The position numbers and the translations under genes are program-made. Below the pieces are notes generated by a model. That model searched no databases. It was given only the letters and a program-made list of their open reading frames with translations, and was not told where the DNA came from. Below, in pieces: positions 1-43,701 of a stretch of 43,701 nt of DNA. How positions within the stretch are numbered: position 1 is the stretch's first letter; each line of letters opens with the position of its first letter. The stretch is taken from contig WRDH01000024.1 in NCBI GenBank assembly GCA_009783555.1, positions 1 through 43,701 of the forward strand, written 5' to 3'. This stretch comes from Oscillospiraceae bacterium (lineage in GTDB: Bacteria; Bacillota; Clostridia; Oscillospirales; Oscillospiraceae).

Positions 1-1
1 A

Positions 2-349
2 ACTGTTCTTATCGTCGATGATTCATCTTTAATGAGGCGACTGATAAAAAACATCGTAGTCAAAAACGGTTACGATGTTCTCGGCGAAGCGGAAAACGGT
101 AAGAAGGGTGTTGAAAAATACAAAGAGCTCAAACCGGATTTTGTCACAATGGATTTAATCATGGATGAAATGAACGGCTTGGAGGCTCTTAAATTAATAA
201 TTGAGGAAGACCCTAATGCAAATGTAATAATGGTAAGCTCCATGGGTCAGGAGGTACTCGTCCGCGACGCGATAGTATTAGGCGCAAAGCACTTCGTAAT
301 GAAACCCTTTGATGAACGCCAGGTCATGGAGGCGATCAAAAAGCTCTAA
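2..349 (+). CDS. CheY-like response regulator (5' end outside window)
   Basis: Single REC domain that would accept a phosphoryl group from a histidine kinase and act through protein contacts; no output domain follows. The reading frame is already open at base 2, before the first in-frame ATG at 32, and encodes the family's beta-1 stretch VLIVDDSS, so the true start lies upstream. Visible hallmarks are the acidic pair in VDD, the phospho-acceptor Asp in VTMDLIMDEMNG, the switch Ser in MVSSMG and the invariant Lys in VMKPFD. The sequence most resembles CheY-type regulators used in chemotaxis, but no chemotaxis genes are in view, so the pathway is inferred. The stop codon at 347-349 is also the first triplet of a large palindrome. 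Confidence 0.9.
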   Translation, partial: TVLIVDDSSLMRRLIKNIVVKNGYDVLGEAENGKKGVEKYKELKPDFVTMDLIMDEMNGLEALKLIIEEDPNANVIMVSSMGQEVLVRDAIVLGAKHFVMKPFDERQVMEAIKKL

Positions 350-486
350 GTACTTGGCGGGTATCCGTAATACTTTTCATAGTTTCAGTCAGCACACAAG
401 TTTTGCCGAACAAAACAATCTTCCGCTAAGGTGCAGTGCATTGGCTGGAACTATTAAAAGTATTACGGATACCCGCCAAGCACTTA
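347..486 (+). repeat. Family F1 palindromic element, copy 1
   Basis: A 140-bp imperfect palindrome. The arms at 347-391 and 442-486 pair at about 41 of 45 positions. It fills the gap between the stop codons of two convergent genes: it overlaps the first TAA and ends 4 bp before the second. The interior is shared with the copy at 32023-32161, which lies in the opposite orientation. The inner-arm differences (TTTCAGTCA against TGGCTGGAA) are G:U wobbles if the plus strand is the folded strand. It could act as a bidirectional terminator, a structured RNA or a non-autonomous mobile element; the sequence does not decide which. Confidence 0.85.
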
Positions 487-490
487 CAGT

Positions 491-2167
491 TTACCCCTCT
501 TTTCGTATCTGCGCCCTCTTTATTTTTCCGCTTATAGTTTTCGGCAGTTCTTCCACAAATTCCACTATTCTTGGGTATTTGTAGGGGGCTGTTGTCTTTT
601 TCACGTACTCCTGAAGCTCTTTTATCATTTCATCGGATGGCTCAAAGCCTTTATTCAGAACAACCGTTGCTTTTACAACCTGTCCCCTTTTCGGGTCGGG
701 TGCTCCCGTTATGGCACATTCGAGGACTGCATCGTGTTCCGACAGCACGCTCTCTACTTCAAAGGGACCTATTCTGTAACCTGAGCATTTTATCATGTCA
801 TCGTTTCTGCCAACAAACCAATAATATCCCTCAGGGTCACGCCATGCGGTGTCCCCGGTGTCGTATACGTTTGTGCCGGTGCTGTCAGGAGCAAATGCCT
901 TTTTTGTCAGTTCATCATCTAAGTAATACCCCTTGAATAAGCCAACGGCTTTGGTATTTCTTACAACAATTCTTCCTTCTTCGCCGTCCTCGCAGGTATT
1001 ACCGTCTGCATCTACAAGATCTATATCATATAGTGGTGCGGGCTTTCCCATTGAGCCGGGTTTTGGCTTAAACCAGCCGAAATTGGCAATCAGCACCGTA
1101 GATTCAGACTGTCCGAAGCCTTCGTACATATCAAGCCCCCAGACTTCTTTTATTTTGTTAAATATTTCGGGATTGAGCGGTTCTCCCGCGTTTCCACAGT
1201 GCTCTATTGCGCTAAAATCGTAATCATCCATACCTTCAGCAAGCATGAATCTAAACATAGTAGGCGGTGCGCAAAATGTTGCTATGCGGTACTTTTCAAG
1301 CTTTTCCATTACGTTTTTCGGGATGAATTTTTCCATATCATATGCGAACACGGGTGCTCCGCATATAAACTGACCGTAAATTTTACCCCACCCGAACTTT
1401 GCCCAACCCGAATCGGACATTGAGTTGTGGAGTTTATTTTCGCGCACCTGCTGCCAATATTTGGCTGTGACAATATGACCTAACGGATGTGAGAAATCAT
1501 GGAGCACCATTTTCGGCATTCCCGTTGTACCTGATGTAAAGTAAATAAGCATCGGATCTGTGCTTTTGATTTGTCCGGTGTCTGTCGGGCGTGGGAATGT
1601 ATCAGTAAACACAGGGTGCGGGACTGTATCAATGTCTATAAATGGAAGCCATCCGGCGCGTTTATCGGGAGTTAGTATTTTTGTCTCTATTGTAGGACAT
1701 TCCGGCAATGCCTGCTCAACTTGTGAAGCTATAAAGCCATCTATGTCGCTGTAACAGATGATAGCTTTGATTTTTGCGGCATTAGCTCTATAGATAATGT
1801 CTTTTGATGTAAGTTGCATCGTCGCAGGGATTACGATTGCACCAAGCTTGCAAAGCGCAATTGCGGTTATCCAGTATTCGTACCGCTGTCGCAATACACA
1901 CATGACAACATCGCCTTTACCTATTCCAAGATTCCGGAAGTAGTTTGCCGCTCTGTTTGAGAGATTGCTTAGGTCTTCGAATGTAAAACTGCACTCACCA
2001 CCGTGGTCGTCACACCACATAAGCGCAAGCTTGCCGGGCTCCCGCTTCGCCCATTCATCAACAATGTCAAACCCAAAGTTAAAATCATCGGGAACGTTGA
2101 TTTGAAAATTCTCTATAAAGTCCTCGTAGGACATAAACTCCGCGCGCGGCAGATATCTTTCAAGCAT
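491..2167 (-). CDS. AMP-dependent acyl-CoA synthetase (acetyl/medium-chain type)
   Basis: A 558-aa member of the ANL adenylating family, expected to activate a short- or medium-chain carboxylate to acyl-AMP and then to the CoA thioester in the cytosol. The phosphate-binding motif YFTSGTTGMPKM is at residues 209-220, the A5 motif YEGFGQSES at 348-356, the hinge region YDTGDT at 435-440, SGYRIGPFEVE at 462-472, and the catalytic Lys is K548 in PKTISGKIKR. Length is normal for ACSM/acetyl-CoA synthetase-like enzymes; the substrate cannot be read from sequence. The start is supported by GGAGG upstream of ATG. It lies 66 bp downstream of an XRE-cupin regulator gene, suggesting a two-gene unit. Its stop lies 4 bp from repeat F1 copy 1. 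Confidence 0.9.
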   Translation of the reverse strand: MLERYLPRAEFMSYEDFIENFQINVPDDFNFGFDIVDEWAKREPGKLALMWCDDHGGECSFTFEDLSNLSNRAANYFRNLGIGKGDVVMCVLRQRYEYWITAIALCKLGAIVIPATMQLTSKDIIYRANAAKIKAIICYSDIDGFIASQVEQALPECPTIETKILTPDKRAGWLPFIDIDTVPHPVFTDTFPRPTDTGQIKSTDPMLIYFTSGTTGMPKMVLHDFSHPLGHIVTAKYWQQVRENKLHNSMSDSGWAKFGWGKIYGQFICGAPVFAYDMEKFIPKNVMEKLEKYRIATFCAPPTMFRFMLAEGMDDYDFSAIEHCGNAGEPLNPEIFNKIKEVWGLDMYEGFGQSESTVLIANFGWFKPKPGSMGKPAPLYDIDLVDADGNTCEDGEEGRIVVRNTKAVGLFKGYYLDDELTKKAFAPDSTGTNVYDTGDTAWRDPEGYYWFVGRNDDMIKCSGYRIGPFEVESVLSEHDAVLECAITGAPDPKRGQVVKATVVLNKGFEPSDEMIKELQEYVKKTTAPYKYPRIVEFVEELPKTISGKIKRAQIRKEG

Positions 2168-2233
2168 GATAAAACCTCCGGCTTTATTGTTTCGTCATTG
2201 CGGCTTCCGAGCAGCAATCCCGTGAAGCGTGCA

Positions 2234-2785
2234 TTATTCAGTAATAACAGTCATAAATCGTGCTTTTTCCGTTCCTATTGCTCTTTGACCGTGGGGGTTA
2301 GTGGGGTCGAAGTAGACTGCATCACCCGGCTTTAGCTCGTATTCTTTATCACAATATGTTATAACGATTTCGCCTTCGAGTACCAGATTAAACTCTTGAC
2401 CTTCATGTGTGACGAGCGGGGCTTCCGGCTGTCCGGGGGAGAGTGTTACGAGAAGCGGCTCCATCACTTTACCTTTGAACCTCGGTGCAAGGCTTTCAAA
2501 CATATAGCCGGGATAACGGTCTATGGTTTTACCTTTTCCCCGGCGGCAAACCTGCATTGTTGAAATACGTGCGGCTTCACCCGTTAAGATTTCCGATAAA
2601 TCAACTCCGAACTTTTGCGATATGTGATAAAGAACGCTGATTGGTATGTTTTTCCCGCTCGCTTCATACTCCTTGTATGTCGAGACACCCACACCGGTTT
2701 CTTTTGCCATATCTTCTTCGGAAAGATCAAAAATCTCCCGCAGCTCACGAATCCTCTCGGATATCAATACATACTTTTCATCCAT
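2234..2785 (-). CDS. XRE-family regulator with C-terminal cupin domain
   Basis: A 183-aa transcriptional regulator. The N-terminal helix-turn-helix (about residues 6-60, with ERIRELRE and EDMAKETGVGVSTYKEYE) is followed by a cupin barrel (about 105-183, with HEGQEFNLVLEG and LKPGDAVYFDPTNPHG) that normally binds a small ligand or metal. I chose the ATG at 2785 because AAGGAA precedes it; the open frame extends to 2938 but there overlaps the neighbouring gene's 3' end. This regulator type commonly precedes acyl-CoA ligase genes in Clostridia, so it probably controls the synthetase 66 bp downstream in response to a metabolite. That function is an inference from context. Confidence 0.88.
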   Translation of the reverse strand: MDEKYVLISERIRELREIFDLSEEDMAKETGVGVSTYKEYEASGKNIPISVLYHISQKFGVDLSEILTGEAARISTMQVCRRGKGKTIDRYPGYMFESLAPRFKGKVMEPLLVTLSPGQPEAPLVTHEGQEFNLVLEGEIVITYCDKEYELKPGDAVYFDPTNPHGQRAIGTEKARFMTVITE

Positions 2786-2846
2786 GATAGTCACAATTCC
2801 TTTCAAAAAGATAGGGGTAAGACGGGGGGGGGACGGCATCTGTCTT

Positions 2847-3977
2847 CTAGCGTTTTGGCATTCTTTCCATTTCTTCCCGGACTTCCAACATACGTATACG
2901 CTCATCATATTTATTTTGGTAAAACTCAAATAAAGCATTAATAATAAAAACTTTTTGTTCTACCCTTACACTGAGCCGGTTCGACATGCATGTTTCCGTT
3001 GTATAGGCCGGGATATTATATCTCAGTGTATATTCCCGTGTAGTTGTGCCGCGAACAAGCTTACTTCTCGCAGGCCCGAAACTTCTTCCGCCATATGATC
3101 CCAGGTGCCTGCCAACGAGGTCGGTTTGATTTATTGTATCTGAAACATATCTTATGGCTTCCAGCATCTCCTCAGTAGTTTCATGACCCGGCCAAAACAA
3201 AATCTTATTGGAAAAACCATCTTGATAAGCTTCGTGCATGTCGATAATTACACAGGGTTTGAAGTCGTCGAGCAATTCCGTAATAACTGCTGCGACTCTT
3301 TGTGCAGCGGTACCGTTACTGTCACCGGGGAACTGGCGATTCAAATTTTGCCCACCCGGACCCCAGCTATCAGGCGAAGTGGCGGTGGCTTTTGGAATAA
3401 TCAGGAAGCTTCCGCTTGTAAAATAAAAGTTATCGACAAGATATTGCGCCGCCTCCTGCCCTGCCCGTTCACGCCCGTGGACACCACCGATAACAGCAAT
3501 ACTCGGTCCGGATATGCCGGTGTTAAATATGTGATAGGTTACAGCATACTTTTCAAAACCTTCCGGCACAATTGAGGATGTTTCATGTATTAATACCGAT
3601 ACCGGCTCTACCGTAATATCTAAGACCACCTCTTCCTCACTCATATCGCCTTCAATGATGCCATTTTCCGGAATGTACATATTATCCTCATCGACATCGC
3701 TTTGAGATTGACTTAACATGATATTGTTATCAACAACACCAAAGTCGTTATGAAATTTCGTTTCACTTGCATCTTTACTCTCCGCATTTGGATATGCAGT
3801 TGTTGAATTACTTGCAGCAAGAGACAATACTAGTGTTGCTGCTAATATATTGATGATAAAATACTTAGTCATATATTTTTCTTTTACCAGCACTAAGTTA
3901 TCTCTCAACGGTTTTCTTATGTCATTTAATATCTTGCTTATGATTTGACTCATCTCAAGTTTTAACACTAATCTCAT
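2847..3977 (-). CDS. Secreted M14-like zinc peptidase / aspartoacylase-fold protein
   Basis: About 376 aa. A hydrophobic segment (FIINILAATLVLSLAAS) reads as a signal sequence, then a spacer, then a catalytic region. Metal-binding hallmarks of the M14/AstE-AspA fold are visible: HGRE in GGVHGRERAG, a second His in IDMHEAYQDG and a late acidic residue in AYTTETCMS. GGQNLNRQFPGD matches the substrate-pocket Asn-Arg region. It probably removes or trims peptides at the cell surface; the substrate is unknown. Start uncertain: ATG 3977 has GGAGAG upstream; ATG 3872 would give a more conventional signal peptide but a weak ribosome binding site; a GTG lies at 3995. A good promoter lies upstream. Confidence 0.75.
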   Translation of the reverse strand: MRLVLKLEMSQIISKILNDIRKPLRDNLVLVKEKYMTKYFIINILAATLVLSLAASNSTTAYPNAESKDASETKFHNDFGVVDNNIMLSQSQSDVDEDNMYIPENGIIEGDMSEEEVVLDITVEPVSVLIHETSSIVPEGFEKYAVTYHIFNTGISGPSIAVIGGVHGRERAGQEAAQYLVDNFYFTSGSFLIIPKATATSPDSWGPGGQNLNRQFPGDSNGTAAQRVAAVITELLDDFKPCVIIDMHEAYQDGFSNKILFWPGHETTEEMLEAIRYVSDTINQTDLVGRHLGSYGGRSFGPARSKLVRGTTTREYTLRYNIPAYTTETCMSNRLSVRVEQKVFIINALFEFYQNKYDERIRMLEVREEMERMPKR

Positions 3978-4027
3978 CTTTGTAAATCTCTCCACTACCT
4001 GTCTCTATATCCGGCAAGATTCCTTTG

Positions 4028-4056
4028 ATTATATCACAGTGTTTTTTTGTATACAA
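4028..4056 (-). promoter_or_regulatory. Sigma-A-type promoter of the M14-like peptidase gene
   Basis: On the minus strand TTGTAT (4051-4056) is 17 bp from a consensus TATAAT (4028-4033), about 50 bp before the proposed start codon. Confidence 0.6.
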
Positions 4057-4123
4057 TCATCCAAACGAATGTCATGGAACAGTCCCCTGTTCCGTTGTCA
4101 AAAAATATTTTTCAAAATTTCTC

Positions 4124-4152
4124 TTGACAAGCATGTTTTGGCGTGCTAGTGT
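4124..4152 (+). promoter_or_regulatory. Promoter of the GntR/ABC operon
   Basis: Consensus -35 TTGACA (4124-4129), 17-bp spacer and -10 TAGTGT (4147-4152), 26 bp before the start of the regulator gene. Confidence 0.7.
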
Positions 4153-4163
4153 GGTGGTACACT
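4148..4163 (+). promoter_or_regulatory. Probable YtrA-type operator
   Basis: Perfect dyad AGTGT-N6-ACACT covering most of the -10 box and the expected transcription start. YtrA-subfamily GntR regulators are known to bind dyads of this kind and repress their own operons; the position here fits autorepression. Confidence 0.65.
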
Positions 4164-4178
4164 GAAGGAGGTGGCACG

Positions 4179-4574
4179 ATGCAGATGTATGAAGAGTGGG
4201 GGCAATCGTTTGATGACAGGATGCCAATCTACCGCCAGATAATCCTCCGGTTCAGACGGGCGTTCGTACGCGGAGATATCAAGCCGGGAGATAGAATCCC
4301 TTCCATCCGCGAACTGTCCGGATTTTTAAGAGTAAACACAAATACAATACAGCGTGTTTACCGGGAAATGGAGCGGGATGGTGTTATCAACAGCAAACGG
4401 GGTACAGGATATTATTTTACGGAGGATACGGAAATGACGGAAAAAATGCAAAAGGATCTAACTTCGGAGTCTATGCAGCGTTTTGTGGATGAGATGAGTG
4501 CTCTGGGTTTTAGTAAAAACGAGATCCTGGAGGAACTCAAATCTTACTTAAAAGGAGTCGTCGGCAATGACTAA
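4179..4574 (+). CDS. GntR-family regulator, YtrA subfamily
   Basis: A 131-aa DNA-binding protein. The winged helix-turn-helix covers about residues 10-80, with PIYRQIILRFRRA, GDRIPSIRELSGFLRVN and VYREMERDGVINSKRGTG. It is followed by a short helical tail instead of the large effector domain of other GntR proteins; this is the YtrA architecture. I chose ATG 4179 because GGAGGTGG lies just before it; an earlier in-frame start would sit on the promoter. It is first in an operon with an ABC ATPase, a membrane protein and a lipoprotein, and probably represses them until an envelope stress or ligand releases it. The 3' end overlaps the ABC gene by 8 bp. Confidence 0.9.
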   Translation: MQMYEEWGQSFDDRMPIYRQIILRFRRAFVRGDIKPGDRIPSIRELSGFLRVNTNTIQRVYREMERDGVINSKRGTGYYFTEDTEMTEKMQKDLTSESMQRFVDEMSALGFSKNEILEELKSYLKGVVGND

Positions 4575-5289
4575 AATTCTTGATATCAAAAATGTTGAAA
4601 TGAAATTTCCCGGCTGTCATGCTCTGCAGGGTGTAGATATGACAATAGAACCCGGCCAAATCGTAGGATTGCTCGGTCCGAATGCTTCGGGTAAAACTAC
4701 ACTTCTAAAAATCATAGCAGGGTTACTTCAACCGGCTGCAGGGTCAGTGCAGTATGGAGCAGATATAACGGAAGCATGTCCGGAAGCAAGAAAACTTATA
4801 GGGTTTTGCCCCGATTATATGAAGTTCCCACGCTGGATGCGCGTAAAGGATGTGTTTGCATTCTATAAGGACATGTATCCCGATTACTCGCAAGCGCGCG
4901 CAGAAGAACTGATGGGATTACTTGAGTTGAATCCAGTCTTGACCTCATCGGCCAAGAGCTTGTCAAAAGGTATGCACGAAAGGCTTGCACTCGCTGCAAC
5001 ATTTTCCCGCGAAACGTCTTTATATCTGCTCGATGAGCCGCTTGACGGGATCGATCCTGTCGGAAAAACTAAAGTTATCGACACAATCATCTCAATGCAG
5101 CCCGATGGCGCGTCAACACTGATTTCGACGCATTTGGTAAAAGATATAGAACGCATATTAACAAATGTTTATTTCCTGTCAAAGGGTAAAATCGTGTTCT
5201 CCGGCGATTGCGATACTATACGCGAGGAGCGTAACAAAACTATAGAACAAGCATATTTGGAGGTGTTCATTAATGAAGGCTCATACTAA
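4567..5289 (+). CDS. ABC transporter ATP-binding protein
   Basis: A 240-aa nucleotide-binding subunit. Walker A GPNASGKT is at residues 37-44, the signature LSKGM at 132-136 (a variant of LSGGQ typical of YtrB-like exporters), Walker B LYLLDEP at 152-158, and the H-loop His in STHLV near 189. The Q-loop position reads GFCPDY rather than Gln-containing, also seen in this subfamily. It starts 8 bp inside the regulator gene and its end overlaps the permease gene by 17 bp, so the three are translationally coupled. The cargo is unknown; such operons in Firmicutes often answer cell-wall-active compounds. Confidence 0.92.
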   Translation: MTKILDIKNVEMKFPGCHALQGVDMTIEPGQIVGLLGPNASGKTTLLKIIAGLLQPAAGSVQYGADITEACPEARKLIGFCPDYMKFPRWMRVKDVFAFYKDMYPDYSQARAEELMGLLELNPVLTSSAKSLSKGMHERLALAATFSRETSLYLLDEPLDGIDPVGKTKVIDTIISMQPDGASTLISTHLVKDIERILTNVYFLSKGKIVFSGDCDTIREERNKTIEQAYLEVFINEGSY

Positions 5290-6052
5290 ATTCCAAAGCT
5301 CACTTTTTTACGCATTTCGCGCGGGGGCATCTCCGAGGTTGATTGTGTTCGCGGTAATTCTTGTGATGAATCTAGCTTTTATCATACCGGGATTGCTTGG
5401 AATACTGCCGGCAGCAGCCTTAATAACCGCTGTATCACTCAGCGGAGCAGCAATCGGTGTTATGACAGTGTTTAATATTATTGGTGATGCTTCTATCTTC
5501 AACACTATATTTTCCACGTCTGGTGCTCCCATTTATGCTCTTACTCCGGCACCACGCAGAAATACAATATTCGCAAGCGTTATTGCTATGTTTGTTATGG
5601 ATTTTATTACAATGGCAATATCAATTGCAGGTGTGGTCATCTTATCAATTAACCTTGGCGGTTATTATCTGGGGCTTAGTTTTTTGCAAATGATACCCGG
5701 TAGCATTGGATTGAGCTTGCAATCTGCATTTATACAGTTTGCAGGAGGTATTGCGACATACTTCTTTGTTTTGATGCTCATCATGTTTTGCAAGGCGTTA
5801 CGGAAGTCGGTACTGTACACTAAACATACCGGAGGGTTTCTTGCCTTCCTTGCAGGGGTCGGAATATTTTACTTGTTAACTGTTTCAGCACTCTTGGTTG
5901 CGCCGTTTGGTACAGTGACAAGATTATACGGGTTTATTTCTATAACTGTCGGCTCTCTGGGAATGAGTTTATACGCTTTGATAATTCTGATATTCGCTGC
6001 TGTATTATTTGTCTTGACTTCTCGTCTAATAGAAAGGAAAATGAATATATGA
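5273..6052 (+). CDS. ABC transporter membrane (permease) subunit
   Basis: A 259-aa polytopic membrane protein with about six hydrophobic segments (for example near residues 20-40, 45-65, 105-130, 150-175, 190-215 and 225-250). There is no motif I can name beyond resemblance to ABC-2-like permeases. It is the obvious membrane partner of the overlapping ATPase gene. ATG at 5273 lies inside the ATPase 3' end, and the gene ends 4 bp into the next gene. Substrate unknown. Confidence 0.82.
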   Translation: MKAHTKFQSSLFYAFRAGASPRLIVFAVILVMNLAFIIPGLLGILPAAALITAVSLSGAAIGVMTVFNIIGDASIFNTIFSTSGAPIYALTPAPRRNTIFASVIAMFVMDFITMAISIAGVVILSINLGGYYLGLSFLQMIPGSIGLSLQSAFIQFAGGIATYFFVLMLIMFCKALRKSVLYTKHTGGFLAFLAGVGIFYLLTVSALLVAPFGTVTRLYGFISITVGSLGMSLYALIILIFAAVLFVLTSRLIERKMNI

Positions 6053-6795
6053 AAAAGGTTATTGTTTTAGTGTTTTGTGCAGTGCTCGCTTTCGTGTTTA
6101 CGGTCGGTTGTGTATCAATCAACTTCTCACAATGGGGAGGAGCGGGAGTTGCCGGAAGGGGTAGTATGGAAAAGTTTACGTTTAACGTCAATGAAATCAC
6201 CGAAGTCAGAGTTGAAATGCTGTGCAACATAGTTTATCACTCTGCACCGTCTGATACCGTTACTTTAGAAGTACAGCCGAATCTCATGGAGTACATCAGC
6301 GTTGAAGAATCCGGCGGTATACTCACTGTTCGCTCAACAAGAACCTTGAATATCACGGGTACCGGCAATACTCCCGTGTTGACTGTTTCTACGCCATCAC
6401 TCAATTGCGTATTTCACGCAGGTGCAGGCAGATTCAATGCTGTTGATCCCATAGTCAGTGATGATTTTTCAATTCATATCGCAGGTGCCGCAGATGCCAA
6501 AGCTGTGTTGGATGTACAAAATCTTTCGGTTAATCTTGCCGGTGCAGGCAGTATGGAGCTCTCAGGCACAGCTGACAGAGCCGATATAAGCATGGCAGGC
6601 GCAGGAAGGCTAAACGCACTGGAACTACAAACCCGCTCGGCTTCAATCAACCTTGCGGGCGTAGGTTCTGTAAGTATAAGCTGCTCTGACGATTTAAGCG
6701 TCATCGCCGGCGGCGTAGGCACCGTGGAGTACCGAGGCTCTCCCACCTTGGATTTAACAAGAGGCGGACTGGTAACTGTCAGGCAGGTCGATTGA
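6049..6795 (+). CDS. Lipoprotein with GIN (DUF2807) beta-helix domain
   Basis: A 248-aa predicted lipoprotein. Residues 1-21 form a signal peptide with a lipobox-like FTVGC (acylated Cys21). The rest is a repetitive beta structure with recurring G-A-G turns (AGAGRF, AGAADA, AGAGSM, AGAGRL, AGVGSV), diagnostic of the GIN/DUF2807 family. The family is abundant at bacterial cell surfaces and its biochemical role is not established. It overlaps the permease gene by 4 bp, so it is the last member of the YtrA-type operon and may be a surface accessory of the transporter. It ends only 5 bp from a convergent alcohol dehydrogenase gene, with no terminator between. Confidence 0.82.
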   Translation: MKKVIVLVFCAVLAFVFTVGCVSINFSQWGGAGVAGRGSMEKFTFNVNEITEVRVEMLCNIVYHSAPSDTVTLEVQPNLMEYISVEESGGILTVRSTRTLNITGTGNTPVLTVSTPSLNCVFHAGAGRFNAVDPIVSDDFSIHIAGAADAKAVLDVQNLSVNLAGAGSMELSGTADRADISMAGAGRLNALELQTRSASINLAGVGSVSISCSDDLSVIAGGVGTVEYRGSPTLDLTRGGLVTVRQVD

Positions 6796-6800
6796 CCTTT

Positions 6801-7979
6801 CTACTTCACAAGCTTGTATATCTCCAGCACATCCTGCCAATACAGCTTTTTAAATCCGCCAAGAGGTCTTTCATTACCGAAGGCCTCTTTTGTCGCTTTC
6901 TTCGCCATCACTTCAAGTTTTTCTTCGTTTATGCCTATGCCTGACAACGTGGTCTCAAGACCGATTTTGGCATAGAAGTCACGCAAACGGGATATTCCCT
7001 CTAAAACGATAGCATCGGGATCACGGAAGCTTCCTTCAACGCCCATGACATTGACGGCAAACTGTACGAACATATTAATATTGTCTTTATACACATACTG
7101 CATCCAGCCGGGTGTAAGAACAGCCAACCCCGCTCCATGAGCAACGTCATAAATAGCTGATAATTCATGCTCCATATCGTGACATGCCCAGTCCTGCTCT
7201 CGCCCCATGCCAATAAGGTCATTATGCGCGACTGTGCCGGCAAAACCAAGCTCAGCCCATGCATCATAGTTTTCCATGTCATTATATGCTATTGAGGCAT
7301 TTTTTATTAGTGTTTTTATAGTTGCTTCACATAATCCGTCAGTTAAATCAGTGTAGGTCGTATTGGTAAAATAACGTTCAAAAACATGGCTTATCATGTC
7401 GGCTACCCCATAACCGAGCTGCTCTTTCGGCAGAGTAAAGAACAGTTCCGGATTTACTATACTGAGTAAAGGACGGAGCTTATTATTGCCATATGGAAGT
7501 TTTTGTTCTGTTTCTTCTTTTGAAATGACAGTGCCGGGGCTTGCTTCACTACCTGCTGCAGGAATTGTAAGTATCGTTGCAATCGGTAATGCGTTTTCAA
7601 TAGGATTTGCTGTGCCGTACAATTCCCAGACATCGCCGTTGTAATAAACACCCATAGCGATAGCTTTTGCGGAATCGATGACGCTGCCGCCACCCACGGC
7701 CAGAATAAGCTCGACGTTTTCCCTCTTGCATAAATCAATGCCTTCATGCACAAGAGAGAGTCTGGGGTTTGGCTTTACCCCGCCAAGTTCTGCAAACTCA
7801 ATGCCGGCTGCTTTCAAAGATGTTATTACTTTGTCATATAGACCGCTTTTCTTTATGCTTCCACCACCATAATGCAGTAACACCTTTTTTGCATGGGGCT
7901 TTAAAAGTTCACCAATCTGTGTCTCCGTGTCTTTGCCGAAAATGATGCGTGTAGGGGAATAAAAATCAAAATTTAACAT
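6801..7979 (-). CDS. Iron-containing alcohol dehydrogenase (butanol dehydrogenase type)
   Basis: A 392-aa group III alcohol dehydrogenase, expected to reduce aldehydes such as butyraldehyde or acetaldehyde with NAD(P)H. The nucleotide-binding GGGSVIDSAKA is at residues 96-106. The four metal ligands by family spacing are D194, H198, H267 and H281 (VADMISH; ACHDMEH; VAHGAG). ATG 7979 has AAAGGAA before it; the open frame extends upstream into the ldh 3' end, so the shorter start is preferred. It lies 17 bp downstream of ldh in the same direction, a compact unit for re-oxidising NADH in fermentation. Substrate and cofactor preference are not decided by sequence. Confidence 0.9.
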   Translation of the reverse strand: MLNFDFYSPTRIIFGKDTETQIGELLKPHAKKVLLHYGGGSIKKSGLYDKVITSLKAAGIEFAELGGVKPNPRLSLVHEGIDLCKRENVELILAVGGGSVIDSAKAIAMGVYYNGDVWELYGTANPIENALPIATILTIPAAGSEASPGTVISKEETEQKLPYGNNKLRPLLSIVNPELFFTLPKEQLGYGVADMISHVFERYFTNTTYTDLTDGLCEATIKTLIKNASIAYNDMENYDAWAELGFAGTVAHNDLIGMGREQDWACHDMEHELSAIYDVAHGAGLAVLTPGWMQYVYKDNINMFVQFAVNVMGVEGSFRDPDAIVLEGISRLRDFYAKIGLETTLSGIGINEEKLEVMAKKATKEAFGNERPLGGFKKLYWQDVLEIYKLVK

Positions 7980-7996
7980 ACTTGAGTTCCTTTCTT

Positions 7997-8962
7997 TTAA
8001 TATCCAATTTCGCGTGCGAGCTTTGAGAGTGTGTCTGCGGACGCGGTCAGGGCTTTGCACTCATCTTCCGAAAATGGCAGTTCCAGTATTCCGTCTGCGC
8101 CCCTGCTGTTAACGACTGTGGGGACACTTAGGCAGATATCCCTTATGCCGTATTCGCCTTCAAGTAAGCTTGAAACTGTCAATATGGAGTTTTCGTTACC
8201 GATAATGCTCTCAACGATACGTCTGACAGAAAGGGCTATCGCATAATAGGTTGCACCCTTCTTTTCTATTATATGATATGCCGCATCTCTGGTTTTTACA
8301 TAAAACTCATCTTTGCAAATTCGTATGCCGCCCGCTTTCTCATCCCCGCAGAGCTTACAGATACCACAGTAATCTTCCAAACTTATTCCTGCAATTGTAG
8401 TCATGCTCCACGCCGCTACCTCAGTATCCCCATGTTCACCGATTATGTAAGAGTGGACATTTCTCGGGTCGATTCCGGTGTATTCACCGATGAGATATTT
8501 AAGCCGTGCGGTATCAAGCACCGTGCCCGAACCGATAACGGTATTTTTTGGAAATCCGGAGACTTTTTGTGCGACATAAGTCAAGATATCCACAGGGTTT
8601 GTGACAACCATTATAATTGTGTTGCTATCGCAGTATTTCAGTGATTTATTGAGAATATCCTCAAAAACCGCAACATTTCGTTTCAGCAAATCAATGCGGT
8701 TCTCACCGGGTCTTTGCCCCACGCCTGCTGTGATTATCAGCATGTCGGAGCCTTTGATATTGGAATAATCATCACCGCCGGTAATTTTGACGGGTGAGAT
8801 AAAGCTCATGCCATGATTCATATCAAGGGCGTCACCATCCGCTTTATCACCATTGATATCAAGCAGCACAATCTCCGAAACCAAACCTGAAAGCATCAGC
8901 GTGTACGCAATAGTCGAGCCGACAAAACCTGCTCCGATGACGGCTACTTTACCCTTTAGCAT
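7997..8962 (-). CDS. ldh: L-lactate dehydrogenase
   Basis: A 321-aa NAD-dependent enzyme converting pyruvate to L-lactate. The Rossmann motif GAGFVG is at residues 10-15, Asp35 sets NAD specificity, the substrate loop GQRPGENR (82-89) has Gln83 where malate dehydrogenases carry Arg, and the catalytic His177 sits in GEHGDTE. Length is normal. A fully consensus-like promoter lies 36 bp upstream. The following alcohol dehydrogenase gene is probably co-transcribed. Confidence 0.95.
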   Translation of the reverse strand: MLKGKVAVIGAGFVGSTIAYTLMLSGLVSEIVLLDINGDKADGDALDMNHGMSFISPVKITGGDDYSNIKGSDMLIITAGVGQRPGENRIDLLKRNVAVFEDILNKSLKYCDSNTIIMVVTNPVDILTYVAQKVSGFPKNTVIGSGTVLDTARLKYLIGEYTGIDPRNVHSYIIGEHGDTEVAAWSMTTIAGISLEDYCGICKLCGDEKAGGIRICKDEFYVKTRDAAYHIIEKKGATYYAIALSVRRIVESIIGNENSILTVSSLLEGEYGIRDICLSVPTVVNSRGADGILELPFSEDECKALTASADTLSKLAREIGY

Positions 8963-8997
8963 AGAAATACATCTCTCTTTCCATAAATCATATTATT

Positions 8998-9026
8998 AAT
9001 GTACGCTAAGCTATATCTAATGTCAA
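8998..9026 (-). promoter_or_regulatory. Promoter of the ldh operon
   Basis: Minus strand TTGACA (9021-9026), 17-bp spacer, TACATT (8998-9003). Confidence 0.65.
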
Positions 9027-9142
9027 TGGTTTATCCCTTTTTAAACAGATGATTGTATATAAATTCCCCCATCGAAAAGTCGTGCATTTTATCACGAGTT
9101 TGTGGTAGAATGTCTTTCAGATATTTTGGATGGAGATAAGAC

Positions 9143-11530
9143 GTGGCTGCAAGAACTGAATCTGTTAAGCTAAATAAAGTGCTGCCGAGGGTTGACGCTC
9201 GTATGGAGAACGGGCTTACCGGTCAACAAGCCCGTGAACGGCTGGAAAACGGCTATGGCAATGCTAAACCCGTATCTGCAGAAAAGACTGTTGCACAGAT
9301 TTTGAGAGATAATATTTTCACTTATCTCAATCTTGTCCTTACCGTGCTTGCGCTTTGTCTGGTGGCTGTCGGTTCGTTTATGAACCTGACTTTTATGCCT
9401 GTAATTATTATCAACACCATTATCGGTATTGCGCAGGAGCTTCGCTCAAAACGTGCGCTTGCAAAGCTTTCATTTGTGACTGCACCAAACGCGACTGTTA
9501 TCCGTGATGGTAATGAAATAACGATTCCGACAGAAAAGACAGTGCTTGACGACATTGCTGTGTTTGCAGGTGATCAACAGATTTATGCTGATGCTATTGT
9601 ATTGTATGGGGAGTGCAATGTTAACGAAGCACTTGTCACGGGCGAATCTGACGAAATTGTGAAAAGACCCGGCGATACGCTTCTTTCGGGGAGTTTTGTC
9701 GTTTCCGGGGAGTGTCTGGCAAGACTCGATAAGGTCGGAAGAGATTCTTTTGTTGCACAGCTTACGCTCGAAGCTAAAAAGACAAAAGGCAAACTATCCG
9801 CCGGAATGGTTTCCACACTAAAACGTCTCGTTCAAATTATAGGCATTATTATCATTCCTGTCGGAATCGCAATGTTTATAAGGCAGCTTATGCAGCCGGA
9901 CATCACTGTTGTTGTGGCAACTGAACGTACAGTGGGCGCACTGGTCGGAATGATTCCCGACGGATTGTATTTACTTGTTTCAATAGCTCTCACCGTCAGT
10001 GTTCTTAGACTGGCGAGGAAGAGAACACTTGTACAGGAACGAAATTGTGTAGAAACTCTCGCAAGAGTAAACGTGCTTTGCGTTGATAAAACGGGTACTA
10101 TTACCGAGAGCAAAATGGAAGTTAAAGGCATTGTTTCAATGTGTGAAGGGCAACTGAGCGATGATGAGCTAAATGGAATCGTAGCCGATTACGCGGGCAA
10201 TATGTCTGCGGAAAATGAAACTATGGCGGCTATTCAAGCGTTTATCCAAGCTCCCGCAAGAAGAAATGCACGAAAAACCATGCCGTTTTCCTCAGCGGTC
10301 AAATACGGCGGGGTTTCTTTCGGCATGGAAGATTCGTATTTACTTGGCGCGCCGGAGAGAATCCTCCAGGCAAACTTTTCAAGACATAAAAGGATGATTG
10401 ATTCCTACTCCGCACAAGGGTCCCGCGTTTTATTACTTGCTTCATACGATAAGGATATAAACAATCCTTTGGATTCAGGCAGGGTGATACCGCTAGCACT
10501 GATACTTTTGTCAAACCGGGTGCGTCCGGAGGCTCCGGGTACATTCAAATTCTTTGCAGAGCAAGGGGTAAAAATAATTGTTATTTCCGGTGATAACCCC
10601 ATGACTGTGTCTCAAATTGCTAAAGAAGCGGGTATAGAAGGTGCGGAGCGGTTCATAGATGCTGCAGAGCTGACAACCGACAGGCAGATAAAACGCGCTG
10701 TCAGTGAGTATATTGTGTTTGGACGTGTTACTCCCGACCAGAAACGTAAGCTTGTTAGAGCATTAAAAGCAGCGGGAAACACCGTTGCGATGACGGGCGA
10801 TGGTGTCAATGATGTGCTTGCTTTGAAAGATGCAAATTGCAGTATTGCTATGGCCTCCGGCAGTGAGGTGGCAAGTCAGGTGTCTGATATTGTACTGCTC
10901 AACTCGGATTTTTCTGCAATGCCTGCAGTTGTTATGGAAGGTCGTCGTGTAATTAATAACCTTGAACGTTCTGCTGCGTTGTTTATAACAAAAAACGTTT
11001 TTTCATTATTATATGTGCTGTCAATTACGATTCCCTTCGGAGCTCTATTTCCGCTTGAGCCTTCACAGTTTACTCTATTTAATATGATGCTGATAGGTGC
11101 TCCTTCATTTGTCCTTGCAATGGAAGCAAACAAAAAAATCGTCAAAGGACGATTTCTTGTGAATGTTTTCCGAAATGCACTTCCCGCCGGTTTAACAAGC
11201 TTCATCGCATTAGCCGCAATGTCTTATGTTGCGTTGCAAGGTGATGTGACAGCTTTAGAGAAATCTACAATGTCACTGATAATCATTACATTCGTCGGGT
11301 TTTTAATGCTGTATACACTATGCCGCCCGTTGAATACCTTGCGTATTGCACTGATAATAACAATGCTTGTCGGTTTTACCGTCGGAGCAATCGCATTCGG
11401 CTATGCAGGTGTTCTAACGGTGTTGTCCGGATCCGCTATTTGGATAACTGTAATTACCTGTCTGTGTGCTGTACCTGTGTATCTGGGTCTGAACCTGTTG
11501 TTTAAATCGTTGAAGTTTATGAGAGGTTAG
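9143..11530 (+). CDS. P-type cation-transporting ATPase, CtpE-like
   Basis: A 795-aa integral membrane pump. The actuator motif TGES is at residues 166-169, the phosphorylated Asp315 in DKTGT (315-319), the nucleotide-site motif GAPE near 402-405 and the hinge TGDGVND at 551-557. Two membrane helices precede the actuator domain, two flank the IPDGLY segment and about six follow at the C terminus. The intramembrane M4 motif reads IPDGLY (271-276) where CtpE-type calcium ATPases usually have PEGL and heavy-metal pumps have CPC; the surrounding LVQE and RVNVLCVDKTGT match CtpE-like proteins best. Probable substrate is Ca2+, by family. The GTG start has GGAG 7 bp before it. Monocistronic by layout. 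Confidence 0.88.
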   Translation: MAARTESVKLNKVLPRVDARMENGLTGQQARERLENGYGNAKPVSAEKTVAQILRDNIFTYLNLVLTVLALCLVAVGSFMNLTFMPVIIINTIIGIAQELRSKRALAKLSFVTAPNATVIRDGNEITIPTEKTVLDDIAVFAGDQQIYADAIVLYGECNVNEALVTGESDEIVKRPGDTLLSGSFVVSGECLARLDKVGRDSFVAQLTLEAKKTKGKLSAGMVSTLKRLVQIIGIIIIPVGIAMFIRQLMQPDITVVVATERTVGALVGMIPDGLYLLVSIALTVSVLRLARKRTLVQERNCVETLARVNVLCVDKTGTITESKMEVKGIVSMCEGQLSDDELNGIVADYAGNMSAENETMAAIQAFIQAPARRNARKTMPFSSAVKYGGVSFGMEDSYLLGAPERILQANFSRHKRMIDSYSAQGSRVLLLASYDKDINNPLDSGRVIPLALILLSNRVRPEAPGTFKFFAEQGVKIIVISGDNPMTVSQIAKEAGIEGAERFIDAAELTTDRQIKRAVSEYIVFGRVTPDQKRKLVRALKAAGNTVAMTGDGVNDVLALKDANCSIAMASGSEVASQVSDIVLLNSDFSAMPAVVMEGRRVINNLERSAALFITKNVFSLLYVLSITIPFGALFPLEPSQFTLFNMMLIGAPSFVLAMEANKKIVKGRFLVNVFRNALPAGLTSFIALAAMSYVALQGDVTALEKSTMSLIIITFVGFLMLYTLCRPLNTLRIALIITMLVGFTVGAIAFGYAGVLTVLSGSAIWITVITCLCAVPVYLGLNLLFKSLKFMRG

Positions 11531-11554
11531 GGTATCGCATCTGATAAACTCTCT

Positions 11555-11995
11555 CTATTTTTCTTCTCTCATCCACGATTCTATCTCTTCGCTCAGTATC
11601 CGGATTGTTCTGAGATGGTTGACTATTCGCATTTGGATATCAACTCTTAGCTTAACAACCAGCGGATCGTACGGCTTGTTGATGTAATCATCCGCGCCCA
11701 ACTGTAAGCCTTTTCGCTCATCATCTACGCTCTTTAGGGCCGTAACAAAGATAATTGGTATTCCACTTGTTTTAGGCTCATTCTTGAGTACTTTAATAAC
11801 TTCATACCCGTCCATTTGAGGTAAAATGATATCAAGCAGCATTAGATCGGGTATTATGCTTCGCGCCATGTCAATGCCTTCCAAACCGTTGCGTGCAACA
11901 TGCAAATTATAACTGTCGCCAAGAATGTCGGTCAAAACCGAAATGCTGACTTCACTATCTTCTACTATTAGTATACTATTTTTTATTTCAGACAT
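11555..11995 (-). CDS. Stand-alone response regulator (REC only)
   Basis: A 146-aa protein: a complete REC domain (about residues 7-122) and a short helical tail, no DNA-binding domain. Visible residues are the acidic pair in IVEDSE, phospho-acceptor Asp in LLDIILPQMDG, switch Thr in FVTALK and Lys in INKPYDP. The YINKPYDPLVVKLRV ending resembles REC domains that feed diguanylate cyclases or hybrid kinases. The start has GGAGGAGGG upstream. No kinase is adjacent, but several hybrid kinases are encoded 9-18 kb away. Confidence 0.9.
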   Translation of the reverse strand: MSEIKNSILIVEDSEVSISVLTDILGDSYNLHVARNGLEGIDMARSIIPDLMLLDIILPQMDGYEVIKVLKNEPKTSGIPIIFVTALKSVDDERKGLQLGADDYINKPYDPLVVKLRVDIQMRIVNHLRTIRILSEEIESWMREEK

Positions 11996-12115
11996 AGGTG
12001 TGAACCCTCCTCCATCGGTTTTTATCCATTATAGCATAACTTTTTGGAATAATCTTCCTATTTCTGGAAATTTCCGGTAAAAAATTAAAACTCTTGGTCG
12101 TCATTGCGGTGTACA

Positions 12116-13303
12116 CTATACGACATCCAGCTCTCTTTGTTCTCCCGTCAAGCTCACTCCACCGTGATCCGTCACCAAATATGTGTTTTCACTGCCGACC
12201 ATTCCTATGCCGTTGATGCCGATTTTTGGTTCGATGGCTATTGTCATATTCTCTTCCAGCGGAGCGGTAAAACCTTTTGCCAAGACAGGCATTTCATCAA
12301 CGTTTAACCCTACACCGTGACCAATAAACGGCACTGTGCGTCCTGCAGCTCCCATGAAATTTTGCTTGTATTCATCGTTGACCGAAGCGGTCACTTGCTC
12401 GTATATATCAGCCGGGACGGTTCCCGGCATTAACAATGAAGCTGCCAGACGTTCAAGCTCAAGGCAATGATTGTGCGCTGCGATTACGTGTTCCGGCTGT
12501 GGTTTGCCGTAGCTGAGAACAATCGTTTTATCAATATGATATCCGTCGATTCCTGCACCGAGGTCAACATATATTAAATCGCCGCTCCGCAGGTAGCGGT
12601 CACGATTGCCAAGTACCGGAACTGCCGGACACAGCCCTTTTGTTCCGGAAGCTCCGTTAAAAGCAGATGGATATAACGGGCTTTCGCCAAATGCAACATG
12701 TCCGAGAAGTGAATCTACATTTCGCATGGAAAAACGGCTGATACCATGAAAACCGTTTTTCAGAAAAACTGTAAACAATTCAGCAGCAAGGTCAACTTCG
12801 GATATTCCGTCACGAAGTAACGTTGGCAGTTCTTCCCAGTACAAACGGTCTGTTTCCGTTCCCGCTCGCCTCATAATATCAAGTTCATACCTACTCTTTA
12901 CTGCTCTTGCATCTAAGATAACTCTGTCAAGAGAAAACACGCTTTGAAACGGCATATACTTCGACAGAAGCCCAAACAACTCCATAGTTGCATTAGCTTT
13001 GTCGATATAAAGTGTTTCGGGAAGTACCGTAAATGTATCAGCGATGTCACGAAAGCTCTTCATTGGGCGTATATCATCAAACTCCGATTCAAGCTTTGAC
13101 CGCTCATAGCTGCGCCGCACCCAAAGCGTAGCGTCTCCTTCTCGTTTTACGAACAAAACACCATCGCAAACCGTTCCGGTCAAATAAAACACATTGACAC
13201 CACCAACAACCGCACATAGCTCCCATTGCTCATATGCTTTGTCCATGGCTATTCTGAATCGTGCTATACGTGTGGTTAGTTCGCTTTTTGGTGTTTTATA
13301 CAT
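12116..13303 (-). CDS. M24-family metallopeptidase (Xaa-Pro peptidase-like)
   Basis: A 395-aa cytosolic peptidase of the creatinase/prolidase fold. The N-terminal domain (about 1-140) is of the creatinase N type. The C-terminal pita-bread domain carries the five metal ligands: two Asp in VDLGAGIDGYHIDKT, His in FIGHGVGLNVDE, Glu in AIEPKIG and Glu in GSENTYLV. It probably removes N-terminal residues next to proline, aiding peptide use. It follows proC by 62 bp in the same direction, and an operon of proline-related genes is plausible but unproven. Confidence 0.88.
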   Translation of the reverse strand: MYKTPKSELTTRIARFRIAMDKAYEQWELCAVVGGVNVFYLTGTVCDGVLFVKREGDATLWVRRSYERSKLESEFDDIRPMKSFRDIADTFTVLPETLYIDKANATMELFGLLSKYMPFQSVFSLDRVILDARAVKSRYELDIMRRAGTETDRLYWEELPTLLRDGISEVDLAAELFTVFLKNGFHGISRFSMRNVDSLLGHVAFGESPLYPSAFNGASGTKGLCPAVPVLGNRDRYLRSGDLIYVDLGAGIDGYHIDKTIVLSYGKPQPEHVIAAHNHCLELERLAASLLMPGTVPADIYEQVTASVNDEYKQNFMGAAGRTVPFIGHGVGLNVDEMPVLAKGFTAPLEENMTIAIEPKIGINGIGMVGSENTYLVTDHGGVSLTGEQRELDVV

Positions 13304-13365
13304 GGTTAAAATTACTTCTTTCTAATATAATTGGTGTGCAGTTGGAATTTGAGTTTTTGCGTCAA

Positions 13366-14118
13366 TTATGTCATTCTTTCATATGCTTTTTGTATAGCCC
13401 CTGCAACTATATTATATACTCCGCATTTATCCATGTACTGTACGCCCTGTTCTGTTGCGCCGCCGGGAGTTGCGACGGCTTTAACTGTTTCTCTGAAGTT
13501 GCCTATATCGCCTGCGTTTTTAAACGATAGTGCGGCTATGTGAGATGCTGTGTCCAAAGAGAAACCCATAGCTTCGCCTGCTGCTGCGAATGCGTCGATC
13601 AGGTATGCAGCGTAGCCGAGACCGCAAGCTGCAAATGCCATTACCTTTTCTATTATTTCCGGCTCTGTTTCGAATGCAAAACCGAATTTGTTAAATATAT
13701 CTGCGACATCCTTTGGTATCTTTGTATATGCAATAACCCCCTCATTTGTTGCAATCGCGAGTGAGGGCATTGCTCTTGCAAGCTGCACATTTCCGATCAA
13801 TGAATAGATTTTTTCAAAGGTTTCTCCCGCCATCATGCTTATCACAAGCTTGTCATCTAGTACACTTTTGTCAATTTCCTTGGCTAGTTCTTCAAATACA
13901 TAACCTTTGACTGTGATGCATACGATGTCTACTGCCTTTATAAATTCGTTTATCTGTGATATAGAATAGGCATGATATGACTGCGATTCCGCTGTTGCTA
14001 TAGCCTCAGGTGAGTTGTCGCATATATATATTTCGTCCGGTGTTACACTTTCGCAATGAATAAATGCTGAAGCAAGTGCCTTTCCGAGATTACCAAAGCC
14101 TATTATCCCAAACTTCAT
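13366..14118 (-). CDS. proC: Pyrroline-5-carboxylate reductase
   Basis: A 250-aa enzyme reducing pyrroline-5-carboxylate to L-proline with NAD(P)H. The N terminus has the Rossmann motif GFGNLGKALASAF, and the C-terminal dimerisation region keeps the ProC signature around VATPGGATEQGVQ. Slightly shorter than the usual 260-280 aa. AAGGAAGGAAG precedes the start. The downstream M24 peptidase releases proline-adjacent residues, which makes co-function plausible. Confidence 0.9.
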   Translation of the reverse strand: MKFGIIGFGNLGKALASAFIHCESVTPDEIYICDNSPEAIATAESQSYHAYSISQINEFIKAVDIVCITVKGYVFEELAKEIDKSVLDDKLVISMMAGETFEKIYSLIGNVQLARAMPSLAIATNEGVIAYTKIPKDVADIFNKFGFAFETEPEIIEKVMAFAACGLGYAAYLIDAFAAAGEAMGFSLDTASHIAALSFKNAGDIGNFRETVKAVATPGGATEQGVQYMDKCGVYNIVAGAIQKAYERMT

Positions 14119-14224
14119 GATAATAAATCTTCCTTCCTTATGAACATTATAACGTTAGTTTTGGCGGCAAAAGTTTTTGAAAGGTAATGTACACAAGTCC
14201 CGTGAGAAACGCCGCCTATATAGC

Positions 14225-14252
14225 AATACCCACAGCTTGCGCTATGGGTATC
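14225..14252 (-). other. Hairpin between rpmB and proC
   Basis: ATACCCACAGC and GCTATGGGTAT can pair around a short loop, 20 bp after the rpmB stop codon. No U tract follows on either strand, so I do not call it an intrinsic terminator. Confidence 0.4.
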
Positions 14253-14271
14253 TGATATGTACCAACTGAAC

Positions 14272-14463
14272 TTACTTAACCGCACGTTCTACTTTTCCAC
14301 TGCGAAGACATCTTGTGCAGACGTGGACACGACGGGGTGATCCGTCAACAATAGCCGCAACACGTTTAACGTTTGGTTTCCACATACGATTGCTGCGTCT
14401 GTGGGAGTGGCTGACTTTTATTCCAAAGGACACGCCTTTACTGCAATATGAACACTTTGCCAT
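14272..14463 (-). CDS. rpmB: 50S ribosomal protein L28, zinc-binding form
   Basis: A 63-aa structural protein of the large ribosomal subunit. It begins MAKCSYCSKG and contains VSHSHRRSNRMWKPN, both family signatures. Two CxxC pairs (CSYC near the N terminus, CTRC near residue 50) mark the zinc-binding paralogue rather than the C-minus form made under zinc limitation. GAGG precedes the start, and a promoter with 17-bp spacing lies upstream. Confidence 0.95.
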   Translation of the reverse strand: MAKCSYCSKGVSFGIKVSHSHRRSNRMWKPNVKRVAAIVDGSPRRVHVCTRCLRSGKVERAVK

Positions 14464-14502
14464 TTTAGTTTACCTCTTTTGATTTTTCGGACAACGCTGC
14501 TA

Positions 14503-14531
14503 ATGATAACAGATTAGAAAATAAAATGCAA
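14503..14531 (-). promoter_or_regulatory. Promoter of rpmB
   Basis: Minus strand TTGCAT (14526-14531), 17-bp spacer, TATCAT (14503-14508). Confidence 0.55.
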
Positions 14532-14695
14532 GCATATTTTTGCAGAAACAGAAATGTTTACGGAATTTGGACAAAAAACATACGATTTCTCTAAAAACAT
14601 TGCAAATGTTGAGAAAGTTGGTTAGGATATAGAGGTTAGAATTTTAGATATAAGATTTAGGGTAAATCTTCGCTGTACTATGTTTATATGCTTGA

Positions 14696-14701
14696 TATAA
14701 T
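14696..14701 (+). promoter_or_regulatory. -10 box before hprK
   Basis: A consensus TATAAT 30 bp before the hprK start; no convincing -35 at 16-18 bp, so only the -10 is called. Confidence 0.35.
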
Positions 14702-14731
14702 GTCGTGCACCGGAGAACGGAGGGTGTTTCT

Positions 14732-15688
14732 ATGGAGACTGTTTACAGTTATAAGTTATCCAAGCTTACGGAGGAATTACAAGCGGAGGTTGTATATAGA
14801 TCTTCGGACTTTGACGATGTTTTGATATATTCGGGGGATGTGCATCGTCCCGGGTTGCAGCTTGCCGATTTTTATGAGCACTTTGAGCCGACCCGTATTC
14901 AGCTTATCGGACAGATGGAATCATCATATATGGAGGGTCTGCCAAGAGATGAGCGGCTTCGCAAGTGGGAAACACTTATGAAGCATAAAATACCTGCTCT
15001 TATAATGTGTCATGGCTCTGATATTACGGGAGCTCTGCTGGAATCTGCGGAAAAGCACGATATAACGGTTCTAAACTCGTCAGCTCACACTACAGATATA
15101 ATGTCGAAGATTATCAGACTTGTCAAACGTGAAATCGCTCCGCGTGTTACACGACATGGTGTATTGGTTGAGGTTTATGGTGTCGGCTTGCTTTTAATCG
15201 GCGAAAGCGGGGTCGGTAAAAGCGAAACGGCGATAGAACTGCTTAAGCGCGGTCATCGTCTTATTGCTGACGATGCTGTGGAAATAAAAGCGATTGATGT
15301 TAACGTCATTCAAGGCACAGCACCCGAACTTATCCGTCATTATGTCGAGCTTCGCGGTCTCGGCGTTATTGATGTTCGCCAGATATTCGGGTCCGGAGCG
15401 GTCAAGGACTACCAAAACATCCATCTTGTATGTAATATTGAGCTATGGCGCAATGATGCAAACTATGACAGACTTGGCATTACAGAAAATACTGTAGAGA
15501 TTTTAGGCGTTAAACTCCCAACTGTAACCATACCTGTTAAGCCCGGACGTAATCTTGCTGTCATTCTTGAAGTAGCAGCCATGAACCAACGTCAGAAATT
15601 TATGGGATACCACGCAGCATTGGAGTTTTCAAAACAAATAGACAAGCATTTAGATGAAAAGATTTCGGATTACCAGAGCAGCACATGA
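14732..15688 (+). CDS. hprK: HPr kinase/phosphorylase
   Basis: A 318-aa bifunctional enzyme that phosphorylates or dephosphorylates HPr on Ser46 and so sets carbon catabolite control in Firmicutes. The P-loop GESGVGKSE is at residues 157-165, His142 and the adjacent ITRH-like segment are present, and the family signature LRGLGVIDVRQIFG follows. I chose ATG 14732 because GGAGGG lies just before it; a GTG at 14705 lacks such a site. First gene of an hprK-murB-rapZ-whiA cluster, with a 109-bp gap before murB. Confidence 0.95.
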   Translation: METVYSYKLSKLTEELQAEVVYRSSDFDDVLIYSGDVHRPGLQLADFYEHFEPTRIQLIGQMESSYMEGLPRDERLRKWETLMKHKIPALIMCHGSDITGALLESAEKHDITVLNSSAHTTDIMSKIIRLVKREIAPRVTRHGVLVEVYGVGLLLIGESGVGKSETAIELLKRGHRLIADDAVEIKAIDVNVIQGTAPELIRHYVELRGLGVIDVRQIFGSGAVKDYQNIHLVCNIELWRNDANYDRLGITENTVEILGVKLPTVTIPVKPGRNLAVILEVAAMNQRQKFMGYHAALEFSKQIDKHLDEKISDYQSST

Positions 15689-15797
15689 GAAATGACAAAT
15701 AACAAATAAAACCCAAGTCCCCTTTGCGTAGGGGCGGCACATAGTACCGGGATGGTTTCAAAGGGTTGGCGTTAAACGCCGGAGGTTGTCAGGGTTA

Positions 15798-16748
15798 ATG
15801 ACTATAGATAAATCGCAAATATCTGAGTTTATAAATGATATAACCCGTAAGTTACCAAACGCCTTAGTAAAGCTTAATGAGTCGATTAAGGAATATACGA
15901 CATTTAAGATCGGCGGGTCTGTCAGTATAATGATTTTTCCCGGCAGTACAGCCTGCCTTGAGGAGATTTGCCGTATTTTAAGTGAACACAAGATAGTACC
16001 GCTTGTGATTGGTAACGGGTCAAATATACTTGCCGATGACAGACATCTTGATATCGTTGTTATTAATACATCGAAAATAAACAGCATATCGATTGTTGAT
16101 ATTGAAGATACTACTTCACAGGAGTATTGCTACATTGAAGTCGAGGCGGGTGCGCTCCTTTCGGATATTGCAGAGTTTGCTTGTGAAAATGAGCTTACAG
16201 GTTTTGAATTTGCACATGGCATCCCAGGAACTGCCGGAGGTGCTGTGGTGATGAATGCCGGAGCATATGGCGGAGAAATGAAAGACGTAATATATAGCAC
16301 CACTGCATACAACTCAACGGAGGGAGCATATACGTTGACCGCTGCGGATAACGAGTTTTCATACAGAAAAAGCAAGTTCTCAGATACAGGTGACATTATT
16401 TTTTCGGCAGTGATACGGCTGGAAAAGGGTGATAAGAGTAAGATAAAAAAAACAATGGACGAGCTTTACGTCCGTCGCCATAAGAGCCAACCGCTTGACT
16501 TTCCCAGCGGAGGAAGTACGTTCAAACGCCCGAAAGAAGATTGTTATGCCGCTTCACTGATAGAACAGGCGGGATTAAAAGGTTTTTCAATCGGCGATGC
16601 CGGGATTTCGGAAAAACATACAGGATTTATCATCAACAAAGGAAATGCCACATTTAAGGATGTTATAGCAGTGATAGAACATGTACAAGACACTGTTTTC
16701 AAGCAAATAGGGGTTATTTTATCCCCGGAGATTAAGATAATTAGATAA
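15798..16748 (+). CDS. murB: UDP-N-acetylenolpyruvoylglucosamine reductase
   Basis: A 316-aa flavoenzyme making UDP-N-acetylmuramate for peptidoglycan. The FAD-binding region includes IGNGSNIL and GIPGTAGGAVVMNAGAYGG. Catalytic residues by family alignment are R190 in SYRKSKF, S240 in GGSTFKRP and E311 in SPEIKII. I chose ATG 15798, preceded by AGGG; a TTG 12 bp upstream has no proper spacing to the GGAGG at 15781-15785. That GGAGG lies at the 3' foot of a small hairpin (GGCGT-TAA-ACGCC), which might limit ribosome access. Confidence 0.95.
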   Translation: MTIDKSQISEFINDITRKLPNALVKLNESIKEYTTFKIGGSVSIMIFPGSTACLEEICRILSEHKIVPLVIGNGSNILADDRHLDIVVINTSKINSISIVDIEDTTSQEYCYIEVEAGALLSDIAEFACENELTGFEFAHGIPGTAGGAVVMNAGAYGGEMKDVIYSTTAYNSTEGAYTLTAADNEFSYRKSKFSDTGDIIFSAVIRLEKGDKSKIKKTMDELYVRRHKSQPLDFPSGGSTFKRPKEDCYAASLIEQAGLKGFSIGDAGISEKHTGFIINKGNATFKDVIAVIEHVQDTVFKQIGVILSPEIKIIR

Positions 16749-16765
16749 CAGGGGGAAGTTTATAT

Positions 16766-17626
16766 ATGGAAGTTGTAATAATTTCAGGAATTTCAGGTGC
16801 GGGTAAGAGCCGCGTGGCGGCTGTTCTTGAAGACATGGATTTTTATTGTGTTGACAATATGCCGTTGCAAATGATGCCGAAATTTGCCGAGCTTTGCATA
16901 GCAGCGCACGGCAGGTATGAGCGTGTAGCTCTTGTTACCGATGTCCGGGCACTTGAGAATGTTGACGAACTTTTTAGAGTTTTTGATGAAATGCGCGAAC
17001 TTGGTTGTGTTTTAAAGCTTTTATTTGTTGAAGCAGAGATAGATACGATAATAAGGCGGTATAAAGAAACTCGCAGACGTCACCCGCTTGATTCGACAGG
17101 CTCAAGTTTAGCTGATGCGGTCAAAAACGAAATCGAAATGCTCTCTTTAATCAAGAATCGTGCAGATGAAGTAATTGATACAACAGGATTAACACTCGGT
17201 AAGCTGCAACGACAGCTTAATTTGCTCTTTAACGAGGAGACAGAAAGCAAAGCTCTTAATGTAACAGTTAAATCATTTGGATTTAAGCATGGACTGCCTG
17301 TTGAAGCTGACATTTTATTTGATGTCCGTTTTATTCCAAACCCGTTTTATGATCTTGAGTTACGCCCGAAGACAGGTCTTGATGCTATTATTAAGGATTT
17401 TGTGTTCGGCTTTGAGCAAAGTAATGAGTTTTTTAAGCGTTTTTGCGAAATGCTTGATTATCTGCTTCCACATTTTATTGACGAAGGCAGAAGATATTTT
17501 GTCGTATGTTTAGGTTGCACGGGCGGAAAGCACAGATCGCCTGCCTTTGCGGAAGCTCTGACAGAGTACCTGAGTGAACAAGGTTATCCGGTAGATTGCA
17601 TTCACAGGGATATTGAGAAAGAGTGA
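16766..17626 (+). CDS. rapZ: RNase adapter / nucleotide-binding protein RapZ (YvcJ)
   Basis: A 286-aa P-loop protein. Walker A GISGAGKS is at residues 8-15; CVDNMP near residue 30 and the C-terminal CLGCTGGKHRSPAF are family signatures. In E. coli RapZ directs RNase E to the sRNA GlmZ and so links to amino-sugar synthesis; in Bacillus YvcJ has GTPase activity and affects competence. Its location beside murB fits a link to cell-wall precursor supply. GGGGGAAG precedes the start. Confidence 0.95.
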   Translation: MEVVIISGISGAGKSRVAAVLEDMDFYCVDNMPLQMMPKFAELCIAAHGRYERVALVTDVRALENVDELFRVFDEMRELGCVLKLLFVEAEIDTIIRRYKETRRRHPLDSTGSSLADAVKNEIEMLSLIKNRADEVIDTTGLTLGKLQRQLNLLFNEETESKALNVTVKSFGFKHGLPVEADILFDVRFIPNPFYDLELRPKTGLDAIIKDFVFGFEQSNEFFKRFCEMLDYLLPHFIDEGRRYFVVCLGCTGGKHRSPAFAEALTEYLSEQGYPVDCIHRDIEKE

Positions 17627-17632
17627 TGAACG

Positions 17633-18535
17633 ATGTCTTTTTCGTACAATACTAAAGCTGAATTATCAAGGCTTACACCGGAGAACACTTGCTGTGCTGT
17701 GGCGGAATGTTATGGTATGTTGTTGTACGGGAATACTTTCAATGCTCGCGAGATTAAAATAATCACCGGGAATACAGAGCTTGGAAAGCATATAATTGAC
17801 ATGTTTTTAGCTGCGTTTAAAACTTCATTTGATATAATGCCGGACGAAGATGAAGCCGGCAAGCAGGCGTACATAATCAATGATTCAAAAAAGATCGGGC
17901 GTATATTTGAAGTTTACGGTTTCACTAAAAATGAGCTGCTTGCACATCATGTAAATCTCAGTGTTCTTGAAAGTGAGTGTTGCATAAAAAGTTTTATAAG
18001 AGGTGCTTTTTTAACAGGAGGTGCAGTCACTGACCCTGCGAAAAGTTACCACTTGGAGCTTGTAACGGACCATTATAACGTAAGCCGTCAAACATATTCA
18101 CTGCTTCTGGAAATGGGGTTTATGCCAAAAGAAACGTCCCGCAGTGGAAACTATATAATATACTTTAAGCAAAGCACGGCAATTGAGGATTTTCTTACAT
18201 TCATCGGAGCACCAATACGTGCGATGGAGCTGATGTCGGCAAAAATTGAAAAAGATGTGCGTAATACAGTCAACAGAAAGGTCAATTGTGACACAGCAAA
18301 CGTTACGAAAATTGTAGATGCCGCCGCAGCGCAGATAGAGAGTATAGCAAAAATAATGAACGCGGGAAGCTTTGATTCACTACCCGAAAAACTCAGGCAG
18401 GCAGCGCAGCTAAGAGTCGAAAATCCTGAGTTGAGCATTAAAGAGCTGGCGGAAATTTCTATGCCTCCTGTGACCAAATCCTGCATGAATCACAGGATGA
18501 GAAAATTAACTGAAATTTCATCGACCTTAACGTGA
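17633..18535 (+). CDS. whiA: WhiA family DNA-binding protein
   Basis: A 300-aa protein with an N-terminal region of LAGLIDADG homing-endonuclease fold (without the nuclease function, as known for the family) and a C-terminal helix-turn-helix (about residues 215-300, with NPELSIKELAEI and SCMNHRMRKL). WhiA affects cell division and chromosome segregation in Gram-positive bacteria. It starts 6 bp after rapZ. The yvcK gene that normally sits between rapZ and whiA is absent here. Confidence 0.93.
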   Translation: MSFSYNTKAELSRLTPENTCCAVAECYGMLLYGNTFNAREIKIITGNTELGKHIIDMFLAAFKTSFDIMPDEDEAGKQAYIINDSKKIGRIFEVYGFTKNELLAHHVNLSVLESECCIKSFIRGAFLTGGAVTDPAKSYHLELVTDHYNVSRQTYSLLLEMGFMPKETSRSGNYIIYFKQSTAIEDFLTFIGAPIRAMELMSAKIEKDVRNTVNRKVNCDTANVTKIVDAAAAQIESIAKIMNAGSFDSLPEKLRQAAQLRVENPELSIKELAEISMPPVTKSCMNHRMRKLTEISSTLT

Positions 18536-18575
18536 GAAAAATGACAAAATAAATGCAAAAAAAGTTGAAATTTTA

Positions 18576-18604
18576 TTGACTTTAGCTTAGGCTTGGAGTA
18601 TAAT
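18576..18604 (+). promoter_or_regulatory. Strong promoter before the FliD-like gene
   Basis: TTGACT (18576-18581), 17-bp spacer, consensus TATAAT (18599-18604). It is a housekeeping sigma-A type; I see no flagellar sigma-28 motif. Confidence 0.75.
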
Positions 18605-18652
18605 GACTGTGGGAAGGTGTCCATTTAACATTTCACATGGAGGTGAATGATT

Positions 18653-19921
18653 ATGAGAGTGTCAGGAGGGCTAAACAACGCCGGCATAAGCGGTCTGTAT
18701 AACACCCTGTTTCAGGGAAAGGTCGCTATGCACAATAACCGCCTGAGCCGTGAGTTCTTCCCCGCGAACAATGCAAGGGGACAGGGCTCTGTAAGTGCGA
18801 GCTCAATGCAATACGTAAGCGATATAAAATCGGCATCAAGTGCGCTGACAGATGCACTTCGAGAGTTATCGGGACCGGCATTTTCGCAGAGGACAGCAGT
18901 TTCATCAAACACAGATGTAATGACCGTTAACTTTACCGGAAACAACCCCGGCAGTGTCGGGGAGACAAGTGTTCAGGTGGATCAAATCGCCATGGGGCAG
19001 CTCAATGAGGGTTCTCGTCTCAGTTCATCTGCATTATACAGCGGGGATCGCGGAGTCAACCGTTTCGCAATAGAAACAGGCGGACGTACCACACAGTTGT
19101 CGATAAGCGTAGCAGCAGGCGATTCAAACAGAGATGTTCAACAAAAAATGGCAACAGCCATAAATAACGCAGGACTTGGTTTGAGAGCAACTGTAGAAAC
19201 AGATTCACAAACCAACATGAGTATGCTCAGAGTCGAATCAACAAACGTCGGCACTGCAGAAAGAAACGCATTCTCAATTACCGATATAACAGGTAACGCA
19301 GCGTCAAGACTGGGTGCTAATGATGTATCGCGGGCTAGACAAGATGCGATATACAGAGTAAACGGCGGACAGGCACAAGTATCACAGTCAAACACTGTTA
19401 ACCTGGGGAACGGAGTCAGTGCAACATTTAGAGCAGCTTCAGAGCAAACAGTTACGGTCTCTCCGGGCAAAGACATGAACTTTATCAGAGGCGTAGTAGA
19501 AAGCCTGGTCAGAAGCTATAACAATCTCTTCAGTGCAGCAGCGGGAAATGTCAATGACTTAAAAGCCCAAAGCCTCGCATCCCGGTTGATGAATGTTTCC
19601 AGTGCATATTCCAGATCTCTGCAAGATTTAGGAATCGGATTTGACAGCAGCGGCAAGATGACCGTAGATTCAGCAAGGCTAAACCAAGCGTTTGAAAACG
19701 GTAGACTTGAGCAGTTCTTTACGGAAAACAGCGGAAGAAACTTCGGCTTCGGAGCTTCGCTCGGAAGGCTTGCAAACAACGTACAAAACAACACCTCCGC
19801 GTTCGTAAGCAACTCGGCATTTAACAACGCATGGCTTGAAAACTTCGCATACTCAGGCTTCGGAAACCCCATCCAACTAAACTTCCCAAGCGCGGGCACA
19901 ATATTCGACTATATGTTCTAG
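18653..19921 (+). CDS. FliD-like flagellar cap / hook-associated protein 2
   Basis: A 422-aa protein with no cysteine and a Ser/Asn/Ala-rich composition typical of exported filament proteins. The middle resembles the FliD_N domain (SVQVDQIAMGQLNEG) followed by repeated beta segments (VNGGQAQVSQSNTVNLGNGV). The end resembles the FliD C-terminal region (SLQDLGIGFDSSGKMTVD, LNQAFENG). I chose ATG 18653, 7 bp after GGAGGTG; an ATG at 18647 is too close. In motile bacteria FliD caps the filament and lets flagellin fold. No other flagellar gene is in the window, and the promoter is a housekeeping type, so another extracellular role is possible. Confidence 0.7.
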   Translation: MRVSGGLNNAGISGLYNTLFQGKVAMHNNRLSREFFPANNARGQGSVSASSMQYVSDIKSASSALTDALRELSGPAFSQRTAVSSNTDVMTVNFTGNNPGSVGETSVQVDQIAMGQLNEGSRLSSSALYSGDRGVNRFAIETGGRTTQLSISVAAGDSNRDVQQKMATAINNAGLGLRATVETDSQTNMSMLRVESTNVGTAERNAFSITDITGNAASRLGANDVSRARQDAIYRVNGGQAQVSQSNTVNLGNGVSATFRAASEQTVTVSPGKDMNFIRGVVESLVRSYNNLFSAAAGNVNDLKAQSLASRLMNVSSAYSRSLQDLGIGFDSSGKMTVDSARLNQAFENGRLEQFFTENSGRNFGFGASLGRLANNVQNNTSAFVSNSAFNNAWLENFAYSGFGNPIQLNFPSAGTIFDYMF

Positions 19922-19928
19922 ATATATG

Positions 19929-20006
19929 TTGTCAGAGGGACGGTTCTCTTGACAAACTATGGTGAAAACTCACCATATGTTGTCAGGAGAACCGTCCCCT
20001 TGACAA
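19929..20006 (+). repeat. Family F4 palindromic repeat, copy 1
   Basis: A 78-bp palindrome with outer arms TTGTCAGAGGGACGGTTCTC and GAGAACCGTCCCCTTGACAA, and an inner hairpin ATGGTGA-AAAC-TCACCAT. A second member is at 39191-39248. It follows the FliD-like stop by 7 bp. No U tract, so terminator function is uncertain. Sequences of this GGACGGTTC type are frequent in Clostridia. Confidence 0.8.
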
Positions 20007-20007
20007 C

Positions 20008-20036
20008 TTGACACACACTACCTCTTACGTTAGAAT
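20008..20036 (+). promoter_or_regulatory. Promoter of tRNA-Arg
   Basis: TTGACA (20008-20013), 17-bp spacer, TAGAAT (20031-20036), 13 bp before the tRNA. Confidence 0.7.
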
Positions 20037-20049
20037 ACTCGTTGCATAA

Positions 20050-20126
20050 GCCCTCGTAGCTCAGCAGGATAGAGCGTCCGCCTCCTAAGCGGAAGGTCAT
20101 GCGTTCGAATCGCGTCGAGGGTGCCA
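20050..20126 (+). tRNA. tRNA-Arg (anticodon CCT)
   Basis: A 77-nt cloverleaf with encoded CCA. Acceptor stem GCCCTCG/CGAGGGT (one G:U), D stem GCTC/GAGC, anticodon stem TCCGC/GCGGA with loop CTCCTAA (anticodon CCT, reads AGG), T stem ATGCG/CGCGT with loop TTCGAAT. No integrase or attachment duplication is seen at its 3' end. Confidence 0.96.
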
Positions 20127-20309
20127 AAGTTGAACAAATGACAACTCTTAATTCAGAGGGTTTTCATATGTTTTTGATGACGAGTTTTGATTGATGCGGT
20201 TATGGCGCAGTTTATGTGCTAAAATTCCGGTTGATTTATATCTTTAATTATCGTTATGTTCGTTCTTGGTGAGTGGGGAGCTCAAAATATTTTTTGGAGG
20301 AGATTGTAA

Positions 20310-21014
20310 ATGAAGAAGTATTTTGCGGAAGCAATCGGCACTATGGTGCTTGTTTTTATGGGGTGCGGAAGTGCTGTATTACTGGGAGTGACTGCGGATG
20401 GCGGGCATCTGGCGGTTGCGCTTGCTTTTGGTTTGTCCATTGTTGCTATGGCGTACGTGATAGGAAATGTATCCGGCTGTCATATAAATCCTGCTGTTTC
20501 GCTTGGTGCGTTACTTGACAAACGTATAACTATCGGTGATTTTTGCGGATACGTTACTGCACAAATCATCGGTGGTCTTGCAGGTGCCGCAAAGCTTTTT
20601 GCGCTTGTAAGAATTTGTGGCTTAACAGATCTTACTGGTGGACTCGGCTCAAACGGTCTTGCAAATGCCGGAGGTATTTTAGGCGGTTTGATGACTGAAG
20701 TAATTCTCACTTTTATTTTTGTACTTGTTATCCTTGGCGTGACTGCCGATAAGAATAAAGGAGCTGTTGCCGGAATTGTTATTGGTTTAACACTGACATT
20801 TGTTCACCTTCTGGGTATTCCAATTACGGGAACATCAGTTAATCCCGCCCGTAGCATAGGACCTGCGATTTTTGCCGGTGGAGCCGCGCTGAAGGATTTG
20901 TGGGTGTTCATTGTAGGACCATTTATAGGCTCTGCTCTTGCTGCTCTTGTATATCAGGTGTTTAAGTGCAAGTGTAAATGTGATAAAACGGATAATCCCG
21001 ATGAAGCCACCTAA
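20310..21014 (+). CDS. Aquaporin / glycerol facilitator (MIP family)
   Basis: A 234-aa channel with six predicted membrane helices and the two hallmark half-helix motifs, HINPAVS in the first half and SVNPARS in the second, which form the pore. Arg follows the second NPA, as in the selectivity filter. The C terminus is a Lys/Cys-rich tail (FKCKCKCDK) that could bind metal or be modified. Water versus glycerol selectivity is not decided, though the size and SVNPARS are closer to AqpZ. GGAGGAG precedes the start and a clear terminator follows. Confidence 0.93.
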   Translation: MKKYFAEAIGTMVLVFMGCGSAVLLGVTADGGHLAVALAFGLSIVAMAYVIGNVSGCHINPAVSLGALLDKRITIGDFCGYVTAQIIGGLAGAAKLFALVRICGLTDLTGGLGSNGLANAGGILGGLMTEVILTFIFVLVILGVTADKNKGAVAGIVIGLTLTFVHLLGIPITGTSVNPARSIGPAIFAGGAALKDLWVFIVGPFIGSALAALVYQVFKCKCKCDKTDNPDEAT

Positions 21015-21027
21015 GTGTAACTGCTTG

Positions 21028-21066
21028 AAAAATGACAACTCTTGTATTACGGAGTTGTCATTTTTT
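21028..21066 (+). terminator. Rho-independent terminator after the aquaporin gene
   Basis: AAAAATGACAACTC pairs with GAGTTGTCATTTTTT around a short loop, ending in six T residues, 14 bp after the stop codon. Confidence 0.85.
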
Positions 21067-21228
21067 GTCTTCTTTACTGTTTTTACTCTAGAGTACAGAT
21101 GAACCATCCCCCTGTTCCGTCTGCATTATTAACAGTTTTGTGATGTATTTACGTGATAAAGTGTGTATATAATAAGCTGTGAGTTATGATAGCGGGAAAT
21201 AATAATTTCGAAGCTTGGGAGAAAACAT

Positions 21229-24200
21229 ATGAGGTTTAATATTTCCAGAAAGATTATTATGGTTTCAGCGTTGGGTATTATTGCATCATGCTTGCTGACA
21301 CTGGTTATAGGTTCGGTTTTAACAACCCGTCTTTTTAACGACTCCCTGTATAATGACATGCATGCAATGCAGTCGCTGGTTGCAAGCATGGTAGACGATG
21401 AAGAAAGGCAGCTAAAGCAAACGGTGCAAATACTCGCGACCATTCCCGAGTTTATTGATGCGGTGGCTGACAATGATGTTGACAGGGTAAAAGAAAACGC
21501 GGTATTCATGAAAAACCGGTTCGAATATGATTTGGTTACAATAACTGACAGTGATGGAATTGTTTTAGCCAGAGGGCATTCAGACCTTTATATGGATGAT
21601 ATAAGCGGTCGTTCAATGATGGCTAAAGCTATGGCGGGTGAGGTATCGACGGGCGTTTTTTACGATCCGACCGCTGTGATACAACTGTCAATACGCGCAT
21701 TCTCACCAATCTACAAGGATGGTATCTTTGTAGGTGTAATAGGCATTGGCACAAATATCGCATCAGAGGCTTATGTAGACCAGATACATAATATCACGAG
21801 TATGAATTTTTCCATTTTTTACGGCGACACCCACCTCATGACAAGCATTAGAGATGAAGACGGCGATCGGATAGTCGGAACGGTGCATGAAGATGACATG
21901 GTTTCGTTCAGGGTACTTCACAGAGGCGAAGTAGTAATAGCGCGCTACGATGTAACGGGCGATCCGAGTATGGTAGCACTATGGCCGCTAAGAGACACGG
22001 ACAGCGGCAGGGTCATCGGCATGTGGGGTATCGGGATGTCAATTACCGAGCAGATGGATGGTATGAACAATGTGATTATGGCTATTGTAACAAGCTCACT
22101 CGCAGTAATAGCGATATTCGCGTTGTTGTCGGGTCTGATCGGAAACAGGATTGCACAGCCCATACGTAAAGCTACCAACTACGCGATACAAGTGTCAGCC
22201 GGAGATCTTGATTTTCCCCTTGACCTTCCCGTAAAAAAACATAGCAAGGATGAAGTCAGATTTCTCGTAGATGCTCTAAAAACCATGGTTACAACATTAA
22301 AAATACATATCTCAGAAGCGAAGGATTTAAACGATCGGATATTGCTTGAGGTTGAAGAAACAAAGAGGTTAATAAAAGAGGTCGAACATCAACGGATCGC
22401 TGCCGAAAAAGCAAACAAAACAAAAAGTTATTTTCTCAGCACTATGAGCCATGAAATCAGGACGCCTATGAACGCGGTTTTGGGAATTACGGAAATTCAG
22501 TTGATGAATGACTCTCTGAACCCCGAGATAAGAAAAGACTTTGAGCAGATATATAATGCTGGATATCTTCTGCTGAGTATAATCAATGATATACTTGACC
22601 TTTCAAAAATCGAAGCAGGCAAAATGGAAATATCTCAGGGCAACTACGACGTAGCGAGTGTATTGAGCGATACAGCACAGCTTAATATTCTGCGAAGAGG
22701 TAGTAAACTAATCACATTTGAGCTTGATGTTGACGAATCTGTACCTGCAACGCTGTTCGGAGACGGGCTCCGGGTCAGGCAGGTACTGAACAATCTGCTT
22801 TCAAATGCGTTTAAGTATACCGATAAAGGAAAAATAAAAATGTCGGTGTGGGTATCCGAAGTCAAGGCACCCGATCAAGAGAGCACAAGTAACGGGGTCA
22901 TTAACGGTGATGATTATGCCGATAACAATAATGAAGATATGGTTATGCTGTCATTTAGTGTTAGCGATACAGGCCGCGGTATGTCACAGGAACAACTTGA
23001 AACCCTTTTTGAGGATTACACCCGGTTTGGCGTTGAGCCATCATACTCTATTGAAGGCTCGGGACTCGGCATGAGCATAACGAATAACCTGATTAACCTG
23101 ATGCACGGGGGGATATTTGTTGAAAGCGTGTTGGGTAAAGGTTCGGTATTTACAGTGCAAATTCCACAGCGAAGAGTAGGTAAAGATACTCTCGGCAGGG
23201 ACATCGTTGAAAACCTTCGAATGTTCAGGACAATCAGAGGCGCAAGCAAGAGACGAGCGCAAATTGTATTTGAAGCCATGCCTTACGGCAGCATCTTGAT
23301 AGTGGATGATGTCGAGGTTAATATTTATGTAGCAAAAGGACTTTTAGCACCGTATGAAGTGAACATAGACGCGGCTGACGGAGGACAGGCGGCAATAGAG
23401 AAAGTCAAGAGCGGCAAACTGTACGATATTATTTTCATGGATCATATGATGCCTGATATGGATGGAGTTGAGGCGACTAAAATTATTCGGGAGCTGGGAT
23501 ACAAAAACCCGATAGTCGCACTGACCGCAAATGCGATAACAGGTCAGGTCGATATGTTCTTAAGTAACGGGTTTGACGATTTCGTATCAAAGCCGATAGA
23601 CATACGTCAGTTAAACATAGTAATGAACAAATACATACGGGACAGACATCCGGCAGATGTCCGTGCGCTTACACAGGCTCATAGTGTTGAACATAAAAAG
23701 ATGGAAAAGCTGGTAAACAAGAACATAAAAGGTCTTGATATCGTCCGCGGAGTTAACAGATATCACGGTGACGAGGATGCATATATGAAGGTATTGCATT
23801 CATATTCAATTTCTACAGAAGGTATGCTCCAGTTTATTGAAAATACTAATGTTGATAACATTGCAAGCTATAGAATAAAAGTACACGGCATAAAAGGAGC
23901 AAGCTATGATATATACGCCGAGCAGATTGCCAAGAGGTTTGAGAAGCTCGAAAAAGCCGCAGTTTCCGAAGATGTCGAGTACATAAGCAAGAATAATACA
24001 CCCGCAATCGAAAGTGCCCGGAAGCTGTTAACGAAAGTAAACGACCTGCTGAAAAAAGTCAAAGAAGAAAATCCCTCCACGGAATCAAAACCGAAAAGAG
24101 ATATTATCGATGATTATTTGTTAACAGAACTGAGTGCAGCGTGCAAAAATTATGATGTGAGTGCTGCTGAAATGGCAATGGAAGAAATTGAAATGTACGA

Positions 24201-24303
24201 GTATGAAACGGATAAAGAGCTTTCCGTGTGGCTTCGCGAAAATGTAGATTTGATAAACTTTGCAGAGGTAGTAGAGAGGTTAGATGGCTTACACTTTGCG
24301 TAA
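21229..24303 (+). CDS. Hybrid sensor histidine kinase (Cache-HAMP-HisKA-HATPase-REC-Hpt)
   Basis: A 1024-aa membrane sensor carrying a whole phosphorelay in one chain. Membrane helix near 10-32, extracellular Cache-type ligand domain about 35-280, second helix about 283-305, HAMP about 305-357, and HisKA with phosphorylated H408 in TMSHEIRTPMN. The HATPase domain has an N box NNLLSNAFKY, DTGRGMS and GSGLGMS. REC has phospho-acceptor D738 in IFMDHMMPDMDG, and the C-terminal Hpt domain has H886 in VHGIKGAS. All catalytic residues look intact. The stimulus is unknown. A dual-REC protein gene follows after 24 bp and is the likely phosphate recipient. No strong promoter is visible. Confidence 0.93.
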   Translation: MRFNISRKIIMVSALGIIASCLLTLVIGSVLTTRLFNDSLYNDMHAMQSLVASMVDDEERQLKQTVQILATIPEFIDAVADNDVDRVKENAVFMKNRFEYDLVTITDSDGIVLARGHSDLYMDDISGRSMMAKAMAGEVSTGVFYDPTAVIQLSIRAFSPIYKDGIFVGVIGIGTNIASEAYVDQIHNITSMNFSIFYGDTHLMTSIRDEDGDRIVGTVHEDDMVSFRVLHRGEVVIARYDVTGDPSMVALWPLRDTDSGRVIGMWGIGMSITEQMDGMNNVIMAIVTSSLAVIAIFALLSGLIGNRIAQPIRKATNYAIQVSAGDLDFPLDLPVKKHSKDEVRFLVDALKTMVTTLKIHISEAKDLNDRILLEVEETKRLIKEVEHQRIAAEKANKTKSYFLSTMSHEIRTPMNAVLGITEIQLMNDSLNPEIRKDFEQIYNAGYLLLSIINDILDLSKIEAGKMEISQGNYDVASVLSDTAQLNILRRGSKLITFELDVDESVPATLFGDGLRVRQVLNNLLSNAFKYTDKGKIKMSVWVSEVKAPDQESTSNGVINGDDYADNNNEDMVMLSFSVSDTGRGMSQEQLETLFEDYTRFGVEPSYSIEGSGLGMSITNNLINLMHGGIFVESVLGKGSVFTVQIPQRRVGKDTLGRDIVENLRMFRTIRGASKRRAQIVFEAMPYGSILIVDDVEVNIYVAKGLLAPYEVNIDAADGGQAAIEKVKSGKLYDIIFMDHMMPDMDGVEATKIIRELGYKNPIVALTANAITGQVDMFLSNGFDDFVSKPIDIRQLNIVMNKYIRDRHPADVRALTQAHSVEHKKMEKLVNKNIKGLDIVRGVNRYHGDEDAYMKVLHSYSISTEGMLQFIENTNVDNIASYRIKVHGIKGASYDIYAEQIAKRFEKLEKAAVSEDVEYISKNNTPAIESARKLLTKVNDLLKKVKEENPSTESKPKRDIIDDYLLTELSAACKNYDVSAAEMAMEEIEMYEYETDKELSVWLRENVDLINFAEVVERLDGLHFA

Positions 24304-24327
24304 TGAACGGGTTTTTGGAGGTATAGT

Positions 24328-25131
24328 ATGAATAACGGGGAAGCCGCAGAAGAAACTAGAAAAAAGATAATAGTAGTTGACGATGTTAAGTTCCATCTTT
24401 TATCACTAAGAGAGTGCTTGAAAAAAAGGTATGACATCTTTCCCGCGCAGTCAATGGAGGAGTTGTTTGATGTCCTTAAATCAGTGAAGCCGGACCTTAT
24501 TTTGCTTGATATTAATATGCCGGAGACTGACGGGTTTGAGGTTTTTGAGATGCTCAAATCCTCACAAGCGCATTCCAAAATCCCCGTTATGTTTCTGACT
24601 TCACAAATGGATAGAAATACAATCGTTAAGGGCATGCGTTTAGGTGCTGTAGGTTTTGTACAAAAGCCTTATAAAGAAGAGGATTTGGTTGAGCGTATAG
24701 AAACTGAATTAAACCCTGATGTTAAAACAAAAAATCAGCCGGTCATCCTCGCCGTTGATGACAATATAAGCATTTTGAAGTCAATGCATGCTTTGTTATG
24801 CAGCAAATATAAAGTTTGCACTCTCCCGAACCCGGAGCGTATTAAGGAGCTTCTGAGGTCTGTAGAGCCCGACTTATTTATTCTTGATTGCAACATGCCG
24901 ATATTAAGCGGATTTGATTTGGTTCCGATTATTCGAAAACATCCCGAGCATCAGGATACTCCGATAATTTTCCTGACATCCGAAGGCACAATGGACACCG
25001 TAAATGCAGCACTGCACTCCGGAGCAAGTGATTTTATGGTAAAGCCGGTAGATGATGCCAAATTAATAGAGAGAGTAGATCATCATTTGTCAAACTATAG
25101 AACATTAAGGCAGATACGGCTTTGTAAGTAG
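24328..25131 (+). CDS. Response regulator with two tandem REC domains
   Basis: A 267-aa protein made of two complete receiver domains and no output domain. REC1 covers about 12-130, with acidic pair D18-D19, phospho-acceptor D61 in LLDINMPETDG and K113 in VQKPY. REC2 covers about 137-260, with phospho-acceptor D187 in ILDCNMP and K239 in MVKPVDD. Both have the switch Thr (FLTSQ and FLTSE). Having no effector, it probably relays or competes for phosphate, or controls a partner by contact. It lies 24 bp after the hybrid kinase, with GGAGG before the start, so co-expression is likely. A 110-bp palindrome begins 8 bp after the stop. Confidence 0.9.
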   Translation: MNNGEAAEETRKKIIVVDDVKFHLLSLRECLKKRYDIFPAQSMEELFDVLKSVKPDLILLDINMPETDGFEVFEMLKSSQAHSKIPVMFLTSQMDRNTIVKGMRLGAVGFVQKPYKEEDLVERIETELNPDVKTKNQPVILAVDDNISILKSMHALLCSKYKVCTLPNPERIKELLRSVEPDLFILDCNMPILSGFDLVPIIRKHPEHQDTPIIFLTSEGTMDTVNAALHSGASDFMVKPVDDAKLIERVDHHLSNYRTLRQIRLCK

Positions 25132-25139
25132 TTATACAG

Positions 25140-25249
25140 ACAACCCCCACCGTCTGCGACGGCACCCCCTTCCGTGGAAGGGGGCATGTTTGTATAATCT
25201 GTCTTGCCCCCTTCCGCGGAAGGGGGTGGCTCGCAGAGCCGGGGGTTGT
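25140..25249 (+). repeat. Family F3 GC-rich palindrome, full copy
   Basis: A 110-bp imperfect palindrome. The outer arms (ACAACCCCC at 25140, GGGGGTTGT ending 25249) enclose two hairpins of the form CCCCCTTCCG-GGAAGGGGG. It fills the gap between two convergent stop codons (25131 and 25255) and may act as a bidirectional terminator, though it lacks a long T run. A half copy lies at 37339-37385. Confidence 0.8.
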
Positions 25250-25254
25250 TTCCG

Positions 25255-28017
25255 TTACCCGGAAAAATACTCCAGTATCGCCTGCACCGTCGCATCCGCC
25301 ATTTTGTCCTGATTTACCGGGTCAATCATCCAGACGAAATCATCTATGTTAATTATAAAACCGGCTTCCAACAGAACCGAGGGTGTCCATGAGGGGCGGC
25401 AGACAAACAGATTAAATTGGACGAGACTCCTATGACGGTTTGTTGCAGGATTAATAAAGTGCATAACATCCAGCATTGACTGTGCGATATCTACACTGTT
25501 CGGGTTTCTGTACCAAACGGTAAAGCCCCGTATATTTGTCGCATTAGTCGTTTCCGCTACGCTGTTTATATGAAGCGAGATAAATAAATCGGGTCTTAAC
25601 TGATAGCTGAGATTTACACGGTCTTGAAGACTGACTGTATCATCGGTATCTCTTGTCATGTGTACTTCCGCGCCCAATTCTTCCAAACGCTCTGCAAGCT
25701 TTTGCGCATTTATGAGTGCAAGGTATTTTTCAGGCATAACTAAGCCTAACGGGCCGATCGCTCCCGAATAGTCACCGCCGTGTCCGGGGTCAAGAACTAT
25801 TGAAATGCCGGTTAGTGGTCTGTCGCCTTGTGACAGTGTTTTTCTTTTCTTGAGGTTAAATCGAAACTCACCATCTATATGCTCGGTAAAGTAACCTTCA
25901 AAATTGACATCATCTCTGATGGTAAATTCATAATACGGCACTCCGTCGGTTATTCCGCTGCTAAAGCTTGAAAATACAGTTTGTGATAAGTTTGCGGGCA
26001 GGTTCAACGAGGGCAGTTCCGTATGCATACCGAAGCTGATGGTCAAAACATTACCGTCAAACCTCGGGTTAACAACGGGAAAAATATCCGACTGCCATAC
26101 AAGCATGTCAAGATGTTCCCCGCTGCGATAGATACCGTTTTTTAGCACATTTATGATGGGTGCGTTTTCTGTGCGAAGTGCTACATTGCTGTCCATGACC
26201 CATGCACCGCTTGAGAGCTTAACAAAGCTGTTGCTTGATTCGGCTATGACACGGTCTTGTTTCCCCCTGGATAGTAACCAGTCAGAACCGCCTGTGGTTG
26301 TGTGTGACGGGAAAAGCCATGCTTCGTCAGTAACAATTGTTGCATATCTCGGTGTTGTGATTTGTCTCACTGTCACCGGGTCCGCACCCCCGCCGCCACC
26401 ACCGCTTGGGGCATTTCTTGTTATCAGACGTATTACGTCTTCTTGACCTTCCTGACTGAAGATGAACTCATTTTCCCCTGTTACCAGCGGAACAAACACA
26501 AAGAAGAACCCTTCGACCGTACGGTTTGTAACCTCTTCGCCATTTAAAAACAGGGGTCTGTCGGGAAGACTTGTCCCGACTATGTTGTACCCCGACGCAT
26601 TATCCGCTGTTCCCGAGAAAACGATATCTCTATACGGCATACCTACTGAAAGTGTATCAAGTATCATGACAGGCAAGCGGTCTTCAGTTCCATCACTCAT
26701 GCGGAAAAAGTCACGTATGGTATTGCCGAGTGTGCCTTGAATTGATTGAAATCTATAAAACACATTACCCTTGACAGTATCAATTTCATTTGTTTTTTCG
26801 AGCTGGCGAATCATTTCGCCTTCCCAGTGCGGCGGCTGATCCCTTTCGAACTCCCTGTACGCGGCATGTCCGATATATAAATCCACCCCGGTATCTCTGC
26901 AAAGGTCTACCCACCAATCCAGTATTACTTCAAAGTCGGCAGTTTCAAAACCTATGTACCAGTATATTTGCGGGCACACGTAATCAACCCACTCTTCCAA
27001 AACCCAGCGGCGTGTGTCTGCATAAAGAAGATGGTAGGACTCGAATGTGCTTGGGACATCAACACCGAGCGGGTCGGATTCGGTATTTTTCCAGATAGCT
27101 GACGGAGATATACCCCAACGCACGTTTGTGCCGTGGTATTCATTATGCGCACGGATGGTTGCTTGAATTTCTTGAATCAATGTATTGACGTTTTCGCGCC
27201 GCCAGTCATGCAAATCTAATCCGTTACCGTATCTTTCAAATGTCGCGGCATCATCAATACTCGTGCCGGGGGTGGGATAGAAATAATCATCAATGTGTAT
27301 TCCGTCCACATTGTAACCAACTAGGATTTCCGAGATGCCATCAATAATCAGTTGCCGCGCTTCGGGAAGACCCGGGTCGAGGATCAATCCTTGCCTTTCG
27401 CTTCTGTCTATCCATCCGAAAGCCAGCTCCGGGTGCTTAAAAACAGGGTTGTCGGGAGATAGGGTGTTCGGGTCGGAACTATTTGTAACCGTATGGATTA
27501 TTCTGTACGGATTAAGCCATGCGTGGAGTTCAATGTCTTGTGCGTGCGCAGCTTCTATCCAGTAGGCGAGCGGGTCGAAACCGGGTATCCCTTCTCCCTG
27601 AGTGCCTGAAAGCCAGTGACTCCACGGGAAAATGTCCGATTCATAAAATGCATCTCCCGTAGGCCGGACCTGAAAGATTATTGCGTTTAAACCAATTTCG
27701 GCAGAGCGGTTTACAATTGTATCTATTTCTCTTTTCAGTGCTTCAGCATTTAGCCCTTGGCGTGACGGAAAATCAAGGTTAATTACCGAGGGCACCCAAA
27801 CTGCTCTGAAGCCTTTTTCGGCAGTATCCTCTTCTTCCGGGCTGTCATTCTCGTAGTCACCGTTTGTAGATGGTGTATTTTCATCGTTGTCCGGCGGCTG
27901 ATGATCATCGGGGTTATGTGTACCCGGATTAACAAAGCCGCGACATCCGACGATAATTAAGCCCAACAGCAAAAGAGCTGTCAAGCTGTAAGTTAGTATT
28001 TTCTTATTTTTACTCAC
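25255..28017 (-). CDS. Lipoprotein fusing a GHL10 (DUF187) glycosidase-like domain to an N-acetylmuramoyl-L-alanine amidase
   Basis: A 920-aa exported protein. The signal peptide ends in lipobox IIVGC (acylated C25), followed by an Asp/Glu/Pro/Asn-rich linker (26-66). The GHL10/DUF187 TIM-barrel region (about 68-400) has FRAVWVPSV, FQVRPTGDAFY, LHAWLNPYR and IHIDDYFYP. A beta-rich middle contains a Gly run. The Amidase_3 domain covers 737-918, with zinc/catalytic residues H746 (DPGHGG), E763 (MPEKY), H816 (SLHIN) and E884 (LLEAGF). It could cleave both glycan-type bonds and the muramoyl-peptide amide; only the amidase residues are fully recognisable. The GTG start overlaps the upstream kinase gene by 8 bp, so translation is coupled. 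Confidence 0.88.
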   Translation of the reverse strand: MSKNKKILTYSLTALLLLGLIIVGCRGFVNPGTHNPDDHQPPDNDENTPSTNGDYENDSPEEEDTAEKGFRAVWVPSVINLDFPSRQGLNAEALKREIDTIVNRSAEIGLNAIIFQVRPTGDAFYESDIFPWSHWLSGTQGEGIPGFDPLAYWIEAAHAQDIELHAWLNPYRIIHTVTNSSDPNTLSPDNPVFKHPELAFGWIDRSERQGLILDPGLPEARQLIIDGISEILVGYNVDGIHIDDYFYPTPGTSIDDAATFERYGNGLDLHDWRRENVNTLIQEIQATIRAHNEYHGTNVRWGISPSAIWKNTESDPLGVDVPSTFESYHLLYADTRRWVLEEWVDYVCPQIYWYIGFETADFEVILDWWVDLCRDTGVDLYIGHAAYREFERDQPPHWEGEMIRQLEKTNEIDTVKGNVFYRFQSIQGTLGNTIRDFFRMSDGTEDRLPVMILDTLSVGMPYRDIVFSGTADNASGYNIVGTSLPDRPLFLNGEEVTNRTVEGFFFVFVPLVTGENEFIFSQEGQEDVIRLITRNAPSGGGGGGADPVTVRQITTPRYATIVTDEAWLFPSHTTTGGSDWLLSRGKQDRVIAESSNSFVKLSSGAWVMDSNVALRTENAPIINVLKNGIYRSGEHLDMLVWQSDIFPVVNPRFDGNVLTISFGMHTELPSLNLPANLSQTVFSSFSSGITDGVPYYEFTIRDDVNFEGYFTEHIDGEFRFNLKKRKTLSQGDRPLTGISIVLDPGHGGDYSGAIGPLGLVMPEKYLALINAQKLAERLEELGAEVHMTRDTDDTVSLQDRVNLSYQLRPDLFISLHINSVAETTNATNIRGFTVWYRNPNSVDIAQSMLDVMHFINPATNRHRSLVQFNLFVCRPSWTPSVLLEAGFIINIDDFVWMIDPVNQDKMADATVQAILEYFSG

Positions 28018-29944
28018 TTGATCTTCTGTCTCCCTTGCGTCTTTCGTCTCCTTGACGACGGTCGCGGGCGCTTTGCCGTCTGTCTCCTTTCCGGCGTTCT
28101 TTGACCGGTTTTTGCATATATAAGTATTTTCTCATCGTCTTCATTACGGCATCAAAGTCAACGGGTTTACCTAAATGACCATCCATCCCTGCTTCGAGGC
28201 ATTGGCGGACATCATCATTAAATACATTGGCTGTCATCGCAACAATCGGGATGGATTTTGCATTTTCAGCGTTACAAGCTCTAATGCGGCGTGTTGCTTC
28301 GTAACCGTCCATGATTGGCATCTGGATATCCATGAAGACGAGGTTATAGTCTTGCGGATTTTCGGTGAACATCTTAAGTGCTTCCGAGCCGTTTTCCGCA
28401 CAGTCAATATCGACTTGCGTCGGCTCAAGCAGAGCCATGACGATCTCACGGTTAATTTCAACATCTTCAACGAGTAATATGCGATAACCCCAAAACTTAT
28501 CGAAATCGGAAGATTTGCTGTCGTCATCTTCGCGCAGTAAATCAATGCCGAAATAACTATGAATACATTTAAGTACATCTGACGGGAAAATCGGCTTCGG
28601 CAGAAATCCACCTACGCCGGCATCTTTTGCGGCATCCGCTATGTCTTGCCAATGTATGGAGGAAATCATTATTACGACAGATTCATCAGTCTTTTCTTCA
28701 TTTATACGACGGGATAACTCTATTGCGTCCATGTCGGGTATTTTCCGGTCGATAAAAAACAAATCGTATTTGTTCCCGCTGTCAATAAGCTTAAGAGCTT
28801 CTGCTCCACTGTTTGCTGTGTCACACGGGATATTAAAACGCAATGCAATGTCTAAAAAGTATTCCAGAATATCTTCGTCACTGTCTATGACCAGTACTCT
28901 GATGTTGCTTATATTCGTTTTATCGGCTACTCTCAGCGACATCATTGTTTCTTCGTTTGGTTTTTCCGCTCTTATTGTGACTGTAAAGGTGGAGCCTTTG
29001 CCGAGTTTTGAAGATACTGAGATTGTACCTCCCATAAGCTCCAAAATACGTTTTGTGATTGCAAGACCAAGTCCTGTTCCGCCGTAGTTTCTGACTGTGC
29101 TGCTGTCTGCCTGTTCAAACGGATTAAACATCCGTGCTTGTTGCTCATCGCTTATTCCAACTCCGGTATCCGTTACGTCGAATTTTATCATATACTCGTT
29201 GCCGATGTTTCCAAGTAAGCTTACCTTCAAGCTGACTGTGCCATTTTCAGGGGTGAATTTTGTGGCGTTGGAAAGCAGATTTGTAATTATTTGCGCAAGA
29301 CGCTGGTCATCGCATAATAATACATGCGGGATATCTTCATCAATAAATACCGAGAATTTCTGGTGCTTCTCAACTATTCTGAAGTTAACGATGCTAATGA
29401 CCTTTCTTATCATTTCTTCAATTACACAGGGTGTAGGATGCAGCTCAAGCATATCGGCTTCTATCTTCGACATGTCAAGCACGTCATTAATTATTCCGAG
29501 CAGATGAATTGACGCATCACAGATTTTGCCCAGAGCATAGTCTTTTCTTTCAATGCTGTGTGCGGATAGTGCAATGTTTGTCATCCCGATTATGGCGTTC
29601 ATCGGCGTTCTTATTTCGTGGCTCATGTTTGCCAGAAACTCGCTCTTCGCACGGCTTGCAGCCTGCGCTTTTATGAGTGCTTCCGCTAATGCCTGATCTC
29701 TTATTCTCGCATCTATTTCGTCTTCAAATGCTTTTTTACCCAGCCTTGAGTAAATTTTGTACAGTGTTGCTCCGGCAATCAATAAAACAATTGCAACTAT
29801 TGTTATGTAAACACATATAGCAAGTATTGTGGTAAGTCCGTAGCTTATCAGCAGCAAGTAAATAAACGCTGATGTAATGAGTGTAAACACAGCGCCTGTT
29901 AATATTATTATTTCTGACGGTAAGATTTTTCTAAGTGCTTTCAT
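28010..29944 (-). CDS. Hybrid histidine kinase with two C-terminal REC domains
   Basis: A 644-aa protein. Two membrane helices (about 11-33 and 38-60) leave no sizeable extracellular sensor. HisKA has H109 in MSHEIRTPMN. The HATPase domain has NLLSNATKF, DTGVGIS and GTGLGLAI. REC1 covers about 350-465 with phospho-acceptor D399 in FFIDRKIP; REC2 about 490-605 with D539 in VFMDIQMPIMDG. The last 33 residues are a highly charged Arg/Asp/Lys tail with repeats of RRKGDRR type. It follows a PilZ gene by 27 bp and overlaps the amidase lipoprotein gene by 8 bp, giving an operon that joins c-di-GMP binding, phosphorelay and cell-wall cleavage. No Hpt domain is present, so an external one may be used. 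Confidence 0.92.
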   Translation of the reverse strand: MKALRKILPSEIIILTGAVFTLITSAFIYLLLISYGLTTILAICVYITIVAIVLLIAGATLYKIYSRLGKKAFEDEIDARIRDQALAEALIKAQAASRAKSEFLANMSHEIRTPMNAIIGMTNIALSAHSIERKDYALGKICDASIHLLGIINDVLDMSKIEADMLELHPTPCVIEEMIRKVISIVNFRIVEKHQKFSVFIDEDIPHVLLCDDQRLAQIITNLLSNATKFTPENGTVSLKVSLLGNIGNEYMIKFDVTDTGVGISDEQQARMFNPFEQADSSTVRNYGGTGLGLAITKRILELMGGTISVSSKLGKGSTFTVTIRAEKPNEETMMSLRVADKTNISNIRVLVIDSDEDILEYFLDIALRFNIPCDTANSGAEALKLIDSGNKYDLFFIDRKIPDMDAIELSRRINEEKTDESVVIMISSIHWQDIADAAKDAGVGGFLPKPIFPSDVLKCIHSYFGIDLLREDDDSKSSDFDKFWGYRILLVEDVEINREIVMALLEPTQVDIDCAENGSEALKMFTENPQDYNLVFMDIQMPIMDGYEATRRIRACNAENAKSIPIVAMTANVFNDDVRQCLEAGMDGHLGKPVDFDAVMKTMRKYLYMQKPVKERRKGDRRQSARDRRQGDERRKGDRRSSE

Positions 29945-29971
29945 TACTATTATCTCTGTTTCATATTCATA

Positions 29972-30526
29972 TTATTGAACCGCTATAAAGCGGCAGCCAT
30001 AGTCGGAGGATTCGCTCCCGTTGTCAACCGCATTCATAACCTTGACTACAGCTTTTTTTTGATTCGTACCTACTGAAAAATCCATTTGGAACTGGTCGCC
30101 GACTTCAAATGAGTAAAATGGTGCGCGAAAACGCAGACCTGTAGTGCTGATATTCATGAGCATTACTTTTATAGGTGTCTGAATCTGGTGCTGCTGACCG
30201 TCTACTACAAGGGTTGATATCTGTGCCGGTGTGTTTATGGAGTATCTTTCCGAGCTGCGGCCGTCTCTTTCCTGCCCTTGAAACATAGCTATACAAAGAC
30301 CGTTACCGAGCCTCTTTATTTTTCCGTCAAACTCAACAGGAACCGGGGCTGATAATATCATAACTTTACAGTTGTTATTGAGCTTAAGACAATCGGGAAG
30401 CGTTTCTACGATAATTTGTTTTGTGTCTTTTTCATGCATCAAGACATAGGTGGTTATCAGATGCTTTCCGTCTGTGTCATAAATGAGTACTGTTTGCATT
30501 GTATAATCGGCTGCTAATGCTGACAT
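29972..30526 (-). CDS. PilZ-domain c-di-GMP-binding protein
   Basis: A 184-aa protein. The C-terminal PilZ domain keeps both c-di-GMP contact motifs: RxxxR as R90-SSE-R94 and NxSxxG as N125 to G130 (NISTTG). The N-terminal part (1-85) is a beta-rich region like that of YcgR/YpfA-type proteins. I chose ATG 30526, 5 bp from AGGAGG; an ATG 3 bp earlier is equally open. It heads a three-gene operon with a hybrid kinase and a wall-hydrolase lipoprotein, which suggests c-di-GMP influences envelope remodelling. Divergent from the GTPase gene at 30670. Confidence 0.88.
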   Translation of the reverse strand: MSALAADYTMQTVLIYDTDGKHLITTYVLMHEKDTKQIIVETLPDCLKLNNNCKVMILSAPVPVEFDGKIKRLGNGLCIAMFQGQERDGRSSERYSINTPAQISTLVVDGQQHQIQTPIKVMLMNISTTGLRFRAPFYSFEVGDQFQMDFSVGTNQKKAVVKVMNAVDNGSESSDYGCRFIAVQ

Positions 30527-30563
30527 CATACACCTCCTACTCCAAAACAGCGCAATAATGGTC

Positions 30564-30592
30564 ATTTTACCATAATTTGCAGATTGGGTCAA
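30564..30592 (-). promoter_or_regulatory. Promoter of the PilZ/kinase/amidase operon
   Basis: Minus strand TTGACC (30587-30592), 17-bp spacer, TAAAAT (30564-30569). Confidence 0.65.
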
Positions 30593-30601
30593 TTTTTTCC
30601 G

Positions 30602-30630
30602 TTGAATTATTTGGTCTGTGCTGATATACT
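30602..30630 (+). promoter_or_regulatory. Promoter of the cDPG-synthetase-like gene
   Basis: TTGAAT (30602-30607), 17-bp spacer, TATACT (30625-30630); back to back with the opposite promoter, only 9 bp between the two -35 boxes. Confidence 0.6.
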
Positions 30631-30669
30631 GACATGTACGTTTATGAGAGTTTATTGGAGGTAAAGTAT

Positions 30670-32013
30670 ATGTCAAAACGCAAAATTATTATTATCGGAG
30701 CTGCAGGACGCGATTTCCACAATTTTAATGTTTTTTACAGAGACAATCCGAATTATGAGGTTGTAGCTTTTACAGCGGCTCAAATACCTGATATAGCTGA
30801 CAGGAAGTATCCTGCTTCACTGGCAGGGGAATTATATCCGAAAGGTATCCCTATTTATGAGCAAGACGAGTTAGAGCATTTGATAAAGTCACTTAATGCG
30901 GATGCTTGTGTATTTTCGTACAGTGATGTGCCGTATACATATGTTATGAGTCTCGGTGCAAAAGTCAATGCTGCCGGTGCTGCGTTTACGATGCTGGGTC
31001 ATAAAAACACTATGATTAGGAGCACAAAGCCGGTTATTGCAGTAGGTGCGGTTAGAACAGGTTGCGGAAAAAGCCAAACATCCCGCCGCATTGCCGAGGT
31101 TTTGATGGCCAACGGGCTGAAGGTTATAGCCATTCGTCATCCAATGCCGTACGGCGACCTCGAGGCGCAGAAGGTGCAGCGTTTTGCGACTATTGATGAT
31201 TTGAAAAAGCATAATTGTACCATTGAAGAGATGGAAGAATATGAGCCGCATATAGAGCGGGGCAATGTTATTTATGCAGGTGTGGATTACGAAGCGATTT
31301 TACGTGCTGCCGAAAATGATCCCGACGGTTGTGATGTTATTCTTTGGGATGGCGGCAACAATGATTTTCCGTTCTATTACCCGGACTTAATGGTCGCTGT
31401 CACAGACCCGCACAGACCCGGGCATGAGTTGTCATATTATCCGGGAGAAGTGACACTTCGCATTGCTGATGTTGTTGTTATAAATAAAATTGACAGTGCC
31501 GATTACAAAGATATTTTAACCGTCAGAGAGAGCATTGAACGTGTAAATCCTAGTGCAGTAGTCGTCGATGCCGCATCAACGATAAGTGTAGAAAAGCCGG
31601 AACTTATTCGCAGCAAGCGTGTTTTGGTCATCGAGGATGGTCCGACACTAACACATGGCGAAATGAAAATCGGTGCAGGCGTAGTTGCCGCAAAGCGTTT
31701 CGGCGCAAAAGAAATCGTTGACCCGAAGCCTTATGCAGTCGGAAGGCTTGCCGATACCTTCAAGACTTATCCGAACATAGAAAACATCCTGCCCGCAATG
31801 GGCTACGGTGACGAGCAAAGACATGACTTATCGGAAACAATTAAGCGTGTCGATTGCGACTCGGTAATAATCGCTACACCGATAGACCTCGCCAGAGTAA
31901 TCGATATTGATAAACCAAACACCCGTGTAGAATACAGCTTGCAGGAAATAGGTCATCCGGATATGGAAGATGTACTGAAGGACTTGATTGCAAAAATAAA
32001 GGGTTCAGAATGA
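30670..32013 (+). CDS. P-loop GTPase/ATPase related to cyclic 2,3-diphosphoglycerate synthetase
   Basis: A 447-aa protein. An N-terminal dinucleotide-fold segment (IIIIGAAGRDFHNFN) is followed by a P-loop domain with VGAVRTGCGKSQTSR near residues 125-139. Further marks are an IRHPMPYGD region, a Walker-B-like DVILWDGGNNDFPF and the guanine-specificity-like NKID. These match the family named after archaeal cyclic 2,3-diphosphoglycerate synthetase, whose bacterial members are widespread but of unproven function. I chose ATG 30670, 7 bp after GGAGG. No glycolytic neighbour supports the archaeal activity here. Repeat F1 copy 2 begins 10 bp after the stop. Confidence 0.8.
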   Translation: MSKRKIIIIGAAGRDFHNFNVFYRDNPNYEVVAFTAAQIPDIADRKYPASLAGELYPKGIPIYEQDELEHLIKSLNADACVFSYSDVPYTYVMSLGAKVNAAGAAFTMLGHKNTMIRSTKPVIAVGAVRTGCGKSQTSRRIAEVLMANGLKVIAIRHPMPYGDLEAQKVQRFATIDDLKKHNCTIEEMEEYEPHIERGNVIYAGVDYEAILRAAENDPDGCDVILWDGGNNDFPFYYPDLMVAVTDPHRPGHELSYYPGEVTLRIADVVVINKIDSADYKDILTVRESIERVNPSAVVVDAASTISVEKPELIRSKRVLVIEDGPTLTHGEMKIGAGVVAAKRFGAKEIVDPKPYAVGRLADTFKTYPNIENILPAMGYGDEQRHDLSETIKRVDCDSVIIATPIDLARVIDIDKPNTRVEYSLQEIGHPDMEDVLKDLIAKIKGSE

Positions 32014-32022
32014 GCTTATGCG

Positions 32023-32161
32023 AACTATTCAGAGGGTATCCATAAAACTTTTAATAGTTCCAGCCAATGCACTAGCACTATAGTGGAAACTTGTATTGAT
32101 CGGCAAAACTTGTGTGCTGACTGAAACTATTAAAAGTTTTCCGGACACCCTCTGAACAGTT
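32023..32161 (-). repeat. Family F1 palindromic element, copy 2
   Basis: A 139-bp element whose reverse complement matches 347-486 over most of its interior (shared blocks such as TTTCAGTCAGCACACAAG and TGCATTGGCTGGAACTATT). Its outer arms differ from copy 1 (CAGAGGGT in place of CTTGGCGGGT) but still pair with each other. A hairpin CACTATAGTG in the apical part corresponds to CGCTAAGGTG in copy 1. Most non-Watson-Crick positions become G:U when read on the minus strand. It lies between two rightward genes. Confidence 0.85.
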
Positions 32162-32201
32162 AACATAGAATGTCAAATTAGTTATTGAAAGGTGTATTCG
32201 T

Positions 32202-33221
32202 GTGTCGGAGTTGAAGATATCCCTGCCCGGTCCTGAGATAATTACCATAGCCGGGCAGACAATTGATAAGCTTGTACGTGCAGGTGACGGTGACGCTGCG
32301 CTGCTGTATTTGTATATACTCAGGACGCATGAGCAAAAGGAATTGTCAGAGTCGGAGATTGCGATTGCGCTTGATAAAAGCAAAGGCTGGGTAGCTTCTG
32401 CCATGGCGGTGCTGTCACGGCTCAGGCTGATTAATCTTGATAATATCAACGGTGCAAAGACCGGAAATGCCGCTTCCGACTCTGAGAGCGGTATTGACTC
32501 CCTGCCTCCATATAAAGAACCACGTCCACATACGGAAGATGAAGTTAAGCAAGTCCTTCAATCGGGATCTGATTTTTCTGTAGTCATTGAAGAAACACAG
32601 CGCAGGCTCGGAAAGCAATTGTCGCCTGACGAACTTCTGCGGCTATACGGGATTTATGACAATTTACGCTTGCCACCCGAAGTTATACTTCTGCTCATCA
32701 CGCATTGTATACGTGAGAGCCGCATTACCGGAGACGGTCGCGCACCAAATGTAAAGTATATTGAAAAAGCCGCATACACATGGGAGCGCGAGGGGATTTT
32801 CAGCCTTGAAAGAGCAGAGGAATACTTAAAAGCTCTGGAATCGAAGAAAAGCGTCCGCGGTGAAATGAAAAGAGTCCTATGCATTTGGGACAGAGAATTT
32901 TCAGCGACACAAAAACGTTATGTTGACGATTGGATTGAAATGGGTATGGAACCCGATGCTATTGCAATTGCGTATGACAAAACAATGGTAAAAACAGGCA
33001 GCCTTGCATGGCCGTATATTGATAAAATCGTTAGAAACTGGCACATAAAAGGACTCCTAACAGCACAGCAGGTACAAGATAGTGAAGGCGGTTCCGGGAA
33101 TGCGGGTCAATCTCAAGGTAACTTTCGAGGTGCATCACAAGGAAAACAAAAACACGGAGAACCAAACCGCGCGGACATAGAAAGAATGCAACGTCTTTTG
33201 GATAAGACTAAGAATAATTAG
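32202..33221 (+). CDS. DnaD-domain replication initiation protein
   Basis: A 339-aa protein. The N-terminal winged helix (about 15-80, LYLYILRTHEQKELSE, IALDKSKGWVASAMAVLSRL) resembles DnaD. Two DnaB_2/DnaD C-terminal-like helical domains follow (about 130-215 and 225-285, the second with YVDDWIEMGMEP and AWPYIDKIVRNWH). A disordered Gln/Gly/Ser tail ends the chain. In Bacillus DnaD and DnaB open the origin and recruit the helicase loader; the loader-like gene comes next. GTG start with GAAAGGTG upstream. The 3' end is 22 bp from repeat F2 copy A. Confidence 0.88.
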   Translation: MSELKISLPGPEIITIAGQTIDKLVRAGDGDAALLYLYILRTHEQKELSESEIAIALDKSKGWVASAMAVLSRLRLINLDNINGAKTGNAASDSESGIDSLPPYKEPRPHTEDEVKQVLQSGSDFSVVIEETQRRLGKQLSPDELLRLYGIYDNLRLPPEVILLLITHCIRESRITGDGRAPNVKYIEKAAYTWEREGIFSLERAEEYLKALESKKSVRGEMKRVLCIWDREFSATQKRYVDDWIEMGMEPDAIAIAYDKTMVKTGSLAWPYIDKIVRNWHIKGLLTAQQVQDSEGGSGNAGQSQGNFRGASQGKQKHGEPNRADIERMQRLLDKTKNN

Positions 33222-33243
33222 CAGAAATTTGTACACGCTTGAA

Positions 33244-33373
33244 CAGTTGGAATTGGAGTTAGTATTTTCAATTCCGTAAAGCGTAGGCATGGACGGTGGA
33301 GCGTCCGTCAGTAGAGTACAGGACGTACTCTCTGTCGGTAGGAATTGCAAAATGCTAACTCCAATTCCAACTG
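33244..33373 (+). repeat. Family F2 palindromic element, copy A
   Basis: A 130-bp element beginning CAGTTGGAATTGGAG and ending CTCCAATTCCAACTG. Inside the outer stem are smaller hairpins GGACG-N6-CGTCC and AGAGTAC-N5-GTACTCT. The reverse complement of 34408-34537 matches it over nearly its whole length. It sits between the DnaD and DnaC-like genes, 34 bp before the latter. Confidence 0.88.
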
Positions 33374-33407
33374 CCGATAACCATACAAGAAAGGGCAAAA
33401 CACTAAA

Positions 33408-34397
33408 ATGGCATTGGATGGCAAGATACTGGCAAGAGCAAAGGCTACGCTCGAAAAACGGCGTAGAGAGAAAGAGGAACAGTTTGAAACACGTTTGCAA
33501 GGTGTTTACGTAAAGTTTCCGGCTGTGCGATTAATTGATGCCGAGCTTAGAGCGACAATGGCGGAGCTTGTTGGTGTTGCTGTGGGGACCGGAGCATCAT
33601 CGCTAATTGATGATATCCGCAGTAGAAATCAGAAGCTGCAAGAAGAGCGTCGGGGTATAATAAACTGTGCCGGATTTCCGGAAGGTTATCTCGACAACGA
33701 ATATATATGCGAAAAATGCCATGACACAGGATTTAAGGATGCCAAAATGTGCGAATGTCTTGCGGCTATCTACAAGCAAGAGCAAAGTGCGTCGCTCAGT
33801 AACCTGTTCAAGCTCGGTAATGAAACCTTTGAGACCTTTAATCTTTCATTTTACAGCGATACACCGGCTTCGGACACAGGTATTTCACCAAGGCAAAGCA
33901 TGAAAGTTATTTATGAAATTTGTGTAGAATATGCACGGAGTTTCGGAAGTAATTCCATGAACATATTCTTTAACGGTGCGCCGGGACTTGGAAAAACATT
34001 TTTATCGGCATGTATTGCAAGAGTTGTTGCTGATAACGGATTTTCTGTCGTTTATGACATGGCATCTTCCGTATTCGCGAAATTTGAAGACGCAAAATTC
34101 CAACGCACCGATGATTTAGAACGGTTACGTAACGAAACAAACAGATATCTTGAATGCGATTTATTGATAATTGACGATTTAGGCACAGAGATGATTACAG
34201 CATTTACGATTTCAACGCTTTATGAAATAGTAAACACACGTCTTGTCACAGGACGGAAAACCATAATAAACTCGAATTTGACACTGATGGAACTAAACAA
34301 AAAATACTCCGAACAGATAATGTCCAGACTGGAAGGCGAGTATCAGGTACTGACGTTCTATGGTGATGATATAAGAAAGAAGAGGAATAGTATATAG
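33408..34397 (+). CDS. DnaC/DnaI-like helicase loader ATPase
   Basis: A 329-aa AAA+ protein. The N-terminal helicase-binding part carries a probable zinc site, C101, C104, C115 and C117 (ICEKCHDTG, MCEC). The ATPase domain has Walker A GAPGLGKTF at 190-198 and Walker B LLIIDDLGTE. A C-terminal arginine-finger region contains SRLEGEYQVL. It is expected to load the replicative helicase DnaB/DnaC onto DNA. The ribosome binding site is weak (AAAGGG, 12 bp away). The gene is bracketed by two inverted copies of repeat F2, 34 bp before it and 10 bp after it. Confidence 0.9.
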   Translation: MALDGKILARAKATLEKRRREKEEQFETRLQGVYVKFPAVRLIDAELRATMAELVGVAVGTGASSLIDDIRSRNQKLQEERRGIINCAGFPEGYLDNEYICEKCHDTGFKDAKMCECLAAIYKQEQSASLSNLFKLGNETFETFNLSFYSDTPASDTGISPRQSMKVIYEICVEYARSFGSNSMNIFFNGAPGLGKTFLSACIARVVADNGFSVVYDMASSVFAKFEDAKFQRTDDLERLRNETNRYLECDLLIIDDLGTEMITAFTISTLYEIVNTRLVTGRKTIINSNLTLMELNKKYSEQIMSRLEGEYQVLTFYGDDIRKKRNSI

Positions 34398-34407
34398 AAT
34401 TGGAACG

Positions 34408-34537
34408 CAATGGGAATTGGAGTTATAATTTTACAATTCCTACCGCCAAAGAGTGCATCGTGTAATCTATTGTCGGACGTTCCACCGTCCATGGCTACAC
34501 TTGACGGAATTGAAAATTATAACTCCAATTCCCGTTG
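34408..34537 (-). repeat. Family F2 palindromic element, copy B
   Basis: A 130-bp element, identical in length to copy A and inverted relative to it. The inner stem differs as a paired change (TATAATTTT with AAAATTATA, against TAGTATTTT with AAAATGCTA in copy A). The GGACG-N6-CGTCC hairpin is kept, including the GGTGGA loop apart from one base. It begins 10 bp after the loader gene stop. Confidence 0.88.
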
Positions 34538-34598
34538 TTCAAGTTTTCCACTAACCTCAAATACAAGAGAATTTTTATAGTAGAAAGGAAAAAAGTAA

Positions 34599-35237
34599 AT
34601 GCTGATAAAAACATTACCTGTCGGGATGTTGGAGACTAATTGTTATGTTGTTACTGATGAAGAAACGCACAAATGTGCGATTATTGATCCGGGAGCTGAT
34701 TCAAATACGATACTTGACTATATCGAGTCCAACAAATTAAATACAGTTGCTGTATTTTTAACACACGGGCATTATGACCATCACATGGCTCTTGATGCGG
34801 TTGAGGAATCGACAGGTGCACCTGTTTATGTGCACGAGGGCGAAGTTAACCGCAACGGTCAAAATGGGAGACATAAACTCGAAGACACTGAAAAACTTAG
34901 GTTTTATTCTGAAGGAGACGTAATCAATGTCGGAAGTCTTGAGTTTAAGGTTATGGAAACGCCGGGGCATTCGACCGGGTCGGTCACGCTCATGTGCCAA
35001 GATGCACTCTTCACCGGAGATACACTTTTTAGAGGCGACTGCGGAAGAACAGACCTCGAAGGCGGCAGTGACGAAATAATGATGAAATCCTTAAAACGCC
35101 TGTTTGAGCTAGACGGCGACTATGAGGTCTACCCCGGACACGCACAATCTTCGACTTTAAGTTATGAGAGAAGCTTTAACAGGTATATGAAGTATGCCGT
35201 AAATAATATGATAAATGAAATGAAAAATGACAATTAA
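34599..35237 (+). CDS. MBL-fold metallohydrolase (glyoxalase II-like, YqgX type)
   Basis: A 212-aa cytosolic hydrolase. The metal motif THGHYDHH (H56, H58, D60, H61) is followed by a further His in ETPGHSTGS, an Asp in FTGDTLF and His in VYPGHAQSS, a complete dinuclear site. YqgX-like proteins are often annotated hydroxyacylglutathione hydrolases, but the true substrate in Clostridia is not known. It overlaps hemZ by 11 bp. GAAAGG precedes the start. Confidence 0.9.
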   Translation: MLIKTLPVGMLETNCYVVTDEETHKCAIIDPGADSNTILDYIESNKLNTVAVFLTHGHYDHHMALDAVEESTGAPVYVHEGEVNRNGQNGRHKLEDTEKLRFYSEGDVINVGSLEFKVMETPGHSTGSVTLMCQDALFTGDTLFRGDCGRTDLEGGSDEIMMKSLKRLFELDGDYEVYPGHAQSSTLSYERSFNRYMKYAVNNMINEMKNDN

Positions 35238-36408
35238 AGCTGCGCGCTATCCCCCATGGGGAACGCTTACAGGGATTCGCCCTGCAAAAGTTGCGGAAAA
35301 GTTACTTGTAAAAGGTAATAGTGAACAAACAGTTATAGAAACACTTATCAAAAAATACCATGTTACGTCAGATAGAGCGGCATTATGTGTCGAAACTGCG
35401 CAAGCTGCCATCCGGTGCAGAAGCACGCTTGCTCCGAAGGATGTAGCTTTATATGTAGGGATACCGTTTTGTCCTACAAGATGTGCATATTGCAGCTTTG
35501 TCAGTAATTCGGTTGAACGTTCGAATAATCTAATTGAGCCATTTGTTGAGACATTATTGCAAGAAATAAAATCCATTGCACAGCAAACAAAAGAGCTTGG
35601 ATTGCGGATAATCTCTGTATACATAGGCGGCGGAACGCCGACATCACTTCCCGAAGAAGCTTTGGAACTGATTATGTCGGCTCTTTTGCAAGAATTTGAT
35701 TTTTCCGGATTACGTGAGTATACTGTAGAAGCAGGACGACCTGACACCATAACGGCAAAAAATCTCGAAATTATGACACGATTAGGTGCAAAGCGTATCT
35801 GTATTAACCCGCAATCCATGTCACCGGAAGTCTTAACTGCCATCGGGCGAAAGCACAGCTCTGAAGATGTGTTTAAGGCTGCACGGTTAGTCCGCCGGAC
35901 AGATGCTTCACTCAATATGGACATAATTGCGGGATTACCTTGTGATACTCTTGACGGTTTTAAGAAAACGCTCGATTCGGTTATTGAATTTTCGCCGGAG
36001 AACATAACAGTTCACACGCTTTCGTTAAAAAAAGGCTCACGAATAATGCTGGAAAATACGATAATACCTAGTGGAGCGAACGTCGGAGAAATGCTCGGAT
36101 ATGCGTCACATCAGCTTAGGGAATCCAAGTATGCTCCGTATTATATATACAGACAAAAATATATTTCCGGCGGGTTTGAAAACACAGGATGGAGTAAGCC
36201 CGGATATGAGGGAATTTACAACTCCTGCATGATGGATGAGTTGTGCACGGTACTGGCAGTAGGCGGCGGGGGAGTCACAAAGCTGGTAACTTCCGATGGC
36301 AGAATAGAGCGTGTATTTAATGCAAAATATCCTCTTGAGTATATTAATATGACGGAAAAAATGAAAGAAAAAACAGGGAGAGTAAGAGAGTATGCCATAT
36401 CCATATAA
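35227..36408 (+). CDS. hemZ: HemZ-type radical SAM protein (coproporphyrinogen dehydrogenase-like)
   Basis: A 393-aa enzyme. The radical SAM cluster motif has C82, C86 and C89 (GIPFCPTRCAYCSF), followed by GGGTPTSL. Family-typical PPWGTLTGIRPAK lies at residues 9-21. Bacillus HemZ has roughly 100 more residues before this motif, so this protein lacks the usual N-terminal extension; the gene overlap of 11 bp with the upstream hydrolase leaves no room for it in this frame. Oxygen-independent coproporphyrinogen oxidation is the family assignment, but many HemZ-like proteins have uncertain substrate and no other haem gene is nearby. The end overlaps the kinase gene by 17 bp. Confidence 0.85.
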   Translation: MTIKAARYPPWGTLTGIRPAKVAEKLLVKGNSEQTVIETLIKKYHVTSDRAALCVETAQAAIRCRSTLAPKDVALYVGIPFCPTRCAYCSFVSNSVERSNNLIEPFVETLLQEIKSIAQQTKELGLRIISVYIGGGTPTSLPEEALELIMSALLQEFDFSGLREYTVEAGRPDTITAKNLEIMTRLGAKRICINPQSMSPEVLTAIGRKHSSEDVFKAARLVRRTDASLNMDIIAGLPCDTLDGFKKTLDSVIEFSPENITVHTLSLKKGSRIMLENTIIPSGANVGEMLGYASHQLRESKYAPYYIYRQKYISGGFENTGWSKPGYEGIYNSCMMDELCTVLAVGGGGVTKLVTSDGRIERVFNAKYPLEYINMTEKMKEKTGRVREYAISI

Positions 36409-37330
36409 TATTGATACGATAAACAAACGCGCGATTGATGATCCAAAGGGTTTTGCTAAAGAATGCGAGGCGATTTACGACAGAAAGGTTATGGAGGCAG
36501 CAGCCGCTATTTCAGAAAGATCGAATCTAAGCAGAGTTGTATTTTTATCCGGACCTTCGGGCTCGGGGAAAACAACTACAGCAATGAAAATCTGTGATGC
36601 AATTAAAAACCTCGGCATATTTGCTCATACAATTTCCATGGACATGTACTTTCTTTCAAATAACCGTGAAGAGGCTCCGCGTACTGCTGACGGTGAACAC
36701 GACCTCGAATCCCCATATTGCTTAGACTTGGAACTGCTTAATGAACACTACACGAAGCTTGACCAGGGAAAAGAAGTCGAAATACCTTATTTTTGCTTTA
36801 ATATACAAGACCGTGACCCGTTAAGAAGCAAACCCCTAAAACTGGCAAATGATGAAATTGTTGTTTTCGAGGGTATTCATGCTCTAAATGATATGCTTGC
36901 GGATGAACATCCGAATGCATTTAAGCTTTATATCAGCGCACGTTCGGATATAGAAGAAAACCATAATGTTTGCTTCAAGAGAACATGGACGAGATTGCTT
37001 CGCCGTGTAGTTCGCGATGAACTGTTCCGGGGTATGGGTGCTTCAAGAACACTGAAGATGTGGGCAAATGTACGCGAGGGCGAGAAAAAATACATTTCAC
37101 CCTTTAAATACAAAGCAGACCTTTTATTCGATTCTTCCATGGCATACGAAGTCCCGATAATGAAGCAACTGGCTTATGAAGCAATAAGCAAAGTCCCCGA
37201 CGGAACGGAGAGACTTGATGAACTTCGCTCATTACTCCCGGCTCTGAAGGCATTTGAAGAAATCGACTCATCGGTTGTCCCGCCGGAATCGATATTGAGG
37301 GAGTTTATAGGCGGCGGCAAATATTCGTAG
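36392..37330 (+). CDS. Uridine kinase / phosphoribulokinase-family P-loop kinase
   Basis: A 312-aa kinase. Walker A GPSGSGKTT is at 54-62, followed by SMDMYFL, where the acidic residue contacts the substrate, and FEGIHALND. It is longer than classic Udk (about 210 aa), with an N-terminal extension of about 45 residues and a C-terminal helical tail. It most resembles clostridial proteins annotated nucleoside kinase. Phosphorylation of uridine or another small molecule is inferred from family only. It overlaps hemZ by 17 bp, suggesting one transcript from the MBL hydrolase onward. Confidence 0.82.
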   Translation: MPYPYNIDTINKRAIDDPKGFAKECEAIYDRKVMEAAAAISERSNLSRVVFLSGPSGSGKTTTAMKICDAIKNLGIFAHTISMDMYFLSNNREEAPRTADGEHDLESPYCLDLELLNEHYTKLDQGKEVEIPYFCFNIQDRDPLRSKPLKLANDEIVVFEGIHALNDMLADEHPNAFKLYISARSDIEENHNVCFKRTWTRLLRRVVRDELFRGMGASRTLKMWANVREGEKKYISPFKYKADLLFDSSMAYEVPIMKQLAYEAISKVPDGTERLDELRSLLPALKAFEEIDSSVVPPESILREFIGGGKYS

Positions 37331-37338
37331 CTAATCGT

Positions 37339-37385
37339 ACAACCCCCACCATCTGCGACGGCATCCTCTTCCGTGGAATGGGGCA
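37339..37385 (+). repeat. Family F3 repeat, half copy
   Basis: Matches the left arm and first hairpin of 25140-25249 (ACAACCCCCACC, CTGCGACGGCA, TTCCGTGGAA) with a few changes; the right half is missing. It sits just before the small membrane-protein gene and supplies bases next to its ribosome binding site. Confidence 0.7.
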
Positions 37386-37396
37386 AGGAGATATGA

Positions 37397-37792
37397 ATGC
37401 GCAATTTTTTGCATAGGTTTATGATTGGGAGATATGGACCGGATCATCTTGGCATAGCCTTGATAATCTTGACGTTTGTTCTGTCACTTCTTAATGCATT
37501 ATTTTTGCATACTCCTTTGCTTTTCATATCATATTTTACATTTGGTTTGACTCTTTTTCGTATGCTTTCTCGCAACATTCAACGCCGAAGAGCGGAAAAC
37601 GATAAGTTTATCCGCTACTGGTGGCCTATAAGGATGAAGTTTAAGAGTATTATCCAAAAAATAAAAGATAAAAGAAAGTACAAATACTATCGATGCCCTA
37701 CTTGCAAAACAAGAATGCGAGTACCGAAAGGAAAGGGAAAAATAAGAATAACCTGCCCCCGCTGCTGGGAATGGCTAATTTCCGAAACCTAA
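37397..37792 (+). CDS. Small membrane protein with C-terminal zinc ribbon
   Basis: A 131-aa protein of unknown function. Two adjacent hydrophobic helices (about 16-35 and 38-56) are followed by a strongly basic cytosolic segment and a zinc ribbon with C100, C103, C120 and C123 (RCPTCK, TCPRCW). Basic residues around the ribbon suggest nucleic-acid or acidic-partner binding at the membrane; this is inference. AGGAGAT precedes the start. The stop overlaps that of the convergent DUF3048 gene. Confidence 0.78.
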   Translation: MRNFLHRFMIGRYGPDHLGIALIILTFVLSLLNALFLHTPLLFISYFTFGLTLFRMLSRNIQRRRAENDKFIRYWWPIRMKFKSIIQKIKDKRKYKYYRCPTCKTRMRVPKGKGKIRITCPRCWEWLISET

Positions 37793-39075
37793 CCTATATG
37801 TAAATTTGCACCGGGTGGAACGAGTCCGATGTAGGTTTTGCCGTGACCGAAATCAACGACACTTCCATTTTCTAAGGTGTATACGAATTGTGCGGTTTTA
37901 TCAGCTCTGAACCAGTTGATTCTGACATAGCTGCCACCGCTTATTAGGTACCCTCTGCCGCTGCCGACGGTGTTCATGTCTTGACGGCCTGCGCCTTCAC
38001 CGTGTCCGACCAAATCAGTGACGGGAACTTCGAGGATCAGTATATTTGAAAATGTAACAGGAGCATTATTATTTGCATCTGTGAAAAAGCTGTCGAATTG
38101 TGCCATGTAGTACAGGTTTTGTGATTCTTCATAGATGAATAAGCTGTCTTTTACTGCGGAGAACTCAATCCCCACCTCATGTGCTCTCGCTCCGTTTGGA
38201 ATCGGGTTGTTTGTAAATCTTAATGCTTGACTAAAGTTGTTATGGTGTGTTGTTCTAACGTCATACGAAGGAAGCCATTGCATAAATCTTGCTCCTGACG
38301 TGATCGCACCGTGATATTGCAGCACTGTATGTCCCGGTATCCTGTTAACATCTCTTGTAAATACTTGATTCCGTATTCCTCTTACTTCGTCAAAACTCGT
38401 AATTTCACGGTTTTCTATTTCTTCAAAGGCCAACGGACTACCGCCGGCATGTAGAAACAAAGCGTCATACGCTTCCGCGATTTCTACGATATAATGCCTT
38501 GCACTGCGTATGCTTCCGACAACACCAACATTTGAAAAGTCTTGATATAGAGCAACAAAGCGAGTGATACCGCCTTCAACCAGCATCTCGTAAATTATAT
38601 CTGCTTGTGAAATACCGTTAGTTGCATTTGTCGGCAACGCGCCGCGTTGATTACTTACAGAAATCGCTACCGGTCTGTTGCGGGAAACATCGTTTACAGT
38701 AGGCATGCCGGTCAACGGGTTGACAAATTGACCATGCGGCACAAATGAGTTGCTGCTGACTCTGTTTGTTGTTGTTTCATTTGTTCCGCCGGTTGCATTG
38801 AAATAATTAGCTCTGTTTGTACCTGTCCCGTCGGTTGCAATGAAATAGTTTGGTCTGCTTGCTGTTCTCGTTTCATCGGCTCCTGCTTCACCTGTTGCAG
38901 CTTCACCGGTTCCGGCGGCATTGTGATTGGCACTGCTTCTATTTGGACGTCCGGTATCAGTCCTGCCGACGTCAGACGTCTCAGCTCTGAAATCCGCTGA
39001 CACACTGATAAGAATCAAACCAACCAGTAAGCTTGGGATGAATCTTGTAGCAACTTTGATTAATATTGATTTCAT
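37789..39075 (-). CDS. DUF3048 domain-containing secreted protein (YerB-like)
   Basis: A 428-aa exported protein. The signal peptide (MKSILIKVATRF, then a hydrophobic core) has no clear lipobox Cys. Next is a low-complexity Thr/Asn/Gly/Ala/Arg-rich spacer of about 90 residues with repeated NYF-AT-G units. The DUF3048 region then runs to the end (NPLTGMP, RPVAISVSN, YEMLVEGGITRF, GSIRSARHY, with a C-terminal domain YLISGGSYVRINW). Function unknown; the family is common in Firmicutes envelopes. I chose ATG 39075 because GAAAGGTG precedes it and the signal peptide begins there; the open frame continues upstream to 39249 without support. Confidence 0.85.
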   Translation of the reverse strand: MKSILIKVATRFIPSLLVGLILISVSADFRAETSDVGRTDTGRPNRSSANHNAAGTGEAATGEAGADETRTASRPNYFIATDGTGTNRANYFNATGGTNETTTNRVSSNSFVPHGQFVNPLTGMPTVNDVSRNRPVAISVSNQRGALPTNATNGISQADIIYEMLVEGGITRFVALYQDFSNVGVVGSIRSARHYIVEIAEAYDALFLHAGGSPLAFEEIENREITSFDEVRGIRNQVFTRDVNRIPGHTVLQYHGAITSGARFMQWLPSYDVRTTHHNNFSQALRFTNNPIPNGARAHEVGIEFSAVKDSLFIYEESQNLYYMAQFDSFFTDANNNAPVTFSNILILEVPVTDLVGHGEGAGRQDMNTVGSGRGYLISGGSYVRINWFRADKTAQFVYTLENGSVVDFGHGKTYIGLVPPGANLHIG

Positions 39076-39109
39076 ATATTTGCACCTTTCGTTTGTTAAC
39101 GTTGTGTAT

Positions 39110-39137
39110 TTACGATATATATTAATATATATCGTAA
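39110..39137 (+). promoter_or_regulatory. Perfect 28-bp palindrome upstream of the DUF3048 gene
   Basis: TTACGATATATAT-TA-ATATATATCGTAA, self-complementary over all 28 bases, 35 bp before the start codon. A candidate operator or cruciform; no regulator is known. Confidence 0.55.
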
Positions 39138-39190
39138 GAAATTTTAGAAAGTTTAGCAAAATATACAATATATAGAGAATTTTGAGGATA

Positions 39191-39248
39191 CGAGGACGGT
39201 TCATCTGTCTTGTTAGCTCCAAAAAGACAGATAACTGTCCCCTTGACA
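39191..39248 (+). repeat. Family F4 palindromic repeat, copy 2
   Basis: GGACGGTTCATCTGTCTT pairs with AAGACAGATAACTGTCC, followed by CCTTGACAA as in the copy at 19929-20006. The terminal TTGACA doubles as the -35 box of the next gene. Confidence 0.7.
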
Positions 39249-39272
39249 ATGATATAGAATATCCTTTAGTAT
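39243..39272 (+). promoter_or_regulatory. Promoter of the aldo/keto reductase gene
   Basis: TTGACA (39243-39248), 18-bp spacer, TAGTAT (39267-39272). Confidence 0.55.
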
Positions 39273-39329
39273 GTGATTTATTGAGAATATTCCCTCTGTT
39301 TCAGCACTATGAAAGGTATGGTCATTAAT

Positions 39330-40493
39330 ATGATATATCGTGAGGATAAGGTATCGGGAAATAAGCTTTCCGCGCTCGGGCTTGGCTGTATGCGGTTTCC
39401 GCGAGACAAAGCAGAAACCGAACGTATGATTTTAACAGCGATTGAGGGCGGTGTAAACTTTTTTGACACAGCATATATTTACCCCGGCAGCGAGGTTACT
39501 TTGGGTGAGATACTGGCGAAGAATAATAAGCGAAATGATGTATATATTGCCACAAAACTACCCTTGGTCATGTGCAGAAGCGCGGGTGACTTTGATAAAT
39601 TCTTCGACGAGCAGCTACGGCGGCTTCAAACTGACTATATAGATTACTACTTCATTCACAATATGTCTGATTACGCAGACTGGGAAAAGCTCCGAAGTTT
39701 TGGTTTAGAACAATGGGTAGCAGAGAAAAAGAAAACAGGACAAATCCATCATATCGGATTTTCGTTCCATGGCACTTATGAGGAGTTCATAAAAATCCTT
39801 GATGCTTACACCTGGGAGTTCTGTATGATACAATACAACTATTATGATGTAAATTATCAAGCAGGAAAAAAGGGATTACAAGCTGCCGCAGAGAAAAATA
39901 TACCGATAATAATAATGGAGCCTTTGCTTGGCGGTACGCTTGCGACAGGCTTGCCGAAACACGCTGTTGATATACTCGCCAAGGCTGATCCAAATCTTAG
40001 CCCGGCTGACTGGGCGTTGTGGTGGCTATGGAATCAACGCGAAGTGACAGTTGTATTAAGCGGGATGAGCAGCACACAGATTATAGAGAGCAACTTACGG
40101 TCGGTCAAAAACTTCCGTTCGTTAAACGATAAAGAGTTGTCCGTATACGATGATGTTATAAATGTGTTTAGAAAATCATACAAGATAAATTGTACCGGTT
40201 GTAACTATTGCTTACCATGCCCCAAAGGGATAAACATTCCCGCTTGTTTTACTGCATATAATATGAGTTATATTAAGGGTTATATAAAAGGAGCAACTCT
40301 GCACGTAACATCAACAGCCGGCGCAACAGGCAATCCGAAAAGCCCCCGGCTCTGTAACCAATGCGGCAAATGTGAAAAACACTGTCCGCAAAAACTACCA
40401 ATCCGAAAGGATTTAAAAAAAGTAGCAAGAAGATTTGAACACCTGCCAATGCGCATGGCTATTGGTCTGTTACGTTGGATACTAATGCGGTAA
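39330..40493 (+). CDS. Aldo/keto reductase with C-terminal 4Fe-4S ferredoxin domain
   Basis: A 387-aa oxidoreductase. The TIM-barrel part (about 1-275) has LGLGCMRFPRD, FFDTAYIYPGSE with the catalytic Asp and Tyr, ATKLP with Lys, and FIHNMSD where His is expected. The C-terminal part has Cys clusters CTGCNYCLPCPKG and CNQCGKCEKHCPQ, enough for two iron-sulphur clusters. Such proteins are common in anaerobes and may use ferredoxin-like electron flow; the substrate is unknown. ATG 39330 fits the family start; AAAGGT lies 12 bp before it, and an ATG at 39309 has no ribosome binding site. Last gene before the mobile-element debris. Confidence 0.9.
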   Translation: MIYREDKVSGNKLSALGLGCMRFPRDKAETERMILTAIEGGVNFFDTAYIYPGSEVTLGEILAKNNKRNDVYIATKLPLVMCRSAGDFDKFFDEQLRRLQTDYIDYYFIHNMSDYADWEKLRSFGLEQWVAEKKKTGQIHHIGFSFHGTYEEFIKILDAYTWEFCMIQYNYYDVNYQAGKKGLQAAAEKNIPIIIMEPLLGGTLATGLPKHAVDILAKADPNLSPADWALWWLWNQREVTVVLSGMSSTQIIESNLRSVKNFRSLNDKELSVYDDVINVFRKSYKINCTGCNYCLPCPKGINIPACFTAYNMSYIKGYIKGATLHVTSTAGATGNPKSPRLCNQCGKCEKHCPQKLPIRKDLKKVARRFEHLPMRMAIGLLRWILMR

Positions 40494-40576
40494 GATGGTG
40501 CGGAGTGCGGACCAAACAATATAGACTCCAAAATTGAAACTATCATTATGCGTTGGAAGTGCTATCCTCAGACAGC

Positions 40577-40684
40577 TTATGATAGGCAATGTAAGAAAAC
40601 AACCGTGGTCGATTCGTCCACATCTAATAACCAGCGTTCTACCGCGTTTATCTTCTCGGATGTACTATGCTTTGTCCTTGACAT
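40577..40684 (-). pseudogene. Probable remnant of an IS transposase OrfA
   Basis: A 35-codon frame starting MSRTKHSTSEKINAVERW with GGAGGAG before the ATG. The beginning resembles the first helix of IS3-type OrfA helix-turn-helix proteins (STxEKIxAV), but the frame stops after about a third of such a domain. A 15-17 bp inverted repeat lies just upstream. The resemblance is short, so the assignment is tentative; a genuine small protein is the alternative. Confidence 0.45.
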
Positions 40685-40695
40685 GATAAATACTC

Positions 40696-40743
40696 CTCCT
40701 CAGAGTAGACTTTTTGTTTTTCTCTTGTCTACTCTGAGGGGAG
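40696..40743 (-). repeat. Inverted repeat upstream of the transposase remnant
   Basis: CTCCTCAGAGTAGAC and GTCTACTCTGAGGGGAG, arms of 15 and 17 bp separated by 16 bp. It may be part of an IS end or a control hairpin before the small gene. Confidence 0.65.
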
Positions 40744-40785
40744 CATATCAAAGTGCAACAGCTCCGTTCTTATTCAAAGTTTCCT

Positions 40786-40995
40786 TTATTCGTCGTCTTC
40801 GCCAGCGATACGTTGTTCAAGTGCATCAAGATAAATCAAAACTATATCGAGAGCATCTTTTTCCTCTGCTGTCAGTTTGTCACCTACCAAAAGTTCTTCG
40901 CAAAGGGTAAGGGCAGCATCAATTTTATCAAAGATTTCTTCAGCGCATAGTTCGGGATTTGCAGGCTGATCGCCTTCTTTCCTAGATTTCAGCAT
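40786..40995 (-). CDS. Small acidic protein of unknown function
   Basis: A 69-aa protein, not recognised. It is rich in Glu/Asp/Leu and predicted mostly helical (EEIFDKIDAALTLCEELL, EEKDALDIVLIYLDALEQRI), with an amphipathic pattern that could form a helical hairpin. ATG 40995 has AAGGAGA 8 bp before it, so it looks translated. It lies in the mobile-element debris and may be an accessory gene of that element. Confidence 0.6.
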   Translation of the reverse strand: MLKSRKEGDQPANPELCAEEIFDKIDAALTLCEELLVGDKLTAEEKDALDIVLIYLDALEQRIAGEDDE

Positions 40996-41624
40996 ATTTC
41001 TTTCTCCTTTGTATCTTTCTTTTTTTATCAAAACAGTTACATAGTATTATACCAATAATAACATTATACCAGCATGTTGCCAATAGCTTTTTCGATTTCA
41101 AATCATTCATTTTGAACTTCCTAATTATCCAAAAGTTTCCTCAAGCCATCCGTTGGTGCCTTTATAGTTCCCTCCTTGATTTGCTCTTGGTTTCCATGGT
41201 TTGCCCTCCTAAAAGTTGTCCGCTTGATTGTTTGATTTTATTTAGAAATCAAGCGAACAACTTTTTAGAGCCAACTTTGTTTACGATATAGAAAAACCTT
41301 GTAACCATTGGGTTTCAATGGTTTCCAAGGTCTCTGGTACCGGTGGTCATAACGATACTCCCGAAAACTACTGAAAATAAAGGACATAGGCTTCAAACAA
41401 ACGATTATTACAGCAATAGAGAAATCTTAATTTACAAATACCGATGTTGAAATAAAACAAAAATTAGTCCAGTATTTGCAGCGTGTTCAAGACCCGGTTT
41501 TGAGGTGGTCAAGGGTATTATACCTACCCCCCCCCTCCGAACTGGGTTTTATGCGTTCTGAGGCATTTTTAGCCACCCTCATTTTTCGGGAGTAATATAT
41601 ATTTACAGAATGGAGCATTAAATT
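40996..41624. other. 629-bp region without a called gene
   Basis: It holds, from left: two extended -10 boxes TGGTATAAT on the minus strand (TATAAT at 41046-41051 and 41063-41068) that may serve the 69-aa gene; an 11-codon minus-strand frame (METKSKSRREL, 41162-41197) with AGGAGG before it; a hairpin at 41211-41266; a 12-bp inverted repeat at 41357-41368 and 41584-41595; and a run of nine C near 41527. No longer frame is convincing. Confidence 0.5.
41211..41266 (-). other. Stable hairpin before a possible leader peptide
   Basis: AAAAGTTGTCCGCTTGATT pairs with AATCAAGCGAACAACTTTT with one mismatch, around a 17-nt loop. On the minus strand it stands directly before AGGAGG and an 11-codon frame, the layout of an attenuator or leader; on the plus strand it could terminate transcription (CTTTTT follows). 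Confidence 0.5.
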
Positions 41625-41975
41625 ATGAGTAAACCCAAGCGTACACGTAATATTCGTGTTGACCTACATATATCGCAAGAGGAATATAACCTCATTCAAG
41701 AGCGTATGACCGAAGCGGGAACAACTAACATGAGCGCGTTCATCAGAAAAATGTCGCTAAACGGTTATGTACTTCATGTTGACCTATCTCCTGTCAAGGA
41801 GCTTGTTTCATTGCAACGGCGTTGTTCAAATAATATGAAACAAATTGCAGTCAATGTCAATACATTTGGCGGAACAAAACCACATGAGATAATAACTCTA
41901 CAAAAGGATTACACCGCATTGTGGAAGCCGTTATCCGAAGTTATAAGACAGCTCGCGGAAGTTGTAAAACTGTAA
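41625..41975 (+). CDS. mobC: MobC-like relaxosome accessory protein
   Basis: A 116-aa protein. The N-terminal ribbon-helix-helix-like part (RNIRVDLHISQEEYNLIQ, then MSAFIRKMSLNGYV) is followed by a helical part (LQRRCSNNMKQIAVNVN) that matches the MobC family of mobilisable elements, which binds oriT DNA and helps the relaxase nick. A relaxase gene normally follows at once; here a toxin-antitoxin pair follows instead, so mobilisation would need a relaxase in trans. The nearest potential ribosome site is GGAG, about 10 bp upstream. Confidence 0.82.
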   Translation: MSKPKRTRNIRVDLHISQEEYNLIQERMTEAGTTNMSAFIRKMSLNGYVLHVDLSPVKELVSLQRRCSNNMKQIAVNVNTFGGTKPHEIITLQKDYTALWKPLSEVIRQLAEVVKL

Positions 41976-41983
41976 TTTAACGA

Positions 41984-42012
41984 TTGACAGCAGATAACAA
42001 ATGTGTTATCAT
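41984..42012 (+). promoter_or_regulatory. Promoter of higBA
   Basis: TTGACA (41984-41989), 17-bp spacer, TATCAT (42007-42012). Confidence 0.75.
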
Positions 42013-42017
42013 TTGTT
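41993..42017 (+). promoter_or_regulatory. Overlapping palindromic operators of higBA
   Basis: Two interlocked dyads, GATAACA-N4-TGTTATC (41993-42010) and AACAAATG-N6-CATTTGTT (41996-42017), cover the spacer and -10 box. HigA-type antitoxins are known to repress through such sites. Confidence 0.65.
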
Positions 42018-42033
42018 TGCATGGAGGTATACT

Positions 42034-42396
42034 ATGTACGAAGTGGAGTTTTACCGTGATAAAAACGGAAAATCAGAAATCGTTGATTATCTTGACGATT
42101 TGAAGGTTCGAGGAAATACGAGCAAAAACGAGCGTATCAACCGCGATAAAATCCTCGCATATATAATTGCGTTAGAACAATATGGAACACGAATCGGGCA
42201 ACCGGTTGTTAAGCATATTGATGGTAGTATATGGGAACTACGCCCACTTGCAAACCGCATATTTTTCTTTTACTGGAAAGATAATAAATTTGTTCTGTTA
42301 CATCATTTTATCAAGAAAACTAAAAAAGCACCACCGCAAGAAATCGAACAAGCCCGGTCAAAGATGAAAGACTATATTGAAAGGCATGGTGAATGA
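42034..42396 (+). CDS. higB: HigB/RelE-superfamily toxin (Gp49-like)
   Basis: A 120-aa protein of the RelE/Gp49 fold: N-terminal YEVEFYRDKNGKSEIVDYL, central LRPLANRIFFFYWKDNKFVLLHHFIKKTKKAP and a basic C-terminal helix. Family members cleave mRNA on the ribosome. I chose ATG 42034 because GGAGGT lies just before it; an earlier start would begin inside the promoter. The toxin gene precedes the antitoxin gene, the typical higBA order, with 1 bp between stop and next start. Confidence 0.88.
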   Translation: MYEVEFYRDKNGKSEIVDYLDDLKVRGNTSKNERINRDKILAYIIALEQYGTRIGQPVVKHIDGSIWELRPLANRIFFFYWKDNKFVLLHHFIKKTKKAPPQEIEQARSKMKDYIERHGE

Positions 42397-42397
42397 T

Positions 42398-42748
42398 ATG
42401 GCAAACGGCGAAGTAATCAACACGATTACCGATTATATGAACGATGAAACAAGGGTAAGCCCTGCCGAGCGTGAGCGAATCAATTTTGAGGTAGCCATAA
42501 TAGGTAAGCTGATTGAAGCGAGAGAAGAAAAGGGCTTCTCCCAGAGGGAACTTGCAGAGGTATCCGGTGTGAAGCAGCCTGCAATAGCGCGGCTCGAAAG
42601 CATGAAAGCGACACCGCAGATAGATACTCTTTTCAAGGTTTTATATCCTCTTGGCTATACAATAGAAATTGTACCTCTTAACAGCAAACAGCCAGAAGTG
42701 AGGGTGCGAGCTCACTGCACTTCGGGTCACCTTGACCCGAAGTTGTAG
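42398..42748 (+). CDS. higA: HigA-type antitoxin (XRE helix-turn-helix)
   Basis: A 116-aa protein. Helix-turn-helix about residues 40-95, with FSQRELAEVSGVKQPAIARLE. It would neutralise HigB and repress the promoter upstream. ATG 42398 follows GGTGA. The last dozen codons (ending SGHLDPKL) are written by a perfect 25-bp hairpin that recurs 316 bp later outside any gene, so the C terminus may have been replaced or extended by inserted repeat DNA; the usual fold ends at about IEIVPL. Confidence 0.87.
   Translation: MANGEVINTITDYMNDETRVSPAERERINFEVAIIGKLIEAREEKGFSQRELAEVSGVKQPAIARLESMKATPQIDTLFKVLYPLGYTIEIVPLNSKQPEVRVRAHCTSGHLDPKL
42719..42743 (+). repeat. Hairpin H1 (pair of H4)
   Basis: 11-bp stem with 3-nt loop: ACTTCGGGTCA, cct, TGACCCGAAGT. 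It lies in the final codons of higA. Confidence 0.85.
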
Positions 42749-42762
42749 ATTTAATAGCAAAT

Positions 42763-42915
42763 GGCTCAATGTGATTTATTCCCCGTCGCCGAGTGTTTAT
42801 TAGCGCAGACGGGAAAAAAGTCAATAGCGCGAAGCGTTCATTTTACCGTTGACTTTGTTTTCTGTCTGTGCTTTTCTGCGTTACGCGGCGGGGAGTAAAT
42901 CTATTCCTTTGAGCC
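42763..42915 (+). other. Long hairpin H2 (about 150 nt), probable structured RNA or ssDNA
   Basis: Nested pairing: GGCTCAA with TTGAGCC (42909-42915); 42773-42791 with 42884-42901 (ATTTATTCCCCG against CGGGGAGTAAAT); 42802-42824 with 42849-42873 (AGTCAA against TTGACT, GCGCAGAC against GTCTGTGC). Several mismatches on the duplex become G:U when the plus strand folds, which suggests the plus strand is the functional one. No coding frame accounts for it. Confidence 0.7.
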
Positions 42916-42918
42916 GCT

Positions 42919-42936
42919 CCGCCCATGAGTGGGCGG
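42919..42936 (+). other. Hairpin H3
   Basis: CCGCCCA, tgag, TGGGCGG; 7-bp stem with a 4-nt loop, directly after H2. Confidence 0.65.
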
Positions 42937-42988
42937 CGGGGGTGGGTTGATATAATTAACGTGATTAGAGCTAAAAACACAAGAAAAT

Positions 42989-43036
42989 GGAGCGATAGCG
43001 GCATAACGCAACCAACAAGGAGCGAAGCGACGCAAC
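42989..43036 (+). repeat. Degenerate direct repeat GGAGCGA-AGCG-ACGCAAC
   Basis: Two units, at 42989-43012 and 43019-43036, share GGAGCGA, AGCG and ACGCAAC, with 6 bp missing in the second. It lies between hairpins H3 and H4. Confidence 0.55.
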
Positions 43037-43059
43037 ATCGGGTCAACTTGACCCGATGT
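43035..43059 (+). repeat. Hairpin H4 (pair of H1)
   Basis: ACATCGGGTCA, act, TGACCCGATGT. Same as H1 except for one swapped base pair (T:A to A:T) and one loop base. Confidence 0.85.
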
Positions 43060-43067
43060 AGGCGGGT

Positions 43068-43116
43068 TTGGGGTGCAACCCCAACAAGCATTTTCAAGTG
43101 TGTACGGACACTTGAA
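43068..43116 (+). other. Hairpins H5 and H6
   Basis: H5: TTGGGGT, gca, ACCCCAA (43068-43084). H6: TTCAAGTGT, gtacgg, ACACTTGAA (43093-43116). Neither is followed by a T run. Confidence 0.65.
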
Positions 43117-43431
43117 TTGCTTGCCGTTTAGTTGAACCCAATAAAATGACGTAAAGCTATGCTTCTTGTATCATGAATTACATTTGCATTGAACACAAAA
43201 ATTGGTACAATCATCTTCGTAATATAGCGAGATTGCGAACATACATTATTTATATAATTCAAAGTAGCTGCATAAACGAATGAAACGCAGTTTTAATAAA
43301 AATAATATTGATGTAAAAGCATTTGTACATGGATGTAAAAGTATTTGTACATGGATGTAAAAGGGTTTTGGTAGAATATTGCACGATTTTGGACTATACT
43401 CCTGACATATTACAAGGAGAGGTGCAAAACT
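43117..43431. other. AT-rich 315-bp region without a gene
   Basis: No supported frame. The only structure is a tandem repeat at 43310-43353 ahead of the XRE gene. Confidence 0.5.
43310..43370 (+). repeat. 22-bp tandem repeat (iteron-like)
   Basis: Two full units of GATGTAAAAGYATTTGTACATG (units 43310-43331 and 43332-43353, differing at one base), then a partial third unit starting GATGTAAAAG. They end about 60 bp before the XRE start and could be its binding sites. Confidence 0.7.
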
Positions 43432-43701
43432 ATGAGTATTCAAGAGATGTTAAAGCAGGTGAGGTCGGATGCCGAGTTGTCCCAGGAAGAGATTGCTGAA
43501 AGAATAGGTGTGAGCCGGCAAACAATTTCAAATTGGGAAACCGGGAAAAGTTATCCTGATATCACAAGCTTAATTATCTTAAGCGATATTTATGGTGTAT
43601 CACTCGACTCCTTATTGAAGGGAGATTCCAAAATGATAAAGCACTTAGAAGAAAGTACCAATGTGACAAAAAGCAACAGACAGGTAATCGCCAGCATTAT
43701 T
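43432..43701 (+). CDS. XRE-family regulator (3' end outside window)
   Basis: 90 residues are visible. Helix-turn-helix about residues 5-60, with LSQEEIAERIGVSRQTISNWE and YGVSLDSLLKGD, the form typical of clostridial SinR/Xre-like repressors, followed by the start of a linker that reaches IASII, possibly the beginning of a membrane or dimerisation region. GGAGAGG precedes the ATG. The frame is open at the window end, so length and C-terminal domain are unknown. Confidence 0.88.
   Translation, partial: MSIQEMLKQVRSDAELSQEEIAERIGVSRQTISNWETGKSYPDITSLIILSDIYGVSLDSLLKGDSKMIKHLEESTNVTKSNRQVIASII

Follow-up and report, generated by a model that had tools for sequence, protein, structure and literature searches.

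A dispersed structured RNA element, a putative CsrA ligand, inserted on both sides of a dnaC-like gene in an Oscillospiraceae bacterium

Introduction

The contig WRDH01000024.1 of the Oscillospiraceae bacterium assembly GCA_009783555.1, whose 43,701 nucleotides are referred to here as the window, carries a DnaC/IstB-like helicase loader gene (33408-34397, + strand; PF01695, 4.9e-14; matches in 55 of 60 genomes) that is bracketed by two inverted copies of a structured element. The original prediction for this locus left two readings side by side, namely that the copies are regulatory elements flanking the gene, or that they form with it a composite or invertible cassette. The locus raises the question of what this element is, and whether its two copies act together on the gene between them.

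Results

Two copies of one palindromic element

The inverted repeat extends over 33238-33374 and 34407-34543, with arms of 137 nt that are 84% complementary and separated by 1032 nt. The 130-bp stretch at 33244-33373 and that at 34408-34537, read on the opposite strand, have the same length and align, as originally predicted; they are copies of a single palindromic element and enclose exactly one gene, with gaps of 34 bp before and 10 bp after it. Copy 2 was recovered by a DNA query with copy 1 at E=1.3e-34, both copies fold with z-scores of -8.5 to -11.8 against shuffles on both strands, and the similarity and the folding z-scores of the pair lie far from chance. With R1, a covariance model built from 40 copies, copy 1 (33244-33373, core on the + strand) scores 117.2 bits and copy 2 (34408-34537, core on the - strand) 114.3 bits. 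Copy 1 is located downstream of a DnaD-like gene (DnaB_2; 32202-33221, + strand; PF07261, 2.7e-28) and is sense to dnaD and dnaC; copy 2 is located upstream of a metallo-beta-lactamase-fold gene (34599-35237, + strand; PF00753, 2.6e-26) and is antisense to dnaC and to this gene, so that GGA loops would enter the dnaD-dnaC mRNA from copy 1 only.

Copy 1 is composed of a left arm (P1, 33244-33275), a core (33276-33340) and a right arm (P1', 33341-33373), the arms forming a P1 stem of 32 bp. Its first hairpin carries the C-G closed hexaloop AUGGAC (33289-33294, + strand; columns 26-31 of alignment A3, described below), which is of the ANGGAN type, and its second hairpin carries the loop AGGAC (33320-33324, + strand), which retains the GGA and is one loop base short of most relatives. 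In copy 2 the same alignment places an identical, C-G closed AUGGAC hexaloop at 34487-34492 (- strand), and the loop of hairpin 2 reads ACGAU (34457-34461, - strand) and has lost the GGA.

The window also contains a second dispersed palindromic family (32017-32167, approximately 150 bp, with 59-nt arms and the ends CAGAGGGTATCC and GGACACCCTCTG), which matches strongly at 37 places of the own genome, among them 359-474 of the window, and whose matches extend over the arms, as in an ordinary MITE.

The copies around dnaC are independent insertions

The two window copies share 83% identity, versus 92% with copies located elsewhere, and among the own-genome copies listed the window partner ranks only 13th and 12th of 29 as mutual relative. 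Reading of the dnaC locus covered 16 of the 18 relatives in the genus; the other two, G012 and G015, gave no dnaC match and a partial one, respectively. In all 16 a DnaD-like open frame, identified by eye, lies 5' of dnaC in the same direction, and no element is present; the distance from the end of this frame to dnaC ranges from -4 to 113 nt, versus 186 nt in the window, and the lone stray element match at these loci (L068) scores 11.7 bits (E 0.2). A metallo-beta-lactamase-type gene is next after dnaC in eight of the 16 (by eye). Since the copies are not sisters and the element is absent from the dnaC loci of relatives, one small non-coding element has been inserted here twice, independently.

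A composite or invertible cassette, in which the inverted copies would move or flip the dnaC gene, would account for the bracketing of exactly one gene, and neighbouring own-genome copies do lie nearer to each other than expected by chance (three pairs less than 1.3 kb apart versus 0.5 expected, p=0.011; 34 own copies, among the matches listed). However, neither sister copies nor a moving or flipping gene was found, the order and strand of dnaD and dnaC being constant in the 16 relatives; copies occur singly at many other sites, and four of the six own pairs less than 3 kb apart (among the matches listed) are in direct orientation. The cassette was rejected on these grounds and appears to us very improbable, and conserved paired hairpins around a gene need not signal such a structure. 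What stands of the original prediction is a structured, probably regulatory family that is dispersed over the genome, and the circumstance that was to speak against it, elements fixed in relatives and a family absent elsewhere, proved wrong on both counts.

Dispersal within a single genus

Genome-wide search for the element, proposed along with the original prediction, returned many more copies in the own genome (G000; 79 contigs, 2.75 Mb), with 42 DNA matches to copy 1, including split and arm-to-arm ones. A core-motif scan, which missed some own copies (e.g. L005), found 45, of which 40 were kept after the truncated L022, L026, L027, L036 and L037 had been dropped. Members recognised by R1 occur in ten of the 60 genomes searched, the own genome included, all of a single genus, which judging by the isolate names of relatives we take to come from the termite gut. 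Removal of one artefact on the minus strand, of five copies that were truncated or interrupted, and of identical cores left 123 copies, and 13 place-repeating or near-identical ones were further dropped for alignment A3 (110 of the 123 copies, 98 columns, including 31 of the 48 in the own genome), while a second covariance model, R2, was built from 110 copies. With R2, 48 matches were obtained for the own genome and a total of 363 for ten of the 19 same-genus genomes (E up to 1e-4 with rough E-values, weaker matches being counted uninspected, as for R1): 89 in G013, 58 in G014, 43 in G009, 38 in G002, 35 in G008, 28 in G012, 13 in G003, 10 in G007 and one in G001, besides those of the own genome. 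Among 300 genomes drawn from the family, four carry the element, all of this genus, and the 105 other genera in this set gave no R2 match under stricter filters (E up to 1e-6, with scoring of 14 candidates in each genome). A DNA pattern search through 84,980 species, each represented by a single genome and with own-genome records perhaps left out, returned six stretches in three Oscillospiraceae MAGs.

Element junctions differ between related species. One copy of G009 is missing in G008, where the 22 nt remaining could be a deletion remnant. No excess of target-site duplications of 3-9 nt over permuted flanks was found among 28 own copies. The 123 places were sorted by orientation with a simple open-frame gene caller, and 73 have co-directional neighbours, with 50 sense versus 23 antisense copies over all genomes and the opposite tendency in G003 (1 to 7). 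Sense orientation prevails in the own genome, with 22 of the 26 copies that have co-directional genes on both sides (p=0.0005). Copies are near to both neighbours, own sense copies lying at a median of 38 nt after the preceding stop and 39 nt before the following start as measured from the modelled core ends. The orientation bias could follow the direction of replication rather than that of transcription.

Two further possibilities were considered and rejected. For a phage-borne element, only L092 of five viral-contig stretches passed the core-motif scan, and this one is probably host flank since it lies beside an RtcB-like gene (by eye) at a contig end; for a longer autonomous version with an ORF, the low-scoring copies at contig ends resemble, by eye, the short element itself. 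The right-half copies L022, L026 and L037 have a different left part, and their adjoining genes look ordinary by eye.

Several copies show individual rearrangements. Three copies in the same orientation on contig C21 of the own genome (at 3062, 5767 and 8473) are spaced by 2705 and 2706 bp, perhaps as parts of a tandem gene unit carrying the element. Locus L152 of G003 (802-1039) holds two identical tandem copies, one without its own outer left arm; at L002 (1501-1620) the core runs opposite to the outer CTTGAA flank; at L083 (4170-4349) a further short insertion interrupts a copy; and at L155 of G009 (790-956) and L157 of G008 (721-887) another small palindromic repeat is inserted in the core beside hairpin 1.

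A covarying fold on the core strand

The structure that we propose for the core consists of a first hairpin with the closing helix P2a (AGCG/AGCG) and the stem P2b carrying the hexaloop, and of a second hairpin, P3, all enclosed by the outer stem P1 (median 32 bp, range 19-47). Over the 110 copies of A3, 91.4% of the paired cells can pair versus 69.9% in shuffled alignments, cells changed on both sides number 476 versus 178, and the covariation score is 0.552 versus 0.187 when shuffled and at most 0.120 when slid. Two of the five measures are weak, namely the number of pairs with double-sided changes (14 of 18 versus 11.9 shuffled, with 11 of 500 shuffles reaching 14) and further pair types in A3, which show no excess (39 versus 40.1 shuffled). 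The paired changes between the inner stems of the window copies, pointed out in the original prediction, are genuine and are usual across the whole family. In the outer part of P1, the pairing fraction is 0.81-0.95 within a copy versus 0.39-0.44 between copies of the same genome (29, 15 and 11 copies of G000, G002 and G003, respectively).

G.U pairs outnumber C.A mismatches 60 to 7 in the core helices and 132 to 9 in P1; per copy, 78 have more G.U, four have more C.A and 28 are tied. The folded RNA of the core strand is therefore the probable seat of function, though the cells are interdependent and a bias towards C-to-T changes on this strand could add to the G.U excess. Besides the two loops, the AGCG/AGCG and GUMA segments are conserved.

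The GGACG-N6-CGTCC hairpin noted in the original prediction is present in both window copies, but it is a feature of this lineage and was rejected as the conserved fold: its five pairs are possible in 25 of the 31 own and five of the 79 other copies, and no pair is changed on both sides. In the own genome this rival hairpin is the more stable one, with the conserved fold, when forced, costing a median of +3.7 kcal/mol in own copies and 0.5 elsewhere. Hairpin 1 appears in the minimum-energy fold of 6/31 own versus 46/79 other copies, and loop 1 leaves its GGA unpaired in that of 16/31 and 57/79, respectively.

Loops of the CsrA-binding type

The loop of hairpin 1 has the form A-N-G-G-A-N, with its A, G, G and A in 110 of 110 copies and a closing C-G pair in 109. 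The first N is T in 70 copies, C in 25 and A in 15, and is never G; the last is C in 72, T in 35, A in two and G in one. Hairpin 2 is more variable: its A is kept in 110/110 copies and its GGA in 96/110 (75/79 other and 21/31 own copies), and the full hexaloop is found in three of the 31 own copies. The distance between the two GGA is 26-30 nt in the 95 copies parsed, using a hairpin-2 parser that mis-called some loops, while the loop counts were taken from A3. Paired GGA sites in ANGGAN hairpin loops, as expected of a CsrA-binding RNA, are thus a property of the family, which in the window is fully displayed by loop 1 only. According to a review (PMC7652899), the SELEX consensus of CsrA is RUACARGGAUGU, mostly placed in six-nucleotide hairpin loops, and structures of RsmE contain an ANGGAN hexaloop. 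The consensus has A or G at the N position, whereas the N of loop 1 is never G.

The host encodes a CsrA (PF02599, G000:C16:7352-7507), whose gene directly follows fliW beside genes that are flagellar by eye. It carries L4 and R44 (numbering read by eye), two residues highlighted in a figure legend of the same review (PMC7652899). CsrA was found in eight of the ten element-bearing genomes; of the exceptions, FliF of G014 starts at the edge of its contig, beyond which CsrA would be expected, and G012 is 64% complete. Five of the nine element-free genomes also have CsrA, and G004 and G011 (98% and 96% complete) have no CsrA, FliW, FliF or elements. A flagellin leader of G009 contains the hairpin GGGGU[AAGGAC]ACCCC (loop in brackets, U-A closed), and one of G018 contains CAAGGAUG twice; these two leaders, recognised by motif in the loci read, place the A-GGA motif type at a classical CsrA target in this genus.

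Probable kinship with TwoAYGGAY RNAs

TwoAYGGAY (RF01731) belongs to clan CL00106, which also holds the Csr/Rsm RNAs, and resembles our element in its poorly conserved outer stem around two hairpins. For its two AYGGAY loops the comparison is mixed, with AUGGAC in hairpin 1 of both window copies but AGGAC and ACGAU in hairpin 2. Locus L170 of G002 matches it over its full length with 48.2 bits, above the gathering cut-off of 43. Of 54 loci scanned (E up to 5 or up to 1, by batch), 15 match RF01731, with 14 full-length matches staying below the cut-off (L173 with 42.5 bits and 13 with 28.6-39.5 bits). The window copies gave no match at E up to 10 and do not reach the 43-bit membership threshold, and the own loci L003, L149 and L150, included in the scan, gave no match either. 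The element differs in that its hairpin 1 is short and stands on the AGCG/AGCG closing motif, in that loop 2 is degenerate in the own genome, and probably in its dispersal as a repeat, with 1-89 matches in each genome that bears it.

TwoAYGGAY has been listed for the human gut, gamma-Proteobacteria and Clostridiales as probably an RNA and probably not cis-regulatory (PMC2864571). Two matches to the CsrA-binding motif were noted in it when CsrA-binding sRNAs were proposed for Clostridia, where they were unvalidated, and validation of the link was called work in progress (PMC4333381); the literature searched contained no test of it. The same source describes the sponge RNAs CsrB, CsrC and RsmXYZ as sRNAs known in 2014 only from Gammaproteobacteria (PMC4333381). 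These resemble the element in presenting paired GGA-loop hairpins to CsrA or RsmA, and differ from it in that the element consists of many short copies with two sites each, mostly between genes.

Discussion

Copy number, the covarying fold, the A-GGA loops, the sense bias of the own copies, the FliW and CsrA genes, the motif in two flagellin leaders and the passing of the Rfam threshold by L170 together suggest that the element is probably a divergent TwoAYGGAY-type RNA that has spread in a MITE-like manner through one genus of the Oscillospiraceae, with a CsrA dimer as its most likely ligand. Points against this reading are that copy 2 is antisense to its neighbours and orientation is mixed elsewhere, that loop 2 is degenerate and the GGACG/CGUCC hairpin more stable in the own genome, that the window copies lack an RF01731 match, and that CsrA occurs in element-free genomes as well.

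Bacterial MITEs and intergenic repeats such as ERIC, RUP, BOX and Correia are palindromic, non-coding, intergenic and multicopy sequences of about 100-150 bp, and our element resembles them in all these respects. It could be no more than an ordinary MITE, the remnant of a transposon, mobilised in trans by a DNA transposase that acts on its inverted repeats, with the fold a by-product of the palindrome and without a role as RNA; near-identical subfamily copies in different flanks (by eye) would fit such an origin, as would the short non-coding sequence, the inverted ends and the many dispersed, mostly intergenic copies. We nevertheless consider it unlikely, since conservation resides in the core and not at the ends, the arms differ wholesale between copies yet stay paired within each copy, target-site duplications of 3-9 nt were not detected in 28 own copies, and a strand-symmetric DNA palindrome does not predict the excess of G.U over C.A, of which strand-biased C-to-T mutation could mimic a part. 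A structured RNA bound by a partner other than CsrA, e.g. a mobilising protein or ribonucleoprotein, would explain why AGCG/AGCG and GUMA are conserved besides the loops, and would suit the existence of antisense copies. It seems less probable still, as both hairpins keep A-GGA with free N positions, which is the rule for CsrA and RsmE, and as the Y1 transposase, the sole mobiliser family searched, was not found in the element-rich genomes G002, G007, G008, G009 and G013 (two of them 73% and 76% complete), while the Y1 gene of the own genome lies next to a repeat of another kind. A Y1/RAYT mobiliser was rejected for these reasons, although REP/RAYT systems likewise consist of dispersed hairpins. 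At locus L204, a Y1 (RAYT-like) gene (1242-2003, - strand) is found approximately 1.5 kb from REP-like repeats with GGGGGACGGTTC (3479-3666).

If the element is indeed a TwoAYGGAY-type ligand of CsrA, it would be a small non-coding sequence multiplied MITE-like through intergenic regions, whose information would reside in the RNA of the core strand, with its long P1, a hairpin closed by AGCG/AGCG whose short, covarying stem bears an ANGGAN hexaloop, and a variable second hairpin that ends in a like loop. A copy lying in sense within an operon, as copy 1 does between dnaD and dnaC, would become part of the mRNA, where CsrA would clamp both loops and, tethered upstream of the next ribosome-binding site, would change translation or stability; many copies may jointly titrate CsrA. 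In the own lineage, where loop 2 is decaying and a hairpin competes for the GGA of loop 1, binding may be weaker, or switchable.

These RNAs offer a relative of TwoAYGGAY that reaches dozens of natural copies in some genomes, covaries strongly and shows graded decay of its loops, in hosts that encode CsrA, and such a natural multicopy series makes the question of CsrA binding directly testable. As a more tentative proposal, which goes beyond ligand assignment, the mobile RNA element may spread CsrA dimer-binding domains and so recruit operons, that of dnaC included, to the FliW-CsrA flagellar circuit, or else titrate CsrA. If this is true, a post-transcriptional regulon would have been enlarged by insertion, with up to 89 matches in one genome, which would suggest that a small mobile RNA can build a regulon.
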